DNA from: Rhizobiales bacterium 2SD
GTDB lineage: Bacteria > Pseudomonadota > Alphaproteobacteria > Rhizobiales > Beijerinckiaceae
Length of the DNA stretch: 64,000 nucleotides
Direction: 5' to 3'
Assembly (NCBI GenBank): GCA_005502805.1
Contig: SCMY01000005.1
Span: 124,001-188,000, forward strand
The position numbers and the translations under genes were made by a program. A model generated the notes under the pieces. It saw only the letters and a program-made list of their open reading frames with translations. It was not told where the DNA came from and did not search any database. Shown here one piece after another: positions 1-64,000 of this stretch (positions are counted from its first letter, which is position 1; each line of letters begins with the position of its first letter).

Positions 1-920
1 GCGAGCTTCTTCTGGAAGAGCTGGGTCTGGGCGAGCGGCTTGTTGAACTGCTTGCGGTCGAGCCCGTATTGGCGGGCGCGGTGGAAGCAGTCCTCGGCGG
101 CGCCCATCGCGCCCCAGGAGATGCCGTAGCGGGCGCGGTTGAGGCAGCCGAACGGACCCTTCAGGCCCGAGACGTTCGGCAGCAGGTTCTCTTCCGGCAC
201 GATCACGCCGTCCATGACGACTTCGCCGGTGATCGAGGCGCGCAGCGAGAGCTTGCCGCCGACCTTCGGTGCGGAGAGGCCCTTCATGCCCTTTTCCAGG
301 ATGAAGCCGCGGATCTGGTTGTCATGCGCGGCCGACTTCGCCCAGATGACGAAGACATCGGCGATCGGCGAGTTCGAGATCCACATCTTGGAGCCGGTCA
401 GCTTGTAGCCGTCGGCGACCTTCTCGGCGCGGGTCTTCATCCCGGCCGGATCGGAGCCGGCATCAGGCTCGGTCAGGCCGAAGCAGCCGACCCATTCGCC
501 CGAACCGAGCTTGGGCAGGTACTTCTTGCGCTGGTTCTCGTCGCCATAGGCGTAGATCGGGTACATCACCAGCGAGGACTGCACCGACATCATCGAGCGA
601 TAGCCGGAATCGACGCGCTCGACCTCGCGGGCGACGAGACCATAGGAGACGTAGTTCGCGCCGGCGCAGCCATATTCTTCCGGGACCGTGACGCCGAGCA
701 GGCCGAGCTCGCCCATCTCGTTGAAGATGCCGCGCTCGGTCTTCTCCTCGAGATAGGCCTCGGCGACGCGCGGCTGCAACTTCTCCTGCGCGTATTGGCG
801 GGCCGTGTCGCGGATCAGCCGCTCATCCTCTGAGAGCTGCTCGTCGATCAGGAAGGGATCTTCCCAGTTGAACTCGGCCAGCTTGTGGCTATGGGCGGTC
901 TTGCGCGCGGCTTCGGCCAT
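1..920 (-). CDS. gcdH: glutaryl-CoA dehydrogenase, C-terminus cut off by window edge
   Basis: FAD-dependent acyl-CoA dehydrogenase that oxidises and decarboxylates glutaryl-CoA to crotonyl-CoA in lysine and tryptophan breakdown. About 306 residues are visible, from ATG at 920 on the minus strand. The protein begins [20 protein letters not shown], has the acyl-CoA dehydrogenase signature [14 protein letters not shown], and near the left edge [20 protein letters not shown], which is characteristic of the GCDH subfamily. The C-terminal part carrying the catalytic glutamate lies outside the window. The aminoadipate-semialdehyde dehydrogenase gene upstream on the same strand supports a role at the end of lysine catabolism. 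A repeat element separates the two genes, so co-transcription is possible but not certain. Confidence 0.9.
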
Positions 921-944
921 GGTGCTCTCCCTGCTCTTTTGGAT

Positions 945-1036
945 CGTCATGGTCGGGCTTGACCCGACCATCTCGGAAACCAGCTATCTGGTCCTGAGAT
1001 TCTCGGGTCTGCGCTTCGCTTCGCCCGAGAATGACG
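945..1036. repeat. CGTCAT/ATGACG inverted-repeat element, copy 1
   Basis: Intergenic element with two hairpins. The first is ATGGTCGGG/CCCGACCAT around a 5-base loop. The second is ATTCTCGGG/CCCGAGAAT. The whole unit begins CGTCAT and ends ATGACG. It lies between the dehydrogenase start and the end of the upstream aldehyde dehydrogenase gene. The right half is nearly identical to copies 3 and 8. Confidence 0.85.
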
Positions 1037-1045
1037 GCTTATCGA

Positions 1046-2566
1046 TCACGCATCCACGTCGAAGCTGACGCCCTGCGCCAGCGGCAGCGTGGTGCCATAG
1101 TTCAGCGTATTGGTGGCGCGGCGCATATAGGCCTTCCAGGCGTCCGAGCCGGCCTCGCGGCCACCGCCGGTCTCCTTCTCGCCACCGAAGGCGCCGCCGA
1201 TCTCGGCGCCGGACGGGCCGATATTGACGTTGGCGATGCCGCAATCCGAGCCCTCGTCGGAGACGAACAGCTCGGCCTCGCGCATGTTGAGCGTGAAGAT
1301 CGAGGAGGACAGGCCGGCGCCGACCGCGTTCTGCAGCGCGATCGCTTCCTCGACCGACTTGTACTTCATCACATAGAGGATCGGGGCGAATGTCTCGCGC
1401 TCGACCGGACCGCACTGCTTGGGCATCTCGACCAGCGCCGGGCGGACATAGAAGCCCCCGGCGCCGACATCGACCTTCTCGCCGCCATGGACCTTGCCGC
1501 CCTCGGCCTTGGCCTCGGACAGCGCCTTCTGCATGCCCTGATAGGCGGCCTCGTCGACCAGCGGGCCGACCAGGATGCCGGCCTCGCGCGGATCGCCGAT
1601 CTTCACCGAGCCGTAGACCTTGGCGAGCTTCGGCACGAGCTGGTCGTAGACGCTCTCATGCACGATCAGGCGGCGCAAAGTGGTGCAGCGCTGGCCGGCC
1701 GTGCCCATCGCCGCGAAGGCGATGCCGCGCAGGGCGATGTCGAGATCGGCGGAGGGGGCCACGATCGCGGCGTTGTTGCCGCCGAGCTCAAGGATAGCGC
1801 GGGCGAAACGGGCGGCGAGCTTCTGGCCGACCTCCTTGCCCATCCGGGTCGAGCCGGTGGCGGAGACGACGGGGACGCGATGGTCCTGCACCAGGGTGTC
1901 GCCGAGCTCGCGGCCGCCGATCAGGATTTCCGACAGGCCGATGGGGGCTTCGGGGCCGAAGCGCTTCATCGCCTTCAGTGTGATCGCCTGCACGGCGAGC
2001 GCGGTCAGCGGGGTCTTCTCGGAGGGCTTCCAGACGACGCTGTCGCCGCAGACGAAGGCGAGCGCCGCATTCCACGACCAGACCGCGACCGGGAAGTTGA
2101 AGGCCGAGATCACGCCGACGACGCCGATCGGGTGCCAAGTCTCCATCATGCGGTGGTTCGGGCGCTCGGTGGCGATGGTCAGGCCATAGAGCTGGCGCGA
2201 CAGGCCGACGGCGAAGTCGCAGATGTCGATCATCTCCTGGACCTCGCCGAGGCCCTCGGATGTGACCTTGCCGGCTTCCAGCGTCACCAGCAGGCCGAGA
2301 TCGGCCTTGTGCGTGCGCAGCTCCTCGCCGAGCAGGCGGACGAACTCGCCGCGCCGCGGCGCGGGCACCTTGCGCCAGGCGAGATAGGCGGACTGGGCCC
2401 GGCCGATCGCGGCCTCCGCTTCGGCCGGCGAAGTCTCGCGCAGCGTCGCGACGGTCTCGCCGGTGATCGGCGAACGGGCGGAAAGACCGGCGCCGGCATA
2501 GGCGCTGTCGGCCACGCCGAGGCGCTTCAGCAAGGCGAGGGCGTCGTTCGGAAGGGAGGTCGTCAT
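1046..2566 (-). CDS. amaB: ALDH7-type L-aminoadipate-semialdehyde / piperideine-6-carboxylate dehydrogenase
   Basis: A 506-residue NAD-dependent aldehyde dehydrogenase, predicted to oxidise alpha-aminoadipate semialdehyde (piperideine-6-carboxylate) to aminoadipate. Sequence features are the general base in LELGGNN (Glu260), the catalytic cysteine in GTAGQRCTTLRR (Cys294) and the cofactor-site stretch SAFNFPVAVWSWNAALA near residue 154. The GQRCTTLRR form is typical of the ALDH7/antiquitin group rather than generic ALDHs. The open frame extends upstream to 2662, but that part lies inside repeat copy 2, so ATG at 2566 is chosen. A divergent LysR gene and the glutaryl-CoA dehydrogenase downstream fit lysine degradation. 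Substrate is inferred from family and context. Confidence 0.85.
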   Translation of the reverse strand: MTTSLPNDALALLKRLGVADSAYAGAGLSARSPITGETVATLRETSPAEAEAAIGRAQSAYLAWRKVPAPRRGEFVRLLGEELRTHKADLGLLVTLEAGKVTSEGLGEVQEMIDICDFAVGLSRQLYGLTIATERPNHRMMETWHPIGVVGVISAFNFPVAVWSWNAALAFVCGDSVVWKPSEKTPLTALAVQAITLKAMKRFGPEAPIGLSEILIGGRELGDTLVQDHRVPVVSATGSTRMGKEVGQKLAARFARAILELGGNNAAIVAPSADLDIALRGIAFAAMGTAGQRCTTLRRLIVHESVYDQLVPKLAKVYGSVKIGDPREAGILVGPLVDEAAYQGMQKALSEAKAEGGKVHGGEKVDVGAGGFYVRPALVEMPKQCGPVERETFAPILYVMKYKSVEEAIALQNAVGAGLSSSIFTLNMREAELFVSDEGSDCGIANVNIGPSGAEIGGAFGGEKETGGGREAGSDAWKAYMRRATNTLNYGTTLPLAQGVSFDVDA

Positions 2567-2622
2567 GGTTCGCCTGTCTTCTTCGGCCCGCGCAATAACC
2601 GCGCGGAGCTGTTGAAATGCCG

Positions 2623-2730
2623 CGTCATCCCGGACGCAGCGAAGCGGAGATCCGGGATCCATGCCTGAGCGCCGTACGGGAAAGGCTCAGGCATGGATCC
2701 CGGGTCTCCCTTCGGTCGCCCGGGATGACG
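2623..2730. repeat. CGTCAT/ATGACG inverted-repeat element, copy 2
   Basis: Long imperfect palindrome in the divergent spacer between the aldehyde dehydrogenase and LysR genes. It begins CGTCATCCCGG and ends CCCGGGATGACG. The inner arms are GATCCATGCCTGAGC and GCTCAGGCATGGATC. It has the same termini as the other copies but a different core. Confidence 0.85.
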
Positions 2731-2823
2731 GTTGGTGGAAGCCCACCAATTCAACGGTGACAATGCCCTCTTCCAGTCGCTCTCCGCAATCGATATGTTC
2801 TCACGACTTGATGAGTTGAGATC

Positions 2824-3738
2824 ATGACCTCGGAGATCGTTCCCGGCCGCCTCTCGGTGCCCTCGCTCTCGGCGCTCGCCGCCTTCGAGGCGGCGGCTCG
2901 CCATGGCAGCTTCACCCGCGCCGCCGAGGAACTCAACCTGACGCAGGGCGCCGTCAGCCGGCAGATCGCACTGCTGGAGCAGAATCTCGGCCTGAAGCTG
3001 TTCGAGCGCGTGAAGAAGCGCGTCAGCCTCACGCCGGCCGGCGGCGCCTACGCCGCCGAGGTGCGCGACGGACTCTCGCGCCTGGCAGCTGCGACGCTCT
3101 CCGCCATGGCATTTCGCGGCGGTGCCGGCTTGCTCCATCTCGCCATTCTGCCGACTTTCGGCACGCGCTGGCTGATCCCGCGCTTGCCGCGCTTCACCGA
3201 GGCGCATCCCGGCGTCACCATCAATTTCTCGACCAAACTGGTGCCGTTCGACTTCGCCCATGACGCCGCCGACGCAGCGATCCATTTCGGCCTCCCGGTC
3301 TGGCCCGGTGCACGCCTGCACCGCCTGATGGGCGAGGAGGTGGTGCCGGTTGCGGCGCCGACACTGGTGGCGCGGACTGGCCTCAAGGAGGCCGCCGACC
3401 TGCTGCGCCAGCCACTGCTGCAGCAATCGACCCGGCCGCGAGCCTGGGCCAATTGGCTGGAGCAGCAGGGCTTGCCGCCGGAGCGCGCGCTGATGGGGCC
3501 GCGCTTCGAACAGTTCGCCATGGTGGCGCAGGCGGCGGTGGCCGGGCTCGGCGTCGCCATCGTGCCGCGCATCCTGGTCGAGGAGGAATTGCGCTCGGGC
3601 GCGCTGGTCATCCCGGTCGATCGGCCGGTGCGCGGCCCCGAGGGCTATTACCTCGTCTATCCCGAGGCCAAGGCGAGCCTGCCGGCGGTGGTCGCTTTCC
3701 GCGACTGGCTCGTCAGCGAGTGCGAGGGGATGAATTAG
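2824..3738 (+). CDS. LysR-family transcriptional regulator (GcvA-like)
   Basis: A 304-residue LysR regulator. The N-terminal winged HTH spans about residues 14-72, including SFTRAAEELNLTQGAVSRQI and LFERVKKRVSLTPAG. The rest is the periplasmic-binding-like effector domain. The opening SLSALAAFEAAARHGSFTRA and the general layout resemble the GcvA/AmpR branch. It is divergent from the aldehyde dehydrogenase and upstream of the FAD oxidoreductase, so it probably controls one or both. The inducer is unknown; a lysine-pathway intermediate is a reasonable guess from context. Confidence 0.9.
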   Translation: MTSEIVPGRLSVPSLSALAAFEAAARHGSFTRAAEELNLTQGAVSRQIALLEQNLGLKLFERVKKRVSLTPAGGAYAAEVRDGLSRLAAATLSAMAFRGGAGLLHLAILPTFGTRWLIPRLPRFTEAHPGVTINFSTKLVPFDFAHDAADAAIHFGLPVWPGARLHRLMGEEVVPVAAPTLVARTGLKEAADLLRQPLLQQSTRPRAWANWLEQQGLPPERALMGPRFEQFAMVAQAAVAGLGVAIVPRILVEEELRSGALVIPVDRPVRGPEGYYLVYPEAKASLPAVVAFRDWLVSECEGMN

Positions 3739-3810
3739 CCTCTCGACAAGCGCCGACCGAGTCGTCATTCATGCGCTGAGATCACGAACCACCGCTTGCG
3801 CAGGTCACTC

Positions 3811-5031
3811 ATGTCTTCCGCTCCAGCCTCGGCCGACATCGTCATTGTCGGGGGCGCCGCGATCGGCTCCTCCGTCGCGTACCACCTCGCCAGCGACCCT
3901 GGCTTCAAGGGCAAGGTCATCGTCGTCGAGAAGGACCCGACCTATCGGCTCTCCGCCTCGGCCCTCTCCGCTGCCTCGATCCGCCAGCAATTCTCAAGCG
4001 CTGTGAACATCCGCGTCTCGCTCTTCGGCATCGAATTTTTGCGCAATATCGGCCAGCATCTCTCAGTCGATGGCGAGGCGCCCTCGATCGATCTGCATGA
4101 GGGCGGTTATCTCTATGTCGCCGGCGATGAGGGACGTAAGGTTCTCGAACAGAATCAAGCGCTTCAGCAGCAGGAAGGCGCCGACGTCGCGCTTTATGCT
4201 GCGGAAATGCTGCGCAGCAAATTCAGCTGGCTAAATACATCCGATCTCCTCTGCGGCACCTATGGCGTCAGCGGCGAGGGCTGGTTCGACGGCTGGGCCC
4301 TGCTGCAGGCCTTCCGCAAGAAGGCGCGTTCGCTCGGCGTCGAATATCGCCAGGGCGAGGTCGCTGCTTACGTCGTCGAGGGCGGCCGCGTCACCGGCGT
4401 CGAACTGGCCGATGGCAGCCGCATCGCCTGCGCCGCCACGGTCAACGCGTCGGGCACGCACGGCGCCAAGCTCGCCGCGACCGCCGGCGTCGCCATCCCC
4501 GTCAAGTCGATGAAGCGCTATGTCTACAGCTTCACCTGCAAGGGCGAGGTCGACAATTGCCCGCTGCTGATCGACACCTCCGGCGCCTATGTTCGCCCCG
4601 AGGGCAAGCGCGGCAGCGAGGGGCAGATGTTCATCTGCGGCTCCTCGCCGCCGGAAGAGCTCGATCGCGAGTGGGTCGAGACTGACGCCGATGTCGAGGA
4701 TGTCGACTGGTCCTTCTTCGAGGAGTATGTCTGGGCCCCTCTCGCCCATCGCGTCCCGGCTTTCGAGGCGATCAAGCCCGGCCGCGCCTGGGCCGGCCCC
4801 TATGACATGAACGGGCTCGACGGCAATGCGATCCTCGGCCCCGCCGTCGGCGTGCCGAACCTCTATCTTGCCAACGGCTTCTCCGGCCATGGTCTGCAGC
4901 AATCGCCGGCGGTCGGCCGCGGCATCGCCGAGCACATCGTCAACGGCCGCTATCTCTCGCTCGATCTCGCCGATCTCGGCCATGAGCGCATCGTCACCGG
5001 TCAGCCTCTGCGCGAGGCCAACATCATCTGA
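3811..5031 (+). CDS. FAD-dependent oxidoreductase (DAO/glycine-oxidase superfamily)
   Basis: A 406-residue amine/amino-acid oxidoreductase with an N-terminal dinucleotide fold, IVIVGGAAIGSSVAYHLAS (residues 9-27), and the C-terminal FAD-contact segment LYLANGFSGHGLQQSPAVGR typical of the DAO family. Family members oxidise N-methylated or cyclic amino acids and pass electrons to oxygen or to the respiratory chain. An upstream TTG at 3796 is in frame, but ATG 3811 gives the usual N-terminus. The gene follows the LysR gene and lies next to lysine-type catabolic genes, so a pipecolate or related cyclic amino acid substrate is plausible. The substrate is not shown by the sequence. Confidence 0.85.
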   Translation: MSSAPASADIVIVGGAAIGSSVAYHLASDPGFKGKVIVVEKDPTYRLSASALSAASIRQQFSSAVNIRVSLFGIEFLRNIGQHLSVDGEAPSIDLHEGGYLYVAGDEGRKVLEQNQALQQQEGADVALYAAEMLRSKFSWLNTSDLLCGTYGVSGEGWFDGWALLQAFRKKARSLGVEYRQGEVAAYVVEGGRVTGVELADGSRIACAATVNASGTHGAKLAATAGVAIPVKSMKRYVYSFTCKGEVDNCPLLIDTSGAYVRPEGKRGSEGQMFICGSSPPEELDREWVETDADVEDVDWSFFEEYVWAPLAHRVPAFEAIKPGRAWAGPYDMNGLDGNAILGPAVGVPNLYLANGFSGHGLQQSPAVGRGIAEHIVNGRYLSLDLADLGHERIVTGQPLREANII

Positions 5032-5045
5032 AGGGAGTGCGCGTC

Positions 5046-5552
5046 ATGATCGACACGGCCTATGTCACGACCATGGCGCGCTATAATCGCTGGCAGAACC
5101 GCAGCCTCTACGAGGCGGCGGACAGCCTGAGCGACGAGGCGCGCCGGCAGGACCGGGGCGCCTTCTTCCGTTCGATCCACGGCACCTTCTGCCATCTGCT
5201 CTGGGCCGACCAGACCTGGCTGTCGCGCTTCGCCGGCACGCCGAAGCCGACCGTGCCCAATCGCGAATCTTCGACGATGATCGCGGACTGGCAGGACCTC
5301 GGGGCCGCGCGCCACGCTTTCGATGGGACGATCCTGCAATGGGCGGAAGGCCTTTCGCCGGATTGGCTTGCCAGGGATGTGACCTGGTTCTCCGGTCTGA
5401 CCGGAAGCGAGATGACGATGCCGGCGCCGGTGCTTGTCATGCACTTCTTCAACCACCAGACCCACCATCGCGGCCAGGCTCACGCCATGCTGACGGCAGC
5501 GGGGGCGAAGCCAGACGATACCGATCTGATGCTGGTGGATGCCCGCGGCTGA
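5046..5552 (+). CDS. DinB-family putative metal-dependent protein
   Basis: A 168-residue protein with the DinB/YfiT four-helix-bundle pattern. Potential metal-binding histidines sit in SIHGTFCHLLWADQTWL near residue 45 and in HFFNHQTHHRGQAHAML near residue 140. Family members include thiol-dependent transferases and isomerases, and many have no known function. The start is ATG 5046, placed 8 bases after the AGGGAG ribosome site, rather than the in-frame GTG at 5037. It begins 14 bases after the FAD oxidoreductase gene, so the two are likely one transcript. Confidence 0.85.
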   Translation: MIDTAYVTTMARYNRWQNRSLYEAADSLSDEARRQDRGAFFRSIHGTFCHLLWADQTWLSRFAGTPKPTVPNRESSTMIADWQDLGAARHAFDGTILQWAEGLSPDWLARDVTWFSGLTGSEMTMPAPVLVMHFFNHQTHHRGQAHAMLTAAGAKPDDTDLMLVDARG

Positions 5553-5567
5553 GACGTCCGCCTCCGG

Positions 5568-6104
5568 CTAGGTTTCCGCGCTTGCCGTACGTCGTGGCGG
5601 CCTTCGCGGCTTTGCCTTCGCGGCTTTCTCCGGTTCGTCTTCGTCAGCCCCCGCATCATCCGGGATCGCCGCCGTCACCCGGTGGCTCAGCTTCTGGAAC
5701 AGGCCGAGGCCGACCAGCGCCGCCACCGCGACCAGCATCAGCAGGGCCGGGAACAGGATGTCGGCCGGCTTGTCGCGCGCGGCCTTGGTGATCAGCACCA
5801 GCGATTCCAGGCTGAGCGCGACGATGATGATCGTCATGAACTTGGTCAGCGACCCTCGCGCCTCCGCCGGCCGCCGCAATTCGCGATCGGCGATGACCTC
5901 CTCCTCGAACAGGAACTTGCCGACATCGGCAACGGCAACGGCGATGATCACCAGCCCGATGCCGTCGAGCATGGTGTCGAGCGCGCCTTCGCCGGTCCAG
6001 AAACCGGTGAAGCTGCGCGAGATCGCCACTGCCATGAGCAGGATAGAGGCCAGCAACAAAGCGCCGGCGATGCCGGAATAGAGCAGGCGGCTGAACAAGG
6101 TCAT
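5568..6104 (-). CDS. four-TM membrane protein of unknown function
   Basis: 178 residues with four predicted membrane helices (about residues 6-30, 45-65, 90-110 and 120-142) and a charged C-terminal tail rich in Asp, Glu, Lys and Arg. The start is ATG 6104 after a GGGGGG ribosome site; an in-frame ATG at 6134 is possible. I do not recognise the family. It is convergent with the DinB gene and divergent from the LysE exporter gene. Much longer frames on both strands here are shadows of this gene and of the exporter. Confidence 0.65.
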   Translation of the reverse strand: MTLFSRLLYSGIAGALLLASILLMAVAISRSFTGFWTGEGALDTMLDGIGLVIIAVAVADVGKFLFEEEVIADRELRRPAEARGSLTKFMTIIIVALSLESLVLITKAARDKPADILFPALLMLVAVAALVGLGLFQKLSHRVTAAIPDDAGADEDEPEKAAKAKPRRPPRRTASAET

Positions 6105-6281
6105 GGCGCGGATCCCCCCGAGGTGCTGCGCCATGAACCCGGCAGACCGCCAGTCGTTCCCGCCACATGCTGCCAGGGGAGCTGGTGCGGGATGGCGGCG
6201 ATGCAGCCGCGTCATGGGTTGCGCCTTGCAGGCGTTTCGCCGGCAATGCCATGGTCGCGCACCTTGCGGCCGGAGCGCGCC

Positions 6282-6914
6282 ATGATCGATACGAGCAACC
6301 TGATCGCCTTCATCCTGCTCGCCTTCGGCATGGTGCTGACGCCCGGGCCGAACATGATCTACCTGATCTCGCGCTCGATCGCGCAGGGGCCGGCCTCCGG
6401 GCTGATCTCGCTCGGCGGCATCGCGCTCGGCTTCGTCTTCTATGTCTTTTGCGCTGCCTTCGGCATCACCGCGCTGCTCTTTGCGGTGCCTTTCGCCTAT
6501 GACGCACTGCGGCTCGCCGGCGCGGCCTATCTGCTCTGGCTCGCCTGGCAGGCGGTGCGGCCGGGCGCCAGCTCGCCCTTCCATGTCCGCGAGCTCAAGC
6601 ATGACGGGCCGCGCAAGCTCTTCATGATGGGCTTCCTCACCAGCCTGCTGAACCCGAAGATCGCGATGTTCTATCTCGCGCTGCTGCCGCAGTTCATCGA
6701 CCCCGCCGCCGGCAGCGTGCTGGCCCAGTCGATCATCCTCGGCTTTATCCAGATCAGCGTCTCGGTCAGCGTCAACGCGCTGATCACCTTCGCCGCCGGC
6801 GGCATCGCCGTCTTCCTGCGCACGCGTCCGTTCTGGTCTCTGGTGCAGCGCTGGCTGATGGCGACGATGCTCGCCGGCTTCGCCGTGCGCATGGCGGCCG
6901 AAGCGCGCCGCTGA
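6282..6914 (+). CDS. LysE/RhtB-family amino-acid exporter
   Basis: A 210-residue inner-membrane exporter with about six TM segments. The family motif is in FGMVLTPGPNMIYLISRS (residues 15-32), with the conserved LNPKIAMFYLALLPQF segment near residue 125. Members export lysine, homoserine, threonine, leucine or related compounds by proton antiport. The start is ATG 6282; the same frame continues upstream without a plausible protein sequence. No local gene fixes the substrate. Confidence 0.88.
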   Translation: MIDTSNLIAFILLAFGMVLTPGPNMIYLISRSIAQGPASGLISLGGIALGFVFYVFCAAFGITALLFAVPFAYDALRLAGAAYLLWLAWQAVRPGASSPFHVRELKHDGPRKLFMMGFLTSLLNPKIAMFYLALLPQFIDPAAGSVLAQSIILGFIQISVSVSVNALITFAAGGIAVFLRTRPFWSLVQRWLMATMLAGFAVRMAAEARR

Positions 6915-7021
6915 GCGGACGGCGGCAACGATTTCTGCACCGATGGCAGGGCTTGTGCATCGCGCCGTTCGGTCGCCGGTGACCGGCTGAGCGCGGCGCA
7001 GCGAACAGGCAGGAGTTCTTC

Positions 7022-8212
7022 ATGAGTGTCGCCAATGGCCGAGCCCTGCTTGCCATGCCGGGCCCGACGAATATCCCCGATCGCGTGCTGCAGGCGATGA
7101 TGCGCCCGGCCGAGGAACTCGCCTCGAAGACGATCGTCGATCTGACCGAGACCCTGCTGGCCGATCTCAAGGCGGTCTTCCGCACCACGGGCGAGACCTT
7201 CCTCTACGCTGCCAACGGCCATGGCGGCTGGGAGGCGGCGCTGACCAATGTCCTCTCGCGTGGCGACAAGATCCTGGTGCTTGCCAGCGGCCGCTTCGCC
7301 ATCGGCTGGGGCGAGATGGCCCGCTTCATGGGCGCCGAGGTCGAGGTGCTCGTCGGTTCATGGCGGGCGGCGGTCGATCCGGCCGCGGTGGAGCAGCGCC
7401 TGCGCCGCGACACCAATCACGAGATCAAGGCGGTCCTGACCGTCCAGATCGACACCGCGTCCGGCGTGGTCAACGACATCCCGGCGATTCGCCGCGCCAT
7501 CGATGCCGCCGGCCATCCCGCGCTCTATATGGTCGACGGGGTCGCGGCGCTCGGCTGCATGCCGTTCGAGATGGACGCCTTCGGCGTCGATGTCGCGATG
7601 TCGGCCTCGCAAAAGGGGCTGATGACCCCACCCGGCCTCGCCTTCGTCGCCGCCAACGCCAAGGCGTTGCAGGCGCATCGGGAGGCGACCATGCGCACGC
7701 CCTATTGGGACTGGACCGCACGCATGGACCCGCTGCTCTACATGAAGCATTGCGGCACGCCGCCCGAGCATCTGATGTTCGGCCTGCGCGCCGCGCTCGA
7801 CATGATCTTCGCCGAGGGCCTCGAAGCGGTCTGGCAACGCCACGCCTTGCTGGCGGCAGCGACGCAGGCCGCCATGTCGAAATGGGCGGAGGGCCAGGTG
7901 CTGAGCTTCAACGTCGTCGAGCCGTCGCAGCGCGCCCCTTCGGTCACAACGATCCTTGTCGACGGCGACCCGGCCGGCATCACCGACTATGCCCAGCAGG
8001 TCTGTGGCGTGACGCTCGGCCTCGCCATCGGCGATCTCACCGGCAAGGCCTTCCGCATCGCCCATATGGGCCATGTCAACGCCCCCATGGTGCTGGGCAG
8101 CCTGAGCGCGGTCGAGATGGCGCTGCAGGCGAAGGGCATCCCGCATGGCGACGGTGGTGTCGCGGCCGCGGTCGCCTATCTCGGTGCAAATGCGCGCGAG
8201 GCGGCCGCCTAG
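7022..8212 (+). CDS. class V aminotransferase, serine/alanine-glyoxylate aminotransferase type
   Basis: 396-residue PLP enzyme. The N-terminus LAMPGPTNIPDRVLQAM is typical of serine- and alanine-glyoxylate aminotransferases. The PLP lysine is Lys198 in MSASQKGLMTPPGL, preceded by the cofactor aspartate in YMVDGVAALG (Asp172). Family members move the amino group of serine or alanine to glyoxylate, linking photorespiratory-type or C1 metabolism to glycine. A GGCAGGAG ribosome site lies just upstream. The gene stands alone between the exporter and a chemoreceptor. Confidence 0.85.
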   Translation: MSVANGRALLAMPGPTNIPDRVLQAMMRPAEELASKTIVDLTETLLADLKAVFRTTGETFLYAANGHGGWEAALTNVLSRGDKILVLASGRFAIGWGEMARFMGAEVEVLVGSWRAAVDPAAVEQRLRRDTNHEIKAVLTVQIDTASGVVNDIPAIRRAIDAAGHPALYMVDGVAALGCMPFEMDAFGVDVAMSASQKGLMTPPGLAFVAANAKALQAHREATMRTPYWDWTARMDPLLYMKHCGTPPEHLMFGLRAALDMIFAEGLEAVWQRHALLAAATQAAMSKWAEGQVLSFNVVEPSQRAPSVTTILVDGDPAGITDYAQQVCGVTLGLAIGDLTGKAFRIAHMGHVNAPMVLGSLSAVEMALQAKGIPHGDGGVAAAVAYLGANAREAAA

Positions 8213-8246
8213 CCGTTCCGCAGCGGCCGGGCGTCCAAATGCCGCC

Positions 8247-9713
8247 TCAAGCGGCTGAGACGCGCTGGAGAAACTGGTCCACGGCCGTGCTCAGCTCCTC
8301 TGCCTTGCCTTCAAGCGCCGTGGTCGAGGCGAGCACCGCGCTCGCGACCTCATGGGTTTGGTTAGCCGAGCCGCGGATGTTGTTTGTGGTTTGGGCCAGG
8401 TATTCCGTGCCGGTCGCAACTTCGGCGATGCTGCGGCTGATGACATGGGTCATCTGGCCCTGCTCCTCCAATGCAGCCGCGATCGAGACCGTGCGCTCGT
8501 CCATGTCGGCCATGCCGGCGGTCAACTTGGCGATCGTCTCGACTACGCCCGCCGTCGCCTGTTTGATCTCGGCGATCTGCCCGGCGATGTCCTGCGTCGC
8601 GATCGCGGTCTGATGCGACAGGCTTTTCACCTCGCCTGCGACGACCGCGAAGCCTTTGCCGGCATCACCGGCGCGGGCCGCCTCGATCGTCGCGTTGAGC
8701 GCCAGGAGATTGGTCTGTCCGGCGATGCCGCGGATCAGTGCCACGATGCCGTCGATGCGCTGGACCGCCTGATCGAGCACGTCGACCGAGCCTGCGGTGG
8801 TTCGGGCGCTGTCGTTCATGCCGGCGACAAGTGCCTGGGTGGTGCCGAGCTGGCGATCGATCGAGGTGATCGCGGTTGAGAGTTGCTCCGTCGCGGCGGC
8901 GACATCGGAGACGTTGCGCGAGGATTCCTCCGAGGTCGACGCGACGGCGGTTACTTCGTCGTTGGCAATGTTGGCGATCTCGGACAGGGAGGCGGCGCGC
9001 CCCTTCAGGTCGCGGATGTCCTGAAGGACGGTCGCGAGCGTGGCGAGGAACTGCATGTTGAAGCCGGTGACGATATCGTGCGTCGCCTTGCGACGAGCAG
9101 CCTCGCGCTCCATGTCGCGCAATTGCGCCTGGTGCAGCTCGTCTGCTTGCGCGGCGGCATCGTCGCGCGCCTGGGCGGCCATCGCGCCTGCCGCGCCGAG
9201 CGTGGCGCCTTGCTGGCGTATGATCCAGAGCAGCAGGCCGAGCTGGAGAACCACGCAAGCAAAGAACAGTGGGTCGCCTCGCAAGGAGGTGTTTCCTTGC
9301 GGCAGCAGCGCTCCGAGAAACGTGACATGCCCAACTGCGACGATCGCAGTGGCGACGAGTGGTTGCCAGGCGCACCAGCCGGCCGACAGCGTCAGCATGA
9401 TCAGCAGGACGGAGTCGCTCACCTCGTACCAGCCAGCTCCCTTGAGCGCATAGGTGAAGGCGAGCGCGCTGCCGGTGCTGCTCAGCGAGAGAACGATCTG
9501 GGTCGTCGTGCTGGTCGGATCGCGCCGCCAGATCAGGGTCGCAAACGCCGCCAGGCCGATCATGATCAGCAGCGGCGGCAGCGGTTTGACGCTGCCGGTC
9601 GCGAAGGAGGCGGCCATCGTCGCCGGCACGACGATCCAGAGCAGCAGGGCGAGGGCTCCGCCGACGCGCAGCCGCAACTGCGTCAGATAGATGGCGGCGG
9701 CTTCGGTCTGCAT
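8247..9713 (-). CDS. methyl-accepting chemotaxis protein with membrane-only sensor region
   Basis: 488 residues. The first ~185 residues hold about six hydrophobic segments with no sizeable periplasmic loop. A coiled-coil follows (residues ~190-230), then an MCP signalling domain. The signalling tip is [20 protein letters not shown], followed by [16 protein letters not shown], which contacts CheA and CheW. There is no HAMP signature and no C-terminal NWETF-like pentapeptide. The topology suggests sensing of membrane state, redox or a lipophilic ligand, but this is inference. The gene is convergent with the aminotransferase gene. Confidence 0.88.
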
Positions 9714-9950
9714 GTGGGCGGTAGCCTGTGAGCGCGCGAATGGGGAATGACCGGACTTGCAGCGGGCGAGGCATCCCCTTCGACAGCCTGCAACGTCCCG
9801 CTGAATTTTCGCTTAACCACGTGCCCACGGCTGTCCGGATAGCGCCCGTTTGGCCGCGCCTGAGGTCTGCCGGGCCTGCACGCTTCTCCTATCGTCGCCG
9901 GAACGGCTTGGCTAAGCTCACCGCCGCACCATGAGACGGAAAAGCCCATC

Positions 9951-11159
9951 ATGACCGACACGACACAGGAAGAAGCCCGCATCCTCGCCTGGCTCGGCGA
10001 GCGCAAGCAGGCGATGATCGATCTGCTGCGCGAGATGGTCGACACCGATTCAGGTTCCTACGACAAGGCCGGCGTCGACCGCGCCGGGCAGGTGCTGGCG
10101 CGTTTTCACGAAGCGAACGGGCTTTCCGTCGAGATCGTGCCGGACGCTCGCTATGGCGATGCGGTCAAGGCGCGCCTGCCCAATCCGACCGCCAATGACC
10201 AGCGGCCGGTCCTGCTGCTCGGCCATCGCGACACGGTCTTCCCCGAGGGTGAGCCGACCCGCCGCCCCTTCACCATCCGCGACGGGCGTGCCTACGGTCC
10301 GGGTGTCGCCGACATGAAGGCTGGGCTGGTGATCGAGGCCTTCGTCGCCGCCGCTTTCGCCGCCAATGGCGGGCTGAAGGCGCCGCTGATGATGCTAACC
10401 ACCAGCGATGAGGAGATCGCCTCGCCGTCCTCGCGGCCGGTGATCGAGGCGGCGGCGCGCGAGTCTCGCTGTGTCTTCAATGCCGAGCCGAGCCGTCTGC
10501 CGACCGGCACCGACTACAATCGCGACCACAAGCAGTCGATCACCTCGGGCCGCAAGGGCGGCGTCTTCATGCGCGCCGAGTTCCTGGGCAAGGCGGCCCA
10601 TTCCGGCGCGAACTACGAGAAGGGCGTCTCGGCCATCGTCGATCTCGGCCACAAGATCCCGCGCTTGCAGGGGCTGACCGATCTTGCCGCCGGGGTCACC
10701 GTCAATGTCGGCCTGATCGGCGGCGGCCAGACCGTCAACACCGTCGCCCCTTCGGCCTGGTGCGAAATCGACCTGCGTTACAAGACGCCGGCGCAGCGCG
10801 AGGAGCTGGTCGCGGCCATCCGCGGCATCGTCGAGACGCCGGTGGTCGAGGGCACCTCGGCCAGGCTGATCATCAAGGGCGAGTTCCATCCGCTGGAGCA
10901 GACGCCGGATTCTCTGCTGCTCTACGACACCTATCGCGAGGCGGCGGCCGGTCTCGGCATTGCGGTGACCGCGGAATACACCGGCGGCTGCGCCGATTCC
11001 GGCTTCACCGCGGCGCAGGGCTGCCCGACTCTGTGCAGCGTCGGCCCGGTCGGTGGCATGGCCCATACGCCGGACGAGTTCCTCGAGGTCGAGAGCATCG
11101 TCCCGGCGGCGCAGACCCTGGCGCTGGCGGTGATGCGGACCGCAGCACGGATGGAGTGA
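9951..11159 (+). CDS. M20-family metallopeptidase, glutamate carboxypeptidase (CPG2) type
   Basis: 402-residue two-zinc hydrolase. Zinc and catalytic motifs are LLGHRDTVFPEG (near residue 90), GPGVADMKAGLVIEAF (near 120) and the catalytic pair in TTSDEEIASPSSRPV (near 150). The middle dimerisation domain contains FLGKAAHSGANYEKGVSAI. This matches carboxypeptidase G2 and related ArgE/DapE enzymes that remove C-terminal glutamate or acyl groups. There is no signal peptide, so it is cytoplasmic. The neighbours give no substrate clue. Confidence 0.88.
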   Translation: MTDTTQEEARILAWLGERKQAMIDLLREMVDTDSGSYDKAGVDRAGQVLARFHEANGLSVEIVPDARYGDAVKARLPNPTANDQRPVLLLGHRDTVFPEGEPTRRPFTIRDGRAYGPGVADMKAGLVIEAFVAAAFAANGGLKAPLMMLTTSDEEIASPSSRPVIEAAARESRCVFNAEPSRLPTGTDYNRDHKQSITSGRKGGVFMRAEFLGKAAHSGANYEKGVSAIVDLGHKIPRLQGLTDLAAGVTVNVGLIGGGQTVNTVAPSAWCEIDLRYKTPAQREELVAAIRGIVETPVVEGTSARLIIKGEFHPLEQTPDSLLLYDTYREAAAGLGIAVTAEYTGGCADSGFTAAQGCPTLCSVGPVGGMAHTPDEFLEVESIVPAAQTLALAVMRTAARME

Positions 11160-11169
11160 GGCCAAGGCG

Positions 11170-11277
11170 CGTCATGCTCGGGCTTGACCCGAGCATCTCA
11201 GGCCGGAGGAGGCGCTGACTGGCGCTTTCTCGTCATGAGATTCTCGGCTCTGCGCTTCGCTTCGTCCGAGAATGACG
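11170..11277. repeat. CGTCAT/ATGACG inverted-repeat element, copy 3
   Basis: Lies between the convergent peptidase gene and clpB. It starts CGTCATGCTCGGGCTTGACC, a hairpin ATGCTCGGG/CCCGAGCAT, and ends in a second hairpin ATTCTCGG/CCGAGAAT before ATGACG. It is nearly identical to copy 8 over its whole length, including the middle stretch GGCCGGAGGAGGCG. Confidence 0.88.
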
Positions 11278-11283
11278 GCCTAG

Positions 11284-11311
11284 AAAAAAGGGCGCCGCGT
11301 GAGCGGCGCCC
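11284..11311 (-). terminator. Rho-independent terminator of clpB
   Basis: Perfect 9-bp stem GGGCGCCGC/GCGGCGCCC with loop GTGA, flanked on the plus strand by AAAAAA. Read on the minus strand this is a GC hairpin followed by a U-run, 26 bases after the clpB stop codon. Confidence 0.9.
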
Positions 11312-11336
11312 TTCGTCATTTCAGCGGTGTAGCGCT

Positions 11337-13958
<2,622 letters not shown>

Positions 13959-14040
13959 TCAGTTGTCTCCGCCCGCCGGTCGCGCCCCGAAGCGGCGGAG
14001 CCGGCTGCCTTTCAATGGGATAGGGCCCCCTCGAGCCCGT

Positions 14041-14071
14041 CCCGATCGGCTTGCTTTGCAAGTCGATCGGG
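14041..14071. repeat. 14-bp inverted repeat in the clpB / DUF2293 spacer
   Basis: Arms CCCGATCGGCTTGC (14041-14054) and GCAAGTCGATCGGG (14058-14071) pair with one mismatch around loop TTT. No U-run follows on either strand, so it does not look like a terminator. It lies about 83 bases upstream of the clpB start codon, where it could form a leader hairpin or bind a regulator. Confidence 0.6.
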
Positions 14072-14145
14072 AAAACGGTCTCGATCTTGAAGTGGGAGAC
14101 GGATTCACCGATCAGGCTGATCAAGTCTGATCGGATCCGGCTCCC

Positions 14146-14583
14146 GTGGGCGGCCCTTCGCCCCAAGAGATAGTGTTGCTTTCGCGCAACGGAAGGGGGG
14201 TGGGCGCAGCTTTGGCGTTGACCTTCGTCAAAGCCTGCGACCAGCCTGTGGTGATGGTCGGCACGAAGCGGCAGCAGGCGATTCGAAAGGCGTTGCGGGC
14301 GCTCGCGCCCGGCATTCCGCTTGCCGATGCCGAGACGGTCCTGGCGCTGGCCGGCCGGGCCCAGATGAAGGCTCTGCCGCCCTCGACCGCGCTCTGGCTC
14401 GCCCTCGGCAGCCATGTCCGGCATGCCCATACCGACTATGACCACTTGCTCGCCGACGGCTATGAGCGTGATGCGGCCCGCTTCTTCGTCGCTGACGCGA
14501 TCGACGATGTGCTCTCCAGTTGGGGGTGCCAGCGCTCGATCCTCGACGAAGAGGCCGAGGAGGGCGCCGAGCAGCCGCATTGA
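14146..14583 (+). CDS. DUF2293 domain protein
   Basis: 145 residues. The C-terminal half, with HVRHAHTDYDHLLADGYERD followed by an ARFFVADAIDDVLSSW helix, matches my memory of the DUF2293 family. No function is known. The frame is closed by a stop at 14128, so GTG 14146 is the longest start; later starts are possible and the N-terminus is uncertain. It is divergent from clpB and followed by the MOSC gene in the same direction. Confidence 0.65.
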   Translation: MGGPSPQEIVLLSRNGRGVGAALALTFVKACDQPVVMVGTKRQQAIRKALRALAPGIPLADAETVLALAGRAQMKALPPSTALWLALGSHVRHAHTDYDHLLADGYERDAARFFVADAIDDVLSSWGCQRSILDEEAEEGAEQPH

Positions 14584-14687
14584 TCGGATCGATGCAATCC
14601 TTTCATCGACCATCAGGCGCGCTGCTGTAGCGTCCCGGCATCCGGCATGGCACGGTCCGCCGCCTCGCAATCGGAAGGGCAGGGCCC

Positions 14688-15476
14688 ATGCGCGTCGCTT
14701 CGTTGTATCGCTACCCGGTCAAGGGCCTGTCTCCCGAGCGCCTGAAGCGGGCCGATTTGCCGGCCGGAGGCTATTTCCCCGGCGATCGGCTCTTCGCCAT
14801 CGAGAACGGATCTTCCGGCTTCGACCCGGCCGAGCCGGTGCATCAGCCCAAGATCAAATATCTGATGCTGATGCGCAACGAGTCGCTGGCGCGCCTGCGC
14901 ACCCGCTACGAGGATGCCAGCGGCGATCTCGTCATCAGCCATGACGGCGAAGAGACGCGGATAGCGACCGGCGCGATCGCAGGTCAGGAGCGGCTGAGCG
15001 CCTTCTTCAAGGCCTTCATGCCGGATGAGCTGCGCGGCGAACCACGCCTCCTCGCGGCGCCGGAGGGCTATCGCTTCACCGATTCGCGCTCCGGTTTCGT
15101 CTCGATCATCAACCTCGCCAGCGTCGCCGATCTCGAGAGCCGCCTCGGTGTTCCCGTCGATCCGCTGCGCTTCCGCGGCAACGTCATGGTCGAAGATCTG
15201 CCGGCCTGGGCCGAGCTCGATCTGGTGGATCGCGAATTCGTCGCGCCGTCGGGCTTGCGGCTCCAGGTGATCAAGCGGATCGAGCGCTGCGCCGCGACCA
15301 ATGTCGACCCGGTGACCGGCATTCGCGACCTGCAGATCCCGAAGGCGCTGATGCAGGGGTACGGCCATGTCGATTGCGGCATCTATTGCCGGATCATCAA
15401 CGGTGGAGCGCTGGGCGAAGGAGAGCGGTTGACCCTGGTCGAGGCCAGCGAGCCGGCGGCGCTCGGCGTCGCCTGA
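14688..15476 (+). CDS. MOSC domain protein
   Basis: 262 residues. The N-terminal beta-barrel (MRVASLYRYPVKGLSPE, residues 1-90) is followed by a MOSC domain with the conserved cysteine in IERCAATNVDPVTGIRD near residue 205. MOSC domains are found in molybdenum cofactor sulfurase and in mARC/YiiM-type molybdoenzymes that reduce N-hydroxylated compounds; this short stand-alone form is probably a cofactor-binding reductase component. The start is ATG 14688 after GGAAGGGCAGGG. Substrate is unknown. Confidence 0.85.
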   Translation: MRVASLYRYPVKGLSPERLKRADLPAGGYFPGDRLFAIENGSSGFDPAEPVHQPKIKYLMLMRNESLARLRTRYEDASGDLVISHDGEETRIATGAIAGQERLSAFFKAFMPDELRGEPRLLAAPEGYRFTDSRSGFVSIINLASVADLESRLGVPVDPLRFRGNVMVEDLPAWAELDLVDREFVAPSGLRLQVIKRIERCAATNVDPVTGIRDLQIPKALMQGYGHVDCGIYCRIINGGALGEGERLTLVEASEPAALGVA

Positions 15477-15482
15477 AAAGCG

Positions 15483-15504
15483 AAAGGGCCCTTGCGGGCC
15501 CTTT
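15483..15504. terminator. bidirectional hairpin terminator between MOSC and DUF4167 genes
   Basis: Stem AAAGGGCCC/GGGCCCTTT with loop TTGC, 6 bases after the MOSC stop codon and 25 bases beyond the stop of the convergent DUF4167 gene. The A/T flanks give a short U-run on both strands. Confidence 0.8.
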
Positions 15505-15529
15505 CCATGATTCCATCCCGGCGGCCGGA

Positions 15530-16579
15530 CTACTCGGCCGGGGTCTCGCCACCATCACCGCCGAGCGCGTCCATCACCTCGCGCGGCGAACGTCGCCGGG
15601 GCGCCCGGCGCTTCGGCTTCTCGCTGGCCTCGGGCGCGGCTTCCGCGGCGTCCGCAGGAGCGGCTGCCATCGGCGGAGCCTCGGCCTCCTCGGCGATCGC
15701 GATCGGCACGCGGGTCGGCGTGGTCAGGAAGGCCGGCAGCCCGGCCGGAGCGTCCTGCTCGTCATTGCTGTTGTTGGCGCGCGCCTCGTCGCGATCGCGG
15801 CGCGAGGGACGCTCGCCACGCGGCGGCCTGTCGGGGCGCTCCTGGCGTTCAGGCCGCTCGAAGCGGTGCTCGCTCTGCTGCTGGACCGGCGCGATATCGG
15901 GCTGCTCGGCGCCGGGCTGAGCCTCGGGGCGCGGCACATAGGAACCGTTCTGGTTCTCGTGACGGTCGAAGCGACGCTCGCCCCGATCCTGGCGCTCGCC
16001 GCGGTCCTGGCGCTCGCCGCGGTCCTGCCTGTCGCCACGGTCCTGACGGTCGTTGCGATCGAAGCGGCGTGGGCCATTGCGGTCAAAATTACGGTCCTGC
16101 CGGTCCTGGCGATGCGGCCGGTCGAAGCGCTGGCCGTTGTTCTGCCCGCCTTCGCCGTCGTCACCGTGGCCGTTGACGCCATTGTGCTGGCGCTCGCCTT
16201 GAGGCTGGCCACCCTGGAAGCCGGCTTCCTCGTCGCCCTCCTCCTCCTGCTCGTCGGCATCTTCGACGAAGGCGCGGTTGGGTTGGAATGTGTGGCCGAA
16301 CTGCTGGGTCATCTGCTCCTGCGCCGCAAGCAGGATGCGATAATAGTGCTCAGCGTGCTGGAAATAGTTCTCGGCCGCAACCGGATCGCCCGAAGACTGA
16401 GCATCGCGGGCGAGCTGCAGGTATTTCTCGGCGACATGCTGCGCAGTGCCCCGGACCTTGACGTCCGGACCGTTCGACTCGTAGCTCCGCTGCAACGGGT
16501 TCGGAGATTTCCGGTTGCCGTTATTATTGTTGTTATTGTTGTTACGGCCGCGCATACGCCGGTTCTGACCTGGTCTCAT
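15530..16579 (-). CDS. DUF4167 protein, disordered and RNA-binding-like
   Basis: 349 residues from ATG 16579. The N-terminus MRPGQNRRMRGR is followed by eight asparagines. A helical conserved block with DVKVRGTAQHVAEKYLQLAR and the AENYFQHAEHYYRILLAAQE segment lies at residues ~35-90. The remainder is low complexity: RQDRGE repeats, then Pro/Arg/Glu-rich sequence ending in an arginine-rich patch. DUF4167 is widespread in Alphaproteobacteria with no firm function; the composition suggests nucleic-acid binding. An in-frame start at 16633 exists but lacks a ribosome site. The gene follows prmC in the usual order. Confidence 0.85.
   Translation of the reverse strand: MRPGQNRRMRGRNNNNNNNNGNRKSPNPLQRSYESNGPDVKVRGTAQHVAEKYLQLARDAQSSGDPVAAENYFQHAEHYYRILLAAQEQMTQQFGHTFQPNRAFVEDADEQEEEGDEEAGFQGGQPQGERQHNGVNGHGDDGEGGQNNGQRFDRPHRQDRQDRNFDRNGPRRFDRNDRQDRGDRQDRGERQDRGERQDRGERRFDRHENQNGSYVPRPEAQPGAEQPDIAPVQQQSEHRFERPERQERPDRPPRGERPSRRDRDEARANNSNDEQDAPAGLPAFLTTPTRVPIAIAEEAEAPPMAAAPADAAEAAPEASEKPKRRAPRRRSPREVMDALGGDGGETPAE
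15977..16045. repeat. 18-bp tandem repeat coding DRGERQ units
   Basis: Within the DUF4167 gene, a unit close to CTCGCCGCGGTCCTGGCG is repeated in frame about three to four times with small changes. It encodes successive RQDRGE peptides on the minus strand. Such arrays can change copy number by slippage without breaking the frame. Confidence 0.7.
16520..16543. repeat. trinucleotide tract coding eight asparagines
   Basis: Eight consecutive AAC/AAT codons on the minus strand near the N-terminus of the DUF4167 protein. The tract is strikingly AT-rich in a GC-rich gene. Confidence 0.85.
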
Positions 16580-16853
16580 TCGCGTCTGTCTCGCGTTGTG
16601 TTCATTCGAAGCAACCTTGAGGTCGTCATGCACGTCGTGTCGCGCGGCGGGTTGCGGCGCCGCGCTTGGGAAATTCGACCTGGAAGGGCTCTGCGCCGAT
16701 ATGGGTCTTCACGCGCTCTTTCCAATGGAGCCTCACCGGCTCCCCCTCCGAACGGCTGTCTCGCCTATTCGGAGCCTCGGTCTCGCCATGTCAGTAACGT
16801 CGATTCTGGCAGTGATCCGAGGGTTCGGTCCGCTCCGCGGAACCTAGCCAAAG

Positions 16854-16881
16854 GTTATATGCTGTCGACACTGTCTTCAAG
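16854..16881 (-). promoter_or_regulatory. candidate sigma-70 promoter for the DUF4167 gene
   Basis: On the minus strand a -35-like CTTGAA (16876-16881) and a -10-like TATAAC (16854-16859) are separated by 16 bases. This lies in the 368-base spacer between prmC and the DUF4167 gene, in which I see no gene. It would give a leader of about 270 bases. Confidence 0.45.
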
Positions 16882-16947
16882 ACAATGCGTGCATAGCTGG
16901 TTTTGCGGCTTCTTCCAAGCGAATTCGCGCAACTTGCTGTGCAGCGT

Positions 16948-17832
16948 TCAAGGGTTATGCTGGAAAACGAGGGCGCGAATATGGCCGCCGAGATCTCGGC
17001 GGGAAGCGAGATGGCACAGGCCAGCCTCGGCCATCAGCGCCATGACCGCCTCTTCCTGCCCGGCTCCGATTTCCAGGATAGCGAGACCGCCGGGCTCGAG
17101 GTGGCGGGGCAGAGCGGCGGCAAGTGCGCGATAGGCGTCGAGCCCGTCCGGTCCGCCATCTAGGGCCAGAAGCGGGTCGTGCTCGCGCACGTTTGGGTCG
17201 AGGCCGGCGATTTCGGAGCTGCCGATATAGGGTGGATTCGACAGGATGAGATCGAAACGCTCGGCGATGCCGTCGGTCCAGTCGCCCTGCCGGAAGACCG
17301 CGCGCTCGCCGACGCCGTTGCGGGCGGCGTTGCCGGTCGCGGTCGCGACCGCACCGGGCGACAGGTCGATCCCGAGTCCGCTCGCCAGTGGGAATTCGCG
17401 CAAGGTTGCGATCAGCAGGCAGCCCGTGCCGGTGCCGAGATCGAGCACTCGCAGCTTGTCATGCCGACGTGAGGCGAGATGGCCGAGCGCCGCTTCGATC
17501 AGGGTTTCGCTGTCCGGCCGTGGTTCCAGCGTTGCAGGCGTGAGGGCAAAGCTGAGGCCCCAGAACTCGCGTGCGCCGAGGACGCGCCAGAGAGGCTCGC
17601 CGGCGAGGCGCCGCGCCAATGCATCGTTCAGTCTGACGACGGCGGCCTCGCCGATCGGATCGCCGTCGCTGGCGAGATCCTCGATGAGGATACGGGCCTC
17701 GAACGTGAAGTCGGCGATGCCGGCCCGCTTCAGCGCCAATGCGACCGCCTTCCGGGCGGCCGACACGGTTTCGCCCGCTGCCAGCATGGCAACGGGCGCA
17801 ATTTCGTCGGTCGGTCTGGCGGTGCCGGTCAA
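16948..17832 (-). CDS. prmC: peptide chain release factor N5-glutamine methyltransferase
   Basis: 294-residue SAM-dependent methyltransferase that modifies the GGQ glutamine of release factors. Motif I is VLDLGTGTGCLLIATL and the substrate motif is LILSNPPYIGSSEI (NPPY). The helical N-terminal domain is present. The start is TTG 17832, preceded by AGGGA at 5 bases; no in-frame ATG occurs before a stop at 17896. It lies downstream of prfA, its substrate's gene, with one small gene between. Confidence 0.93.
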   Translation of the reverse strand: MTGTARPTDEIAPVAMLAAGETVSAARKAVALALKRAGIADFTFEARILIEDLASDGDPIGEAAVVRLNDALARRLAGEPLWRVLGAREFWGLSFALTPATLEPRPDSETLIEAALGHLASRRHDKLRVLDLGTGTGCLLIATLREFPLASGLGIDLSPGAVATATGNAARNGVGERAVFRQGDWTDGIAERFDLILSNPPYIGSSEIAGLDPNVREHDPLLALDGGPDGLDAYRALAAALPRHLEPGGLAILEIGAGQEEAVMALMAEAGLCHLASRRDLGGHIRALVFQHNP

Positions 17833-17860
17833 TTGTGTCCCTGGCCCGGCACCTGGCCGG

Positions 17861-18106
17861 TCATCTGCCTTGCATCCCTTCTCGGATGCATTCTCTCATC
17901 TTGATCCGCAAGGCGGACTTGCTCTCCCTAGCGCCGCGATATTGACGCTGGCAATCGCGTCGCGCCTGCGACTCCGTCTTTGCACCTTGCAGTGTCGCCG
18001 GCTGGCCGCTGAGAATCTTGCGAGCGGTCCGCTCCTGCGCGTTCACCGCAGCAGGAACCAGAGCGACGGCGGCGGCCAGGGCAATGGCGCTGAACAGAAC
18101 TTTCAT
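17861..18106 (-). CDS. small exported protein with a cysteine pair
   Basis: 81 residues. MKVLFSAIALAAAVALVPAA with a probable AxA cleavage site before QERTARK is a clear signal peptide. The mature part is ~58 residues, strongly basic, with two cysteines ~20 residues apart (RRDCQRQY and KMRECIREG). The cysteine spacing faintly recalls PsiF-type repeats, but I would not assign that family. The start is ATG 18106, after a GGAGGATAGAG ribosome site. It sits between prfA and prmC, an unusual place for a secreted protein. Confidence 0.7.
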   Translation of the reverse strand: MKVLFSAIALAAAVALVPAAVNAQERTARKILSGQPATLQGAKTESQARRDCQRQYRGARESKSALRIKMRECIREGMQGR

Positions 18107-18167
18107 CTCTCTATCCTCCCCAGAAAAACGGTCGGTGCGTGCAGAACGCGCGAGAGAGGCGAAGGTT

Positions 18168-19253
18168 TCACACGCTGCCTTGCTCAGCAAGCAGCTCGGC
18201 CTGGCGCTGCGCCGTCAGCGCATCGATGATCTCGTCGAGCACGAGTCCCTGCATCATCTCGTCGAGCTTATACAGCGTCAGGTTGATGCGGTGGTCGGTG
18301 ACGCGCCCCTGCGGGAAGTTGTAGGTGCGGATACGCTCGGAGCGATCGCCGGAGCCGACCTGCGAGCGGCGGTCGGCCGAGCGCTCGGCGTCGGCGCGGC
18401 TGCGCTCCATGTCGTAGAGCTTGGCCCGCATCAATTCATAGGCGCGCGCCTTGTTCTTGTGCTGCGAGCGCTCGTCCTGGACCAGCACGACGATGCCGGT
18501 CGGGATATGGGTCAGGCGCACCGCCGACTCGGTCTTGTTGACGTGCTGGCCGCCGGCGCCGCCGGCCCGCATCGTGTCGATGCGCAGGTCCTTCTCGTCG
18601 AGGGTGACGTCGACCTCGCCGGCGAGCGGCAGCATGGCGACCGTCGCAGCCGAGGTATGGATGCGCCCGCTCGCCTCGGTATCCGGCACACGCTGCACGC
18701 GATGCACCCCGGATTCGTATTTCAGCCTGGCATAGACGCCTTTGCCGGCGATCTCGGCGATGACTTCCTTGAAGCCGCCGACCGTGCCCTCGCTCTGCGT
18801 CAGGATGTCGACGCTCCAGCCCTTGCCGGCGGCATAGCGCTGGTACATCCGCAGGAGATCGCCGGCGAAGAGCGAGGCTTCGTCACCGCCGGTTCCGGCG
18901 CGGATTTCGAGGATGACGCCGCGCTCGTCGGCCGCGTCCTTGGGCAGCAGCGCGATCAGGATCTCTCTCGCACGCGCCTCGATCTCGGCCCTGGCCGCGT
19001 CGCGCTCCTCATAGGCCAGGTCGCGCATCTCGGCATCGGTGGCGGGATCGTCGATCAGCGCCAGCGCCTCCTCCAGTCCGGCCTGGGCTTTCCGCCAGGA
19101 CGCGATCGCCACGACCACGGGATCGAGCTCAGCCAGCTCCTTCGACAATTCGACGACACGGGCCGCCTCGGTCGCATGGTTGATGGCGTCGCTCGCCGCA
19201 GCGTGGCGGGCGACGATCGAGTCGAGGCGGTCTTGCGGGAGCTGGAGCGACAT
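18168..19253 (-). CDS. prfA: peptide chain release factor 1
   Basis: 361-residue release factor that terminates translation at UAA and UAG. It contains the GGQ loop in [20 protein letters not shown] near residue 230 and the RF1-type [18 protein letters not shown] region before it. Length is standard for RF1. It is encoded with ptsP upstream and prmC downstream on the same strand, the conserved rhizobial order. Confidence 0.96.
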
Positions 19254-19313
19254 GATGAGGCAATGGTCTGAACGGCAGAGGAGAGACGGGTGCGGGCGGC
19301 GAGGGCAGTCTCG

Positions 19314-21581
19314 CTAGACCGGTACCTTCATCTCGGCGGCGAGCGCGGCGAGCAGCGGGCGCAGGCTGGCTGCGCCGTCGGAGGAGGACAGCCAGGCATC
19401 GAGGCGCTGGCGCGCCTTGCCGGTGTCGAGCGCGCGCAGCATCGCCTTGACCGGGCCGACCGAGGCGGATGACATCGAGAAAGAACGGTAGCCGAGCGCG
19501 ATCAGCGCGAGCGTCTCGATCGGCTTGCCGCCCATCTCGCCGCAGACGGTGACCGGGCAGCCTGCCTTGCCGGCTTCCTCTATGATGTTACGCAAGGCGC
19601 GCAGGCCCGCGGCGCCGAGTGGATCGAAGCGATCGGAGACGCGCTTGTTCTCGCGGTCGGCCGCGAACAGGAACTGCATCAGGTCGTTGGTGCCGATCGA
19701 GAGGAAGTCGGCCTCGCGCGCGATCTCGGGCAGTTCGAACAGCAGCGAGGGGACCTCGACCATGACGCCGAGTTTCAGGCTCGCCGGCGCCGGGCGGCCG
19801 TCGCGCTCCAGCATGGCGAGTTCGCGCCGCACCAGCATGCGGGCGCGCAGGAACTCGTTCACCGTCGCGACCATTGGCAGCATGATCTTCATGTCGCTGC
19901 CGGCGCCGGCCCGCAGCAGCGCCCGGACCTGTCCGCGCAGCAATCGCGGCCGGTCGAGGCCGATGCGGATGGCGCGCCAGCCCAGCGCCGGGTTCTCCTC
20001 TTCCAGACGCTCCATATAGGGCAGGACCTTGTCGCCGCCGATGTCGAGGGTCCGGAAGGTCACCGGCCGGCCGTTCGCGACCTTGAGCACGGCGTCGTAG
20101 AGCGCCTGCTGCTCGGCCGTGGTCGGCATATGTTGCGCCACCATGAACTGCAGTTCGGTGCGGAAGAGACCGACGCCCGAGGCGTTGGTCTCTTCCAGAT
20201 TGGCCATGTCGACGAGCAGGCCGGCATTGATCTGCAGCTGGATCTCGACGCCGTCCTTCGTGATCGCCGGCTGCGTCTTGAGCTTGCGATATTGCTCCTG
20301 CTTGCGGGCACGCAGGCGCGCCTTGTCCTTGTAGGCGTTCTCGACATCGGGCTGCGGCCGGATCTGCACCTCGCCGGCCTGACCATCGACGATGACGGCG
20401 TCGCCTGCCTGGATCAGCGCGGTGGCGTTGGCGATCTCGCCGACCACGGGGATGTTGAGCGCACGTGCGACGATTGCGATGTGGCTGGTCGGGCCGCCCT
20501 CCTCGAGCACGACGCCGCGTAGATGCCGCCGGTCATAGTCGAGCAGTGCCGCCGGCCCCATCGAGCGCGCGATCAGGATCGCGTTCTCCGGCAGCTCCTC
20601 GCGCGTCACGCCATTGGACTTGCCGACCAGGGTGCGCAGCAGCCGGTTGGCGAGGTCATCGAGATCGTGCAGGCGCTCGCGCAGATAGGGGTCCGTCTGG
20701 CGCAGCATCTTGGCGCGGGTGTCCGACTGCACGCGCTCGACCGCCGCCTCGGCAGTGAGGCCGGTCATCACCACCTCGCGCATGCGCCGGAGCCAGCCCT
20801 GATCGTGCGCGAACATGCGGAAGGTCTCGAGCACGTCGCGATGCTCGCCGGTATGGGCGACGTCGCCACGCTCGATCAGCTCGTCAATGGCGATCCGCAT
20901 CGTCGCGATCGCTGCTTCCAGCCGCTGCACCTCGCGACCGGGGTCCTCGGCGATCAAATTGGTGATCGCGACGCGCGGCTCGTGCAGCACGGCGTGGCCG
21001 AGACCGACGCCGTCGGCGAGCGTGGTGCCGATGCTGTGGATCGGCCGATCGAGACCGATGGTCGCGCCGGGCTTCGACAGCGCCTTCAGGCCGCCGGCCG
21101 CGATCATCTCGGCCATGATCATGGCCGTGGTCTGCAGCGATTCGACTTCGTCCTCGCTGTAGAGCCGCGAGGCGCGGTTCTGGACGACGAGCACGCCCAT
21201 CACCGCGCCGCCGCGCAGGATCGGCACGCCGAGGAAGGAGCGATAGATTTCTTCGCCGGTCTCTGGTCGGTAGGAGAAGGAGGGGTGGGACTGAGCGTCG
21301 GAAAGCGCCAGCGGCTCCGCCTCGCTGGCGATCAAACCGACGAGACCTTCACCGGCGCGCATGGTGGTGAGGTGAACGGCCTCGCGATTGAGGCCTTCGG
21401 TGGCGTAGAGTTCGAGCGAGCCGTCTTCGCGCAGGACATAGACCGAGCAGACCTCGGCCACGAGGTTGCCGGCGATCACGACGACGAGCCGGTCGAGCCG
21501 CTCCTGCGGACTGACCGGCGCCGCCATCACCTCGCGGAGTCGGCGCAGCAGCACGCCCGATCCCCCGAGTGCGCCTCGCAT
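19314..21581 (-). CDS. ptsP: nitrogen-PTS phosphoenolpyruvate-protein phosphotransferase (EI-Ntr)
   Basis: 755 residues. An N-terminal GAF domain (about 10-165, with FLGVPILRGGAVMGVLVVQ) senses small molecules; in related proteins it binds glutamine. The phosphohistidine is in GGPTSHIAIVARALNIPVVG near residue 375. The C-terminal PEP-binding barrel has the conserved LDIGGDKVLPY, IGTNDLMQFLFA and CGEMGG motifs. It phosphorylates NPr in the regulatory PTS that links nitrogen status to potassium, carbon store and stress control. ATG 21581 is chosen over an in-frame TTG one codon upstream. Confidence 0.95.
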   Translation of the reverse strand: MRGALGGSGVLLRRLREVMAAPVSPQERLDRLVVVIAGNLVAEVCSVYVLREDGSLELYATEGLNREAVHLTTMRAGEGLVGLIASEAEPLALSDAQSHPSFSYRPETGEEIYRSFLGVPILRGGAVMGVLVVQNRASRLYSEDEVESLQTTAMIMAEMIAAGGLKALSKPGATIGLDRPIHSIGTTLADGVGLGHAVLHEPRVAITNLIAEDPGREVQRLEAAIATMRIAIDELIERGDVAHTGEHRDVLETFRMFAHDQGWLRRMREVVMTGLTAEAAVERVQSDTRAKMLRQTDPYLRERLHDLDDLANRLLRTLVGKSNGVTREELPENAILIARSMGPAALLDYDRRHLRGVVLEEGGPTSHIAIVARALNIPVVGEIANATALIQAGDAVIVDGQAGEVQIRPQPDVENAYKDKARLRARKQEQYRKLKTQPAITKDGVEIQLQINAGLLVDMANLEETNASGVGLFRTELQFMVAQHMPTTAEQQALYDAVLKVANGRPVTFRTLDIGGDKVLPYMERLEEENPALGWRAIRIGLDRPRLLRGQVRALLRAGAGSDMKIMLPMVATVNEFLRARMLVRRELAMLERDGRPAPASLKLGVMVEVPSLLFELPEIAREADFLSIGTNDLMQFLFAADRENKRVSDRFDPLGAAGLRALRNIIEEAGKAGCPVTVCGEMGGKPIETLALIALGYRSFSMSSASVGPVKAMLRALDTGKARQRLDAWLSSSDGAASLRPLLAALAAEMKVPV

Positions 21582-21700
21582 CAAGAAAGCCCTCCGCCCG
21601 CCTCCACGGCTGTTTCAGCCGGATACCCCCAGCAGACCTGACACCGCAACCGCTGAGTCGCAAGCGCAAGCTGGGTTAAACTGCCCCTGGCGGGCTGCTT

Positions 21701-23254
21701 CTAGCCAGCCGAGGGAGCGTTCGGCAAGACCTTCGCGTGCACCTGAGCGATCTTACTGTGCGCTCGCCGGTGCGCATGCGAATGGGTATTGCCGCGTGCG
21801 GGTGTGTTGTTTTCGCCCGATTTGCGTGTGCTGCGCGGCGGTTTGGGCCGCCCCGGCGGCACGATGTCGCCGCTGGGGATATCGAGACCGGAGAGCGCGG
21901 CGAGATAGCGAGACGTCCACCAGTCGATGTCGGTCGAGGAAATCGTCGCATAGAGCCGCTCGAACCGGCGAAGCCGCTCCGATAGCGGCATGGCGAGCGC
22001 GGTCCTGATCGCTTCGGCGACTTCATGGGTGTCGAATGGGTTGACGATCAGCGCCTCGCCGAGCTGCTGCGCCGCACCGGCGAAGCGCGAGAGCACGAGT
22101 ACGCCGGGGTCGTCGGGGTTCTGCGCTGCGATATATTCCTTGGCGACGAGGTTCATGCCGTCGCGCATCGGCGTCACCAGCCCGACCTGGGCGCGCCGGT
22201 AGAGGCCGGCGAGGGCGCTGCGCGAATAGGCCTTCTTCACCACACGGATCGGCGTCCAGTCGAACTCGCCGAGCGCGGCGTTGAGCCGGCCGGCGACTTC
22301 GTCCGACATCCGGTCGAGCTCGGCATATTCGGGCACGTCGCTGCGCGAGGGCGGCGCGATCTGCAGCAGGCCGACCTCGCCGCGATGTTCCGGATGATTG
22401 CGCAGGAAGGTACCGAAGGCCTCCAGGCGCTGGACGATGCCTTTGGAATAGTCGAGCCTGTCGACCCCGATCACCAGTTTGCGGCCGCCGAGCGGCGCAG
22501 TCGTCGCCCGCACGGGTTGCGTCGCTGCCCGGACGGAGGCGACGGCGAGCTTGCGGAAGCCCTCGACATCGATGCCGATCGGGAAGGCCTGCACCACCGC
22601 CTCGCGCTGGCCGGTCTTGACCCGGTTGCCCTCGCGGCGTGCGCCGCAGAGCGCCACCAGCCCGCCGATGAGATTGGCGACATCATTCTGGGTCTGCAGG
22701 CCGATGAGATCATAGGCCGTCATCGTGCTGATCAGTGTCGAGGAGAAGGGCAGGGCGCCGAACACATCGGCGGACGGCCAGGGGATGTGATGGAAATAGC
22801 CGATCCGATTGGTGACGCCGCGCCGGCGCAATTCGGCCGCGAGCGGGATCAGATGGTAGTCGTGGATCCAGATGACGTCGTCGGGCTGGAGCAGCGGCAT
22901 CAGCAGCCGGGCGAAGCGGCGGTTGACGCCGAGATAGCCGGCATAGTCGGAGCGACTGAACTCGGTCAGCCCGAGCCGATAGTGCATCAATGGCCAGAGC
23001 GCGCGGTTGGCGAAGCCGAGATAATAGCTCTGGCGCTCGCCTTCGGTCAGGTCGGTGACGGCGTAGCTGACCTTGCCATGCCGCACCGGCTCGACGCTGG
23101 TCGCCGGCTCGGCTTTGGTGCCCCCGCTCCAGCCGAACCAGAGGCCGCCATGCTGTTCGAGCGCCGAGCGTAGCGCGACCGCCAAGCCACCTGCCGCCAC
23201 CTTTTCGCCACGTTCGGGCATGGTGACGCGGTTGGACACGACGACAAGACGCAT
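21701..23254 (-). CDS. otsA: trehalose-6-phosphate synthase
   Basis: 517-residue GT20 enzyme joining UDP-glucose and glucose-6-phosphate. Conserved stretches are MRLVVVSNRV, GWSGG, WIHDYHLIPLA, FHHIPWPSADVF, VDRLDYSKGIVQRLEAF and TPMRDGMNLVAKEYIAAQ. The core ends near residue 465. A further ~50 residues are Pro/Arg/His-rich low complexity with no family counterpart that I know. The gene is divergent from otsB, which carries out the next step, and together they make trehalose for osmotic and desiccation protection. Confidence 0.95.
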   Translation of the reverse strand: MRLVVVSNRVTMPERGEKVAAGGLAVALRSALEQHGGLWFGWSGGTKAEPATSVEPVRHGKVSYAVTDLTEGERQSYYLGFANRALWPLMHYRLGLTEFSRSDYAGYLGVNRRFARLLMPLLQPDDVIWIHDYHLIPLAAELRRRGVTNRIGYFHHIPWPSADVFGALPFSSTLISTMTAYDLIGLQTQNDVANLIGGLVALCGARREGNRVKTGQREAVVQAFPIGIDVEGFRKLAVASVRAATQPVRATTAPLGGRKLVIGVDRLDYSKGIVQRLEAFGTFLRNHPEHRGEVGLLQIAPPSRSDVPEYAELDRMSDEVAGRLNAALGEFDWTPIRVVKKAYSRSALAGLYRRAQVGLVTPMRDGMNLVAKEYIAAQNPDDPGVLVLSRFAGAAQQLGEALIVNPFDTHEVAEAIRTALAMPLSERLRRFERLYATISSTDIDWWTSRYLAALSGLDIPSGDIVPPGRPKPPRSTRKSGENNTPARGNTHSHAHRRAHSKIAQVHAKVLPNAPSAG

Positions 23255-23475
23255 GATGCCTCACTTTTTCGCTGACGCTTGCCGCAAGGGCGCGGGAACA
23301 GAACGCGCGGGCAGGCGTAATGTTTCGTGTGCAGGCCGGCGCCCCGGCCGGATCGCGTCGCCGCCGTGACCGGATCATGGCGACCTCGCGCCAAACTGAA
23401 CCTCGAATGTGGCGATGAGGGGACCGTCTGCCGATTGTCGTCCTTTCGCCCGCTTCGCCTTCTAACCAGAGCGCC

Positions 23476-24273
23476 ATGTCACAGATGCTGAGCCCCGAAA
23501 TCGCCGAGCCTCCCGCAAAAGCCGCTGCCCTTACCGGACAGATCGCGCTGTTCTTGGATTTCGACGGAACCCTGGTCGAGATCGCGCCCTCGCCGGAGGA
23601 TGTGAAGATCGATCGGCGCTTGCCGGGCGCTCTGGATGCGTTGCGGGTCCGGCTCGGCGGCGCGCTGGCCCTGGTGTCCGGTCGGCCCGTCGCCTTCCTC
23701 GACGAGGTGATGACGCCTTACCGCTTCGATACGGCCGGCCTGCATGGCGCCCAGATCCGTCTCGGCGGTGCCGACGCTCCTCTGGCGGCGCCTTCGGAAG
23801 CGCTCCATGCCGCGACGCGCAAGATGGTTCGTTTCGCCAACGCCCATGTCGGCGTCATCGTCGAGGACAAGCGCCAGTCCGTGGCGCTGCACTGGCGGCT
23901 GGCGCCCTCGCTTGCCGACGAGGCGCTGGCGCTGATGGAGCAGGTCTCCGCCGAGCTCGGCCCGTCCATGCGCCTGCAGCGCGGCAAGGCTGTCGCCGAG
24001 CTGGTGCCGGCGAGCGCGAGCAAGGGCGGCGCGATCGATTGGCTGCTACAGCAGGAAACTTATACCGGCCGCACGCCGGTCTTCATCGGCGATGACATCA
24101 CCGACGAGGACGGCTTCTCTGCGGTCAATGCCGCGGACGGCCTGTCGATCCGGATCGGTGGCGGCGACACCTGCGCCCGCCATCGCCTGGCCTCGCCGAC
24201 GGCGCTGCGCCATGTGCTTCTCGAGGCCGCCGAAGGCGGTGACCTCACGCTCGACACCTTCCTCCAGAGCTGA
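23476..24273 (+). CDS. otsB: trehalose-6-phosphate phosphatase
   Basis: 265-residue HAD-superfamily phosphatase. The nucleophile motif is FLDFDGTLVEIAPSPEDV (Asp28 and Asp30), motif II is LVSGRPV, and motif III/IV is FIGDDITDEDGF near residue 200. It removes phosphate from trehalose-6-phosphate. The start is ATG 23476. The 221-base spacer to otsA should hold both promoters; I see no clear box in it. The GH15 gene follows by 14 bases. Confidence 0.95.
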   Translation: MSQMLSPEIAEPPAKAAALTGQIALFLDFDGTLVEIAPSPEDVKIDRRLPGALDALRVRLGGALALVSGRPVAFLDEVMTPYRFDTAGLHGAQIRLGGADAPLAAPSEALHAATRKMVRFANAHVGVIVEDKRQSVALHWRLAPSLADEALALMEQVSAELGPSMRLQRGKAVAELVPASASKGGAIDWLLQQETYTGRTPVFIGDDITDEDGFSAVNAADGLSIRIGGGDTCARHRLASPTALRHVLLEAAEGGDLTLDTFLQS

Positions 24274-24287
24274 TTTCAGGGACAGGC

Positions 24288-26126
24288 ATGACTGTGACGA
24301 CTACCGCCTCGCCGAGAGTGGCCTCGCTCGACCTCGGCGTCATCGGAAACTGCACGATCGCCGCGCTGATCGACCGGCAGGCGCGCATCGTCTGGAGCTG
24401 CTTCCCGCGCTTCGACCGCGACCCGGTCTTCTGCTCGCTGATCGATAACCAGATCGACGATGGCGATGCCATGCCGAAGAAGGGCGTCTTCGCCATCGAG
24501 ATGGTCGGGATGACCCGTTGCGAGCAGAGCTATCTCGACAACACCGCGATCCTGTCCTCGGTGCTTTCCGACGACCAGGGCAATGCGCTGGAGATCCTCG
24601 ACTTCGCCCCGCGCTTCGTCCGCTTCGAGCGCTTCTTCCGGCCACCGCAGCTGGTGCGGCGCGTTCGGCGCATTTCCGGCCGCCCGCGCATCCGCGTCGT
24701 GGTCAAGCCCTGCCTCGGCCTCGGCGAGGAACCGGACGAGATCACCCGCGGCTCCAACCATGTCCGCTTCGTCGGCGCCGACCAGACGATCCGGCTGACG
24801 ACCGACGCACCGGTCTCCTATGTGCTGGAGAGCATCCCCTTCGCGGTCGAGAAGCCGTTCTCCTTCTTCATCGGTTCGGACGAGGCTCTGCGCGCCGAGA
24901 TCGAGACGACCTCGCGCGAATTCCTCGACAAGACCACCGATTACTGGCGCGATTGGGTCCGTTCGCTCTCGATCCCCTTCGAATGGCAGCGCGAGGTCAT
25001 CCGTGCGGCGATCACGCTGAAGCTCTGCTCCTTCGAGGAGAGCGGCGCCATCGTCGCAGCATTGACCACCTCGATCCCCGAGGCGCCGGGCACCCAGCGC
25101 AACTGGGATTACCGCTTCTGCTGGCTGCGCGACGCCTATTTCGTCGTCCACGCGCTCAACCGCCTCGGCACGACGCGGACGATGGAGGATTATCTCGGCT
25201 TCATCACCAATATCGTCGACACCTACTCGGAGAGCGGTGCCGAGCATCTGCCGCCGCTCTATCCGATCACCCGCGGCGGCGAATTGCGCGAATTCGAGGT
25301 GCCAAACCTCGCCGGCTATCGCGGCCACCAGCCGGTCCGTGTCGGCAATGGCGCGGCGACGCAGATCCAGAACGATGGCTATGGCGCGGTCGTGCTTGCA
25401 GCGACCCATTCCTTCTTCGATCGCCGCCTGATCCAGCCCGGCAAGGAGGCGCTCTTCGCCCAGCTCGAACGCATGGGCGAGCGCGCCATCGCGGTCTTCG
25501 ACAAGCCCGATGCCGGCCCCTGGGAGCTGCGCGAGAAGGAAGTCGTCCACTCCTTCTCCAGCGTGATGTGCTGGGCGGCCTGCGACCGGCTCGCCCGCAT
25601 CGCCGGCACGCTCGGCCGCGCCGATCGCAAGGAGTACTGGCGGGGCGAGGGCAAGCGCCTGAAGAGCATCATCACCGACCGGATCTGGAACCAGGAGAAG
25701 GGCCATTTCGTCTCGACCTTCGACGGGGCTGATCTCGATGCGACGCTCCTGCTGATCGCCGAGCTCGGTTTCGTCACCCCCGACGATCCCCGCTATATCG
25801 CGACGGTCGAGGCGATCGGCCGTGAACTCGGCCGCGGCGACCTGATCCTGCGCTACGGCACTGAGGACGATTTCGGCTTCATGCACACCGGTTTCCTGAT
25901 CTGCGCCTTCTGGTATGTCGACGCGCTGCACGCGATCGGGCGCAAGGACGAGGCCAAGGAGCTGTTCGGCCGCATCCTGCAACGCCGCAACAGCTTCGGC
26001 CTGCTCTCGGAGGATGCCGATCTGGAGACCGGCGAGCTCTGGGGCAATTTCCCGCAGACCTATTCGATGGTCGGCCTGATCAATTCGGCGATGCGGCTCA
26101 GCCGGAACTGGGAAGAGGCGTTCTGA
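24288..26126 (+). CDS. glycoside hydrolase family 15 protein (glucoamylase/trehalase type)
   Basis: 612 residues. An N-terminal beta-sandwich domain (about 1-220) precedes an (alpha/alpha)6 barrel with RNWDYRFCWLRDAYFVVHAL near residue 270, HSFSSVMCWAACDRLARIAG near 425, and the C-terminal LETGELWGNFPQTYSMVGL near 585. GH15 inverting enzymes cleave alpha-glucosidic bonds; some bacterial members are trehalases. Its position immediately after otsB, probably co-transcribed, favours a trehalose or malto-oligosaccharide substrate, but this cannot be settled by eye. It has no signal peptide. Confidence 0.9.
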   Translation: MTVTTTASPRVASLDLGVIGNCTIAALIDRQARIVWSCFPRFDRDPVFCSLIDNQIDDGDAMPKKGVFAIEMVGMTRCEQSYLDNTAILSSVLSDDQGNALEILDFAPRFVRFERFFRPPQLVRRVRRISGRPRIRVVVKPCLGLGEEPDEITRGSNHVRFVGADQTIRLTTDAPVSYVLESIPFAVEKPFSFFIGSDEALRAEIETTSREFLDKTTDYWRDWVRSLSIPFEWQREVIRAAITLKLCSFEESGAIVAALTTSIPEAPGTQRNWDYRFCWLRDAYFVVHALNRLGTTRTMEDYLGFITNIVDTYSESGAEHLPPLYPITRGGELREFEVPNLAGYRGHQPVRVGNGAATQIQNDGYGAVVLAATHSFFDRRLIQPGKEALFAQLERMGERAIAVFDKPDAGPWELREKEVVHSFSSVMCWAACDRLARIAGTLGRADRKEYWRGEGKRLKSIITDRIWNQEKGHFVSTFDGADLDATLLLIAELGFVTPDDPRYIATVEAIGRELGRGDLILRYGTEDDFGFMHTGFLICAFWYVDALHAIGRKDEAKELFGRILQRRNSFGLLSEDADLETGELWGNFPQTYSMVGLINSAMRLSRNWEEAF

Positions 26127-26198
26127 GCGAGCGCCGCTATTCCCGGAGCCAGCGCATACGTTCCAGCGGGCGTAAGGAACGGTGACAGGGGGATTAAG

Positions 26199-26570
26199 CT
26201 ACCAGTGTCCGCGCCGCCGGTTCCAAGCGTAAAGCAGGTCGGCGAAGCGGTCATAGGCGAACCGTGTGATCGGGCGAACCAGCGAATGCCCGGTCAGGGC
26301 AGCCAGCCAGGCATCGCCTGGCGTGCGGCGCCAGATTTCGATCGCGACGTCGGCTCCAACGAGGAGCCGGCCCTCCTCATCGACCGCGTGCAGTCGTCGA
26401 CGAATCTCGTCCAAGGTTGCGCCATAGCGGGCGAGCACATCCGGCTCATAGTTGATATCGCGAAACTCGATCGCACCGGCCTTCACGGCGGCAATCAGTC
26501 GGCGCTTTTGGCGCGCGATACCGGCATCGCAGACCGGGCAGCGTGTATTGTACCAGACGACGAAGCTCAC
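26199..26570 (-). CDS. DCC-family (DUF393) thiol-disulfide oxidoreductase-like protein
   Basis: 123 residues with the family CxxC in WYNTRCPVCDAGI (Cys16/Cys19) near a GTG start. RFADLLYAWNRRRGHW at the C-terminus and the DEEGRLLVGADVAIEIWRRT stretch match the DCC family, thought to be thioredoxin-like redox proteins. It follows metW on the same strand by 27 bases, so co-transcription with metX-metW is plausible. Confidence 0.8.
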   Translation of the reverse strand: MSFVVWYNTRCPVCDAGIARQKRRLIAAVKAGAIEFRDINYEPDVLARYGATLDEIRRRLHAVDEEGRLLVGADVAIEIWRRTPGDAWLAALTGHSLVRPITRFAYDRFADLLYAWNRRRGHW

Positions 26571-26597
26571 GAACGCCTCCGGCTGGGGCCTGAAGCC

Positions 26598-27221
26598 CTA
26601 TCCCCGCTTCAACAGGAACACCGCCTGCGCGCCGAACAGGTTCCAGAACCACCAGGGCGCGCTGACGCCGACCCTGCCACCAGAGACATCGAGCGCAACC
26701 GCGCGCTCCTTTTCCGCGCCGACCGTGTCGCAGAGCGCGACGAAGTCGCGGATCGTGCAGAAATGGATGTTGGGCGTCTCCCACCAGGTGTAGGGCAGGG
26801 AATCGGTCACAGGCATCCGGCCCATGAAGAAGACCTGGGCGCGCATGCGCCAATGCCCGAAATTCGGGAAGGAGACGATGGCGCGCCGGCCGATCCGCAG
26901 CATGTGTTCCAGCACATGGCGCGGATTGCGTGTCGCCTGGATGGTCTGCGACAGGATGACGTAGTCGAACGAGTCGTCGGGATAATCGGCGAGATCGGTG
27001 TCGGCGTCGCCCTGGATCACCGAGAGGCCGCGCGCGACGCAGCCGGCGACGCCCTCGGGCGAGAGCTCGATGCCACGTCCGTCGACGCCGCGGGTCTCGG
27101 CCAGCAGCGACAGCAACTCGCCGTCGCCGCAGCCGACATCGAGCACGCGCGATCCCGGCGTCACCATCTCGGCGACGAGGCGCAGATCGATGCGGTTGGT
27201 CTGGGTTTCCGCCAGCGCCAT
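26598..27221 (-). CDS. metW: methionine biosynthesis protein MetW
   Basis: 207-residue methyltransferase-fold protein with SAM-site VLDVGCGDGELLSLLAE (residues 27-43) and the family segments FDYVILSQTIQATRNPRHVL and SFPNFGHWRMRAQVFFMGRM. MetW is needed with MetX for homoserine acylation in many proteobacteria. It begins 2 bases after the metX stop codon, so the two are co-translated from one operon. Confidence 0.95.
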   Translation of the reverse strand: MALAETQTNRIDLRLVAEMVTPGSRVLDVGCGDGELLSLLAETRGVDGRGIELSPEGVAGCVARGLSVIQGDADTDLADYPDDSFDYVILSQTIQATRNPRHVLEHMLRIGRRAIVSFPNFGHWRMRAQVFFMGRMPVTDSLPYTWWETPNIHFCTIRDFVALCDTVGAEKERAVALDVSGGRVGVSAPWWFWNLFGAQAVFLLKRG

Positions 27222-27223
27222 GC

Positions 27224-28402
27224 TCAGATTCCCCTGGCCCGCGCCGCAGCGCCGATGAAGCCGCGCGTCGTCGCGAACAGGTTGGGCTCCTCCAGCAGGA
27301 AGGCGTCGTGGCCCTTGTCGCTTTCGAGTTCGACGAAGGAGACCGAGGCGCCGGCCGCGTTCAGCGCGTGCACGATGGCGCGCGAGTCGCTGGTCGGGAA
27401 CAGCCAGTCCGAGGTGAAGGATGCGACACAGAAGCGTGTCCGCGTGCCGGCGAAGGCTTTGGCCAGCACGCCGTCATGGTCGGCGCCGAGGTCAAAGTAG
27501 TCCATCGCCCGCGTCACATAGAGATAGGAATTGGCGTCGAAGCGCTCGACGAAGCTGATGCCCTGATAGCGCAGATAGCTTTCGACCTGGAAATCCGCGT
27601 CGAAGGTGAAGGTCGGCGCGCTGCGCTCCTGCAGCTTGCGGCCGAACTTGCGGTGCAATGCCGGCTCCGAGAGATAGGTGATGTGCGCGCCCATGCGCGC
27701 GACCGAGAGGCCTTTCGACGGCCGCGTGCCTTCGTCGAGATAGCGCCCCTGGCGCCAGTCCGGATCGGCCATAACCGCCTGCCGGCCGACCTCGTGGAAG
27801 GCGATGTTCTGAGCCGAATGCTTGGCGGCGGTGGCGAGCGGCAGGGCGCTGAATACCCGCGTCGGGTAGCTCGCCGCCCATTGCAGCACCTGCATCCCGC
27901 CCATTGAGCCGCCGGCGACGCAGAACAGGCTGTCGATGCCGAGCGAGTCGACGAGATGCGCCTGCGCCCGCACCATGTCGCGGATCGTCACCATCGGGAA
28001 GGACAGGCCCCAGGGCTTGCCCGTCTCCGGATTGGTCGAGGCTGGGCCGGTCGTGCCCATGCAGCCGCCGAGCACATTGGCGCAGATGATGAAGAAGCGG
28101 TCGGTATCGATTGGCTTGCCTGGCCCGATCATCGCCGTCCACCAGCCGCCCTTGCCGGTGACCGGGTTGCGGCTCGCGACATATTGGTCGCCGGTCAGGG
28201 CATGGCAGACCAATACGGCGTTCGACCGAGCCTCGTTCAAGGAACCATAAGTCTGGTAGGCGATCTGCCAATGCTCCAGCACCGCGCCGGAATCGAGCTG
28301 CAGCGCCTTGTCCGGCCCGAACCGGGCGAGCAGGCTCGACGGCTGGTTGGCTTCGGCCAGCGGGTCGGTGAGAAGGTCGGGAGCTTGCGTCCGGTTCGGC
28401 AT
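27224..28402 (-). CDS. metX: homoserine O-acyltransferase
   Basis: 392-residue alpha/beta-hydrolase-fold enzyme that activates homoserine for methionine synthesis. The nucleophile is Ser166 in [17 protein letters not shown]. The catalytic Asp and His lie in [11 protein letters not shown] and [13 protein letters not shown]. Early motifs [16 protein letters not shown] and [17 protein letters not shown] are typical. Whether it uses acetyl- or succinyl-CoA is not decided here. I searched the 155-base upstream spacer for a SAM-II-type riboswitch and found none. Confidence 0.95.
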
Positions 28403-28557
28403 TCGGATTTGTCTTGTCGCCCGGTCCGTTCGTAATAGCGGACACTACCGATGGCGCGGCTCTTCCCGTCTGTCAACGCGGCGATGCATTGCGAGCGCTT
28501 TGCCAAGGCTCGCGTCGCCCGCTAAGAGACCGGCACGATTAAGGAAGTCTGGCCATC

Positions 28558-29391
28558 ATGACAGAAGCCGCTCCGACCACGCTCGCCGACCTGCGCAGCG
28601 AGATCGACCGCATCGATGCGGCGATGCACGGCCTGCTGATGGAGCGCTCGCAGATCATCGAGACGCTGATCGCGATCAAGAAGACGCAAGTGTCCGGCTC
28701 GGCCTTCCGCCCGGGCCGCGAGGCCGACATGATGAAGCGCCTCGCTTTGCGCCATCAGGGCCTGCTGCCGCTCGACACGGTCGAGAGCATCTGGCGCATC
28801 ATCATCGCGACCTTCACCTTCGTGCAGGCGAATTATTCGGTCCATGCCGACATCTCCGGTGGCGACGCGCCGATGCGCGACAGCGCCCGCTTCCATTTCG
28901 GCTTCACCGTGCCCTTCGTTACGCATGAGGACGCTCGCGCCGTGATCAAGGCGGTGGCGGACTCGGCCGGCGATCTCGGCATCTTCCGGATGGATCTCGG
29001 CGCCAGCGCCGGTGTCTGGTGGCGTGACCTGATCGGCCCTGCCCAGCCCAAGATCATCGCGCGCCTGCCCTTCATCGAGCGGCCCGACCATCCGGCCGGC
29101 ACGCCGGTCTACTGCATCGCCAAGCCGCTGACCGACGCCGCCGTGCGCGAGATCGTGCTCTATGCCGCCCGCGTCGAGCGCTGGTCGGAGCCGCTGCGCC
29201 ATGGCCTTGCCCAGCATCTCGCCGAGGTCTCGGCCAGCGCCGCCGACGGTTCGCATCTGGCGCTGCTGGTGGCAGCCTCCGGCGAAACCCCGGTCGACGC
29301 CATCCGCAGCGCACTCGAACCCGCGGGCCTCAAGGAGCTGACCGAGATCGGCAGCCACGCCGCCCGTTTCGCCTTCAAATCCGTCCGCTGA
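28558..29391 (+). CDS. chorismate mutase (AroQ type) with unassigned C-terminal domain
   Basis: 277 residues. Residues ~8-95 form the AroQ helical chorismate mutase fold ([20 protein letters not shown], then [20 protein letters not shown] with the active-site arginine/lysine pattern). The last ~180 residues resemble the tail of bifunctional PheA proteins but lack recognisable prephenate dehydratase motifs. Chorismate mutase feeds prephenate to phenylalanine and tyrosine. The gene is followed by hisC and tyrC in the same direction, which fits that path. A ribosome site AAGGAAG precedes ATG 28558. Confidence 0.88.
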
Positions 29392-29423
29392 TCGACATTT
29401 CTTTCTCTGCAAGGTCCAGCCCC

Positions 29424-30533
29424 ATGGCTCTGCCCACTTCCCGCCCCGTCCCGCGTCCTGGTGTCCTCGACATCGAGGCTTACGTCCCCGGCAAGTCTTC
29501 GGCCCCGGCCGGCGTCAAGCTGCACAAGCTCTCCTCGAACGAGACCCCGCTCGGCCCGAGCCCGAAGGCGGTCGCCGCCTACGGCAACCTTGCCGGCAAG
29601 CTCGAACTCTATCCCGACGGCTCGGCGACGAAGCTGCGCGAGGCGATCGCCGGCCGCTACGGGCTCGATGCCAACCGTATCGTCTGCGGCACCGGCTCGG
29701 ACGAATTGCTGCAGCTGATCACCAAGGTCTATCTCGGCGATGGCGACGAGGGCGTGTTCACCGAGCACGGCTTCCTCGTCTACAAGATCGCGATCCTCGC
29801 CGCCGGCGGCAAGCCGGTGATCGTGCCGGAAAAGAACCTCACCGCCGACATCGACGCGATCCTCGCCGCGGTTACGCCGCGCACCAAGATCGTCTTCCTG
29901 GCCAACCCCAACAACCCGACCGGCACCTATCTGCCCTTCGACGAGGTCAAGCGCCTGCAGGCCGGCCTGCCGCCGCATGTCCTGCTGGTGCTCGACGCGG
30001 CCTATGCCGAATATGTCCGGCGCAACGACTACGCCTCGGGCCTCGAACTGGTCGCGACCTCCGAGAACGTCGTGATGACCCGCACCTTCTCGAAGATCTA
30101 CGGCCTCGCCAATCTGCGTCTCGGCTGGGTCTATGGTCCCGCTCACATCATCGACGCGCTGAACCGCACCCGCGGTCCCTTCAACGTCAACGGCGCCGCG
30201 ATCGAGGCCGGCGTCGCTGCGATCGCCGACGAGGCGCACATCGCCGCGGCGATCGAGCACAACGACAAATGGCTGGCCTGGACCACGGCCGAACTGGAGA
30301 AGCTCGGCCTCACCGTCACGCCCTCGGTCGGCAACTTCATCCTGATCCATTTCCCGGCCGCCGCCGGCAAGAGCGCCAAGGAAGCCGACGCCTTCCTGAC
30401 CAAGCGCGGCCTGATCCTGCGCTCGGTCGCCTCCTATGGCTTGCCCGACGCGCTGCGCATGACCATCGGCAGCGAGGAGGCGAACCGCCTCGTCGTCGCG
30501 GCCCTGGCCGAGTTCCTGGGCAAGGCCGCGTGA
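29424..30533 (+). CDS. hisC: histidinol-phosphate / aromatic aminotransferase
   Basis: 369-residue class I/II PLP aminotransferase. Motifs are [34 protein letters not shown], and the PLP lysine Lys224 in [20 protein letters not shown]. HisC-type enzymes often serve both histidine synthesis and transamination of aromatic 2-oxo acids or prephenate. Its place between chorismate mutase and tyrC suggests that the aromatic role matters here. It ends in a GTGA overlap with tyrC. Confidence 0.93.
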
Positions 30534-31474
30534 GCGCGCCGGAAACGTTCGCGCCGCGCCGCGACGAGCCGCTGTTTGGGCGGCTCGCCATCATCGGCAT
30601 CGGCCTGATCGGCTCCTCGATCGCGCATGCGGCCAAGGAGCTCAATCTCGCCGGCCATATCGTGCTGAGCGACGCCGACGGCGATGTGCGCCGCCGCGCC
30701 CGCGAGCTCGATCTCGGCCACGAGATCGCCGAAAGCGCAGTCGAGGCCGCCCGCGACGCCGACCATGTCGTGCTGTGCGTGCCGGTCGGTGCCTGCGGCG
30801 CCGTTGCCGAAGAGATCGCCGGCGTGCTGAAGCCGGGCGCGATCCTCTCGGATGTCGGCTCGGTCAAGCATGCGGTGGTCGAGGCGGTCAGCCCGCATCT
30901 GCCCGAGGGCGTGCATTTCGTCCCCGCGCATCCGGTTGCCGGCACCGAGAATTCCGGCCCCGATGCCGGCTTCCCCAGCCTCTTCCTCAATCGCTGGTGC
31001 ATCCTGACGCCGCCGCCCGGCACCGACGAGGCCGCGATCGCCCGCACCCGCCAGTTCTGGGAGGGCATGGCGGCGATCGTCGAGGTGATGGGCTCGCAGC
31101 ACCACGACCTCGTCCTCGCCATCACCAGCCATCTGCCGCATCTGATCGCCTACAACATCGTCGGCACCGCCGAGGATCTGGCGGCGGTGACGCAGTCGGA
31201 AGTGATCAAGTTCTCGGCCGGCGGCTTCCGCGACTTCACCCGCATCGCGGCGTCGGATCCGACGATGTGGCGCGACGTCTTCCTCGCCAACAAGGAGGCG
31301 GTGCTGGAGATGCTCGGCCGCTTCAACGAGGATCTGGCCTTGCTCACCCGCGCCATCCGCTATGGCGACGGTGAGACCCTGCACAAGCACTTCACCCGAA
31401 CGCGTGCCATCCGCCGCGGCATCGTCGCGCTCGGCCAGGAGAAGGCCGAGACGGAAAAGCTGAAGAAGGGCTGA
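30530..31474 (+). CDS. tyrC: prephenate/arogenate dehydrogenase
   Basis: 314-residue TyrA-family enzyme making the tyrosine precursor by NAD(P)-dependent oxidative decarboxylation. The NAD-binding loop is [20 protein letters not shown] (residues 16-35). Further family motifs are [27 protein letters not shown] and [15 protein letters not shown]. The start is GTG 30530, overlapping the hisC stop codon as GTGA, so translation is coupled. Cyclohexadienyl specificity is inferred from rhizobial relatives. Confidence 0.93.
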
Positions 31475-31476
31475 GG

Positions 31477-31501
31477 GCAGGGAGCTCTTGGAGGCTCCTG
31501 C
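31477..31501 (+). terminator. possible hairpin terminator after tyrC
   Basis: GCAG-GGAGC pairs with GCTC-CTGC around a short loop with one bulged G, directly after the tyrC stop codon. The T-run is poor, so termination may be weak. Confidence 0.4.
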
Positions 31502-31591
31502 AGGATTCCACAGCAAGACGTGAATTCCGGTGCCTTGTGACGCTTGCCTGCCTTGTCAAAATGGGGTCGGGCTGATACAGCCCCACCCGTC

Positions 31592-31667
31592 GCCGCAATA
31601 GCTCAGCTGGTAGAGCACCTCATTCGTAATGAGGGGGTCGGGGGTTCGAATCCCTCTTGCGGCACCA
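31592..31667 (+). tRNA. tRNA-Thr (anticodon CGT)
   Basis: A 76-base cloverleaf with CCA encoded. The acceptor stem is GCCGCAA/TTGCGGC. The D-arm has AGCTCAGCTGGTAGAGC. The anticodon stem CCTCA/TGAGG encloses loop TTCGTAA, giving anticodon CGT for the ACG threonine codon. The T-arm has GGGTTCGAATCCC. Confidence 0.97.
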
Positions 31668-31762
31668 CTCTCGGGCGCGCTGGCCGGCTTTCACTTCAAA
31701 AATTGCGTTGATCGCAACAGGTCGTTGCAGCGCCCGTGATGCCTTTTGCATGGGCGTCGGCG

Positions 31763-32620
31763 TCATGCCGACTCCAGCACCAGCTCCAGCGTCATCAGCA
31801 CCGGATTGTCGCCGCGCGCCAGCGCGCCCTGCGCCATGCCGCCGGTATAGTCGACCAATGCGATGGCGAGCGCCGCTTCCGGCTTGCCATCGGCGCCGGG
31901 CGCGACATGGCCGGCCGTGATCGCGATCTCGGTGGCGAAGGGTTCGATCGAGCGGCCGTCAATGAAGCGCGCGCCGATGGTCGAGCCGACGCCGCCGTGG
32001 ATCACGGCATGGGCGATGCCGTGTTCGGCGCAGAACTCTTCCAGCGCGGTGAAGACGTCGCGGTTCGGCCGCAGCCGCAGCACGAAGAAGCGGCCGCCCG
32101 CGTCGGCGGTGCCCCCTGGCTGTTGCACCGGCATGAACAGCTTGAAATTGGTCTCGGGATCATGGCCGGCGACGAAGCCGGCGCCGGCCAGCCCGACCGC
32201 GTCGACGGTTATCGGCTCGGCCAAAAAACTCTGGTCCGGCAGGATATGGCCGCCATTCCGTTTGCCATCCGCCTCGCGCCAGAGCGCATGGCCGTGGAAG
32301 AACGGTGCGCCGTCGCGCTCGCCGAAGGTCAGGGCGCCGGTCTCGATTCGGGTCACGCCATCCGGCCGGAAGGTCTCGCTGTAGAAGGCGGCATGTTCCG
32401 GCGTCGCCGACAGCGCCGGCATCACATAGGCGAAGGGAGCGAGCGAGAGTCCGGCCGGAAGGCGCAGCACGCCGCTGGAAAAGCCCTGCGCGGCGAAGGC
32501 TCCGCTGATCGCATCGAGCAGCAGGCCAGGCTTCAAGTCCAAAGCCAGCTTGCGGCCGCGCGCTTCGACCCACTGCACCCGCTCGGGCTCGGCAGGACCC
32601 GGCTGCTGGATCGTCCTCAC
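31763..32620 (-). CDS. PPC (DUF296) domain protein
   Basis: 285 residues. The N-terminal half has a PPC-like pattern around FFHGHALWREADGKRNGGHI (near residue 107) and the C-terminal half repeats the fold (FFVLRLRPNRDVFTALEEFC, then GSTIGARFIDGRSI). PPC domains form trimers and occur in plant AT-hook proteins and in bacterial proteins of unknown function. The start is GTG 32620, overlapping the stop of the upstream ligase gene (GTGA), so it is translated with the ligase. A supporting or enzymatic role in the same pathway is inferred from this coupling. Confidence 0.75.
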   Translation of the reverse strand: MRTIQQPGPAEPERVQWVEARGRKLALDLKPGLLLDAISGAFAAQGFSSGVLRLPAGLSLAPFAYVMPALSATPEHAAFYSETFRPDGVTRIETGALTFGERDGAPFFHGHALWREADGKRNGGHILPDQSFLAEPITVDAVGLAGAGFVAGHDPETNFKLFMPVQQPGGTADAGGRFFVLRLRPNRDVFTALEEFCAEHGIAHAVIHGGVGSTIGARFIDGRSIEPFATEIAITAGHVAPGADGKPEAALAIALVDYTGGMAQGALARGDNPVLMTLELVLESA

Positions 32621-34257
32621 GCCTGGGCTCCCGGTGCGCGGACGAAGTCGAGCAGGCCGCGCTTCTCCAATTCGTCGCGCACCAGGCGCTTGGGCACCTT
32701 GCCATAGCCGGATTTGGGCAGTTCCTCGAAGAAGAAGAAGCGCTTCGGCATCTTGTAACGCGGGATCTTCTCGGCGAGGTAGCTCGCGAGCTCGTTCTCG
32801 TCGACAGGACTGCGGGCGACGCAGACGGCGACGCCGATCTCGCCCCAGACCGCATCGGGCACGCCGAGCACGGCGGCCTCGGCGATCGCCGGATGGGTCA
32901 GGATCTTCTCTTCGATCTCGCGCGGATAGATGTTCGAGCCGCCGGAGATGTACATGTCGGAGGCGCGGCCGGTGATGTAGGTAAAGCCCTCCTCGTCCAT
33001 ATGGCCGAGATCGCCGGTGCGGAACCAGCCATTGCGGAAGGATTTCGCATTGGCCTCGGGGTTCTCGTAATAGCCGGCGAAGACCGCTGGACCGATCACG
33101 CAGATCTCGCCGGTCTCGAAGGGCTTCAGCTCCTCGCCCGCGTCGTTCTGGATCGAAACCTGGATGCCGGTGCGCTCGACGCCGCAGCTGCCGATGCGCG
33201 CGGCAGGGCCGTCTTCCTCCACATGCAGATGGGTCGGCAGCACGGTGATGTTGCCGGTGACCTCGCCTAGGCCGAAATACTGCACCAGCACCTTGCCGAG
33301 CTTCTTCAGCGCGGTCTTCTGGTCCTCGCGATACATCGGCGCGCCGGCATAGATGACATGGCGCAGCGAGGAATGATCGTGCTGGTCGACGGCCGGATGC
33401 TCGGCCAGCATCTTCAGGATGGTCGGCACGGTGAAGATATTGGTGACCCGGTGCTTGGCGATCAGCCGGAAGGCCTCGTCGATGTCGAAGCGCTCGGTCG
33501 GCAGCAGGATCGACGGCGCGCCACGGGCCGCGAGCACGAGCTGGTGCACGCCGGCGCCATGTGACAGCGGCGCGACGACGAGCGAGGCATCCTGCTCTGT
33601 CGAGCCTGGCACGAGATCAGCGAGGTGGTTGGTGATGACGAAGCCCATTTGGCCATGGGTCAGCACCGCCGCCTTGGAGCGCCCGGTTGTGCCCGAGGTG
33701 AAGAAGAACCAGCAGGGATCGTCGCGGTCGACCACCGCATCGGGAACGTGCTGGCCCTGATGCGCGGCGATCGCTTCGGTCAGCGAGGTCTCGCCGAACG
33801 AACCGGCGCCGATCCGCCAGGTGAATGCGAGCGCCTTGCTCTCCTTGGCGACGGCCGTGGCATGGTCGGGAAAATCGCCATGGCAGAGGAAGCTCTTGGC
33901 GCCCGAGGAGGTCGCAAGATACGCGACCTCCTCGGGCATCAAGCGGAAATTGGTAGGAACCCAAACCGCGCCGAGCCGGAAGGCGGCGAACATCGAGACG
34001 AACATCTCGTCGCAATTCTTGGAATGGACGAGGATGCGGTCGCCCTTGCCGATGCCGCGCGCAGCCAGCGCTGCGCAAAGTGCATGCGCCGCCGCATCGA
34101 GTTCGCGCCAGCCCCATTGCCGCTCGCCCCAGATCAGCCCGGGCCGGTCGCCGAAGTGGCGGGCATTGCGCGTCAGAAAATGCGCGAGGTTCATCACCCG
34201 CGTCGTCACGGGCGTCAGCCCGCCCACCGGGCCGGCCTTCGCTGTGCTCGTCGTCAT
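32617..34257 (-). CDS. acyl-CoA synthetase / AMP-dependent ligase
   Basis: 546-residue ANL-superfamily enzyme. The P-loop is WFFFTSGTTGRSKAAVLTHG near residue 195; other core motifs are YFGLGEVTGN, GWFRTGDLGHMDEEGFTYI and the C-terminal lysine in SGYGKVPKRLV. It activates a carboxylic acid to its CoA thioester through an acyl-adenylate. The substrate (fatty or aromatic acid) is not evident. It overlaps the upstream IclR gene by ATGA and the downstream PPC gene by GTGA. A TRAP transporter is divergently encoded, suggesting uptake of the acid that this enzyme activates. Confidence 0.9.
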   Translation of the reverse strand: MTTSTAKAGPVGGLTPVTTRVMNLAHFLTRNARHFGDRPGLIWGERQWGWRELDAAAHALCAALAARGIGKGDRILVHSKNCDEMFVSMFAAFRLGAVWVPTNFRLMPEEVAYLATSSGAKSFLCHGDFPDHATAVAKESKALAFTWRIGAGSFGETSLTEAIAAHQGQHVPDAVVDRDDPCWFFFTSGTTGRSKAAVLTHGQMGFVITNHLADLVPGSTEQDASLVVAPLSHGAGVHQLVLAARGAPSILLPTERFDIDEAFRLIAKHRVTNIFTVPTILKMLAEHPAVDQHDHSSLRHVIYAGAPMYREDQKTALKKLGKVLVQYFGLGEVTGNITVLPTHLHVEEDGPAARIGSCGVERTGIQVSIQNDAGEELKPFETGEICVIGPAVFAGYYENPEANAKSFRNGWFRTGDLGHMDEEGFTYITGRASDMYISGGSNIYPREIEEKILTHPAIAEAAVLGVPDAVWGEIGVAVCVARSPVDENELASYLAEKIPRYKMPKRFFFFEELPKSGYGKVPKRLVRDELEKRGLLDFVRAPGAQA

Positions 34258-35129
34258 GGCATTGTCTCCGCTGTCCTGATCTCGTCCTGCGCCGGCTTGC
34301 CCTGCCGCCGGTCGAGCATGCTGGCGATCCTCGTCTCGACATGGCGCGCTTCCTGGCGCAGCAGGGCGGCGAGCTCTTCCTGGCGCTGCGGCTGCATGCG
34401 CGAGTCGATCGCGGCGATGCTCAGCGCCCCGGCGATGCGCCCGTCGGGATAGCGCACGCCGACGCCGATGCCCCAGGAATTCGCGACGATGCGGCCGGGA
34501 TTGAGCGCGAAGCCCTGCGCACGCGCCAGCGCGATGTCGGTGATGAGCTGGGCCGGGGAATAGGCGGGATAGCGCGCGGTCAGCACGGCGCGGTTGGCCT
34601 CGATCATCGCAGTGGATTCGGCGTCCGGGATCAGCGCCAGCATGGCGAGCGAGCCGGCGCCGACCCCGAGCGGGTGCTGGTCGCCGGCCTGCAAGGCGTG
34701 GGTGCGCACCGGCCAGGTGCCTTCCTCGCGGTGCAGGCAGATGGCGAAGCGGTCACGCCGGATCGAGAAGAAGCTGGTGTCCTGCGTCGTGTCGGAGAGC
34801 CTGTGCAGGCTTGCCATGGCGAGGTCGAGCAGGCCATGGCGCTGGCCCGAGAGCAGGCCGAGCACGAAGGCTTCCTCGCCGAGATGGTAGCGCCGCGTGC
34901 GGTCTTCCTGCTCGACGAGGCCGGCCCGCATCAGCGCCAACAGCAGGCGCCGGACGGTCGGCTTGTTCAGCCCGCTCTCCGCGACGATCTCGCTGAGCGG
35001 CAGGCCCGATGCGCTCTCGCGGCCGACGAGCGCCAGCAATCGCAAGGCGCGATCGACGCTTTGCGAGCCTGACAGGTCGGGCGTCGATAGGGCCTCGGGC
35101 TGCATTTCCTCTACCGCATTTGGGTCCAT
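34254..35129 (-). CDS. IclR-family transcriptional regulator
   Basis: 291 residues. The winged HTH covers about residues 24-85 (SVDRALRLLALVGRESASGL, then LNKPTVRRLLLALMRAGLVE). The effector domain follows, with the family segment FALNPGRIVANSWGIGVGVR. The start is ATG 35129, preceded by a GAGGT ribosome site. It is the first gene of a coupled operon with the ligase and PPC genes and divergent from the TRAP genes, so it probably controls both directions. Confidence 0.92.
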   Translation of the reverse strand: MDPNAVEEMQPEALSTPDLSGSQSVDRALRLLALVGRESASGLPLSEIVAESGLNKPTVRRLLLALMRAGLVEQEDRTRRYHLGEEAFVLGLLSGQRHGLLDLAMASLHRLSDTTQDTSFFSIRRDRFAICLHREEGTWPVRTHALQAGDQHPLGVGAGSLAMLALIPDAESTAMIEANRAVLTARYPAYSPAQLITDIALARAQGFALNPGRIVANSWGIGVGVRYPDGRIAGALSIAAIDSRMQPQRQEELAALLRQEARHVETRIASMLDRRQGKPAQDEIRTAETMP

Positions 35130-35203
35130 GATACGGACCTCTTTTCTGCTTTAAAGGTGTAGATGGCCGCGTCAGTGATTGCAACAGCAGTCGATCCGTG
35201 TAT

Positions 35204-35217
35204 GTTCCAGCCGGAAC
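35204..35217. promoter_or_regulatory. possible IclR-type operator
   Basis: Perfect inverted repeat GTTCC-AGCC-GGAAC in the 167-base spacer between the IclR gene and the divergent TRAP gene. Its size and position fit a regulator site, but no family consensus was checked. Confidence 0.4.
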
Positions 35218-35296
35218 GAGCGAGCTAATTCGCCATAATATGGACCCGTGATGTCGGCCAAGCCGACAGGGCGGGCGGATGGGAGGAGCGGCCCTT

Positions 35297-37195
35297 ATGG
35301 CCGAGACAAGCACGAGCGCAGCCGCCGGCGCGCATGCCAGCGATGGTGTCGCCGCGGTCCTGGAGAGCCTCGACCATACCCCCAAGCGTGTCGGCTCGGC
35401 GCTGGTGCGTCCGCTTGAGGTGATCGCCGCGTGCCTGCTCGTCGCCATCGTCACGCTTCTGCTTGCGGGCGTGACCTCGCGCTATGTGCTCTCGATCCCG
35501 GTGGTCTGGATCGACGAGGCCGCCTCGATCTGCTTCCTTTGGCTCGCCATGCTCGGCGCGGCCATCGCGATCGACCGCAACGAGCATCTGCGCCTGACCC
35601 TGTTCGTCGGCATGCTGCCGGAGCGCCTGCGCGGCCTCGCCCACGCCTTCGGCCTGCTCGCGGTCGCGACCTTTCTCGCCGTGATGACCTGGCCTGCGAT
35701 CGACTATGTCATCGAGGAATCCTACGTCACCTCGGCGGCGCTCAACATTCCCTCGAGCTATCGCGTTTCCGCCATCGCCTTCGGCATCGTCGCCATGCTG
35801 GCGCTGGTGCTGACCTATGCCGTCAGGACCTGCACGCTGCGCGATCTCCTGATCTCGGCGGTGGTGATCGGCCTTGTCGCGGCGGCTTTCTTCCTGCTGA
35901 CGCCGGTGTTCAAGACGCTGGGCTACGTCAACATCGCCATCTTCCTGCTCGGTGTCGTCGGGCTCTGCCTCGTCGCCGGCGTGCCGATCGCTTTCTGCTT
36001 CGGGCTGGGCGCGCTCTGCTTCCTGTCCTTCAGCACCAGCGTGCCGATCTTCGTGATGATCGGGCGCATGGACGAGGGCATGTCGAGCCTGATCCTGCTC
36101 TCGGTGCCGATCTTCGTATTGCTCGGCTGCGTGCTCGACTCGACCGGCATGGGCAAGGCGATCGTCGATTTCCTGGCGTCGCTGCTGGGCCATGTCCGCG
36201 CCGGCATGTCCTATGTGCTGCTCGGCTCGCTCTTTCTGGTCTCGGGCATTTCCGGCTCGAAGGTCTCCGACATGGCGACGGTGGCGCCGGCCCTGTTCCC
36301 GGAGATGAAGCGGCGCGGCTACCAGCCCAAGGAACTGATCGCGCTGCTCTCGACCGGCGCCGCAATGGCCGAGACCGTGCCGCCCTCGATCGTGCTGATC
36401 GTGCTCGGCTCGGTCGCCGGCGTCTCGATCGCCGGGCTCTTCACCAACGGCCTCGTCGTCGCGACGGTCCTGTTGCTGGTGCTCGCCATCCTGGCGCGCT
36501 GGAAGGCCCGCGGCGAGATGCTGAAGGGCGTGCGCCGTGCGCCTTTCACTGTGATCTGGAAGACGGCGCTGATCGCCGCGCCGGCGCTCGTCCTGCCTTT
36601 CCTCATTCGCAGCGCTGTCGGCGGCGGCGTCGCCACCGCGACCGAGGTCTCGACCATCGCGGTGCTCTACGCGCTGATCGTCGGCATCGTGCTCTATGGC
36701 GGCATCAGCTGGCGCACCTTCTACGGCATGCTGGTCGAGACCGCGGCGCTCTCGGGCGCGATCCTGATGATCTTGGGCACCGCCTCGGCCATGGCCTGGG
36801 CCCTGACCCAGACCGGTTTTGCCCGCGACCTTGCCACCGCGATGTCGCATCTGCCCGGCGGCTGGATCAGCTTCATGGCGGTGACGGTCGTGGTCTTCAT
36901 GATCCTCGGCTGCGTGCTCGAGGGCCTGCCGGCGATCGTGCTGATGGCGCCGCTGATGTTCCCGATCGCCAAGAGTCTCGGCATCAACGACGTCCATTAT
37001 TCGATGGTGGTGGTCACTGCGATGAACATCGGCCTGATGACCCCGCCGATCGGCATCGGCTTCTACATCGCCTGCAAGATCGGCAATGTCGAACCGGACG
37101 AGGCGATGGGCGCGATCTGGCCCTATCTGCTGGCGCTGCTCGCTGGTCTCGCCATCATCGCCTATGTCCCGTCCTTCTCGACGATGTTCCTGTGA
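35297..37195 (+). CDS. TRAP transporter fused DctQ-DctM membrane protein
   Basis: 632 residues. The first ~200 residues are a four-TM DctQ subunit (with VVWIDEAASICFLWLAMLGA near residue 65). The rest is a 12-13 TM DctM permease with VSGISGSKVSDMATVAPALF near 315 and LMTPPIGIGFYIACKIGNVE near 585. Fused QM proteins occur in many TRAP systems for carboxylates. The start is ATG 35297, 7 bases after the GGGAGGAG ribosome site, rather than ATG 35279. Its DctP is encoded downstream after a repeat element. Confidence 0.93.
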   Translation: MAETSTSAAAGAHASDGVAAVLESLDHTPKRVGSALVRPLEVIAACLLVAIVTLLLAGVTSRYVLSIPVVWIDEAASICFLWLAMLGAAIAIDRNEHLRLTLFVGMLPERLRGLAHAFGLLAVATFLAVMTWPAIDYVIEESYVTSAALNIPSSYRVSAIAFGIVAMLALVLTYAVRTCTLRDLLISAVVIGLVAAAFFLLTPVFKTLGYVNIAIFLLGVVGLCLVAGVPIAFCFGLGALCFLSFSTSVPIFVMIGRMDEGMSSLILLSVPIFVLLGCVLDSTGMGKAIVDFLASLLGHVRAGMSYVLLGSLFLVSGISGSKVSDMATVAPALFPEMKRRGYQPKELIALLSTGAAMAETVPPSIVLIVLGSVAGVSIAGLFTNGLVVATVLLLVLAILARWKARGEMLKGVRRAPFTVIWKTALIAAPALVLPFLIRSAVGGGVATATEVSTIAVLYALIVGIVLYGGISWRTFYGMLVETAALSGAILMILGTASAMAWALTQTGFARDLATAMSHLPGGWISFMAVTVVVFMILGCVLEGLPAIVLMAPLMFPIAKSLGINDVHYSMVVVTAMNIGLMTPPIGIGFYIACKIGNVEPDEAMGAIWPYLLALLAGLAIIAYVPSFSTMFL

Positions 37196-37223
37196 TCGTG
37201 AGGGCGTACATGCTTCGTCATGC

Positions 37224-37308
37224 CGTCATTGCGAGGAGGCCCTGCCGACGAAGCAATCCAGGAGGATTGCGCGAGACCTTATGGATTGCTTCGCTTCGCT
37301 CGCAATGA
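37224..37308. repeat. CGTCAT/ATGACG inverted-repeat element, copy 4
   Basis: Begins CGTCATTGCGAGGAGG and ends TCGCTCGCAATGACG, with inner complementary arms AGCAATCCA and TGGATTGCT. It lies between the fused dctQM gene and the dctP gene of one transcription unit. Confidence 0.85.
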
Positions 37309-37355
37309 CGACGAAACCTGATCGCCGATAACAACGAATGTTTAGAGGAAAGACC

Positions 37356-38369
37356 ATGTCCATCTCACGCCGCACGATCCTGCAGGGCGCTACCGCCGCC
37401 GCCACGATCGGCACCTTCTCGATCGCCCGCGCCCAGACGCCGGAATTCACCTATAAGTACGCCAACAACCTGCCGGTCTCGCACCCGATGAACCTCCGCG
37501 CCACCGAGGCGATGGAGAAGATCAAGGCCGAGACCAATGGCCGCGTCGTCATCCAGATCTTCCCGAACAACCAGCTCGGCTCCGACACCGACATGCTGAA
37601 CCAGGTCCGCTCCGGCGGCGTCGAGTTCTTCACGCTGTCGCCGCTGATCCTGTCGACTTTGGTGCCGAATGCCTCGGTCAGCGGCATCGGCTTCGCCTTC
37701 CCGAACTATGACGCGGTCTGGAAGGCGATGGACGGCGAGCTCGGCGCCTATGTGCGCGGCCAGATCGCCAAGGCGAACCTGCACGTCATGGACAAGATCT
37801 GGGACAACGGCTTCCGCCAGATGACCTCGTCTAAGGGCGCGATCACCAGCCCGGCCGACCTCAAGGGCTTCAAGATCCGCGTGCCGGTCTCGCCGCTCTG
37901 GACCTCGATGTTCAAGGCCTTCGACTCCGCCCCGGCCAGCATCAACTTCGCCGAGGTCTACACCGCCCTGCAGACCAAGATCGTCGACGGCCAGGAGAAC
38001 CCGCTCGCGATCATCGCCACCGCCAAGCTGTTCGAGGTGCAGAAGTATCTCTCGCTCACCAACCACATGTGGGACGGCTTCTGGTTCCTGGCCAATCGCC
38101 GCGCCTGGGAGCGTCTGCCGCAGGATCTGCGCGCGATCGTCGCCAAGAACATCGACGCCGCCGCTTTGCTGGAGCGCGCCGACGTCGCCAAGCTCAATGC
38201 CGGCCTGCAGGCCGAACTGACCTCGAAGGGCATGGTCATCAACGAGACCAAGGCCGACGACTTCCGCGCCGCGCTGCAGAAGGCCGGCTTCTACGGCGAG
38301 TGGAAGGGCAAATACGGCGACGAGGCCTGGGCGATCCTGGAGAAGGCGGTCGGCGGCAAGCTGGCCTGA
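37356..38369 (+). CDS. TRAP transporter substrate-binding protein DctP
   Basis: 337 residues. The N-terminus SISRRTILQGATAAATIGTF contains a twin-arginine-type signal with cleavage near IARAQ. The mature protein has DctP family stretches FPNNQLGSDTDMLNQVRSGG and FKIRVPVSPLWTSMFKAFDS, then QTKIVDGQENPLAIIATAKL. It captures the substrate in the periplasm for the fused DctQM protein. The start is ATG 37356 after AGAGGAAAG rather than ATG 37338. The neighbouring ligase suggests a carboxylic acid ligand. Confidence 0.92.
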   Translation: MSISRRTILQGATAAATIGTFSIARAQTPEFTYKYANNLPVSHPMNLRATEAMEKIKAETNGRVVIQIFPNNQLGSDTDMLNQVRSGGVEFFTLSPLILSTLVPNASVSGIGFAFPNYDAVWKAMDGELGAYVRGQIAKANLHVMDKIWDNGFRQMTSSKGAITSPADLKGFKIRVPVSPLWTSMFKAFDSAPASINFAEVYTALQTKIVDGQENPLAIIATAKLFEVQKYLSLTNHMWDGFWFLANRRAWERLPQDLRAIVAKNIDAAALLERADVAKLNAGLQAELTSKGMVINETKADDFRAALQKAGFYGEWKGKYGDEAWAILEKAVGGKLA

Positions 38370-38394
38370 GTTCTTTGAGCTGCTGATCCAAAAC

Positions 38395-38488
38395 CGTCAT
38401 GGTCGGGCTTGTCCCGACCATCCACGTCTTCCTCGGTCGAGGGCGGTGTCCAAAGACGTGGATGCTCGGCACAAGCCCGAGCATGACG
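38395..38488. repeat. CGTCAT/ATGACG inverted-repeat element, copy 5
   Basis: Lies between convergent dctP and the outer-membrane protein gene. It starts CGTCATGGTCGGGCTTGTCC and ends with CCCGAGCATGACG; the middle contains complementary CCACGTCTT and AAGACGTGG arms. It is closely related to copy 7. Confidence 0.88.
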
Positions 38489-38513
38489 GTGATGGCTGGC
38501 GGTAAGTGATCTC

Positions 38514-39689
38514 TCACCCACCCTTCTTCGCGCCCTTGCCCGGCTCGCTGAAATCGAGCTGCTTCTGCAGGCCGAGCTGGACAACGAAAGCCGGCACCGC
38601 CTCCAGCCCGGTATCCTTGGTCTTGCGCCAGGCAGCCGAGGCGGTCGCAGTCATGCCGTTTCCGAGGCCTCGGGCATAGTCGAGGCCGATGCTCGATGTG
38701 CGTGTCTTCGCGTCGAGCCCTAGATAATCCTCCAGCTTCTGCCGAACGGAGAGCGAGAGCGCGTTGGTCTCGTTGAAGCGCGCGGTCACCTTGCCTTCGT
38801 GCTGGGTCACGAGGTTGATCACGGCGAAGGGCAGGGTGGTGTCCTCAACGGTGCGGCCCGATGACAGGTCGAACGTCAGCCATTCATAGGGGAGGCGGAG
38901 CTTGGCCGTGTAGAGCAGCTTCTTCTCGTTCTCGAATTCCCTGTCCGGGAAGATGACCTGCAGCGGCGAGAGCGAGGCCTCGAACGTCGCCCCCTTCAGT
39001 GCCGTCGAGACGAAGAGATTGGGCTGCAGCCGGTAATTGTCGCGACGCAGGCCGAGATAGTCGGTGCCGTTGGTGAAGCGCGTCCGCGACGCCATGAAGG
39101 AGACGCCGATCTCGGTGTCGCCTTGGCGCCAGGCGATACCCGGCGTGATGCCGAGCGTGGCGAGGTTCTCGTCCTGTGGTAGGAAATCGCCGTTGGCGAA
39201 GACATTGCGCTCATTCAGTGCGGCCAGCCGCGCCTCGGCATTGGCGAAGAGCCGAAAAGAGCCGAGGCTGAGATTAAGCCGCTCTCGCCAGCTCAGGCTG
39301 CTGCGGCGACGCGACCAGGTCTGCTCGTTCTCGATCGCGAGCGAGGATTGCAGGCTCAGCTTCTCTCCGATGCCGATCGCATGCTTCAGCGTCAGCGCAT
39401 GCGAGCGGCTGGCGGCGAGCTGGCGAGGGTCGTACTGGGTGTCGACCAGCAGCAGGTCGAGCCCGTAGCCGTCCTGTGCCGTGCCGCGCAGATAATTCCA
39501 GCTGGCGAAGCCCGTCAGCGTCGGGCTGCCTTTCTCGCCCTTGCTGTTGGTTGGACTGGAGTCGAAGCCGCCGCGCAGGCCAATCACGGCCGTCGAGGCC
39601 AGGGTCTCTGCCGTATCCTCGCCAGCGGTCGCTGGAAAGGCGCCGAGCAGGACAAAAAAGAGCGAGAAAACTGATTGGACAGGACGCAT
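38514..39689 (-). CDS. predicted outer-membrane beta-barrel protein, unknown function
   Basis: 391 residues from ATG 39689 (upstream GAGAGGGGTG ribosome site). The N-terminus MRPVQSVFSLFFVLLGAFPA with cleavage near ATAGED is a Sec signal peptide. The rest is alternating polar and hydrophobic sequence with many short beta-strand patterns and no long helix, ending near LGLQKQLDF before a basic 11-residue tail. I do not recognise a family. It is divergent from a tiny exported Gly-rich protein across an AT-rich spacer. Confidence 0.65.
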   Translation of the reverse strand: MRPVQSVFSLFFVLLGAFPATAGEDTAETLASTAVIGLRGGFDSSPTNSKGEKGSPTLTGFASWNYLRGTAQDGYGLDLLLVDTQYDPRQLAASRSHALTLKHAIGIGEKLSLQSSLAIENEQTWSRRRSSLSWRERLNLSLGSFRLFANAEARLAALNERNVFANGDFLPQDENLATLGITPGIAWRQGDTEIGVSFMASRTRFTNGTDYLGLRRDNYRLQPNLFVSTALKGATFEASLSPLQVIFPDREFENEKKLLYTAKLRLPYEWLTFDLSSGRTVEDTTLPFAVINLVTQHEGKVTARFNETNALSLSVRQKLEDYLGLDAKTRTSSIGLDYARGLGNGMTATASAAWRKTKDTGLEAVPAFVVQLGLQKQLDFSEPGKGAKKGG

Positions 39690-39719
39690 GGATATCACCC
39701 CTCTCAGTCGAGAGTAGGT

Positions 39720-39946
39720 GATCATGCCTAATACGTCGTTAATAATGCCAAGTTTTCGACTGTAATACTAAGAATAGATCTCTTGAAATAGATGATCAAC
39801 TATAAGAATTGGGTGAGTGTATTTCACGCGCTGGCGGTTAAGGCTAGCAAGTATGGTTAATGATGTGTATCGGTTGTGTTCAAAATAAAATACAACCAAA
39901 ACGTGTATATCGCTTCGATCCCCGGAGCGGAAGCAGGGAGAGAAAG
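39720..39946. promoter_or_regulatory. AT-rich divergent control region
   Basis: About 200 bases, visibly AT-rich against a GC-rich background, between two genes for exported proteins. It contains an inverted repeat GGTTGTGTT (39872-39880) / AATACAACC (39889-39897) and several TAATA/TATA stretches suitable for -10 boxes. No gene is seen in it. Confidence 0.6.
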
Positions 39947-40225
39947 ATGAAATACGCGTTTGTTCTTGCCACCGTCGCCGCTTTTGCCGTCACCCCCGCC
40001 TTCGCCGGCAGCAAGGGCGGCCGCGGCGGCAGCCTTCTCGGCGGCGGTCTCATCGGCGGAGTCGTCACCTCGGTGGCTTCGGTCACGGCCGCGGTCTCGA
40101 ACGTCAAGGTGCTGAACAATGTCTCGGTGCTCAGCGGCAACGGCATCCTGAACGGCAATCGGGTCAGCGTCGGCCGCGGCGGCATCGGGATCGGCAATGG
40201 CGGGCATGGCTGCGGCTGCAACTGA
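39947..40225 (+). CDS. small exported Gly-rich protein
   Basis: 92 residues. MKYAFVLATVAAFAVTPAFA is a Sec signal peptide with AFA cleavage. The mature ~72 residues start GSKGGRGGSLLGGGLIGGVV, continue with a valine/asparagine-rich middle (VSNVKVLNNVSVLSGNGILN), and end GHGCGCN with two cysteines. I do not recognise the family. The ribosome site GGGAGAGAAAG precedes ATG 39947. A strong hairpin follows the gene. Confidence 0.75.
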   Translation: MKYAFVLATVAAFAVTPAFAGSKGGRGGSLLGGGLIGGVVTSVASVTAAVSNVKVLNNVSVLSGNGILNGNRVSVGRGGIGIGNGGHGCGCN

Positions 40226-40266
40226 CCCCTGAGAAAGCACGCCGGCCATGCGGCTAGATCGAGGTG

Positions 40267-40295
40267 AGAAGAGGGGCGCTCGTCGCCCCTCTTCT
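40267..40295 (+). terminator. hairpin terminator after the Gly-rich protein gene
   Basis: 12-bp perfect stem AGAAGAGGGGCG/CGCCCCTCTTCT with loop CTCGT, 41 bases after the stop codon. The following sequence ATTGG is only weakly T-rich. Confidence 0.7.
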
Positions 40296-40320
40296 ATTGG
40301 GTATTGTCGAGGTATTGCCT

Positions 40321-40338
40321 ACCTGCCGATCGGTAGGT
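40321..40338 (+). promoter_or_regulatory. palindromic operator, probable TetR site
   Basis: ACCTGCCGATCGGTAGGT is an 18-base palindrome with one mismatch pair, centred on CGATCG. It lies 26 bases before the chosen acyl-CoA dehydrogenase start. The operon ends with a TetR-family gene, so autoregulated repression at this site is likely. Confidence 0.7.
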
Positions 40339-40363
40339 TAGCTTCATGCGGAGGCAGCGGGGC

Positions 40364-41551
40364 ATGATGGCGGCGATGGACGGTTTCGATGCGGATGGCG
40401 GCGGAACGTTCCGCTCGCCCTATTTTGGCGAAGAACACGAGGCGTTGCGCGACCAGTTGCGCCGCTTCGTCGCGAACGAGGTCAAGCCGCACGGGCTCGC
40501 CTGGGAGGAGGCGGGCATGGTTCCCCGTGAGGTGCTGGCCCGGATGGGCGAACTCGGCTTCCTCGGCATTCGCTATCCCGCCGAATATGGCGGCTCCGAG
40601 CTCGACACGCTCGCGACCGTGGTGCTCGCCGAAGAGCTCGGCCGCTCGACCTTCTCGGGCTTCGCCATCACGGCGCTCGTCCACACCGACATGGCTTCGG
40701 TCCATGTCTTCAATGCCGGCAGCCAGGCGCAGCGTGACCGCTGGATGCCCGATATCGTCGCCGGCAAGGTGATCTGCGCCATCGCCGTCACCGAGCCCGA
40801 TGCCGGCTCCGACGTGAAGGGCATCCGCACCACCGCCCGGCGCGACGGCGATTCCTACGTGCTGAACGGCGCCAAGATGTTCATCACCAACGGCGTCCAT
40901 GCCGATCTCTATTGTGTCGCCGCCAAGACCGACCCGTCGGGCAAGCCGTCGCAGTCGGTCTCGATGTTCCTGGTCGAGAAGGGCACGCCCGGCTTCCGCG
41001 TCAGCCGCGCCCTCGACAAGCATGGCTGGCGCTCGTCCGACACCGCCGAGCTGGTCTTCGAGGAGTGCCGGATCCCCGCCGAGAACCTGCTCGGCGGCGA
41101 GGGGCGCGGTTTCTATGCGATCATGCGCAACTTCCAGAACGAGCGCACCGTGATCGGCGCCATGGCGATGGGCGAAGCGCAGGCCGCGATCGAGCTGACG
41201 GTCGAGTATGTCCGCACGCGCACCGCCTTCGGCGCCCCGCTCTGGCAGAAGCAGGCGATCCGCCAGAAGCTCGCGATGCTGTCGGCCAAGGTCGAGGCCG
41301 GGCGTCAGCTCGTCCACCACGCCGCCTGGCTCGACGCCAAGGGGTTCGACGCGACGCGCGAGGTCTCGATGGTCAAGGCCTATTGCGGCGAGCTGGTCAA
41401 CGAAGTCATGTATGCCTGCGTCCAGTTCCATGGCGGCATGGGCTTCATGCGCGAGAGCGCGATCGAGCGCATGGCCCGCGACGCCCGCGTCCAGGCGATC
41501 GGCGGCGGCGCCACCGAGGTCATGCTCGAAGAGGTGGCAAAGCGGCTGTGA
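40364..41551 (+). CDS. acyl-CoA dehydrogenase
   Basis: 395-residue FAD enzyme catalysing alpha,beta-dehydrogenation of an acyl-CoA. Signatures are [20 protein letters not shown] near residue 138, then MRNFQNERTVIGAMAMGEAQ near 248, and the C-terminal CVQFHGGMGFMRESAIERMA near 352. ATG 40364 follows GCGGAGG at a good distance; ATG 40346 is an alternative. The gene overlaps a TetR regulator gene by GTGA. Chain-length or branched-chain specificity is not evident; long-chain or terpenoid-type ACADs are possible. Confidence 0.92.
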   Translation: MMAAMDGFDADGGGTFRSPYFGEEHEALRDQLRRFVANEVKPHGLAWEEAGMVPREVLARMGELGFLGIRYPAEYGGSELDTLATVVLAEELGRSTFSGFAITALVHTDMASVHVFNAGSQAQRDRWMPDIVAGKVICAIAVTEPDAGSDVKGIRTTARRDGDSYVLNGAKMFITNGVHADLYCVAAKTDPSGKPSQSVSMFLVEKGTPGFRVSRALDKHGWRSSDTAELVFEECRIPAENLLGGEGRGFYAIMRNFQNERTVIGAMAMGEAQAAIELTVEYVRTRTAFGAPLWQKQAIRQKLAMLSAKVEAGRQLVHHAAWLDAKGFDATREVSMVKAYCGELVNEVMYACVQFHGGMGFMRESAIERMARDARVQAIGGGATEVMLEEVAKRL

Positions 41552-42159
41552 CGGCGGTGTCGGGGCGCGCTGAGAGGGCCGAGCTGGAGGGCGGTGCGCG
41601 TCGCCTGATCCTCGACCATGCCGCGCGTTTGCTGCGCAGCAATGGCTATCACCAGACCAGCCTGCGCGAGATCGCCGAGGCGGTCGGCATCCGCAAGGCC
41701 AGCCTCTATCATCACTTCCGCTCCAAGGAGGAGATCGTCGAGGCCGTCGTCAATGATGGCGTCCGCCTGGTTCTCGAGACGGTGCTGTATGCCCTCGAGG
41801 TTGCGGGCGAGGCAACGCCGCGCCAGCGGCTCAAAGCGGCGATCGCGGCGCATCTTACCGCCCTGCACGGGCATTCCGACTATACCTGCGCCAGCATCAA
41901 GGTCTTCTCCTTCGGCGAGAATCCGACTCCGGAGAGCGTGCGCCGCACCCGCCGCGCCTATGACGATCTCTGGCGGGCGCTGGTCGAGGAACTCGCCACC
42001 GCCGGCGTGCTCGCGACGGACATCGCGCCGGAGCGGCTGCGCCTCTTCCTGCTCGGGGCCATGAACGGCTCCGTCGACTGGTATCGTGAAGGGCGCTTCG
42101 ACATCGCGCAGCTCGCCGGCGAGCTCGCGGCACTGGTTGCGCCGGCCGAAGAGAGCTAG
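41548..42159 (+). CDS. TetR-family transcriptional regulator
   Basis: 203 residues. The HTH is at about residues 18-65 (LILDHAARLLRSNGYHQTSL, then IRKASLYHHFRSKEEIV). The C-terminal ligand domain is unassigned. The start is GTG 41548, overlapping the dehydrogenase stop codon as GTGA. The palindromic site at 40321-40338 upstream of the operon is the likely operator, giving a self-contained acyl-CoA-responsive unit. Confidence 0.9.
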   Translation: MTAVSGRAERAELEGGARRLILDHAARLLRSNGYHQTSLREIAEAVGIRKASLYHHFRSKEEIVEAVVNDGVRLVLETVLYALEVAGEATPRQRLKAAIAAHLTALHGHSDYTCASIKVFSFGENPTPESVRRTRRAYDDLWRALVEELATAGVLATDIAPERLRLFLLGAMNGSVDWYREGRFDIAQLAGELAALVAPAEES

Positions 42160-42198
42160 CCGGTTCGCTTTAACCTGGCCTTGACCGCTGCCGAACAA

Positions 42199-44526
42199 AT
42201 GTACGGCATGACGCGCGACGGCCTGTTTCGATTTGGTGGCGAATTCCGTGATTCCGCCCGCGAGGCGGCGTTTCGCGAAGCGCGCTTCGGCGAGACGCTG
42301 CGGCAGTGCCGATTGATCTTCCTGATCTCGGCGGTCCTCAACACGCTCTTCCTCGCCAGCGACTGGCGCTTTTACGGCACACCGCATTTCTTCGTCGCGG
42401 TGCCGGCGCGGCTGATGGTGGTCTTCGCCTCGCTGCTCTGCTTCGCCCTGGTGCGCAGGGCGGCGCGCTTCCCGCAGGCGCAAGGCGTGCTGATCCTCTG
42501 GGAGGTCTCGACGGCGCTGATGGTCGCGCTGCTGGTCTCCTCGCGCAGCGACCTTGCCCTCTTCGTCGTGCTGATGCTGCCCTCGATCTTTTATCTGGTG
42601 TCGCCGACCTCCTTCCGCTGGACGATGGCGTTGGGGCTGGGTTGCAGCGCGCTGATGCTCGCCGGCTATCTCGGCGGCGGGCCACTTCCCACGACGCTGC
42701 TCGGGTTGATCCTCGTCCTCGTCATGCTCAATTTCGCGCTCGGGCTGGTCGTCGTGCACGGCAACCGCCTGCGCCGGCTCGAATGGGCAGCGACCCAGGC
42801 CGAGCGGCAGGCCAAGGACGAGCTCGGCGCCAGCCAGGCGATGATCGAGCGCATCTTCATGGCGGTGCCGATCCCGCTCGTCGTCACCTCGCGCGGCGAG
42901 GGCCGCTTCCTGCGCGGCAACGACGCTGCCAAGCGCTATTTCGGCGACGAGGTCACGCAGGCGCAGGTCCAGGACGTGCTGCTCGACGGCGGCAATCGCC
43001 GCGTCATCGCCCGCCTGCTGAACGCTCACGACCAGATCGAAGGTCATGAGGCGCAGGTCCGTGACGGCAGCGGCGCGGTGCGCGACGTGCTGATCACTGC
43101 AACGACGCTGCCGGTCGGCGAGACGCCCGCCGTCGTGGCTGGGATCGTCGACATCACCGACCGCAAGGCGGCCGAGGCCCGCACCCGTCGCCAGGCGACG
43201 CATGACGCTCTGACCGGGCTGCCGAACCGCCTGCTCTTCAACGAGCGGATGCAGCAGGCGCTGGCGCGGATGGCGAGCAAGGGCGGGGCAGTCGGCCTCT
43301 TCCTGATCGATCTCGACGACTTCAAATCGATCAACGACACGCTCGGCCATGATGCCGGCGACGCCTTGCTGATCGAGGCGGCGCGGCGGCTAGCAGCCGC
43401 GATCGGTCCGGATGAGCTGGTCGCCCGCCTCGGCGGCGATGAATTCGTCGTGCTCACGACGCAGCGGCTGTCGGGGTTCGAGGCGCTGGTACGAGGCGAG
43501 GCGCTGATCGACGTGCTGCGCCGGCCCTGCGAGCATGCGGGGCAAACGATCACGACCCGGGCGAGCCTAGGCATCGCGCTCGCGCCCGAGCATGACCGAG
43601 ACGGCGTCGAGTTGATGAAGGACGCCGATCTCGCACTCTACCGGGCCAAGGCGAACGGCCGCAACATGGCGATCGTCTACGAACCGGCGATGCGTGCCGC
43701 GATGGCGCGTCGCGTCGCCGTCTGCCAGGGATTGGCCGGCGCGCTGAAGGACGAGCGCATTCTGCCCTATTACCAGCCGCAGGTCGCGGTCGAAACTGGC
43801 CGGATCGTCGGCTTCGAGGCTCTGGCGCGCTGGCGCCATCCCGAGCGCGGCATCATCCCGGCCGCCGCCTTCCAGGAGGGTTTCCAGGACGCCGAGATTG
43901 CCAACGGGATCAGCGACGCGATCATCGGCACGGTGGTAAGCGACCTTCGCCGCTGGCTCGATGCCGGGCTCGATATCGGCCATGTCTGCGTCAATCTCGC
44001 GGCCAGTGTCTTCCGCGATCCCGCTTTGCCGGAGCGCCTGCTCGGGCAGTTGGCGGCGGCCGGCGTGCCGGCCGCGCACTTCGGTGTCGAGGTCACCGAG
44101 ACGGTGCTGCTTACCCGTAATGGCGACGAGGCCGAGCGTACGCTGAAGATCCTGCGCGCCGCGGGGCTGCGCGTCGCGCTCGACGATTTTGGCACCGGCT
44201 ACGCCTCGCTCACCCATCTCAAGCGCTTCCCGGTCGATGCGCTCAAGATCGACCGTGGCTTCATCAGCCATGTTACCGAGAATGGTGGCGATGCGGCGAT
44301 CGTGCGGGCGTTGATCCGGCTCGCCGCCGATCTGCACCTCGACGTCATCGCCGAAGGCGTCGAGACCGCCGGGCAGGAAGCTTTCCTGAAAGAGCAGGGC
44401 TGCCGCTTCGCCCAGGGGTATCGCTACGCCAGGCCTGCACCCGCCGGCCGCGTGCCTTGGCTGCTGCAGCTGCCCGATCTGCTGCCCAAGGGCGACGCCA
44501 TGCATGGGGATAGTGCCGCCGCCTGA
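42199..44526 (+). CDS. membrane GGDEF-EAL cyclic-di-GMP protein
   Basis: 775 residues from ATG 42199 (an in-frame TTG at 42181 is possible; neither has a good ribosome site). About five or six TM helices occupy residues 35-185, followed by a PAS-like region (~215-325), GGDEF (~330-490) and EAL (~505-755). The diguanylate cyclase site is intact (LVARLGGDEFVVL). The inhibitory RxxD site is missing: the equivalent residues read GPDE. EAL catalytic motifs are intact: GFEALARWRHP, VTETVLL, LDDFGTGYASL and IAEGVET. Both activities are therefore possible; the phosphodiesterase may dominate. Confidence 0.9.
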   Translation: MYGMTRDGLFRFGGEFRDSAREAAFREARFGETLRQCRLIFLISAVLNTLFLASDWRFYGTPHFFVAVPARLMVVFASLLCFALVRRAARFPQAQGVLILWEVSTALMVALLVSSRSDLALFVVLMLPSIFYLVSPTSFRWTMALGLGCSALMLAGYLGGGPLPTTLLGLILVLVMLNFALGLVVVHGNRLRRLEWAATQAERQAKDELGASQAMIERIFMAVPIPLVVTSRGEGRFLRGNDAAKRYFGDEVTQAQVQDVLLDGGNRRVIARLLNAHDQIEGHEAQVRDGSGAVRDVLITATTLPVGETPAVVAGIVDITDRKAAEARTRRQATHDALTGLPNRLLFNERMQQALARMASKGGAVGLFLIDLDDFKSINDTLGHDAGDALLIEAARRLAAAIGPDELVARLGGDEFVVLTTQRLSGFEALVRGEALIDVLRRPCEHAGQTITTRASLGIALAPEHDRDGVELMKDADLALYRAKANGRNMAIVYEPAMRAAMARRVAVCQGLAGALKDERILPYYQPQVAVETGRIVGFEALARWRHPERGIIPAAAFQEGFQDAEIANGISDAIIGTVVSDLRRWLDAGLDIGHVCVNLAASVFRDPALPERLLGQLAAAGVPAAHFGVEVTETVLLTRNGDEAERTLKILRAAGLRVALDDFGTGYASLTHLKRFPVDALKIDRGFISHVTENGGDAAIVRALIRLAADLHLDVIAEGVETAGQEAFLKEQGCRFAQGYRYARPAPAGRVPWLLQLPDLLPKGDAMHGDSAAA

Positions 44527-44597
44527 TCAGGCGCACTGGTCGCGGCGCGGTTTTCGTGGCGCTATGCCGGCTCCAGGATCAAAGCGAAGAGCCTTGC

Positions 44598-45641
44598 ATG
44601 CGCGCCTTCTATCATCCCGACCAGTCCAAGCACGATCCGCAGCAATATATGCGCTTCGGCAAGATCGTCGCGCCCAAGGATCTGCCGGAACGGACCGAGC
44701 GGTTGCTCAGGGCGCTCGCCAAGCACGGCGTCACGCCGGAGCGTTCGGCCGAGCATGGCACGGCGCCGATCCTCGCGGTTCATGACGAGGGCTTCGTCCG
44801 CTTCCTCGAAGGGCTGTGGCAGCGCTGGCTCGCTCTGCCCGAGCGCGGACCCGAGGCCTGGCCCAACACCTTCCCCTATTGGAGCGGCCGCACCGACGAG
44901 GATGTCCGCCCGCCATGCCGGCCGACCGGGATCATGGGCCAGCTCGGCTGGTATCTCGGCGATCTCTCGGTACCGGTCGGCGAGCATTGCTGGCTTTCGA
45001 CCCTGCGCTCGGCCGAAACGGCGGTCTCCGGCGCCGATGCGGTGATCGCCGGCGAGCGCGCCGTCTATTCGCTCTGCCGTCCCTCGGGCCATCATGCCCG
45101 CGCCGACCGCGCCACCGGCTTCTGCTATCTCAACAACAGCGCGATCGCGGCGCAGCGCCTGCGCGGCAAGTTCGGCAAGGTCGCGATCCTCGATGTCGAC
45201 GCCCATCATGGCGACGGCACCCAGCAGATCTTCTATCGCCGCGACGATGTGCTGACGATCTCGGTCCATGCCGATCCGGCGGACTATTATCCCTTCTTCA
45301 CTGGCTATGCCGACGAACGCGGCAACGGGCCGGGCGAGGGCTTCAACCTCAACCTGCCGCTCGCCCATGGCGCCGGCGGCGCCGAGATGGAAGCGGCGGT
45401 CGACCGTGCCGGTCGCGCCATCCGCGAGTTCGGAGCGGAAGCTCTGGTGATCGCGCTCGGCTACGACGCCCACAAGGACGATCCGATCGGCGTGCTCAAG
45501 CTCGAGGCCGCCGATTTCGGCACGATCGGCGAGCGGGTGAAGGCGCTCGGCCTGCCGACGCTCGTGGTGCAGGAAGGCGGTTATGCCATCGAGGCGATCG
45601 GCGATTGCCTGGATGCGTTTTTGGGTGGGTTCAAGGGGTAG
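44598..45641 (+). CDS. histone-deacetylase-family amidohydrolase (acetylpolyamine deacetylase type)
   Basis: 347 residues with the zinc-hydrolase motifs CRPSGHHARADRATGFCYLN near residue 155 and VAILDVDAHHGDGTQQIFY near 195, then LVVQEGGYAIEAIGDCL near the C-terminus. Bacterial class II-like HDAC homologues deacetylate polyamines or other small N-acetyl compounds. The start is ATG 44598; an earlier in-frame ATG at 44556 lacks a ribosome site. No polyamine genes are nearby, so the substrate is inferred from the family alone. Confidence 0.9.
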   Translation: MRAFYHPDQSKHDPQQYMRFGKIVAPKDLPERTERLLRALAKHGVTPERSAEHGTAPILAVHDEGFVRFLEGLWQRWLALPERGPEAWPNTFPYWSGRTDEDVRPPCRPTGIMGQLGWYLGDLSVPVGEHCWLSTLRSAETAVSGADAVIAGERAVYSLCRPSGHHARADRATGFCYLNNSAIAAQRLRGKFGKVAILDVDAHHGDGTQQIFYRRDDVLTISVHADPADYYPFFTGYADERGNGPGEGFNLNLPLAHGAGGAEMEAAVDRAGRAIREFGAEALVIALGYDAHKDDPIGVLKLEAADFGTIGERVKALGLPTLVVQEGGYAIEAIGDCLDAFLGGFKG

Positions 45642-45648
45642 GGCTAGG

Positions 45649-45731
45649 CGTCATGGCCGGCCTTGAGCCGACCATCTCGGGACTAGAGGGCTCTTCTGCG
45701 AGAGATGCTCGGGTTAAGCCCGAGCATGACG
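45649..45731. repeat. CGTCAT/ATGACG inverted-repeat element, copy 6
   Basis: Begins CGTCATGGCCGGCC and ends CCCGAGCATGACG, between the convergent amidohydrolase and msrA genes. The second half has hairpin ATGCTCGGG/CCCGAGCAT. Confidence 0.85.
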
Positions 45732-45782
45732 GCGCCTGATAGAAGAGTGGGCGCGAGCCCGCTCTTCCCTTGGCTCCGGCTG

Positions 45783-46289
45783 CTACTCCGCCGCCTCGCG
45801 GCGCGGCAGCACCCAGTCCGGGCGGACCCAGTGGCAGGTATAGCCGGCCGGATAGCGCTCCAGATAGTCCTGGTGCTCCGGCTCGGCCTCCCAGAAATCG
45901 CCTTCGGGCTTCACCTCGGTGACGACCTTGCCCGGCCAGCGGCCCGACGCGTTCACCTCGGCGATCACCTCCTCGGCGATCTTCTTCTGGCTGTCGTCGA
46001 CATAATAGATGCCGGAGCGGTAGCTGGTGCCGAGGTCGTTGCCCTGGCGGTTCAGCGTGGTCGGATCATGGATCTGGAAGAAGAACTCGACCAGCTGCCG
46101 ATAGCCGATCTTGGCGGGATCGAAGACGATCTCGATCCCTTCGGCGTGAGTGCCGTGATTGCGATAGGTCGCGTTCTTCACGTCGCCGCCGGTGTAGCCG
46201 ACCCGGGTCGTCTCGACGCCGGGGAGCTTGCGGATCAGGTCCTGCATGCCCCAGAAGCAACCGCCTGCGAGTACAGCACGTTCCGTCAT
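45783..46289 (-). CDS. msrA: peptide-methionine (S)-S-oxide reductase
   Basis: 168-residue MsrA with the catalytic cysteine in [12 protein letters not shown] (Cys11), followed by [20 protein letters not shown] and [19 protein letters not shown]. It repairs methionine-S-sulfoxide in oxidised proteins using thioredoxin. The C-terminus ends [13 protein letters not shown] without an MsrB fusion. It has no signal peptide, so the protein is cytoplasmic. Confidence 0.96.
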
Positions 46290-46366
46290 GTCAAACCTCC
46301 TTGCTGCCGCTCAGATAAGCATCGGCACCTGAATTCGCCATGGCGTGGCGCAGGGTTACAGGCAGG

Positions 46367-47923
46367 TCAGATCATCGCCTCGATCAGGAACGGCCCCTTG
46401 CGACCGAGCGCGCTCTGGAACAGCCGGGTGAACTCCTCGGCCGTCGTGGCGCGACCAGCCTCGACGCCCATGCCCTTCGCCATCGAGACCCAGTCGAGCG
46501 CCGGCTCGTCGAGGTTGAGCATCAGCTTGGCGTTGCGGCCGAAATCGTTGACGCCGACATTGCGCATCTCGCCATGCAGGATCGCATAAGTCCGGTTGGC
46601 GAAGACGACGGTGACGACGTCGAGATTCTCGCGCGCCTGCGTCCACAGGCCCTGCACGGTGTACATGCCGGAGCCGTCGGCCTGCATGCCGATCACCTTG
46701 CGGTCCGGGCAGGCGACCGCCGCGCCGACGCAGAGCGGAATGCCTTCGCCGATCGAGCCGCCAGTGAGCTGGATGTAGTCGTGCTGCGGCGCGCCGTGGC
46801 AGTCATAGTAGAAGCTGCGGCCCGACGAGACCGACTCGTCGCAGATGATCGCGTTCTCCGGCAGCAGCCGCGTGGCGATGGCGCAGACCTTGTCGGCGTC
46901 GAGCGTGCCGGTCGGCAGCGCGCTGTCCGTTTTCTGCGGTGCGGCGAGGAAGGCGGGCGGCGTCGCCCGGGCGGAGAGCTCGTCAGCCAGCGCTTCGATC
47001 GTGCCCGGCAAATCGTCACCCGGCACGGCCAGTTGCGCGACATGGCAGGTCTCGTGCACCAGCCGGCCCGGCTTGCCGGGATAGGCGAAGAAGCCGACCG
47101 GCGCCTTGGCGCCGATCAGCACGAGCAGGTCGATGTCCTTGAGCTGCTGTAGCGCCATGTCGATCGGATAGAACACCTTCGGGATGGCGACACGGCCGGC
47201 GCCGCGCTCGATCCGCCCGTTCGACATCTGTGAGAAGATCCGCGCGCCAGTCGCCGCGCAAACCCGTGCGGCCATCGCCATCGGCCCCTCGCGCAGCGCC
47301 GAGCCGGTCAGCATGATCGCGGCGCGCGAGCCGTGCTTGCGTAAAAGGCCGGCGACTTCACGAATCTGCGCCTGATCGACCTGTTTCGGTGCCGGCACCG
47401 GCGTGCGCTTCAGCTCCGCCGGCTCGACGCTGCCCCAGGCGCAATCGGCCGGCAGGATCACGGTGGTGACGCCGGGCAGCGACAGTGAGGCGGCATAGGC
47501 TTCGCCGATCGCCGGGCCTACATCCTCGGGGCTCGTGATGCGGCGCACGAATTGCGACATCGGTCGGGCCAGGCTTTCGATGTCGCTGGTCAGCGGCGCG
47601 TCGTGCTGGAGATGGTAGGTCGCGTGATCGCCGACCACGTTGATCATCGGCGTATAGGCCCGCCTGGCATTGTGCATGTTGGCGAGCGCGTTCGCCATGC
47701 CGGGGCCGCAGTGGAGCAGCGTCGCCGCCGGCTTGTCGGCCATGCGGGCATAGCCGTCGGCCGCGCCGGTGACGACGCCCTCGAACAGGCCGAGCACGCA
47801 GCGCATCTGCGGCTTGCGGTCGAGCGCCGCGACGAAATGCATTTCCGAGGTGCCGGGATTGGCGAAGCAGACATCGACATCGTTGACCAGCAGCGTGTCG
47901 CACAGGCGGTCGGCGCCATTCAT
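46367..47923 (-). CDS. thiamine-diphosphate enzyme, acetolactate synthase-like
   Basis: 518 residues. The N-terminal Pyr domain has the ThDP-activating glutamate in LGLFEGVVTGAADGYARM near residue 48, then LHCGPGMANALANMHNARRA. The C-terminal PP domain has GMQADGSGMYTVQGLWTQAR and VFANRTYAIL, the Mg-ThDP motif. It is of the acetolactate synthase / benzoylformate decarboxylase type but is not a standard IlvB, and no small subunit is nearby. The start is ATG 47923 after GAGAGG; an upstream in-frame start at 48064 would run into the promoter region. It is divergent from an ABC transporter operon. Confidence 0.85.
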   Translation of the reverse strand: MNGADRLCDTLLVNDVDVCFANPGTSEMHFVAALDRKPQMRCVLGLFEGVVTGAADGYARMADKPAATLLHCGPGMANALANMHNARRAYTPMINVVGDHATYHLQHDAPLTSDIESLARPMSQFVRRITSPEDVGPAIGEAYAASLSLPGVTTVILPADCAWGSVEPAELKRTPVPAPKQVDQAQIREVAGLLRKHGSRAAIMLTGSALREGPMAMAARVCAATGARIFSQMSNGRIERGAGRVAIPKVFYPIDMALQQLKDIDLLVLIGAKAPVGFFAYPGKPGRLVHETCHVAQLAVPGDDLPGTIEALADELSARATPPAFLAAPQKTDSALPTGTLDADKVCAIATRLLPENAIICDESVSSGRSFYYDCHGAPQHDYIQLTGGSIGEGIPLCVGAAVACPDRKVIGMQADGSGMYTVQGLWTQARENLDVVTVVFANRTYAILHGEMRNVGVNDFGRNAKLMLNLDEPALDWVSMAKGMGVEAGRATTAEEFTRLFQSALGRKGPFLIEAMI

Positions 47924-48043
47924 CCGGGGAAACCTCTCGATAGCCAAAGGCGCTTCGCGCCGATCATGCCGAGGGGAAGGGATCACTGCCGGAGTGTCAA
48001 ACAAGAGAATGTCATTGCTTTCCCTAGTCCGGGTGATGCCGCC

Positions 48044-48071
48044 TTGACGGAATTGCATATGCATTTAACGT
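48044..48071 (+). promoter_or_regulatory. candidate promoter of the ABC transporter operon
   Basis: -35-like TTGACG (48044-48049), 16-base spacer, -10-like TAACGT (48066-48071). The spacer contains the palindrome TGCATATGCA (48054-48063), which could be a regulator site. It lies in the 241-base spacer divergent from the ThDP enzyme gene. Confidence 0.4.
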
Positions 48072-48164
48072 GAATTGGAACGAAGCTTGCTTTATCGGGC
48101 GCGATCGGGCTGCGTTGGCCGGGGTGTCCGCCGCAGGCGGGAACAAGAGGGGAAGAGGTTCGTC

Positions 48165-49127
48165 ATGACGAGTGTGAAGCGTATCGGGATGCTGGCCGGG
48201 ATCGGCCTTGCGGCTCTCACCGCCGCCGGCAGCGCACAGGCGCAGACCAAGGTCAATATCGGCATCTCCGGCTGGACCGGCTTCGCGCCGCTGGTGCTCG
48301 CCAAGGAGGCCGGCATCTTCGCCAAGAACGGCCTCGACGTCACCATCCAGAAGATCCCGCAGAAGGACCGCCACCTGGCCATGGCCTCCGGCGCCATCCA
48401 GTGCGCCGCCACGACGGTCGAGACCTGGATCGTCTGGGACGCCGCCGGCATCAAGACCAAGCAGATCTTCCAGCTCGACAAGAGCTATGGCGCCGACGGC
48501 ATGGCCGTGCGCAGCTCGACTGCCTCGATCAAGGACCTGAAGGGCAAGACGGTCGCGGCCTCGGCGCCCGGCACCTCGCCCTATTTCGCCCTAGCCTGGA
48601 TCCTCAAGGAGAACGGCATGTCGGTGAAGGACGTCAGCGTCGTCAACATGGAGCCCGGCCCAGCGGCGCAAGCCTTCATCGCTGGCCAGAACGACGCCGC
48701 CATGACCTATGAGCCCTATCTCTCGGCCGTGCGCGAGAAACCCGAGGCCGGCAAGATCATCGCCACCACGCTCGATTATCCGATGGTGATGGACACCTTC
48801 GGCTGCACGCCGAAATTCCTCAGCGAGAACGATGCGGCCGCCAAGGCGCTGACCAAGAGCTATTTCGACGCGCTGGCGATGATCAAGGCCGATCAGGCCA
48901 AGGCCTATGGCATCATGGGCGCCGATGTGAAGCAGACCGGCGAGCAGTTCGGCAAGTCGGCGAATTACCTGCGCTGGTCGGACGCCGAGGGCAACAAGAA
49001 GTTCTTCGAGGGCGAGTGGCAGGCCTTCACCACCAAGGCGGCCGAGCTGCTGCTCGAGATCGGCCTGATCAAGGCCAAGCCCGACATCGCCACGCTGGTC
49101 GAGACGAAGTACGTCGCCGGCAAGTGA
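48165..49127 (+). CDS. ABC transporter substrate-binding protein, NitT/TauT type
   Basis: 320 residues. The signal peptide is MTSVKRIGMLAGIGLAALTA with cleavage near AQAQ. The mature domain begins TKVNIGISGWTGFAPLVLAK and has EAGIFAKNGLDVTIQ and AGQNDAAMTYEPYLSAV, typical of SsuA/TauA/NrtA-like proteins. Ligands in the family include nitrate, taurine, sulfonates and pyrimidine or aromatic precursors; none is indicated here. ATG 48165 follows GAGGGGAAGAGG. It overlaps the glycosylase gene by GTGA. Confidence 0.92.
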   Translation: MTSVKRIGMLAGIGLAALTAAGSAQAQTKVNIGISGWTGFAPLVLAKEAGIFAKNGLDVTIQKIPQKDRHLAMASGAIQCAATTVETWIVWDAAGIKTKQIFQLDKSYGADGMAVRSSTASIKDLKGKTVAASAPGTSPYFALAWILKENGMSVKDVSVVNMEPGPAAQAFIAGQNDAAMTYEPYLSAVREKPEAGKIIATTLDYPMVMDTFGCTPKFLSENDAAAKALTKSYFDALAMIKADQAKAYGIMGADVKQTGEQFGKSANYLRWSDAEGNKKFFEGEWQAFTTKAAELLLEIGLIKAKPDIATLVETKYVAGK

Positions 49128-49645
49128 GCGATGACGTCCTGCCGGATGTGCTGACTACCGGCCTGCATATCGTCTTCTGCGGCACGCAGGCCGGAGCGGC
49201 TTCCGCCCGGCGGGGCGCCTATTATGCCGGCCCCGGCAACAAGTTCTGGAAGACCCTGTTCGAGACCGGGCTGATCCCTCAGCCGCTCGGCCCCGCGGAT
49301 TTCCCGGACTTGCCGCGATACGGCATCGGCTTCACCGATGTCGCGAAGCGAACGTCCGGCCCGGACACCGTGCTGATGCGGCATCACTTCGATATCTCCG
49401 GCTTCCAGGCAAAGCTTCTTGCGCACGCCCCCGCGATCGTCGCGTTCAACGGCAAGCGTGCCGCCCAGGCTGCGCTGGGAGAGGAGAGGGGATCGAAGCT
49501 CGCCTATGGCCTGCAGGCATCCTCGCTTGTAGGAAGCCGCGTCTTCATCCTGCCCTCCACCTCCGGAGCGGCTTCCGGCTACTGGTCTATCGAGCCCTGG
49601 CGTGAACTCGCCGCCCTCGTGAAGGAAACAAGTTCCAGACGATGA
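49124..49645 (+). CDS. mug: mismatch-specific DNA glycosylase (MUG/TDG-like)
   Basis: 173 residues, uracil-DNA glycosylase superfamily. Motif 1 is IVFCGTQAGAASARRGAYYA (residues 16-35), followed by AGPGNKFWKTLFETGLIP. Motif 2 is ILPSTSGAASGYWSI near residue 145. In E. coli Mug the first motif is GINPG with a key Asn; here it reads GTQAG. It would excise uracil or related bases from mispairs. The start is GTG 49124 overlapping the binding-protein stop codon, and its stop overlaps the permease start (ATGA). The gene is therefore inside an ABC transporter operon. Confidence 0.88.
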   Translation: MSDDVLPDVLTTGLHIVFCGTQAGAASARRGAYYAGPGNKFWKTLFETGLIPQPLGPADFPDLPRYGIGFTDVAKRTSGPDTVLMRHHFDISGFQAKLLAHAPAIVAFNGKRAAQAALGEERGSKLAYGLQASSLVGSRVFILPSTSGAASGYWSIEPWRELAALVKETSSRR

Positions 49646-50415
49646 AACCACTTCAGCCGGTCTCCGCCGCCGCCCGTGTCGGCTACGGTGTCGCCTTCTT
49701 CGCACTCTTCGTCGCGGTCTGGTCGGTCGCGACCTTCGGCGGCTATGTCCAGAAGCTCTTCCTTGCTGACCCGCTTACCATGGTCGGCGAAGGCTGGAAC
49801 CTGCTCGTCAATCACGGCTTCATCGTCGATATCGGCATGACGATCTGGCGCGTCGTCGGCGGCTTCATCCTCGCCGTCGTCTTCGCGCTGCCGCTCGGCA
49901 TCGCGATGGGCGCCTACAAGCCGGTCGAGGCTTTCCTCGAGCCTTTCGTCTCTTTCGCGCGCTATCTGCCGGCCTCGGCCTTCATCCCGCTGCTGATCCT
50001 CTGGGCCGGCATCGGCGAGACGCAGAAGCTGCTCGTCATCTTCATCGGTTCGTTCTTCCAGCTCGTGCTGATGATCGCCGTTGCGGTCGGCGGCATCCGG
50101 CGCGACCTCGTCGACGCCGCCTACACATTGGGCGCCAGCGATTCCTCGGTGGTGCGCCGCGTGCTCCTGCCCAATGCCGCACCGGAGATCGCCGAGATCT
50201 TCCGCCTCGTCCTCGGCTGGGCCTGGACCTATGTCATCGTCGCCGAGCTGATCGGCTCCTCCTCCGGCATCGGCCACATGATCACCGACAGTCAGGCGCT
50301 GCTAAACACCGGACAGATCATCTTCGGCATCATCGTGATCGGCCTGATCGGGCTGATCTCCGACTTCCTTTTCAAGGCGATCAACCAGCGCCTGTTTCCG
50401 TGGGCGCAGGCATGA
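49642..50415 (+). CDS. ABC transporter permease, NitT/TauT type
   Basis: 257 residues with about six TM helices. The EAA loop is DAAYTLGASDSSVVRRVLLP near residue 155, which contacts the ATPase. Start ATG 49642 overlaps the mug stop codon, and the end overlaps the ATPase gene start (ATGA), so all four genes are translationally linked. Confidence 0.93.
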   Translation: MKPLQPVSAAARVGYGVAFFALFVAVWSVATFGGYVQKLFLADPLTMVGEGWNLLVNHGFIVDIGMTIWRVVGGFILAVVFALPLGIAMGAYKPVEAFLEPFVSFARYLPASAFIPLLILWAGIGETQKLLVIFIGSFFQLVLMIAVAVGGIRRDLVDAAYTLGASDSSVVRRVLLPNAAPEIAEIFRLVLGWAWTYVIVAELIGSSSGIGHMITDSQALLNTGQIIFGIIVIGLIGLISDFLFKAINQRLFPWAQA

Positions 50416-51197
50416 GCAAGCTTCTGATCGACCAGGTTGGCAAGGTCTTCCCCGCCCGCGGCAAGGGCCAGCCGACGCGGGCGCTGATGCCGACCTCGCT
50501 GAACGTCGCCGACAACGACTTCATCACCATCCTCGGCCCGTCCGGCTGCGGGAAGTCGACGCTGCTGCGCATCATTGGCGGACTGGAGACGGCGAGCGAA
50601 GGCAAGATCCTGCTCGATGGCGCGCCCGTCACCGGCCCGGGCGCCGATCGCGGCTTCGTCTTCCAGAGCTATACGCTCTTCCCCTGGCTGAGCGTGGTGC
50701 AGAATATCGCCTTCGGCCTGCGCGAGAAGGGCGTGCCCGAGCGCGAGCGGCTCGGCATCGCCCGCAAATGGGCCGAGCGTGTCGGGCTTTCCGGTTTCGT
50801 CGACCATTTCCCCAAGCAGCTCTCCGGCGGCATGCAGCAGCGCACTGCGATCGCCCGTGCGCTTGCCAACGATCCCAAGATCCTCCTGCTCGACGAGCCC
50901 TTCGGCGCGCTCGACAACCAGACCCGCGCGCTGATGCAGGAAATGCTGCTCGGCATCTGGGAGCGTGAGCAGAAGACCGTGCTCTTCGTCACCCACGACA
51001 TCGAGGAGGCGATCTTCGTCGGCTCGCGCGTGGTGGTGATGAGCGCTCGCCCCGGGCGGATCAAGGCCGACATACCGGTCGAGCTTCCCCATCCCAGGCC
51101 CTACACGATCAAGACCACGGCCGAATTCGTCGCGCTGAAGGAGCGCCTTGTGGAGGAGATCCGGGTCGAAGCTGTGCTCGCGGCCGAAGGGCACTAG
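50412..51197 (+). CDS. ABC transporter ATP-binding protein, NitT/TauT type
   Basis: 261 residues. Walker A is LGPSGCGKSTLLRIIGG near residue 42, the signature is KQLSGGMQQRTAIARALAND near 137, Walker B is ILLLDEPFGALDNQTRALM near 161, and the H-loop is FVTHDIEEAIF. ATG 50412 overlaps the permease stop codon. It powers the import system encoded with it. Confidence 0.94.
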   Translation: MSKLLIDQVGKVFPARGKGQPTRALMPTSLNVADNDFITILGPSGCGKSTLLRIIGGLETASEGKILLDGAPVTGPGADRGFVFQSYTLFPWLSVVQNIAFGLREKGVPERERLGIARKWAERVGLSGFVDHFPKQLSGGMQQRTAIARALANDPKILLLDEPFGALDNQTRALMQEMLLGIWEREQKTVLFVTHDIEEAIFVGSRVVVMSARPGRIKADIPVELPHPRPYTIKTTAEFVALKERLVEEIRVEAVLAAEGH

Positions 51198-51205
51198 CCA
51201 CCAAG

Positions 51206-51240
51206 CCACCATACCGGTTGACTCGGGTCCGGTATGGTGG
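51206..51240. terminator. perfect 12-bp inverted repeat after the ABC operon
   Basis: CCACCATACCGG (51206-51217) and CCGGTATGGTGG (51229-51240) pair perfectly around an 11-base loop. It begins 9 bases after the ATPase stop codon and is followed by TTCCTTCCTC, so a terminator is the simplest reading. A regulator site upstream of the GntR gene is the alternative. Confidence 0.6.
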
Positions 51241-51255
51241 TTCCTTCCTCGCGAA

Positions 51256-51272
51256 ATTGGCCTGACCACATG
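51256..51272 (+). promoter_or_regulatory. possible FadR-subfamily GntR operator
   Basis: ATTGGCCTGACCACATG contains TGGCCTGACCA, one base off the TGGTnnnACCA pattern recognised by several FadR-subfamily regulators. It lies directly before the GntR coding sequence, consistent with autoregulation. Confidence 0.35.
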
Positions 51273-51323
51273 GCCAAATCGATGCCGCGTAACCGGGCGG
51301 CACAGGGAAGGGTCCAGGGTCTG

Positions 51324-52076
51324 ATGCCGCTCGCAGTCGTCGAGTCGCCGCGTCTGTATCGGCAGATCGCCGATCAATTGCGCCATCTCATCGACCAGCA
51401 TGAATTTCCGGTCGGCAGCCGCCTGCCGCCCGAGCGCGAGCTCGCGGAAAAGCTCGGCGTCTCCCGCCCGTCGGTGCGCGAGGCCCTGATCGCGCTCGAG
51501 GTCGAGGGCCGCGTGCGCATCCGCATGGGCTCGGGCGTCTATGTCGTCGATCCCGCCCAGGCCGCGGCGCAGCACGCCGGGGCGGGCTTTCCCGTCGAGG
51601 GGCCGTTCGAGGTGCTGGCGGCCCGCCGGCTGGTCGAGGGCGCCGTCGCGGCGGATGCGGCGGGGCAGGCGACGCCCACGCAGCTGGCCGGGCTTGCCGG
51701 CATCCTCGACCGGATGGAGCAGCCCGGTTTGCCGGCGGAGCAATTGATCGCGCTCGACCGGGCCTTCCATGTCGAGATCGCCGCGATGCTGGGCAACACC
51801 GTGCTGGTGCGCTGCGTCGGCGAGCTCTTCGACCAGCGCATGAGCCCGTATTTCCGCCAGCTCGCGCAGTATTTCGAGAATGAGGACTCCTGGCGCGCCG
51901 CGGCGCGCGAGCACCGCGCCATTCATGCCGCGCTTGCCCGAGGCGATCGCGAGGTGGCGCGCGCGGCGATGTGCGCCCATCTCCAGGCCTCGCAGGAGCG
52001 CTTTTCGCAGAGCTTCGGCGACACCGACTTCAAGCGGGCAGGCGAGCGTCAACGCCGGCCGCGCCCGATCAAATGA
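51324..52076 (+). CDS. GntR-family regulator (FadR subfamily)
   Basis: 250 residues from ATG 51324; ATG 51270 is an alternative that would overlap the putative operator. The HTH is at about residues 10-75 (LYRQIADQLRHLIDQHEFPV, then LAEKLGVSRPSVREALIALE). The C-terminal FCD domain has LDRAFHVEIAAMLGN and EHRAIHAALARGD with metal-binding histidines. Such regulators often respond to carboxylic acids. It sits between the ABC operon and a TRAP operon in the same direction, so it may control the TRAP genes downstream. Confidence 0.88.
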   Translation: MPLAVVESPRLYRQIADQLRHLIDQHEFPVGSRLPPERELAEKLGVSRPSVREALIALEVEGRVRIRMGSGVYVVDPAQAAAQHAGAGFPVEGPFEVLAARRLVEGAVAADAAGQATPTQLAGLAGILDRMEQPGLPAEQLIALDRAFHVEIAAMLGNTVLVRCVGELFDQRMSPYFRQLAQYFENEDSWRAAAREHRAIHAALARGDREVARAAMCAHLQASQERFSQSFGDTDFKRAGERQRRPRPIK

Positions 52077-52119
52077 CGCAAGGCCAGATCACATCCGTGA
52101 CCTTCAGGGAGGACAGACG

Positions 52120-53091
52120 ATGAAACTGCACTACGCCCTCGCCGCGCTCGCCGCCGGCGCCCTCTTCGCCGCTGCACCGGCGCAAGCCCAGACCAAGCTG
52201 AAATGGGCCCATGTCTACGAGACCTCCGAGCCCTTCCACACCGAGTCGGTCTGGGCTGCCGAGGAGATCAAGAAGCGCAGCAACGGCAAATACGAGATCA
52301 CCGTCTATCCGGCCTCGCAGCTCGGCAAGGAGACCGACATCAACCAGGGCCTGACGCTCGGCACGGTCGACATGATCATCTCGGGCTCGAGTTTCGCCGC
52401 CCGCGCCTATCCGCCGATCGGCGTGACCTACTATCCCTTCATCTTCCGCGGCCCCGACCACCTCCTCGCCTATGTGAAGAGCGACGTCTTCAAGGAGATG
52501 GCCAAGGGCTATGAGGAGAAGAGCGGCCACCAGATCCTGGCCGTGACCTATTACGGCACGCGCCACACCACCTCGAACAAGCCGATCAAGACCTGCGCCG
52601 ACATGAAGGGCCTGAAGATCCGCGTGCCCGACGTGCCGGCCTATCTCGCCATGCCGCGCGCCTGCGGCGCCAACACCACGCCGATCGCCTTCGCCGAGGT
52701 CTATCTCGCCTTGCAGAACGGCACCGTCGAGGCGCAGGAGAACCCGCTCAACACCATCGACGCCAAGAAGTTCTACGAGGTGCAGAAGCACATCGTGCTG
52801 ACCGGCCACATCGTCGATCATCTCAACACGGTGGTCTCGAAGCAGCTCTGGGCCAAGCTCTCGCCTGAGGATCGCAAGATCTTCACCGACGTCGCCCAGG
52901 AGGCGGCCGAGCGCGCCACCAAGAAGATCCAGGCCGACGAGGTGAAGCTGGTCCAGGTCTTCAAGGACAAGGGCCTCTCGGTCACCGAGATCGACAAGGC
53001 CGACTTCCTTGCCGCCGTCCAGAAGAACGTCAGCTTCGAGCAGTACGGCTATCGCAAGGCCGACTGGGAGCGCATCCAGGCGATCAAGTGA
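52120..53091 (+). CDS. TRAP transporter substrate-binding protein DctP
   Basis: 323 residues. The Sec signal peptide is MKLHYALAALAAGALFAAAP with cleavage near AQAQ. DctP family stretches are VYPASQLGKETDINQGLTLG and MKGLKIRVPDVPAYLAMPRA, then ALQNGTVEAQENPLNTIDAK. ATG 52120 follows AGGGAGG. It is the first gene of a dctP-dctQ-dctM cluster and follows the GntR gene by 43 bases. The ligand is probably a C4-dicarboxylate or sugar-acid-like carboxylate. Confidence 0.93.
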   Translation: MKLHYALAALAAGALFAAAPAQAQTKLKWAHVYETSEPFHTESVWAAEEIKKRSNGKYEITVYPASQLGKETDINQGLTLGTVDMIISGSSFAARAYPPIGVTYYPFIFRGPDHLLAYVKSDVFKEMAKGYEEKSGHQILAVTYYGTRHTTSNKPIKTCADMKGLKIRVPDVPAYLAMPRACGANTTPIAFAEVYLALQNGTVEAQENPLNTIDAKKFYEVQKHIVLTGHIVDHLNTVVSKQLWAKLSPEDRKIFTDVAQEAAERATKKIQADEVKLVQVFKDKGLSVTEIDKADFLAAVQKNVSFEQYGYRKADWERIQAIK

Positions 53092-53155
53092 GCTGATCCG
53101 TCTTTCCGGAGCGGGCCGCAAGGCCGGCTCCGGAACCGATGAACGTCGCCCTCTC

Positions 53156-53253
53156 CGTCATGGTCGGGCTTGTCCCGACCATCCACGCCTTCGCGCCGCT
53201 GATCGAATGCGGTGTTCAAGACGTGGGTGCTCGCCACAAGGGCGAGCATGACG
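53156..53253. repeat. CGTCAT/ATGACG inverted-repeat element, copy 7
   Basis: Between dctP and dctQ of one transporter cluster. It starts CGTCATGGTCGGGCTTGTCC and ends GGGCGAGCATGACG, with the middle CCACGCCTT and AAGACGTGG arms. It is closely related to copy 5. Confidence 0.88.
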
Positions 53254-53284
53254 GCCAGAGCGATGTCGAAGCGAAGAGTGAGCC

Positions 53285-53863
53285 ATGACCACGACGCCGG
53301 AAGTCCATACGCAAGTCACCAGCGAGGAGATCGCCCACGTCTTCGACGAGGCGCCGCCGCCCGCCGATCTCTCCGGCTATGGCCTCGAGGACTGGGTGAC
53401 GCTCGCCGCCTTCTGGCTGATGGTCGCCTGCGTCGTGGCACAGTTCTTCACCCGCTACGTCCTCAACGACAGCTTCGCCTGGACCGAGGAGATCGCGATC
53501 TACGCGCTGATCGTCGTGGTCTTCCTCGGCTCCTCTCTCTGCGTGCGCGCCTCTCGGCACATCCAGGTCGACTTCCTCTACCGCTATCTGTCACCCGGCG
53601 CGGGCCGGGCCCTCTCGACCCTCGTCGATGTCGTCCGCATCGCCTTCTTCGCCTACGGCACGGTGCTGGTTCACCGCTATGCCGAGCTCATCCCCGACGA
53701 GATGATGACGACGATCCAGTTCCCGAAATCGCCGGTGTTCTACGCCGTCGTCATCGCCTTCGCGCTGATGACGCTGCGCTCGATCCAGGTCGCCTGGCAG
53801 AACTGGCGCCGCGGCTACTCCGTGCTCGAGCGTCCCTCGGCCTTCGACGGCTCGGAGGCCTGA
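53285..53863 (+). CDS. TRAP transporter small membrane subunit DctQ
   Basis: 192 residues with four TM helices. The N-terminal ~35 residues are polar and cytoplasmic. The family motif is NDSFAWTEEIAIYALIVVVF near residue 60, followed by RASRHIQVDFLYRYLS. It pairs with DctM, whose gene begins 3 bases after this stop codon. Confidence 0.92.
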   Translation: MTTTPEVHTQVTSEEIAHVFDEAPPPADLSGYGLEDWVTLAAFWLMVACVVAQFFTRYVLNDSFAWTEEIAIYALIVVVFLGSSLCVRASRHIQVDFLYRYLSPGAGRALSTLVDVVRIAFFAYGTVLVHRYAELIPDEMMTTIQFPKSPVFYAVVIAFALMTLRSIQVAWQNWRRGYSVLERPSAFDGSEA

Positions 53864-53866
53864 CAA

Positions 53867-55273
53867 ATGCTGATCCTGCTCGGAACCTTCCTCGGCCTGA
53901 TGGTGCTCGGCGTTCCCGTCGCCATTTCGATGGCAGTCGCCTCGCTCGCCTTCATCCTCGCTTCCGGAACCGTGCCAGACGTGATCCTGGCCCAGCGCAT
54001 GATCGCCGGCGTCGAGAGCTTCCCGCTGCTGGCGGTGCCGTTCTTCATCCTCGCCGGCAATCTGATGAACATCGCCGGTGTCACCGGCCGCATCTATTCC
54101 TTCGCCGTCGCACTCGTCGGCTGGATGCGCGGCGGCCTCGCCCAGGTCAACATCATCGGCTCGGTGATCTTCTCCGGCATGTCCGGTACCGCGATCGCCG
54201 ACGCCGCCGGCATCGGCACGATCGAGATCAAGGCGATGAAGGACCATGGCTACTCTACCGAGGTCGCGGTCGGCGTCACCGCCGCCTCGGCGACGCTCGG
54301 GCCGATCATCCCGCCGTCCCTGCCTTTTGTCATCTACGGCATGATGGCGAACACCTCGATCGGCGCGCTCTTCCTCGGCGGCGTCATCCCCGGCGTGATC
54401 ATGACCCTGTTCATGATGGCGACGGTCGCGATCTTCGCCCGCATCTACAAATGGGGCTCGGACACCAAGTTCTCGCTGCGCGAGCTCGGCTCGGCCGGCA
54501 TCGAGGTGCTGGTCGTGATGGGCTTCCCGGTGCTGGCCTATGGCCTCGTCTTCGCCGGGCTCGACCCCAACCTCGCCATCGGCATCGCGCTCGCCGTGCT
54601 CCTGGCCATGGACTATTATTTCGACTTCTCGGCGGTGATGGCGCTGATGACGCCGGTCATCCTGATCGGCGGCATGACCATGGGCTGGTTCACGCCGACC
54701 GAGGCCGCCGCAGCAGCGGTGATCTGGTCGCTCTTCCTCGGCCTCGTGCGCTACCGCTCGATGACCATGCGCAGCCTGACCAAGGCGACCTTCGACACGA
54801 TCGAGACCACCGCCTCGGTGCTGTTCATCGTCACAGCCGCCTCGATCTTCGCCTGGCTGCTGACAGTGTCGCAGACGGCTCAGCTGCTCTCCGACCTGAT
54901 CCTCGGCTTCACCCAGAACAAATGGGTGTTCCTGATCCTGGTCAACCTGCTGCTGCTATTCATCGGCTGCTTCCTCGACACCATCGCGGCGATCACCATC
55001 GTGGTGCCGATCCTCTTGCCGATCGCGCTCAAGCTCGGTGTCGATCCGATCCATTTCGGCCTGATCCTGACGCTGAACCTGATGATCGGCCTGCTTCACC
55101 CGCCGCTCGGCATGGTGCTGTTCGTGCTATCGCGCGTCGCCAAGCTCTCGGTCGAGCGCACCACCATGGCGATCCTGCCCTGGCTGGTGCCGCTCTTTGC
55201 GGCGCTGTTCGCGATCACCTTCATTCCCGAGCTGACGCTCTGGTTGCCGCGCACCATGGGCATGATCCGATAG
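53867..55273 (+). CDS. TRAP transporter large permease DctM
   Basis: 468 residues with about 12 TM helices. Family stretches are FSGMSGTAIADAAGIGTIEI near residue 105, GPIIPPSLPFVIYGMMA near 145, and LNLMIGLLHPPLGMVLFVLS near 403. It carries substrate across the inner membrane with sodium, fed by DctP. A terminator hairpin follows directly. Confidence 0.94.
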   Translation: MLILLGTFLGLMVLGVPVAISMAVASLAFILASGTVPDVILAQRMIAGVESFPLLAVPFFILAGNLMNIAGVTGRIYSFAVALVGWMRGGLAQVNIIGSVIFSGMSGTAIADAAGIGTIEIKAMKDHGYSTEVAVGVTAASATLGPIIPPSLPFVIYGMMANTSIGALFLGGVIPGVIMTLFMMATVAIFARIYKWGSDTKFSLRELGSAGIEVLVVMGFPVLAYGLVFAGLDPNLAIGIALAVLLAMDYYFDFSAVMALMTPVILIGGMTMGWFTPTEAAAAAVIWSLFLGLVRYRSMTMRSLTKATFDTIETTASVLFIVTAASIFAWLLTVSQTAQLLSDLILGFTQNKWVFLILVNLLLLFIGCFLDTIAAITIVVPILLPIALKLGVDPIHFGLILTLNLMIGLLHPPLGMVLFVLSRVAKLSVERTTMAILPWLVPLFAALFAITFIPELTLWLPRTMGMIR

Positions 55274-55278
55274 GCGAC

Positions 55279-55320
55279 GGGGCGACAGGCTGGCGAAAAC
55301 GGCCAGTCGCCCCCATTTTT
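55279..55320 (+). terminator. Rho-independent terminator after dctM
   Basis: Outer stem GGGGCGA/TCGCCCC (55279-55285 with 55307-55313) and inner stem CTGGC/GCCAG with a small bulge, followed by CCATTTTT. It is positioned 6 bases after the dctM stop codon. Confidence 0.78.
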
Positions 55321-55444
55321 CCTGTCAGGAGGCTGACAGCTGCATGCGGCGGGCGTGGATCAGCTTTGCGCCGAACCCACTGTTACGCTGCCGCAGGTGA
55401 TCGCCATCTTTGTTGGCGAAGGGGCACTGCCGTGAGGTGGCGCC

Positions 55445-56668
55445 ATGCGCAGTCTGATTATGAATATGTTGTCCCGGCTCATTTGCGAGCCGCGTGTTGA
55501 TGTCGTGTTCGCCGATGGAACGCTCCATTCGGCCGGGCGAGGGTCGGCGCCTGCGATCAAGTTGCGAATTGCCGACCGCGAGACTGAATTCAAATTGGCG
55601 CTCGATCCGGAGCTGGCTCTGGGCGAGGCGGTGATGGACGGTCGTGTCATCGTCGAGCGCGGTACGATCTACCAGTTGCTCGACACCCTGGTGCGAGGCC
55701 TGTCGCGGCAGCCGCCTTCGGCCTGGGCGGGAGGGCTGAGCCGGTTGCGCACGGCCGTGCGGCGGCTGAAGCAGCACAACACCCCGGCCTGGGCGAAGAG
55801 CAACGTCCATCACCATTATGACCTGAAGAGCGAGTTCTTCCGGCTCTTCCTCGATGCCGACCAGCAGTACTCCTGTGCCTTCTTCGAGCATCCCGGCGCG
55901 ACGCTGGAAGAAGCACAGGCCGCCAAGAAGCGCCGCATCGCGGCGAAACTGGCGCTCAAGCCCGGCCAGCGCGTGCTCGACATCGGCTCCGGCTGGGGCG
56001 GGCTCGGCCTCTCGATCGCGAAGGAAACCGGGGCGAAGGTCACCGGCATCACTCTCTCCGAGGAACAGCTCGCTGCGTCCAGCAAGCGGGCCGAGGAATC
56101 GGGGCTGCCGGTCGAATTCCGCCTGCAGGACTACCGGGCGGTGCCCGAGCGCTTCGACCGGATCGTCTCGGTCGGCATGTTCGAGCATGTCGGTGTCGGC
56201 TATTACCGCGACTACTTCCGCAAGGTCCGCGAATTGCTCGAGGATGACGGCGTCGCGCTGATCCACACGATCGGCCGCAGCACGCCGCCCGGCGCGACCA
56301 ATCCCTTCATCGCCAAATACATCTTCCCCGGCGGCTATATCCCGGCGCTGTCGGAGGTTACCGCGGCGGTGGAGAAGGAAGGGTTGATCGTCACCGATGT
56401 CGAGGTGCTGCGCCTGCATTATGCCGAGACGCTGAAGGCCTGGCGCGAGCGCTTCCTCGCCCATCGCCAGGAGGCGGTCGCGATGTATGACGAGCGCTTC
56501 GCGCGGATGTGGGAATTCTATCTCGCCGCATCGGAAGCGAGCTTCCGTCATGACGGCCTCGTCGTCTTCCAGCTCCAACTGGCGAAGCGGCTCGGCACGC
56601 TGCCGATGACGCGGGATTATATGAGCGAGAAGGGCAGGGTTGCCGAGGCGGTCGACCGGGCGGCCTGA
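55445..56668 (+). CDS. cyclopropane-fatty-acyl-phospholipid synthase family methyltransferase
   Basis: 407 residues. The N-terminal lipid-binding domain (about 1-110) is followed by a SAM domain with VLDIGSGWGGLGLSIAKETG near residue 178 and the CFA signature SNVHHHYDLKSEFFRLFLDA near 118. The catalytic region VSVGMFEHVGVGYYRDYFRK and HTIGRSTPPGATNPFIAKYI are present. It adds a methylene or methyl group to unsaturated acyl chains of membrane phospholipids. No neighbour obviously belongs with it. The start could also be ATG 55460. Confidence 0.93.
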   Translation: MRSLIMNMLSRLICEPRVDVVFADGTLHSAGRGSAPAIKLRIADRETEFKLALDPELALGEAVMDGRVIVERGTIYQLLDTLVRGLSRQPPSAWAGGLSRLRTAVRRLKQHNTPAWAKSNVHHHYDLKSEFFRLFLDADQQYSCAFFEHPGATLEEAQAAKKRRIAAKLALKPGQRVLDIGSGWGGLGLSIAKETGAKVTGITLSEEQLAASSKRAEESGLPVEFRLQDYRAVPERFDRIVSVGMFEHVGVGYYRDYFRKVRELLEDDGVALIHTIGRSTPPGATNPFIAKYIFPGGYIPALSEVTAAVEKEGLIVTDVEVLRLHYAETLKAWRERFLAHRQEAVAMYDERFARMWEFYLAASEASFRHDGLVVFQLQLAKRLGTLPMTRDYMSEKGRVAEAVDRAA

Positions 56669-56739
56669 CTGCGCGATTGAGCTGCTGCAATGCCCCCGCT
56701 AGGCTCCGGCCCGGCGGGGAGCATTAGCGGAGGTCGATC

Positions 56740-58242
56740 GTGCGATCATCGATGATTGCGCTCGCGGTGGCAGTGCAGATGTCTGCTCTTCCCGCCGTTG
56801 CCCAGGAGCGCCAGCCGCGCGACGAGTTCTTCTGGCTCGGCGAGATCAACAAGGCCACCGCCGTGATCAACACGGATGAGGGTCTGCTCGACAAGGCGCT
56901 GGCCCCGCGCATCGCCGTCGGTCTGTCCAAGGTTCTGGGCGATGGCGCCAAGCCGGGAGCCAAGCGGCCTTCGACCGTGATCAGCTTCGAGCCGCTGCTA
57001 ATCGCGGCCGGCGGGCAGGAGGTGACGCTGCTGCATGCCGGCCGCTCGAGCCAGGACATGCACGCCACCTACCGCGCCGCGATCCTGCGCGACGACATGC
57101 TGGCGCTGGCCGACCAGCTCAACCGCACCACGGCGACACTGGTCGCTCTGGCGGAAAAGCATGCGGCGACCATCGTGCCGAACTACACCAATGGCGTCGC
57201 CGCCCAGCCGAACAGCCTCGGCCACGCCCTGCTCGGTCATGCCGCCGGCCTCGAGCGCGACGCGCAGCGCATCCGCGAGGCCTATGCCCGGATCGACCGC
57301 TCGGCGATGGGCACGACCGTGCTCAACGGCACGAGCTGGCCGCTCAACCGCAAGCGCATGGCCGATTATCTCGGCTTCGCCGCGATCGTCGACAATGCCT
57401 ATGACGCTGGCCAGATCTCCTCGTCCGAGCATCCGGTCGAGGCCGGCGCGATCATCACCAGCGTCGCGCTGCATGCCGGAGCCTTCGTCGAGGACGTCAT
57501 GGCGCAATACGCCTTCGCGCGGCCCTGGATGCTGCTGCAGGAAGGCGACGGCAATACCTATGTCTCCAGCGCCATGCCGCAGAAGCGCAATCCCGGCCTG
57601 CTCAACACCACGCGCCAGCAGGCCTCGACCGCGCTCTCGCTGGCGATGGGAGCGGCGATCCAGGCGCACAACATCACCCCAGGCATGAGCGATCCGAAGG
57701 ACGTCAAACCCAACAGCACGATGGTGAAGAGCGCGGTCACCGTGCTCGCCAACTGGGATCGCATCCTGAAGGGGCTGGTGATCAGCCCCGAGAGGGCGCT
57801 GGAGGAGCTGAACAGCGACTGGACCGCGTCGCAGGAGCTCGCCGACCTCTTGATGCGGAAGTACAAGCTGCCCTTCCGCGTCGGCCATCATTTCGCCTCC
57901 GATATCGTGACCCACGCCAAGGATCACGACATTAAGCCACTCGATTTTCCCTATGCCGAGGCGAAGCGGATTTATGCCGCGGCGGTCAAGGGCACGGAGT
58001 ATCCGGCCGAGCTGCCGATCAGCGAGGCGGAGTTCCGCGCGGCGCTCGATCCCGTCGCGATCGTGCGCAGCCGCGCGACCGTCGGCGGGCCGCAGCCGGT
58101 CGAGATGGAGCGGATGCTAGCCGGGGCCAAAGGCCGGATCGCGGAGCAGGGCGCCTGGATCAAGGAGCGGCGCGAGAAGATCGCGGCCTCACTCGCCCGG
58201 CTCGACAAGGATTTCGAAGCGCTGCAGGCGAAGGCGCAATAG
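56740..58242 (+). CDS. exported lyase of the argininosuccinate lyase / fumarase superfamily
   Basis: 500 residues. The start is GTG 56740, 6 bases after GGAGG. The N-terminus RSSMIALAVAVQMSALPAVA has the shape of a Sec signal peptide with AVA cleavage before QERQPRDEF. The superfamily signature loop is SSAMPQKRNPG (residues 276-286). Region 1 reads AGRSSQDMHATYRAA where argininosuccinate lyases have RSRNDQ, and region 2 lacks the usual THLQ-AQP but keeps AAQP. So it is an elimination-type lyase whose substrate differs from argininosuccinate. The predicted periplasmic location is unusual for this superfamily. Confidence 0.8.
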   Translation: MRSSMIALAVAVQMSALPAVAQERQPRDEFFWLGEINKATAVINTDEGLLDKALAPRIAVGLSKVLGDGAKPGAKRPSTVISFEPLLIAAGGQEVTLLHAGRSSQDMHATYRAAILRDDMLALADQLNRTTATLVALAEKHAATIVPNYTNGVAAQPNSLGHALLGHAAGLERDAQRIREAYARIDRSAMGTTVLNGTSWPLNRKRMADYLGFAAIVDNAYDAGQISSSEHPVEAGAIITSVALHAGAFVEDVMAQYAFARPWMLLQEGDGNTYVSSAMPQKRNPGLLNTTRQQASTALSLAMGAAIQAHNITPGMSDPKDVKPNSTMVKSAVTVLANWDRILKGLVISPERALEELNSDWTASQELADLLMRKYKLPFRVGHHFASDIVTHAKDHDIKPLDFPYAEAKRIYAAAVKGTEYPAELPISEAEFRAALDPVAIVRSRATVGGPQPVEMERMLAGAKGRIAEQGAWIKERREKIAASLARLDKDFEALQAKAQ

Positions 58243-58269
58243 CTGGGTTGGCCCGCAGGCGCTCCGCTC

Positions 58270-59409
58270 TCAGGCCGGCGCCGGCCCGACATAGCGGGCG
58301 CGCGGGCGGATCAATCGGCCGGTCTCGTTCTGCTCCAGCGCATGGGCGAGCCAGCCGGTGCAGCGCGCCGCCGCGAAGATCTGGAATGGGGCGGTGTCCG
58401 GCAAGGCGAGCTTCGCCGCCAGCGCCGACAGGGCGAAGTCGATGTTCGGCTCCTCGCCCGTCAAGGTCGCGATGGCGACTTGCGCCTGCGCATAGGCTGG
58501 AGGCGGCTCGAACGCCGCGAGCAAAGCGCGCGCCCGCGGGTCGCCATCGGGATAGAGCGGATGGCCGAAGCCCGGCAGCTTGGCTCCGGCTTCCAGCCTC
58601 GCCGTGAGCGCGGTCTCCAGCCCGTCGCGCGCGATCTCCCGCATCAGCGCCAGCACGCGCGGCGCGACGCCGCCATGCAAGGGGCCGGACAGCGCGGCGA
58701 GCCCGGCCAAGGCGCAGGCGGCGAGCGAGGCGCCGGTCGAGGCGGTGACGCGCGCGGCGAAGGTCGAGGCGTTGAGCTCATGGTCGGCGAGCAGCACCAG
58801 CGCCCGCCGGATCGGCTCGGACCCTTCAGCCTCGCAGCCCCAGGCCCGCGCCAGCCGGGCATGGATCGGCCCTTCGCCCGGCCCGCCGGCGATGGCGTCG
58901 ACCAGCGTGTCCAGCACCGCGGCGGCTTCCAGATAGAGCGCCTTCTTGGAACGCCCCGCCATCGGCCGGTCGATGGCGGTCCGCGCCGCGATCACCGCGA
59001 AGATGCGCGCCAGCGGCTCCCCCGGCGGCACGATCGTCGCCAGCGGCGGGAAGCGCTGCGTGCCGCAATCCCAGAGCAGGCGGGCGACGTCCTCCAGCTT
59101 GGCGCCCTCGGCGAGACGCGCCGCGTCCTGGCCGCGATACCAGAGGCCGCCGCGCTCGATCGTGGTGATGGCGGAGGCGAGCACCGGCTCGCCATAGGCG
59201 ATCGCGTCCTCGGCGATCGCCGCCGGGCGCCGGCCGCGCGCCTTGCGATGCTCCAGCCGGGCGACGTCCTCGGCCCGGTAGAGGCTGCGGCGCGAATCGC
59301 CTTCATCGCCGCGTGCCTCGATCAGCCCACGGCTGACATAGGCATAGAGCGTCTGCGGCTTCAGCCCGAGCCGGGCCATCGCCTCCTGTGCCGTCAGCCA
59401 GTCCTGCAT
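58270..59409 (-). CDS. citrate synthase-family protein with N-terminal HTH domain
   Basis: 379 residues from ATG 59409 (ribosome site GGAGGAGCG). Residues 1-60 form a MerR/excisionase-like winged HTH (WLTAQEAMARLGLKPQTLYA, then SRRSLYRAEDVARLEHRKA). The rest is citrate-synthase fold with the catalytic set DHELNASTFAARV, PGFGHPLYPDGDPRARALL and EEPNIDFALSALAAKL, so both histidines and the aspartate are present. It may be an enzyme, a regulator or both. It is divergent from a second citrate synthase homologue across an AT-rich spacer. Confidence 0.85.
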   Translation of the reverse strand: MQDWLTAQEAMARLGLKPQTLYAYVSRGLIEARGDEGDSRRSLYRAEDVARLEHRKARGRRPAAIAEDAIAYGEPVLASAITTIERGGLWYRGQDAARLAEGAKLEDVARLLWDCGTQRFPPLATIVPPGEPLARIFAVIAARTAIDRPMAGRSKKALYLEAAAVLDTLVDAIAGGPGEGPIHARLARAWGCEAEGSEPIRRALVLLADHELNASTFAARVTASTGASLAACALAGLAALSGPLHGGVAPRVLALMREIARDGLETALTARLEAGAKLPGFGHPLYPDGDPRARALLAAFEPPPAYAQAQVAIATLTGEEPNIDFALSALAAKLALPDTAPFQIFAAARCTGWLAHALEQNETGRLIRPRARYVGPAPA

Positions 59410-59506
59410 CGCTCCTCCGCTGGATATATTGATTATATTGTTCAAGATTGATTGTTGCAACGCACAAGCCGATTTTCGGGATGACTGCTTTTGAGGAGTT
59501 CATGTC
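59410..59506. promoter_or_regulatory. AT-rich divergent control region with direct repeats
   Basis: 97-base spacer between two divergent citrate synthase-family genes. It is much more AT-rich than the flanking genes. ATTGATT occurs twice (59428-59434 and 59447-59453), 19 bases apart, in similar surroundings. These are candidate binding sites for the HTH domain of the neighbouring protein and probably overlap both promoters. Confidence 0.5.
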
Positions 59507-60583
59507 ATGTCCGATGGTCTCGATGACGTCGTCGCCGCCCATACCGTGCTCTCGGAGGTCGACGGCGCTGCCGGCCGCCTGGTGATCCGCGGCCATAGCC
59601 TCGCCGAGCTCGCCGGCCGCACCAGCTTCGAGGAGATGGCGGTGTTGATGTTCGACGGCTTGCTGCCCGGCCTGCCGCAGGGCCGTGAGTTCTTGGCAGC
59701 GCTTGGCAAGGCCCGCGCCGATCTCTTCGGCATCGTCGAGCGCACCGCGCTCTCAGACGATCTCGGGCCGGTCGAGGCCATTCGCGCTTGGACCGCGCAG
59801 ATCGCCGATGGCGAGGGGCCCGAGACGGCGCTCAAGCTGCTCGCCGCGCCTGCTGTCTTCACCGCCGCTGCGGTGCGCAAGCGGCGCGGGCTTGCGCTGA
59901 TCGCGCCCGATCCGGCGCTGTCGCAGGCCGCCGACACGCTGCGCATGCTGCGCGGCGAAGCGCCGACGGCAGCGCAGGCTGCGGCCCTCGACAGCTACCT
60001 CGTCACTGTCGCCGATCACGGCCTCAACGCCTCGACCTTCGCGGCGCGCGTCGTCGCCTCGACCCGGGCCGGGCTGGTCTCGGCCGTGCTCGCCGGGATC
60101 AGCGCGCTGAAGGGCCCGCTGCATGGCGGGGCGCCGGGGCCGGTGATCGAGATGCTCGATGCGATCGGCGAGCCGGCCAACGCCCGCGCCTGGCTGGAGG
60201 ATGCGCTGGATCGCGGCGAGCGGCTGATGGGCTTCGGCCACCGCATTTATCGTGTCCGCGATCCGCGGGCCGATGCGCTGAAGCAGGCGATCGCCAGGCT
60301 CGGCGCTGATGCCGGGCGCCTGCGCCATGCCGAGGCGGTCGAGCAGGCGGCGCTCGCCATCCTGCGCGAGCGCAAGCCGGGCCGCTCGCTCGAGACCAAT
60401 GTCGAGTTCTACACGGCGCTGCTGCTGGAGGCGCTCGGCTTCCCGCCGGAGGCCTTCACCTGCGTCTTCGCGCTCGGCCGCACCACCGGCTGGCTCGCCC
60501 ATGCCCGCGAGCAGATCGAGACCGGCCGCCTGATCCGGCCGCAATCGGTCTATGTCGGCCCGCAGCCGCGGCAGGCGGCTTGA
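59507..60583 (+). CDS. citrate synthase-family protein with Glu in place of the catalytic Asp
   Basis: 358 residues. Citrate-synthase motifs are DHGLNASTFAARVVAST (His171), LKGPLHGGAPGPV, and MGFGHRIYRVRDPRA (His245). The third catalytic residue, Asp in NVDF of typical enzymes, is Glu300 in LETNVEFYTALLLEAL. It is shorter than TCA-cycle citrate synthases (~430 residues) and like the 2-methylcitrate type in size. ATG 59507 follows GAGGAG. It is paralogous to the divergent HTH-citrate synthase. Confidence 0.88.
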   Translation: MSDGLDDVVAAHTVLSEVDGAAGRLVIRGHSLAELAGRTSFEEMAVLMFDGLLPGLPQGREFLAALGKARADLFGIVERTALSDDLGPVEAIRAWTAQIADGEGPETALKLLAAPAVFTAAAVRKRRGLALIAPDPALSQAADTLRMLRGEAPTAAQAAALDSYLVTVADHGLNASTFAARVVASTRAGLVSAVLAGISALKGPLHGGAPGPVIEMLDAIGEPANARAWLEDALDRGERLMGFGHRIYRVRDPRADALKQAIARLGADAGRLRHAEAVEQAALAILRERKPGRSLETNVEFYTALLLEALGFPPEAFTCVFALGRTTGWLAHAREQIETGRLIRPQSVYVGPQPRQAA

Positions 60584-60590
60584 AAGGACT

Positions 60591-60698
60591 CGTCATGCTC
60601 GGGCTTGGCCCGAGCATCTCAAGCCGGAGGAGGCGCCGACCAGCGCCTTCTCGTCATGAGGTTCTCGGGTCTGCGCTTCGCTTCGCCCGAGAATGACG
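60591..60698. repeat. CGTCAT/ATGACG inverted-repeat element, copy 8
   Basis: Between the convergent citrate synthase homologue and hutD. It begins CGTCATGCTCGGGCTTGG and ends CGCCCGAGAATGACG, nearly identical to copy 3 through the whole unit, including the middle AAGCCGGAGGAGGCGC. Confidence 0.88.
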
Positions 60699-60704
60699 CC
60701 TGAG

Positions 60705-61268
60705 TTACCGCTCGGACGTCAGCCAGACCGCGTAGAGTTCCGCCTCACCGCCGCTAACCATCAACTCGACATGTCCCGGCGCATCGAGGATCGCGCTGTC
60801 GCCGGCGGGAAGCGTCGCGCCATTCACCTGCCAATCGCCCTTGCGGGCGACCAGCACCAGCAGGCCCTTGTCCGCGCTGAGTGAGCCTGCGCCCGACAAA
60901 CGTTCGACCCGGTGCCGCCAGCGGCCGCGCCGGGACATCACGTTGAGATCGTCGATCGGCCCGTCGACCAGCAGCCCGTCGACCGTCCGGTCGGCGGCGA
61001 AGGGATAGGGCGCGCTGCCGCGATCGAGCCTGATGCGCTCGCCGTCGCCGAAGGCCAGGGTGATGCCGGAGCCGGTCAGCACCGACAGCGTCCGGTCGAT
61101 GCCGGGGAAGGACGAGAACGGGCCGTCCTGCCCGACATGGGCCATGCTGATGCGCCAGTCGAAATCATTCAGCGAGGCGCCCTCCGGCGCCACCGCGATC
61201 TCGGTGGTCGTGCCGCCGCCGTTCTTCCACGGCATGATCAGGCAGTCGGCGGCGCGGATGATGCGCAT
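60705..61268 (-). CDS. hutD: HutD-family protein
   Basis: 187-residue cupin-like protein. Family features are MPWKNGGGTTTEIAVAPEGA near residue 12, then FDWRISMAHVGQDGPFSSFP and the ERIRLDRGSAPYPFAAD stretch. HutD is thought to limit histidine breakdown, possibly by binding urocanate or formylglutamate intermediates. ATG 61268 follows AAGGA at 7 bases. It lies downstream of hutU on the same strand beyond repeat copy 9. Confidence 0.9.
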   Translation of the reverse strand: MRIIRAADCLIMPWKNGGGTTTEIAVAPEGASLNDFDWRISMAHVGQDGPFSSFPGIDRTLSVLTGSGITLAFGDGERIRLDRGSAPYPFAADRTVDGLLVDGPIDDLNVMSRRGRWRHRVERLSGAGSLSADKGLLVLVARKGDWQVNGATLPAGDSAILDAPGHVELMVSGGEAELYAVWLTSER

Positions 61269-61300
61269 GGAACAGTCCTTCGTATTCAAGCGGCTCTCCT

Positions 61301-61424
61301 TGTCATTCCGGGGCGCCCGAAGGGCGAACCCGGAACCCACGGCTGGGTGCAACGTCGCGATGGGACAAGGCTCACCCAGTCGTGGGTTCCGGGATCTCCG
61401 CTTGCGCGGAGCCCCGGAATGACA
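61301..61424. repeat. CGTCAT/ATGACG-type inverted-repeat element, copy 9
   Basis: Begins TGTCATTCCGGGG and ends CCCCGGAATGACA, with inner arms GGAACCCACG and CGTGGGTTCC. It lies between hutU and hutD in the same transcription direction. Confidence 0.85.
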
Positions 61425-61431
61425 TGTGGGC

Positions 61432-63099
61432 TCAGCCCAGGATGCCGGGCAGGTTCAGACCCTTCTCCCGGGCGCAGTCGAGTGCGATGTCGTAGCCGGC
61501 ATCGGCATGGCGCATCACGCCGGTGGCCGGGTCGTTCCAGAGCACGCGCGACAGGCGGGCGGCTGCGTCATCCGTGCCGTCGGCGCAGATCACGACGCCC
61601 GAATGCTGCGAGAAGCCCATGCCGACACCGCCGCCATGATGCAGCGAGACCCACGTCGCGCCGGACGCCGTGTTGAGCAGGGCGTTGAGCAGCGGCCAGT
61701 CGGAGACCGCGTCCGAGCCGTCCTTCATCGCCTCGGTCTCGCGGTTCGGAGAGGCGACCGAGCCGGAATCGAGATGGTCGCGGCCGATCACGACCGGCGC
61801 CTTGAGCTCGCCGGTCCTGACCATCTCGTTGAAGGCGAGGCCGAGCCGGTGGCGATCGCCGAGGCCGACCCAGCAGATCCGCGCCGGCACGCCCTGGAAC
61901 GAGATGCGCTCGCGCGCCATGTCGAGCCAGTTGTGCAGGTGCTTGTTGTCGGGCAGCAGCTCCTTCACCTTGGCGTCGGTCTTGTAGATGTCCTCCGGGT
62001 CGCCGGAGAGGGCGGCCCAGCGGAACGGGCCGATGCCGCGGCAGAACAGCGGGCGGATATAGGCCGGCACGAAGCCCGGGAAGGCGAAGGCGTTCTCCAG
62101 CCCCTCTTCCTTGGCGATCTGGCGGATGTTGTTGCCGTAGTCGAAGGTCGGGATGCCCATGTCCTGGAAGGCGATCATCGCCTCGACATGCTCGCGCATC
62201 GAGGCGCGCGCCGCCTTCTCGACGGACTTCGGATTGCCCTCGCGCGCCTGCCGCCACTGGCCCATGGTCCAGCCCTTCGGCAGGTAGCCGTTGACCGGGT
62301 CATGCGCCGAGGTCTGGTCGGTGACCATGTCGGGCCGGATGCCGCGGCGGACCATCTCGGGCAGGATCTCGGCGCAGTTGCCGAGCAGGCCGACCGACTT
62401 CGCCTCGCCGTTCTTCGTCCAGCGCTCGATCATCTCCAGCGCCTCGTCGAGGCTCGAGGCCTTCTCGTCGAGATAGCGGGTGCGCAGGCGGAAATCGATC
62501 GAGTCCGGGTTGCATTCGACGGCGAGGCAGGAGGCGCCGGCCATCACCGCGGCGAGAGGCTGGGCGCCGCCCATGCCGCCGAGGCCGCCGGTCAGCACCC
62601 ATTTGCCCTTGAGATTGCCGCCATAGTGCTGGCGGCCGGCCTCGACGAAGGTCTCGTAGGTGCCCTGCACGATGCCTTGCGTGCCGATATAGATCCAGGA
62701 GCCGGCCGTCATCTGGCCGTACATGGCGAGCCCCTTCTTATCGAGCTCGTTGAAATGGTCCCAGTTGGCCCAGTGCGGCACGAGGTTGGAATTGGCGATC
62801 AGGACGCGCGGCGCGTCCTTGTGCGTGCGGAACACGCCGACCGGCTTGCCGGACTGGACGAGTAGGGTCTCGTCGGCCTCGAGCTGGCGCAGGGCGGCGA
62901 CGATGCGGTCGAAATCCTCCCAGGAGCGGGCGGCGCGGCCGATGCCGCCATAGACCACGAGCTCCTGCGGGTTCTCGGCGACATCAGGATGCAGGTTGTT
63001 CATCAGCATGCGCAGCGGCGCTTCGGTCAGCCAGCTCTTGGCGCTGAGCTCGGTGCCGGTGGCTGGGCGGATGACGCGGGTGTTGTCCAGGCGGGTCAT
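61432..63099 (-). CDS. hutU: urocanate hydratase
   Basis: 555-residue NAD-containing urocanase, step two of histidine degradation. Typical stretches are [20 protein letters not shown] at the start, then [19 protein letters not shown] near residue 170 and [20 protein letters not shown] near residue 405. The length is standard. The ATG overlaps the hutG stop codon (ATGA), so the two are co-translated. Confidence 0.97.
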
Positions 63100-63905
63100 G
63101 ACGGGGTCCGTTCGAGCTGGGTGGCGGCCGCGAGCGCGGCCTCGATCATGGCGGCGAGAGTAGCTTGCAGGCTGGCGGCCTTGCCCGGGGCGAAGGCCCA
63201 GGGCGCGGCTTCGTCGTCGAGATAGGCCGACAGCGTGATCTCCATCTGGAGCGCGTGCACGTGTTCGGCCGGTTGGCCGTAATGCCGTGTGATCCAGCCG
63301 CCCTTGAAGCGGCCGTTGACCACCTGGGTGAAGGCGCTGCCGGCCATTGCAGCGGTCGCGGCTGCCTCGACGGCGGGCGCGGCGCTCGTGCCGGAATTGG
63401 TGCCGAGATTAAGCGTCGGCAGGGTGCCGGGGAACAGGCGCGGGATCACCGACTTGATCGAATGGCAGTCCCAGAGCAGGCAGAAGCCATGCTGGGCCTT
63501 GGCATGCGCGATCTCGGCGGCGAGGGCGTCGTGATAGGGCCGGAAATAAGCCTCGCGCCGGCGGGCGATCTCGGCCTCGTCCGGCGCCGTCTGCCAGATC
63601 GGCGCGCCATCGAAGGTTGTGGTCGGTACCAGCTCGGTCGTCGCCTGGCCGGGATAGAGCGAGACGCCGGCCGGGTCGCGGTTGAGGTCGATGACGAAAC
63701 GCGACAGCCCGGCCTCGACGATGGTCGGCTGGAAGCGCTGGGCGAAATCGTAGAGCTGGCGCATATGCCAGTCGGTGTCCTCGACTTGGGCACCGCGCGC
63801 ATTGAGCTGCGCCGCGACCTCGGCCGGCAGGCCGGTGCCGGGATGCGGCATCGACAGGACGAGCGGCGAGGAACCGCGGGTAACTGAGACGATGTCGGCG
63901 CTCAT
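63096..63905 (-). CDS. hutG: N-formylglutamate deformylase
   Basis: 269-residue amidohydrolase that releases formate from N-formylglutamate, the last step of the five-step hut route. Signature stretches are [15 protein letters not shown], then [32 protein letters not shown] and [18 protein letters not shown]. The presence of HutG, not HutE or HutG-2, implies the formiminoglutamate deiminase (hutF) route. It overlaps hutU and hutH by four bases each. Confidence 0.94.
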
Positions 63906-64000
63906 GCCGAAAGCTCCGCGAAGCTGTCGACGCCGGCGGCCTTGCCGAGCGCGCCCGAGAGCACGAGCTCGGTCGCGGCGGCGAGGTCGGGCGCGAGATA
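63902..64000 (-). CDS. hutH: histidine ammonia-lyase, 3' end only
   Basis: The last 32 residues before the window edge, YLAPDLAAATELVLSGALGK followed by [12 protein letters not shown] and stop. This C-terminal pattern and the position directly before hutG (ATGA overlap) identify HutH, which deaminates histidine to urocanate. The active-site region is outside the window. Confidence 0.85.
   Translation of the reverse strand, partial: YLAPDLAAATELVLSGALGKAAGVDSFAELSA

Follow-up and report, generated by a model that had tools for sequence, protein, structure and literature searches.

Does a lyase of the argininosuccinate lyase (ASL) branch act outside the cytoplasm, and if so, upon what kind of substrate? 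The question is raised by a gene in the stretch of DNA analysed here (64,000 nucleotides; hereafter the window), whose closest named records are those of Bosea. The product of the gene is a member of the ASL branch of the aspartase/fumarase superfamily, and it opens with a predicted signal peptide. We know of no described exported member of this superfamily. For the phrases tried, no paper on periplasmic, secreted or exported superfamily members was found in the open-licence literature, and the clade that we call exported, after its predicted leaders, is named in none of the listed titles and abstract openings on exported or related members. It is the exported variant that is new, the underlying kind of enzyme being known.

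The lyase gene and its predicted leader

The initial annotation had proposed a lyase of the ASL superfamily at this position, with a good ribosome-binding site six bases ahead of a GTG start and a signal peptide with cleavage at AVA-Q, and each of these elements was recovered (Table 1). The protein matches the Pfam families Lyase_1 (3.1e-25) and ASL_C2 (3.9e-09), both over cutoff. Its leader, VRSSMIALAVAVQMSALPAVA with Gln following the cleavage site, is of the Sec type and contains no twin-arginine motif; n-region, hydrophobic core and AxA cleavage sequence are all present, and are kept in orthologues, by the custom rule described below. A scan of positions 55100-58500 for promoters and terminators returned no terminator-like site and a single promoter-like one, on the opposite strand.

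Table 1. Features of the lyase gene and its surroundings, in window positions.
Feature	Position	Strand	Remarks and basis
TRAP transporter DctP-DctQ-DctM, upstream neighbour	52120..55273	+	Pfam
Cyclopropane-fatty-acid synthase-like (CFA) gene, directly upstream	55445..56668	+	Pfam CMAS
Ribosome-binding site GGAGG	56729..56733	+	six bases, then GTG; direct sequence read
Putatively exported ASL-branch lyase gene	56740..58242	+	GTG start, 500 aa; ORF read, Pfam, model pLDDT 87.3
Signal peptide, residues 1-21	56740..56802	+	predicted cleavage AVA-Q; rule-based test
C1 motif R102-S-S-Q-D-M107 (ASL: RSRNDQ)	57043..57060	+	alignment
C2 motif Y149-T-N-G-V153 (ASL: YTHLQ)	57184..57198	+	alignment
SS-loop, residues 273-289	57556..57606	+	Ser276, Lys282, Asn284 kept; Gly286, Asn289 changed
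Clade-specific segment H310-N311...M316...D318...K320	57667..57699	+	all five in 105/105 close sequences
Two divergent citrate-synthase-type genes, one with HTH_17, downstream of the lyase	58270-60583		Pfam
Urocanase gene (histidine degradation), near the window end	61432-63099		Pfam

Leaders among relatives were scored by a rule of our own (not SignalP) that demands a positive n-region, a nine-residue hydrophobic core and an AxA-type cleavage site, and permits any upstream ATG, GTG or TTG as the start codon. The initial annotation had made its reading of the leader depend upon orthologues keeping it, and of the 106 distinct close sequences (at least 41% identity, window included) 105 do so. 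None of 25 distinct distant relatives is positive with identical freedom of start codon, and the background rate of the rule is 75 in 664 neighbouring ORFs of at least 250 residues, or 105 of the 664 when a start is allowed at any Met up to residue 40. Leaders and linkers vary widely in the close sequences (26-101 residues from the start to Asp28), with Ala/Pro-rich linkers after the leader in many Achromobacter and Bordetella relatives, and conservation sets in at about RDxFFW; such divergence ahead of a conserved body argues that the leader is not a copied mis-annotation. Few of the 105 leaders have RR near the start (6) or a lipobox-like match (4), which favours Sec and ordinary cleavage over the other routes, and we infer that the lyase is secreted through Sec to the periplasm. 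Excerpts of PMC11533796 describe three 'argininosuccinate lyases' as predicted Tat substrates in a periplasmic fraction of A. xylosoxidans, for which heavy cytosolic contamination is stated, and nine substrates as lower in a tatC mutant, such lyases being cited as an example in the discussion. If those lyases belonged to the exported clade, these tatC data would speak for Tat and not Sec; one A. xylosoxidans genome holds one close and one distant match only.

Independent support for export of the clade comes from the near absence of cysteine. The core has no cysteine in 102 of the 106 close sequences and one in the other four, as against 0 to 8 in the distant relatives, where zero is found in 1 of 25 only. 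Mid-distance relatives were retrieved at 37-49% identity, the truncated L183 and L198 being left out, and 21 of them at 40-48% (two of which, L124 and L126, are shared with the 106) were scored for the leader: 16 are positive, and a hydrophobic, leader-like stretch is visible by eye in all five that fail. In group B (L124, L126, L186-L193 and relatives) two cysteines arranged as C-x5-C, e.g. PCKTTQEC, stand between the leader and the lyase domain, a location just after the leader that fits an oxidising compartment. Two further proteins at 37% identity, L199 and L200, have no rule-positive leader and one or two cysteines.

The sole leaderless close sequence (L077:9578-10981) comes second in a tandem pair from a MAG labelled Rhodospirillum; the first copy (L077:7986-9500) has a leader. 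The leaderless copy starts MARDEFFW, is 64% identical to the window protein and is among the four close sequences with one cysteine. The pair constitutes a natural test of one enzyme in two compartments.

Family, fold and active site

The window protein reached the cutoff of no model in an NCBIfam scan. Its top match is XcbC of coenzyme M synthesis, at 175.2 bits against a cutoff of 575; on the argH model (TIGR00838) it scores 166.7 bits against 279.5, and on the nitrosuccinate lyase model 20.9 bits against 650. The same genome possesses a canonical ArgH (G000:C4) with 602.3 bits on the argH model, and given that this protein also outscores the window protein on the XcbC model (237 bits), the XcbC match is unspecific. 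Another leaderless ASL-like lyase of the genome, L132 (G000:C26:219145-220527), lies beside an ABC transporter ATPase gene and scores 284.2 bits on argH, barely over the cutoff; set beside the score of the true ArgH, this suggests that the cutoff may admit paralogues.

An AlphaFold2 monomer model built on an alignment of 53 sequences has a mean pLDDT of 87.3 and a pTM of 0.87, with weak spots (pLDDT <50) at residues 13-23 and in the SS-loop at 275-282. Foldseek returned EDDS lyase entries as the nearest structures (TM 0.81-0.82), which places the model within the superfamily fold, and among the candidates that Foldseek supplied EDDS lyase 6g3e ranked first, with a Z of 39.3 and an rmsd of 2.6 over 459 residues; delta-crystallins and ASL came next. 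Members of the superfamily are homotetramers in which each active site is shared by three subunits.

Active-site residues were compared in an alignment of 133 sequences, comprising 105 close ones (window included, the stop-interrupted L005 dropped), 25 distant ones, EDDS lyase, E. coli ASL and a second window row as reference. Ser103, Asp106, Thr150, Ser276, Ser277, Lys282 and Asn284 are invariant throughout all 105 close and 25 distant sequences, EDDS lyase and E. coli ASL. The signature loop, described as intact in the initial annotation, is indeed so in its core (VSSAMPQKRNP), and VSSAMPQKRN fits the superfamily fingerprint GSSxxPxKxN (PMC13411527, excerpt) at every fixed position except the first Gly, here Val275. 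The departures from RSRNDQ and THLQ that had been noted are likewise real (RSSQDM and TNGV), Gln105 standing for the Asn of the ASL motif; furthermore, Gly286 takes the place of an Asp that EDDS lyase shares with E. coli ASL, and in a mapping that was checked the counterpart of Met316 is Tyr320 of EDDS lyase.

The most telling changes concern the leaving group. In the superfamily, the Ser of the SS-loop serves as the base, and a His, usually within a His-Glu pair, protonates the leaving group (PMC13411527, excerpt). The His-Glu pair of ArgH is absent from the exported proteins. Position 151, the site of the ASL leaving-group His, is Asn in all 105 close sequences, as against His in 23 and Cys in 2 of the 25 distant ones; position 289, the site of its Glu partner, is Asn in 98, Ile in 5 and Met in 2 of the close sequences and Glu in every distant one. 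In a wider survey of 44 exported-clade rows, the leaderless tandem copy included, position 151 is Asn, or Trp/Met in four rows of group C (L194-L197), and never His, and position 289 is Asn, Thr, Met, Gln, Ile, Val or Leu, and never Glu. L199 and L200 retain both His151 and Glu289; they have Gln105, Gly-Val at 152-153, His310-Asn311, Met316 and Asp318 in common with the exported lyases, and differ from them in this retained pair and in the leader and cysteine features given above. By motif, we take His162 of duck delta-crystallin to correspond to position 151, and PDB entry 1dcn bears the title 'inactive mutant H162N'. As the change of His to Asn here is that of the inactive delta-crystallin, argininosuccinate lyase activity is unlikely, and the substrate is probably other than argininosuccinate.

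To that extent the different substrate proposed in the initial annotation stands. The analogue it offered, EDDS lyase (Chelativorans sp. BNC1; PDB 6g3d-6g3i and 6rx8), is also the nearest solved structure by sequence (6.6e-34; profile 4.1e-57) as well as by fold, and resembles the window protein in that the leaving-group His is absent (Gln159 in its stead) while the Ser base and SS-loop are kept. EDDS lyase differs in retaining the Glu partner and, according to the initial annotation, in being cytosolic, and identity to the window protein amounts to 22-24% only. Six of its residues, R112, N113, Q159, N288, D290 and Y320, have been engineered as lying near the substrate (PMC12363623, excerpt); N288 alone is kept, as Asn284, the other five being Ser104, Gln105, Asn151, Gly286 and Met316 here. 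With so low an identity and five of the six engineered positions changed, EDDS is not implied as the substrate. The ArgH/delta-crystallin group shares with the window protein the fold, the Lyase_1 and ASL_C2 domains and the SS-loop core; the exported lyase differs in falling below the argH cutoff, in missing the His-Glu pair, in its leader and in being nearly free of cysteine.

The proposed reaction and its rivals

On balance, we consider it probable that the lyase is exported via Sec to the periplasm and there cleaves, by beta-elimination, a substituted succinate that is not argininosuccinate, with fumarate and a leaving group as products. The conserved Ser base and carboxylate residues point to a working beta-elimination on a substituted succinate, and the loss of the acid pair suggests a leaving group that needs no protonation. 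Having reached the periplasm through Sec, the protein would assemble there into the usual superfamily tetramer. Ser276 of the mobile SS-loop would take the proton, and Lys282, Asn284, Ser103 and Thr150 would hold the carboxylates, roles that we presume by transfer from ASL. Fumarate would then depart along with a group that can leave unassisted by a His-Glu acid, i.e. an already protonated amine, a thiolate or a similarly good leaving group; in EDDS lyase, with Gln at the His position, the amine may leave already protonated. The dicarboxylate product would subsequently be imported by the ordinary dicarboxylate transporters of the cell. The tetramer, the catalysis, the fumarate product and the scavenging role of the exported lyase are what we infer from sequence comparison. 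Such a clade would be a sign that soil bacteria handle some substituted succinate extracytoplasmically, and biocatalysis would gain from it a natural source of lyases that lack the His.

A special case of this explanation, which we regard as rather unlikely in so specific a form, is an exported C-S lyase that frees fumarate from extracellular succinates substituted at sulfur, S-(2-succino)cysteine and mercaptosuccinate being examples. The loss of the His-Glu pair would then be accounted for, since a thiolate can depart unaided by an acid. An S-(2-succino) lyase (2SL), assigned by its authors to the lyase class I family, is established; it releases fumarate from a succinated thiol, prefers the N-acetylated compound and sits in yxe gene clusters (PMC9706529, excerpt). 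In the sections drawn upon of PMC5373536, a 'putative argininosuccinate lyase', MIM_c16970, a candidate member of the clade, is 6.4-fold up in Advenella on mercaptosuccinate as compared with succinate, and earlier work is cited on growth of a Rhodopseudomonas strain with the fumarate that remains once mercaptosuccinate has lost sulfide, and on isolates of Achromobacter xylosoxidans and Variovorax paradoxus that grow on mercaptosuccinate itself. Achromobacter and Variovorax are both genera that hold the exported clade. However, the same sections ascribe the breakdown of mercaptosuccinate in Advenella to a dioxygenase, and no sulfur-metabolism gene is prominent among the neighbours scanned, which are part of all neighbours.

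The loss of the acid pair can also be read as loss of catalysis altogether, the fold having been exported for ligand binding or some other role as in inactive delta-crystallin. The exact match of His to Asn with H162N of 1dcn and the disappearance of the Glu partner as well speak in favour of such a pseudoenzyme, which we nonetheless think unlikely, as the Ser base, Lys, Asn and SS-loop core are identical in 105 of 105 sequences, EDDS lyase works with a Gln in place of the His (PMC12363623, excerpt), and the nitrosuccinate lyase CreD, a superfamily member devoid of that His (and a weak match by the score given above), is active too (PMC13411527, excerpt). A non-succinyl substrate or a non-fumarate product, of the sort named for trans-aconitate decarboxylase (Tad1) or XcbC, could draw upon the place of XcbC at the head of the NCBIfam matches, by a small margin over argH, and upon the five altered substrate-near positions of EDDS lyase; with the XcbC cutoff far off and the presumed carboxylate-binding residues kept, we deem this quite unlikely. 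That the protein is simply a cytoplasmic argininosuccinate lyase whose start was mis-called, in line with the name given to six of 14 plasmid records with 60-80% matches, is scarcely credible in the face of a leader in all but one of the 106 close sequences, an argH cutoff missed in a genome that has a true ArgH, and the loss of the catalytic His and Glu across the clade.

Origin, distribution and gene neighbourhood

In a quick IQ-TREE on 72 proteins, a single branch (SH-aLRT 97) sets off the 44 exported-clade rows; L199 and L200 adjoin them, and the joint set of 46 is supported at 100. In a stricter tree, from which six long or odd rows and columns 151, 286 and 289 were removed, support for the exported branch is 91, below the 95 mark; the starred branch there sets only the 39 rows of groups A and B apart, leaving group C on the side of L199/L200 and the distant rows, and the placement of L199/L200 outside the small group C lacks firm support. 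The leaderless L077 copy groups with its partner within the exported branch, a case of secondary leader loss. The simplest reading would be a single gain of the leader, on approximately the same branch as the loss of the His-Glu pair; it rests on the two leaderless proteins L199 and L200, which at 79% identity to one another come close to a single observation. A more far-reaching account, which we put forward tentatively and think improbable as a whole, would have a distinct extracytoplasmic branch arise once, a leaderless ASL-like lyase gaining a leader and losing the His-Glu pair on the same branch to become a periplasmic C-S (or bulky C-N) lyase that releases fumarate and salvages succinated compounds from outside the cell. 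The leaderless relatives, together with the leaderless tandem copy, provide a clean test of the active-site changes that accompany export.

Within the genus, 20 of 37 genomes, counting the own one and the stop-interrupted copy of G029, have an orthologue of at least 67% identity; of 24 genomes from other families of the order, none has. In draws at E 1e-80 that overlap one another and include the own genome, hits were seen in 1 of 385 genomes for the class, 5 of 398 for the phylum and 5 of 397 for the order; at E 1e-60, they were seen in 22 of 349 for one family of the phylum and 18 of 117 for one genus of the same order. A contig scan yielded 195 matching stretches; relatives account for 184, and the best 80 of the 184 (69-94% identity) were kept. 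The 14 plasmid records carry the labels 'argininosuccinate lyase' (6), 'lyase family protein' (4) or none (4), and public labels such as the first suggest that the exported branch as a whole is partly mis-named. It would appear that the gene is scattered and cuts across lineages, a pattern common among accessory catabolic genes. One Bosea copy at 93% identity (L005 / L163, genome G029) has one in-frame TAG, and this strain may therefore have lost the gene.

The initial annotation had further tied the lyase to the nearby TRAP carboxylate transporter, and this link lacks support. Six close Bosea loci (L021-L024, L162, L163) retain the order TRAP-CFA-lyase-citrate synthase, and when the TRAP genes of the window were sought in 103 loci, they accompanied the lyase only in this close subgroup. 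L033 and L039 have distant TRAP genes at 25-37% identity. More distant orthologues (67-73%) occur in 15 Bosea genomes, and in the 14 of these that were covered no TRAP genes were found. Functional coupling of TRAP transporter and lyase was consequently rejected, the linkage being confined to one Bosea subgroup.

A search for conserved neighbours in 80 genome loci (custom ORF choice) found no general cluster besides the lyase, Pfam families having been assigned to a part of the neighbours. A TctC-type cluster is present in 29 of the 80, and TctC-type genes are very numerous in Bordetella-like genomes. Among the matches listed for 27 hand-picked same-strand upstream genes are 2 TctC, 1 DctM and 1 SDF, and the commonest families in 19 hand-picked downstream genes are GntR and FCD, with 3 each. 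As the gene context is unconserved, no pathway points to the substrate. Two local arrangements, each found only among close relatives at high identity, deserve mention as leads. In group C (L205:60-8190, L204 and L206, three close relatives), a branched-chain-type ABC transporter, DUF2848 and an amidase precede the lyase, a neighbourhood that is possibly a catabolic cluster. In group B (L127:6145-11745 and close relatives), the lyase directly follows a saccharopine-dehydrogenase-like gene, with an ornithine/DAP-type decarboxylase gene nearby, the dehydrogenase and decarboxylase presumably being as in alternative spermidine synthesis.
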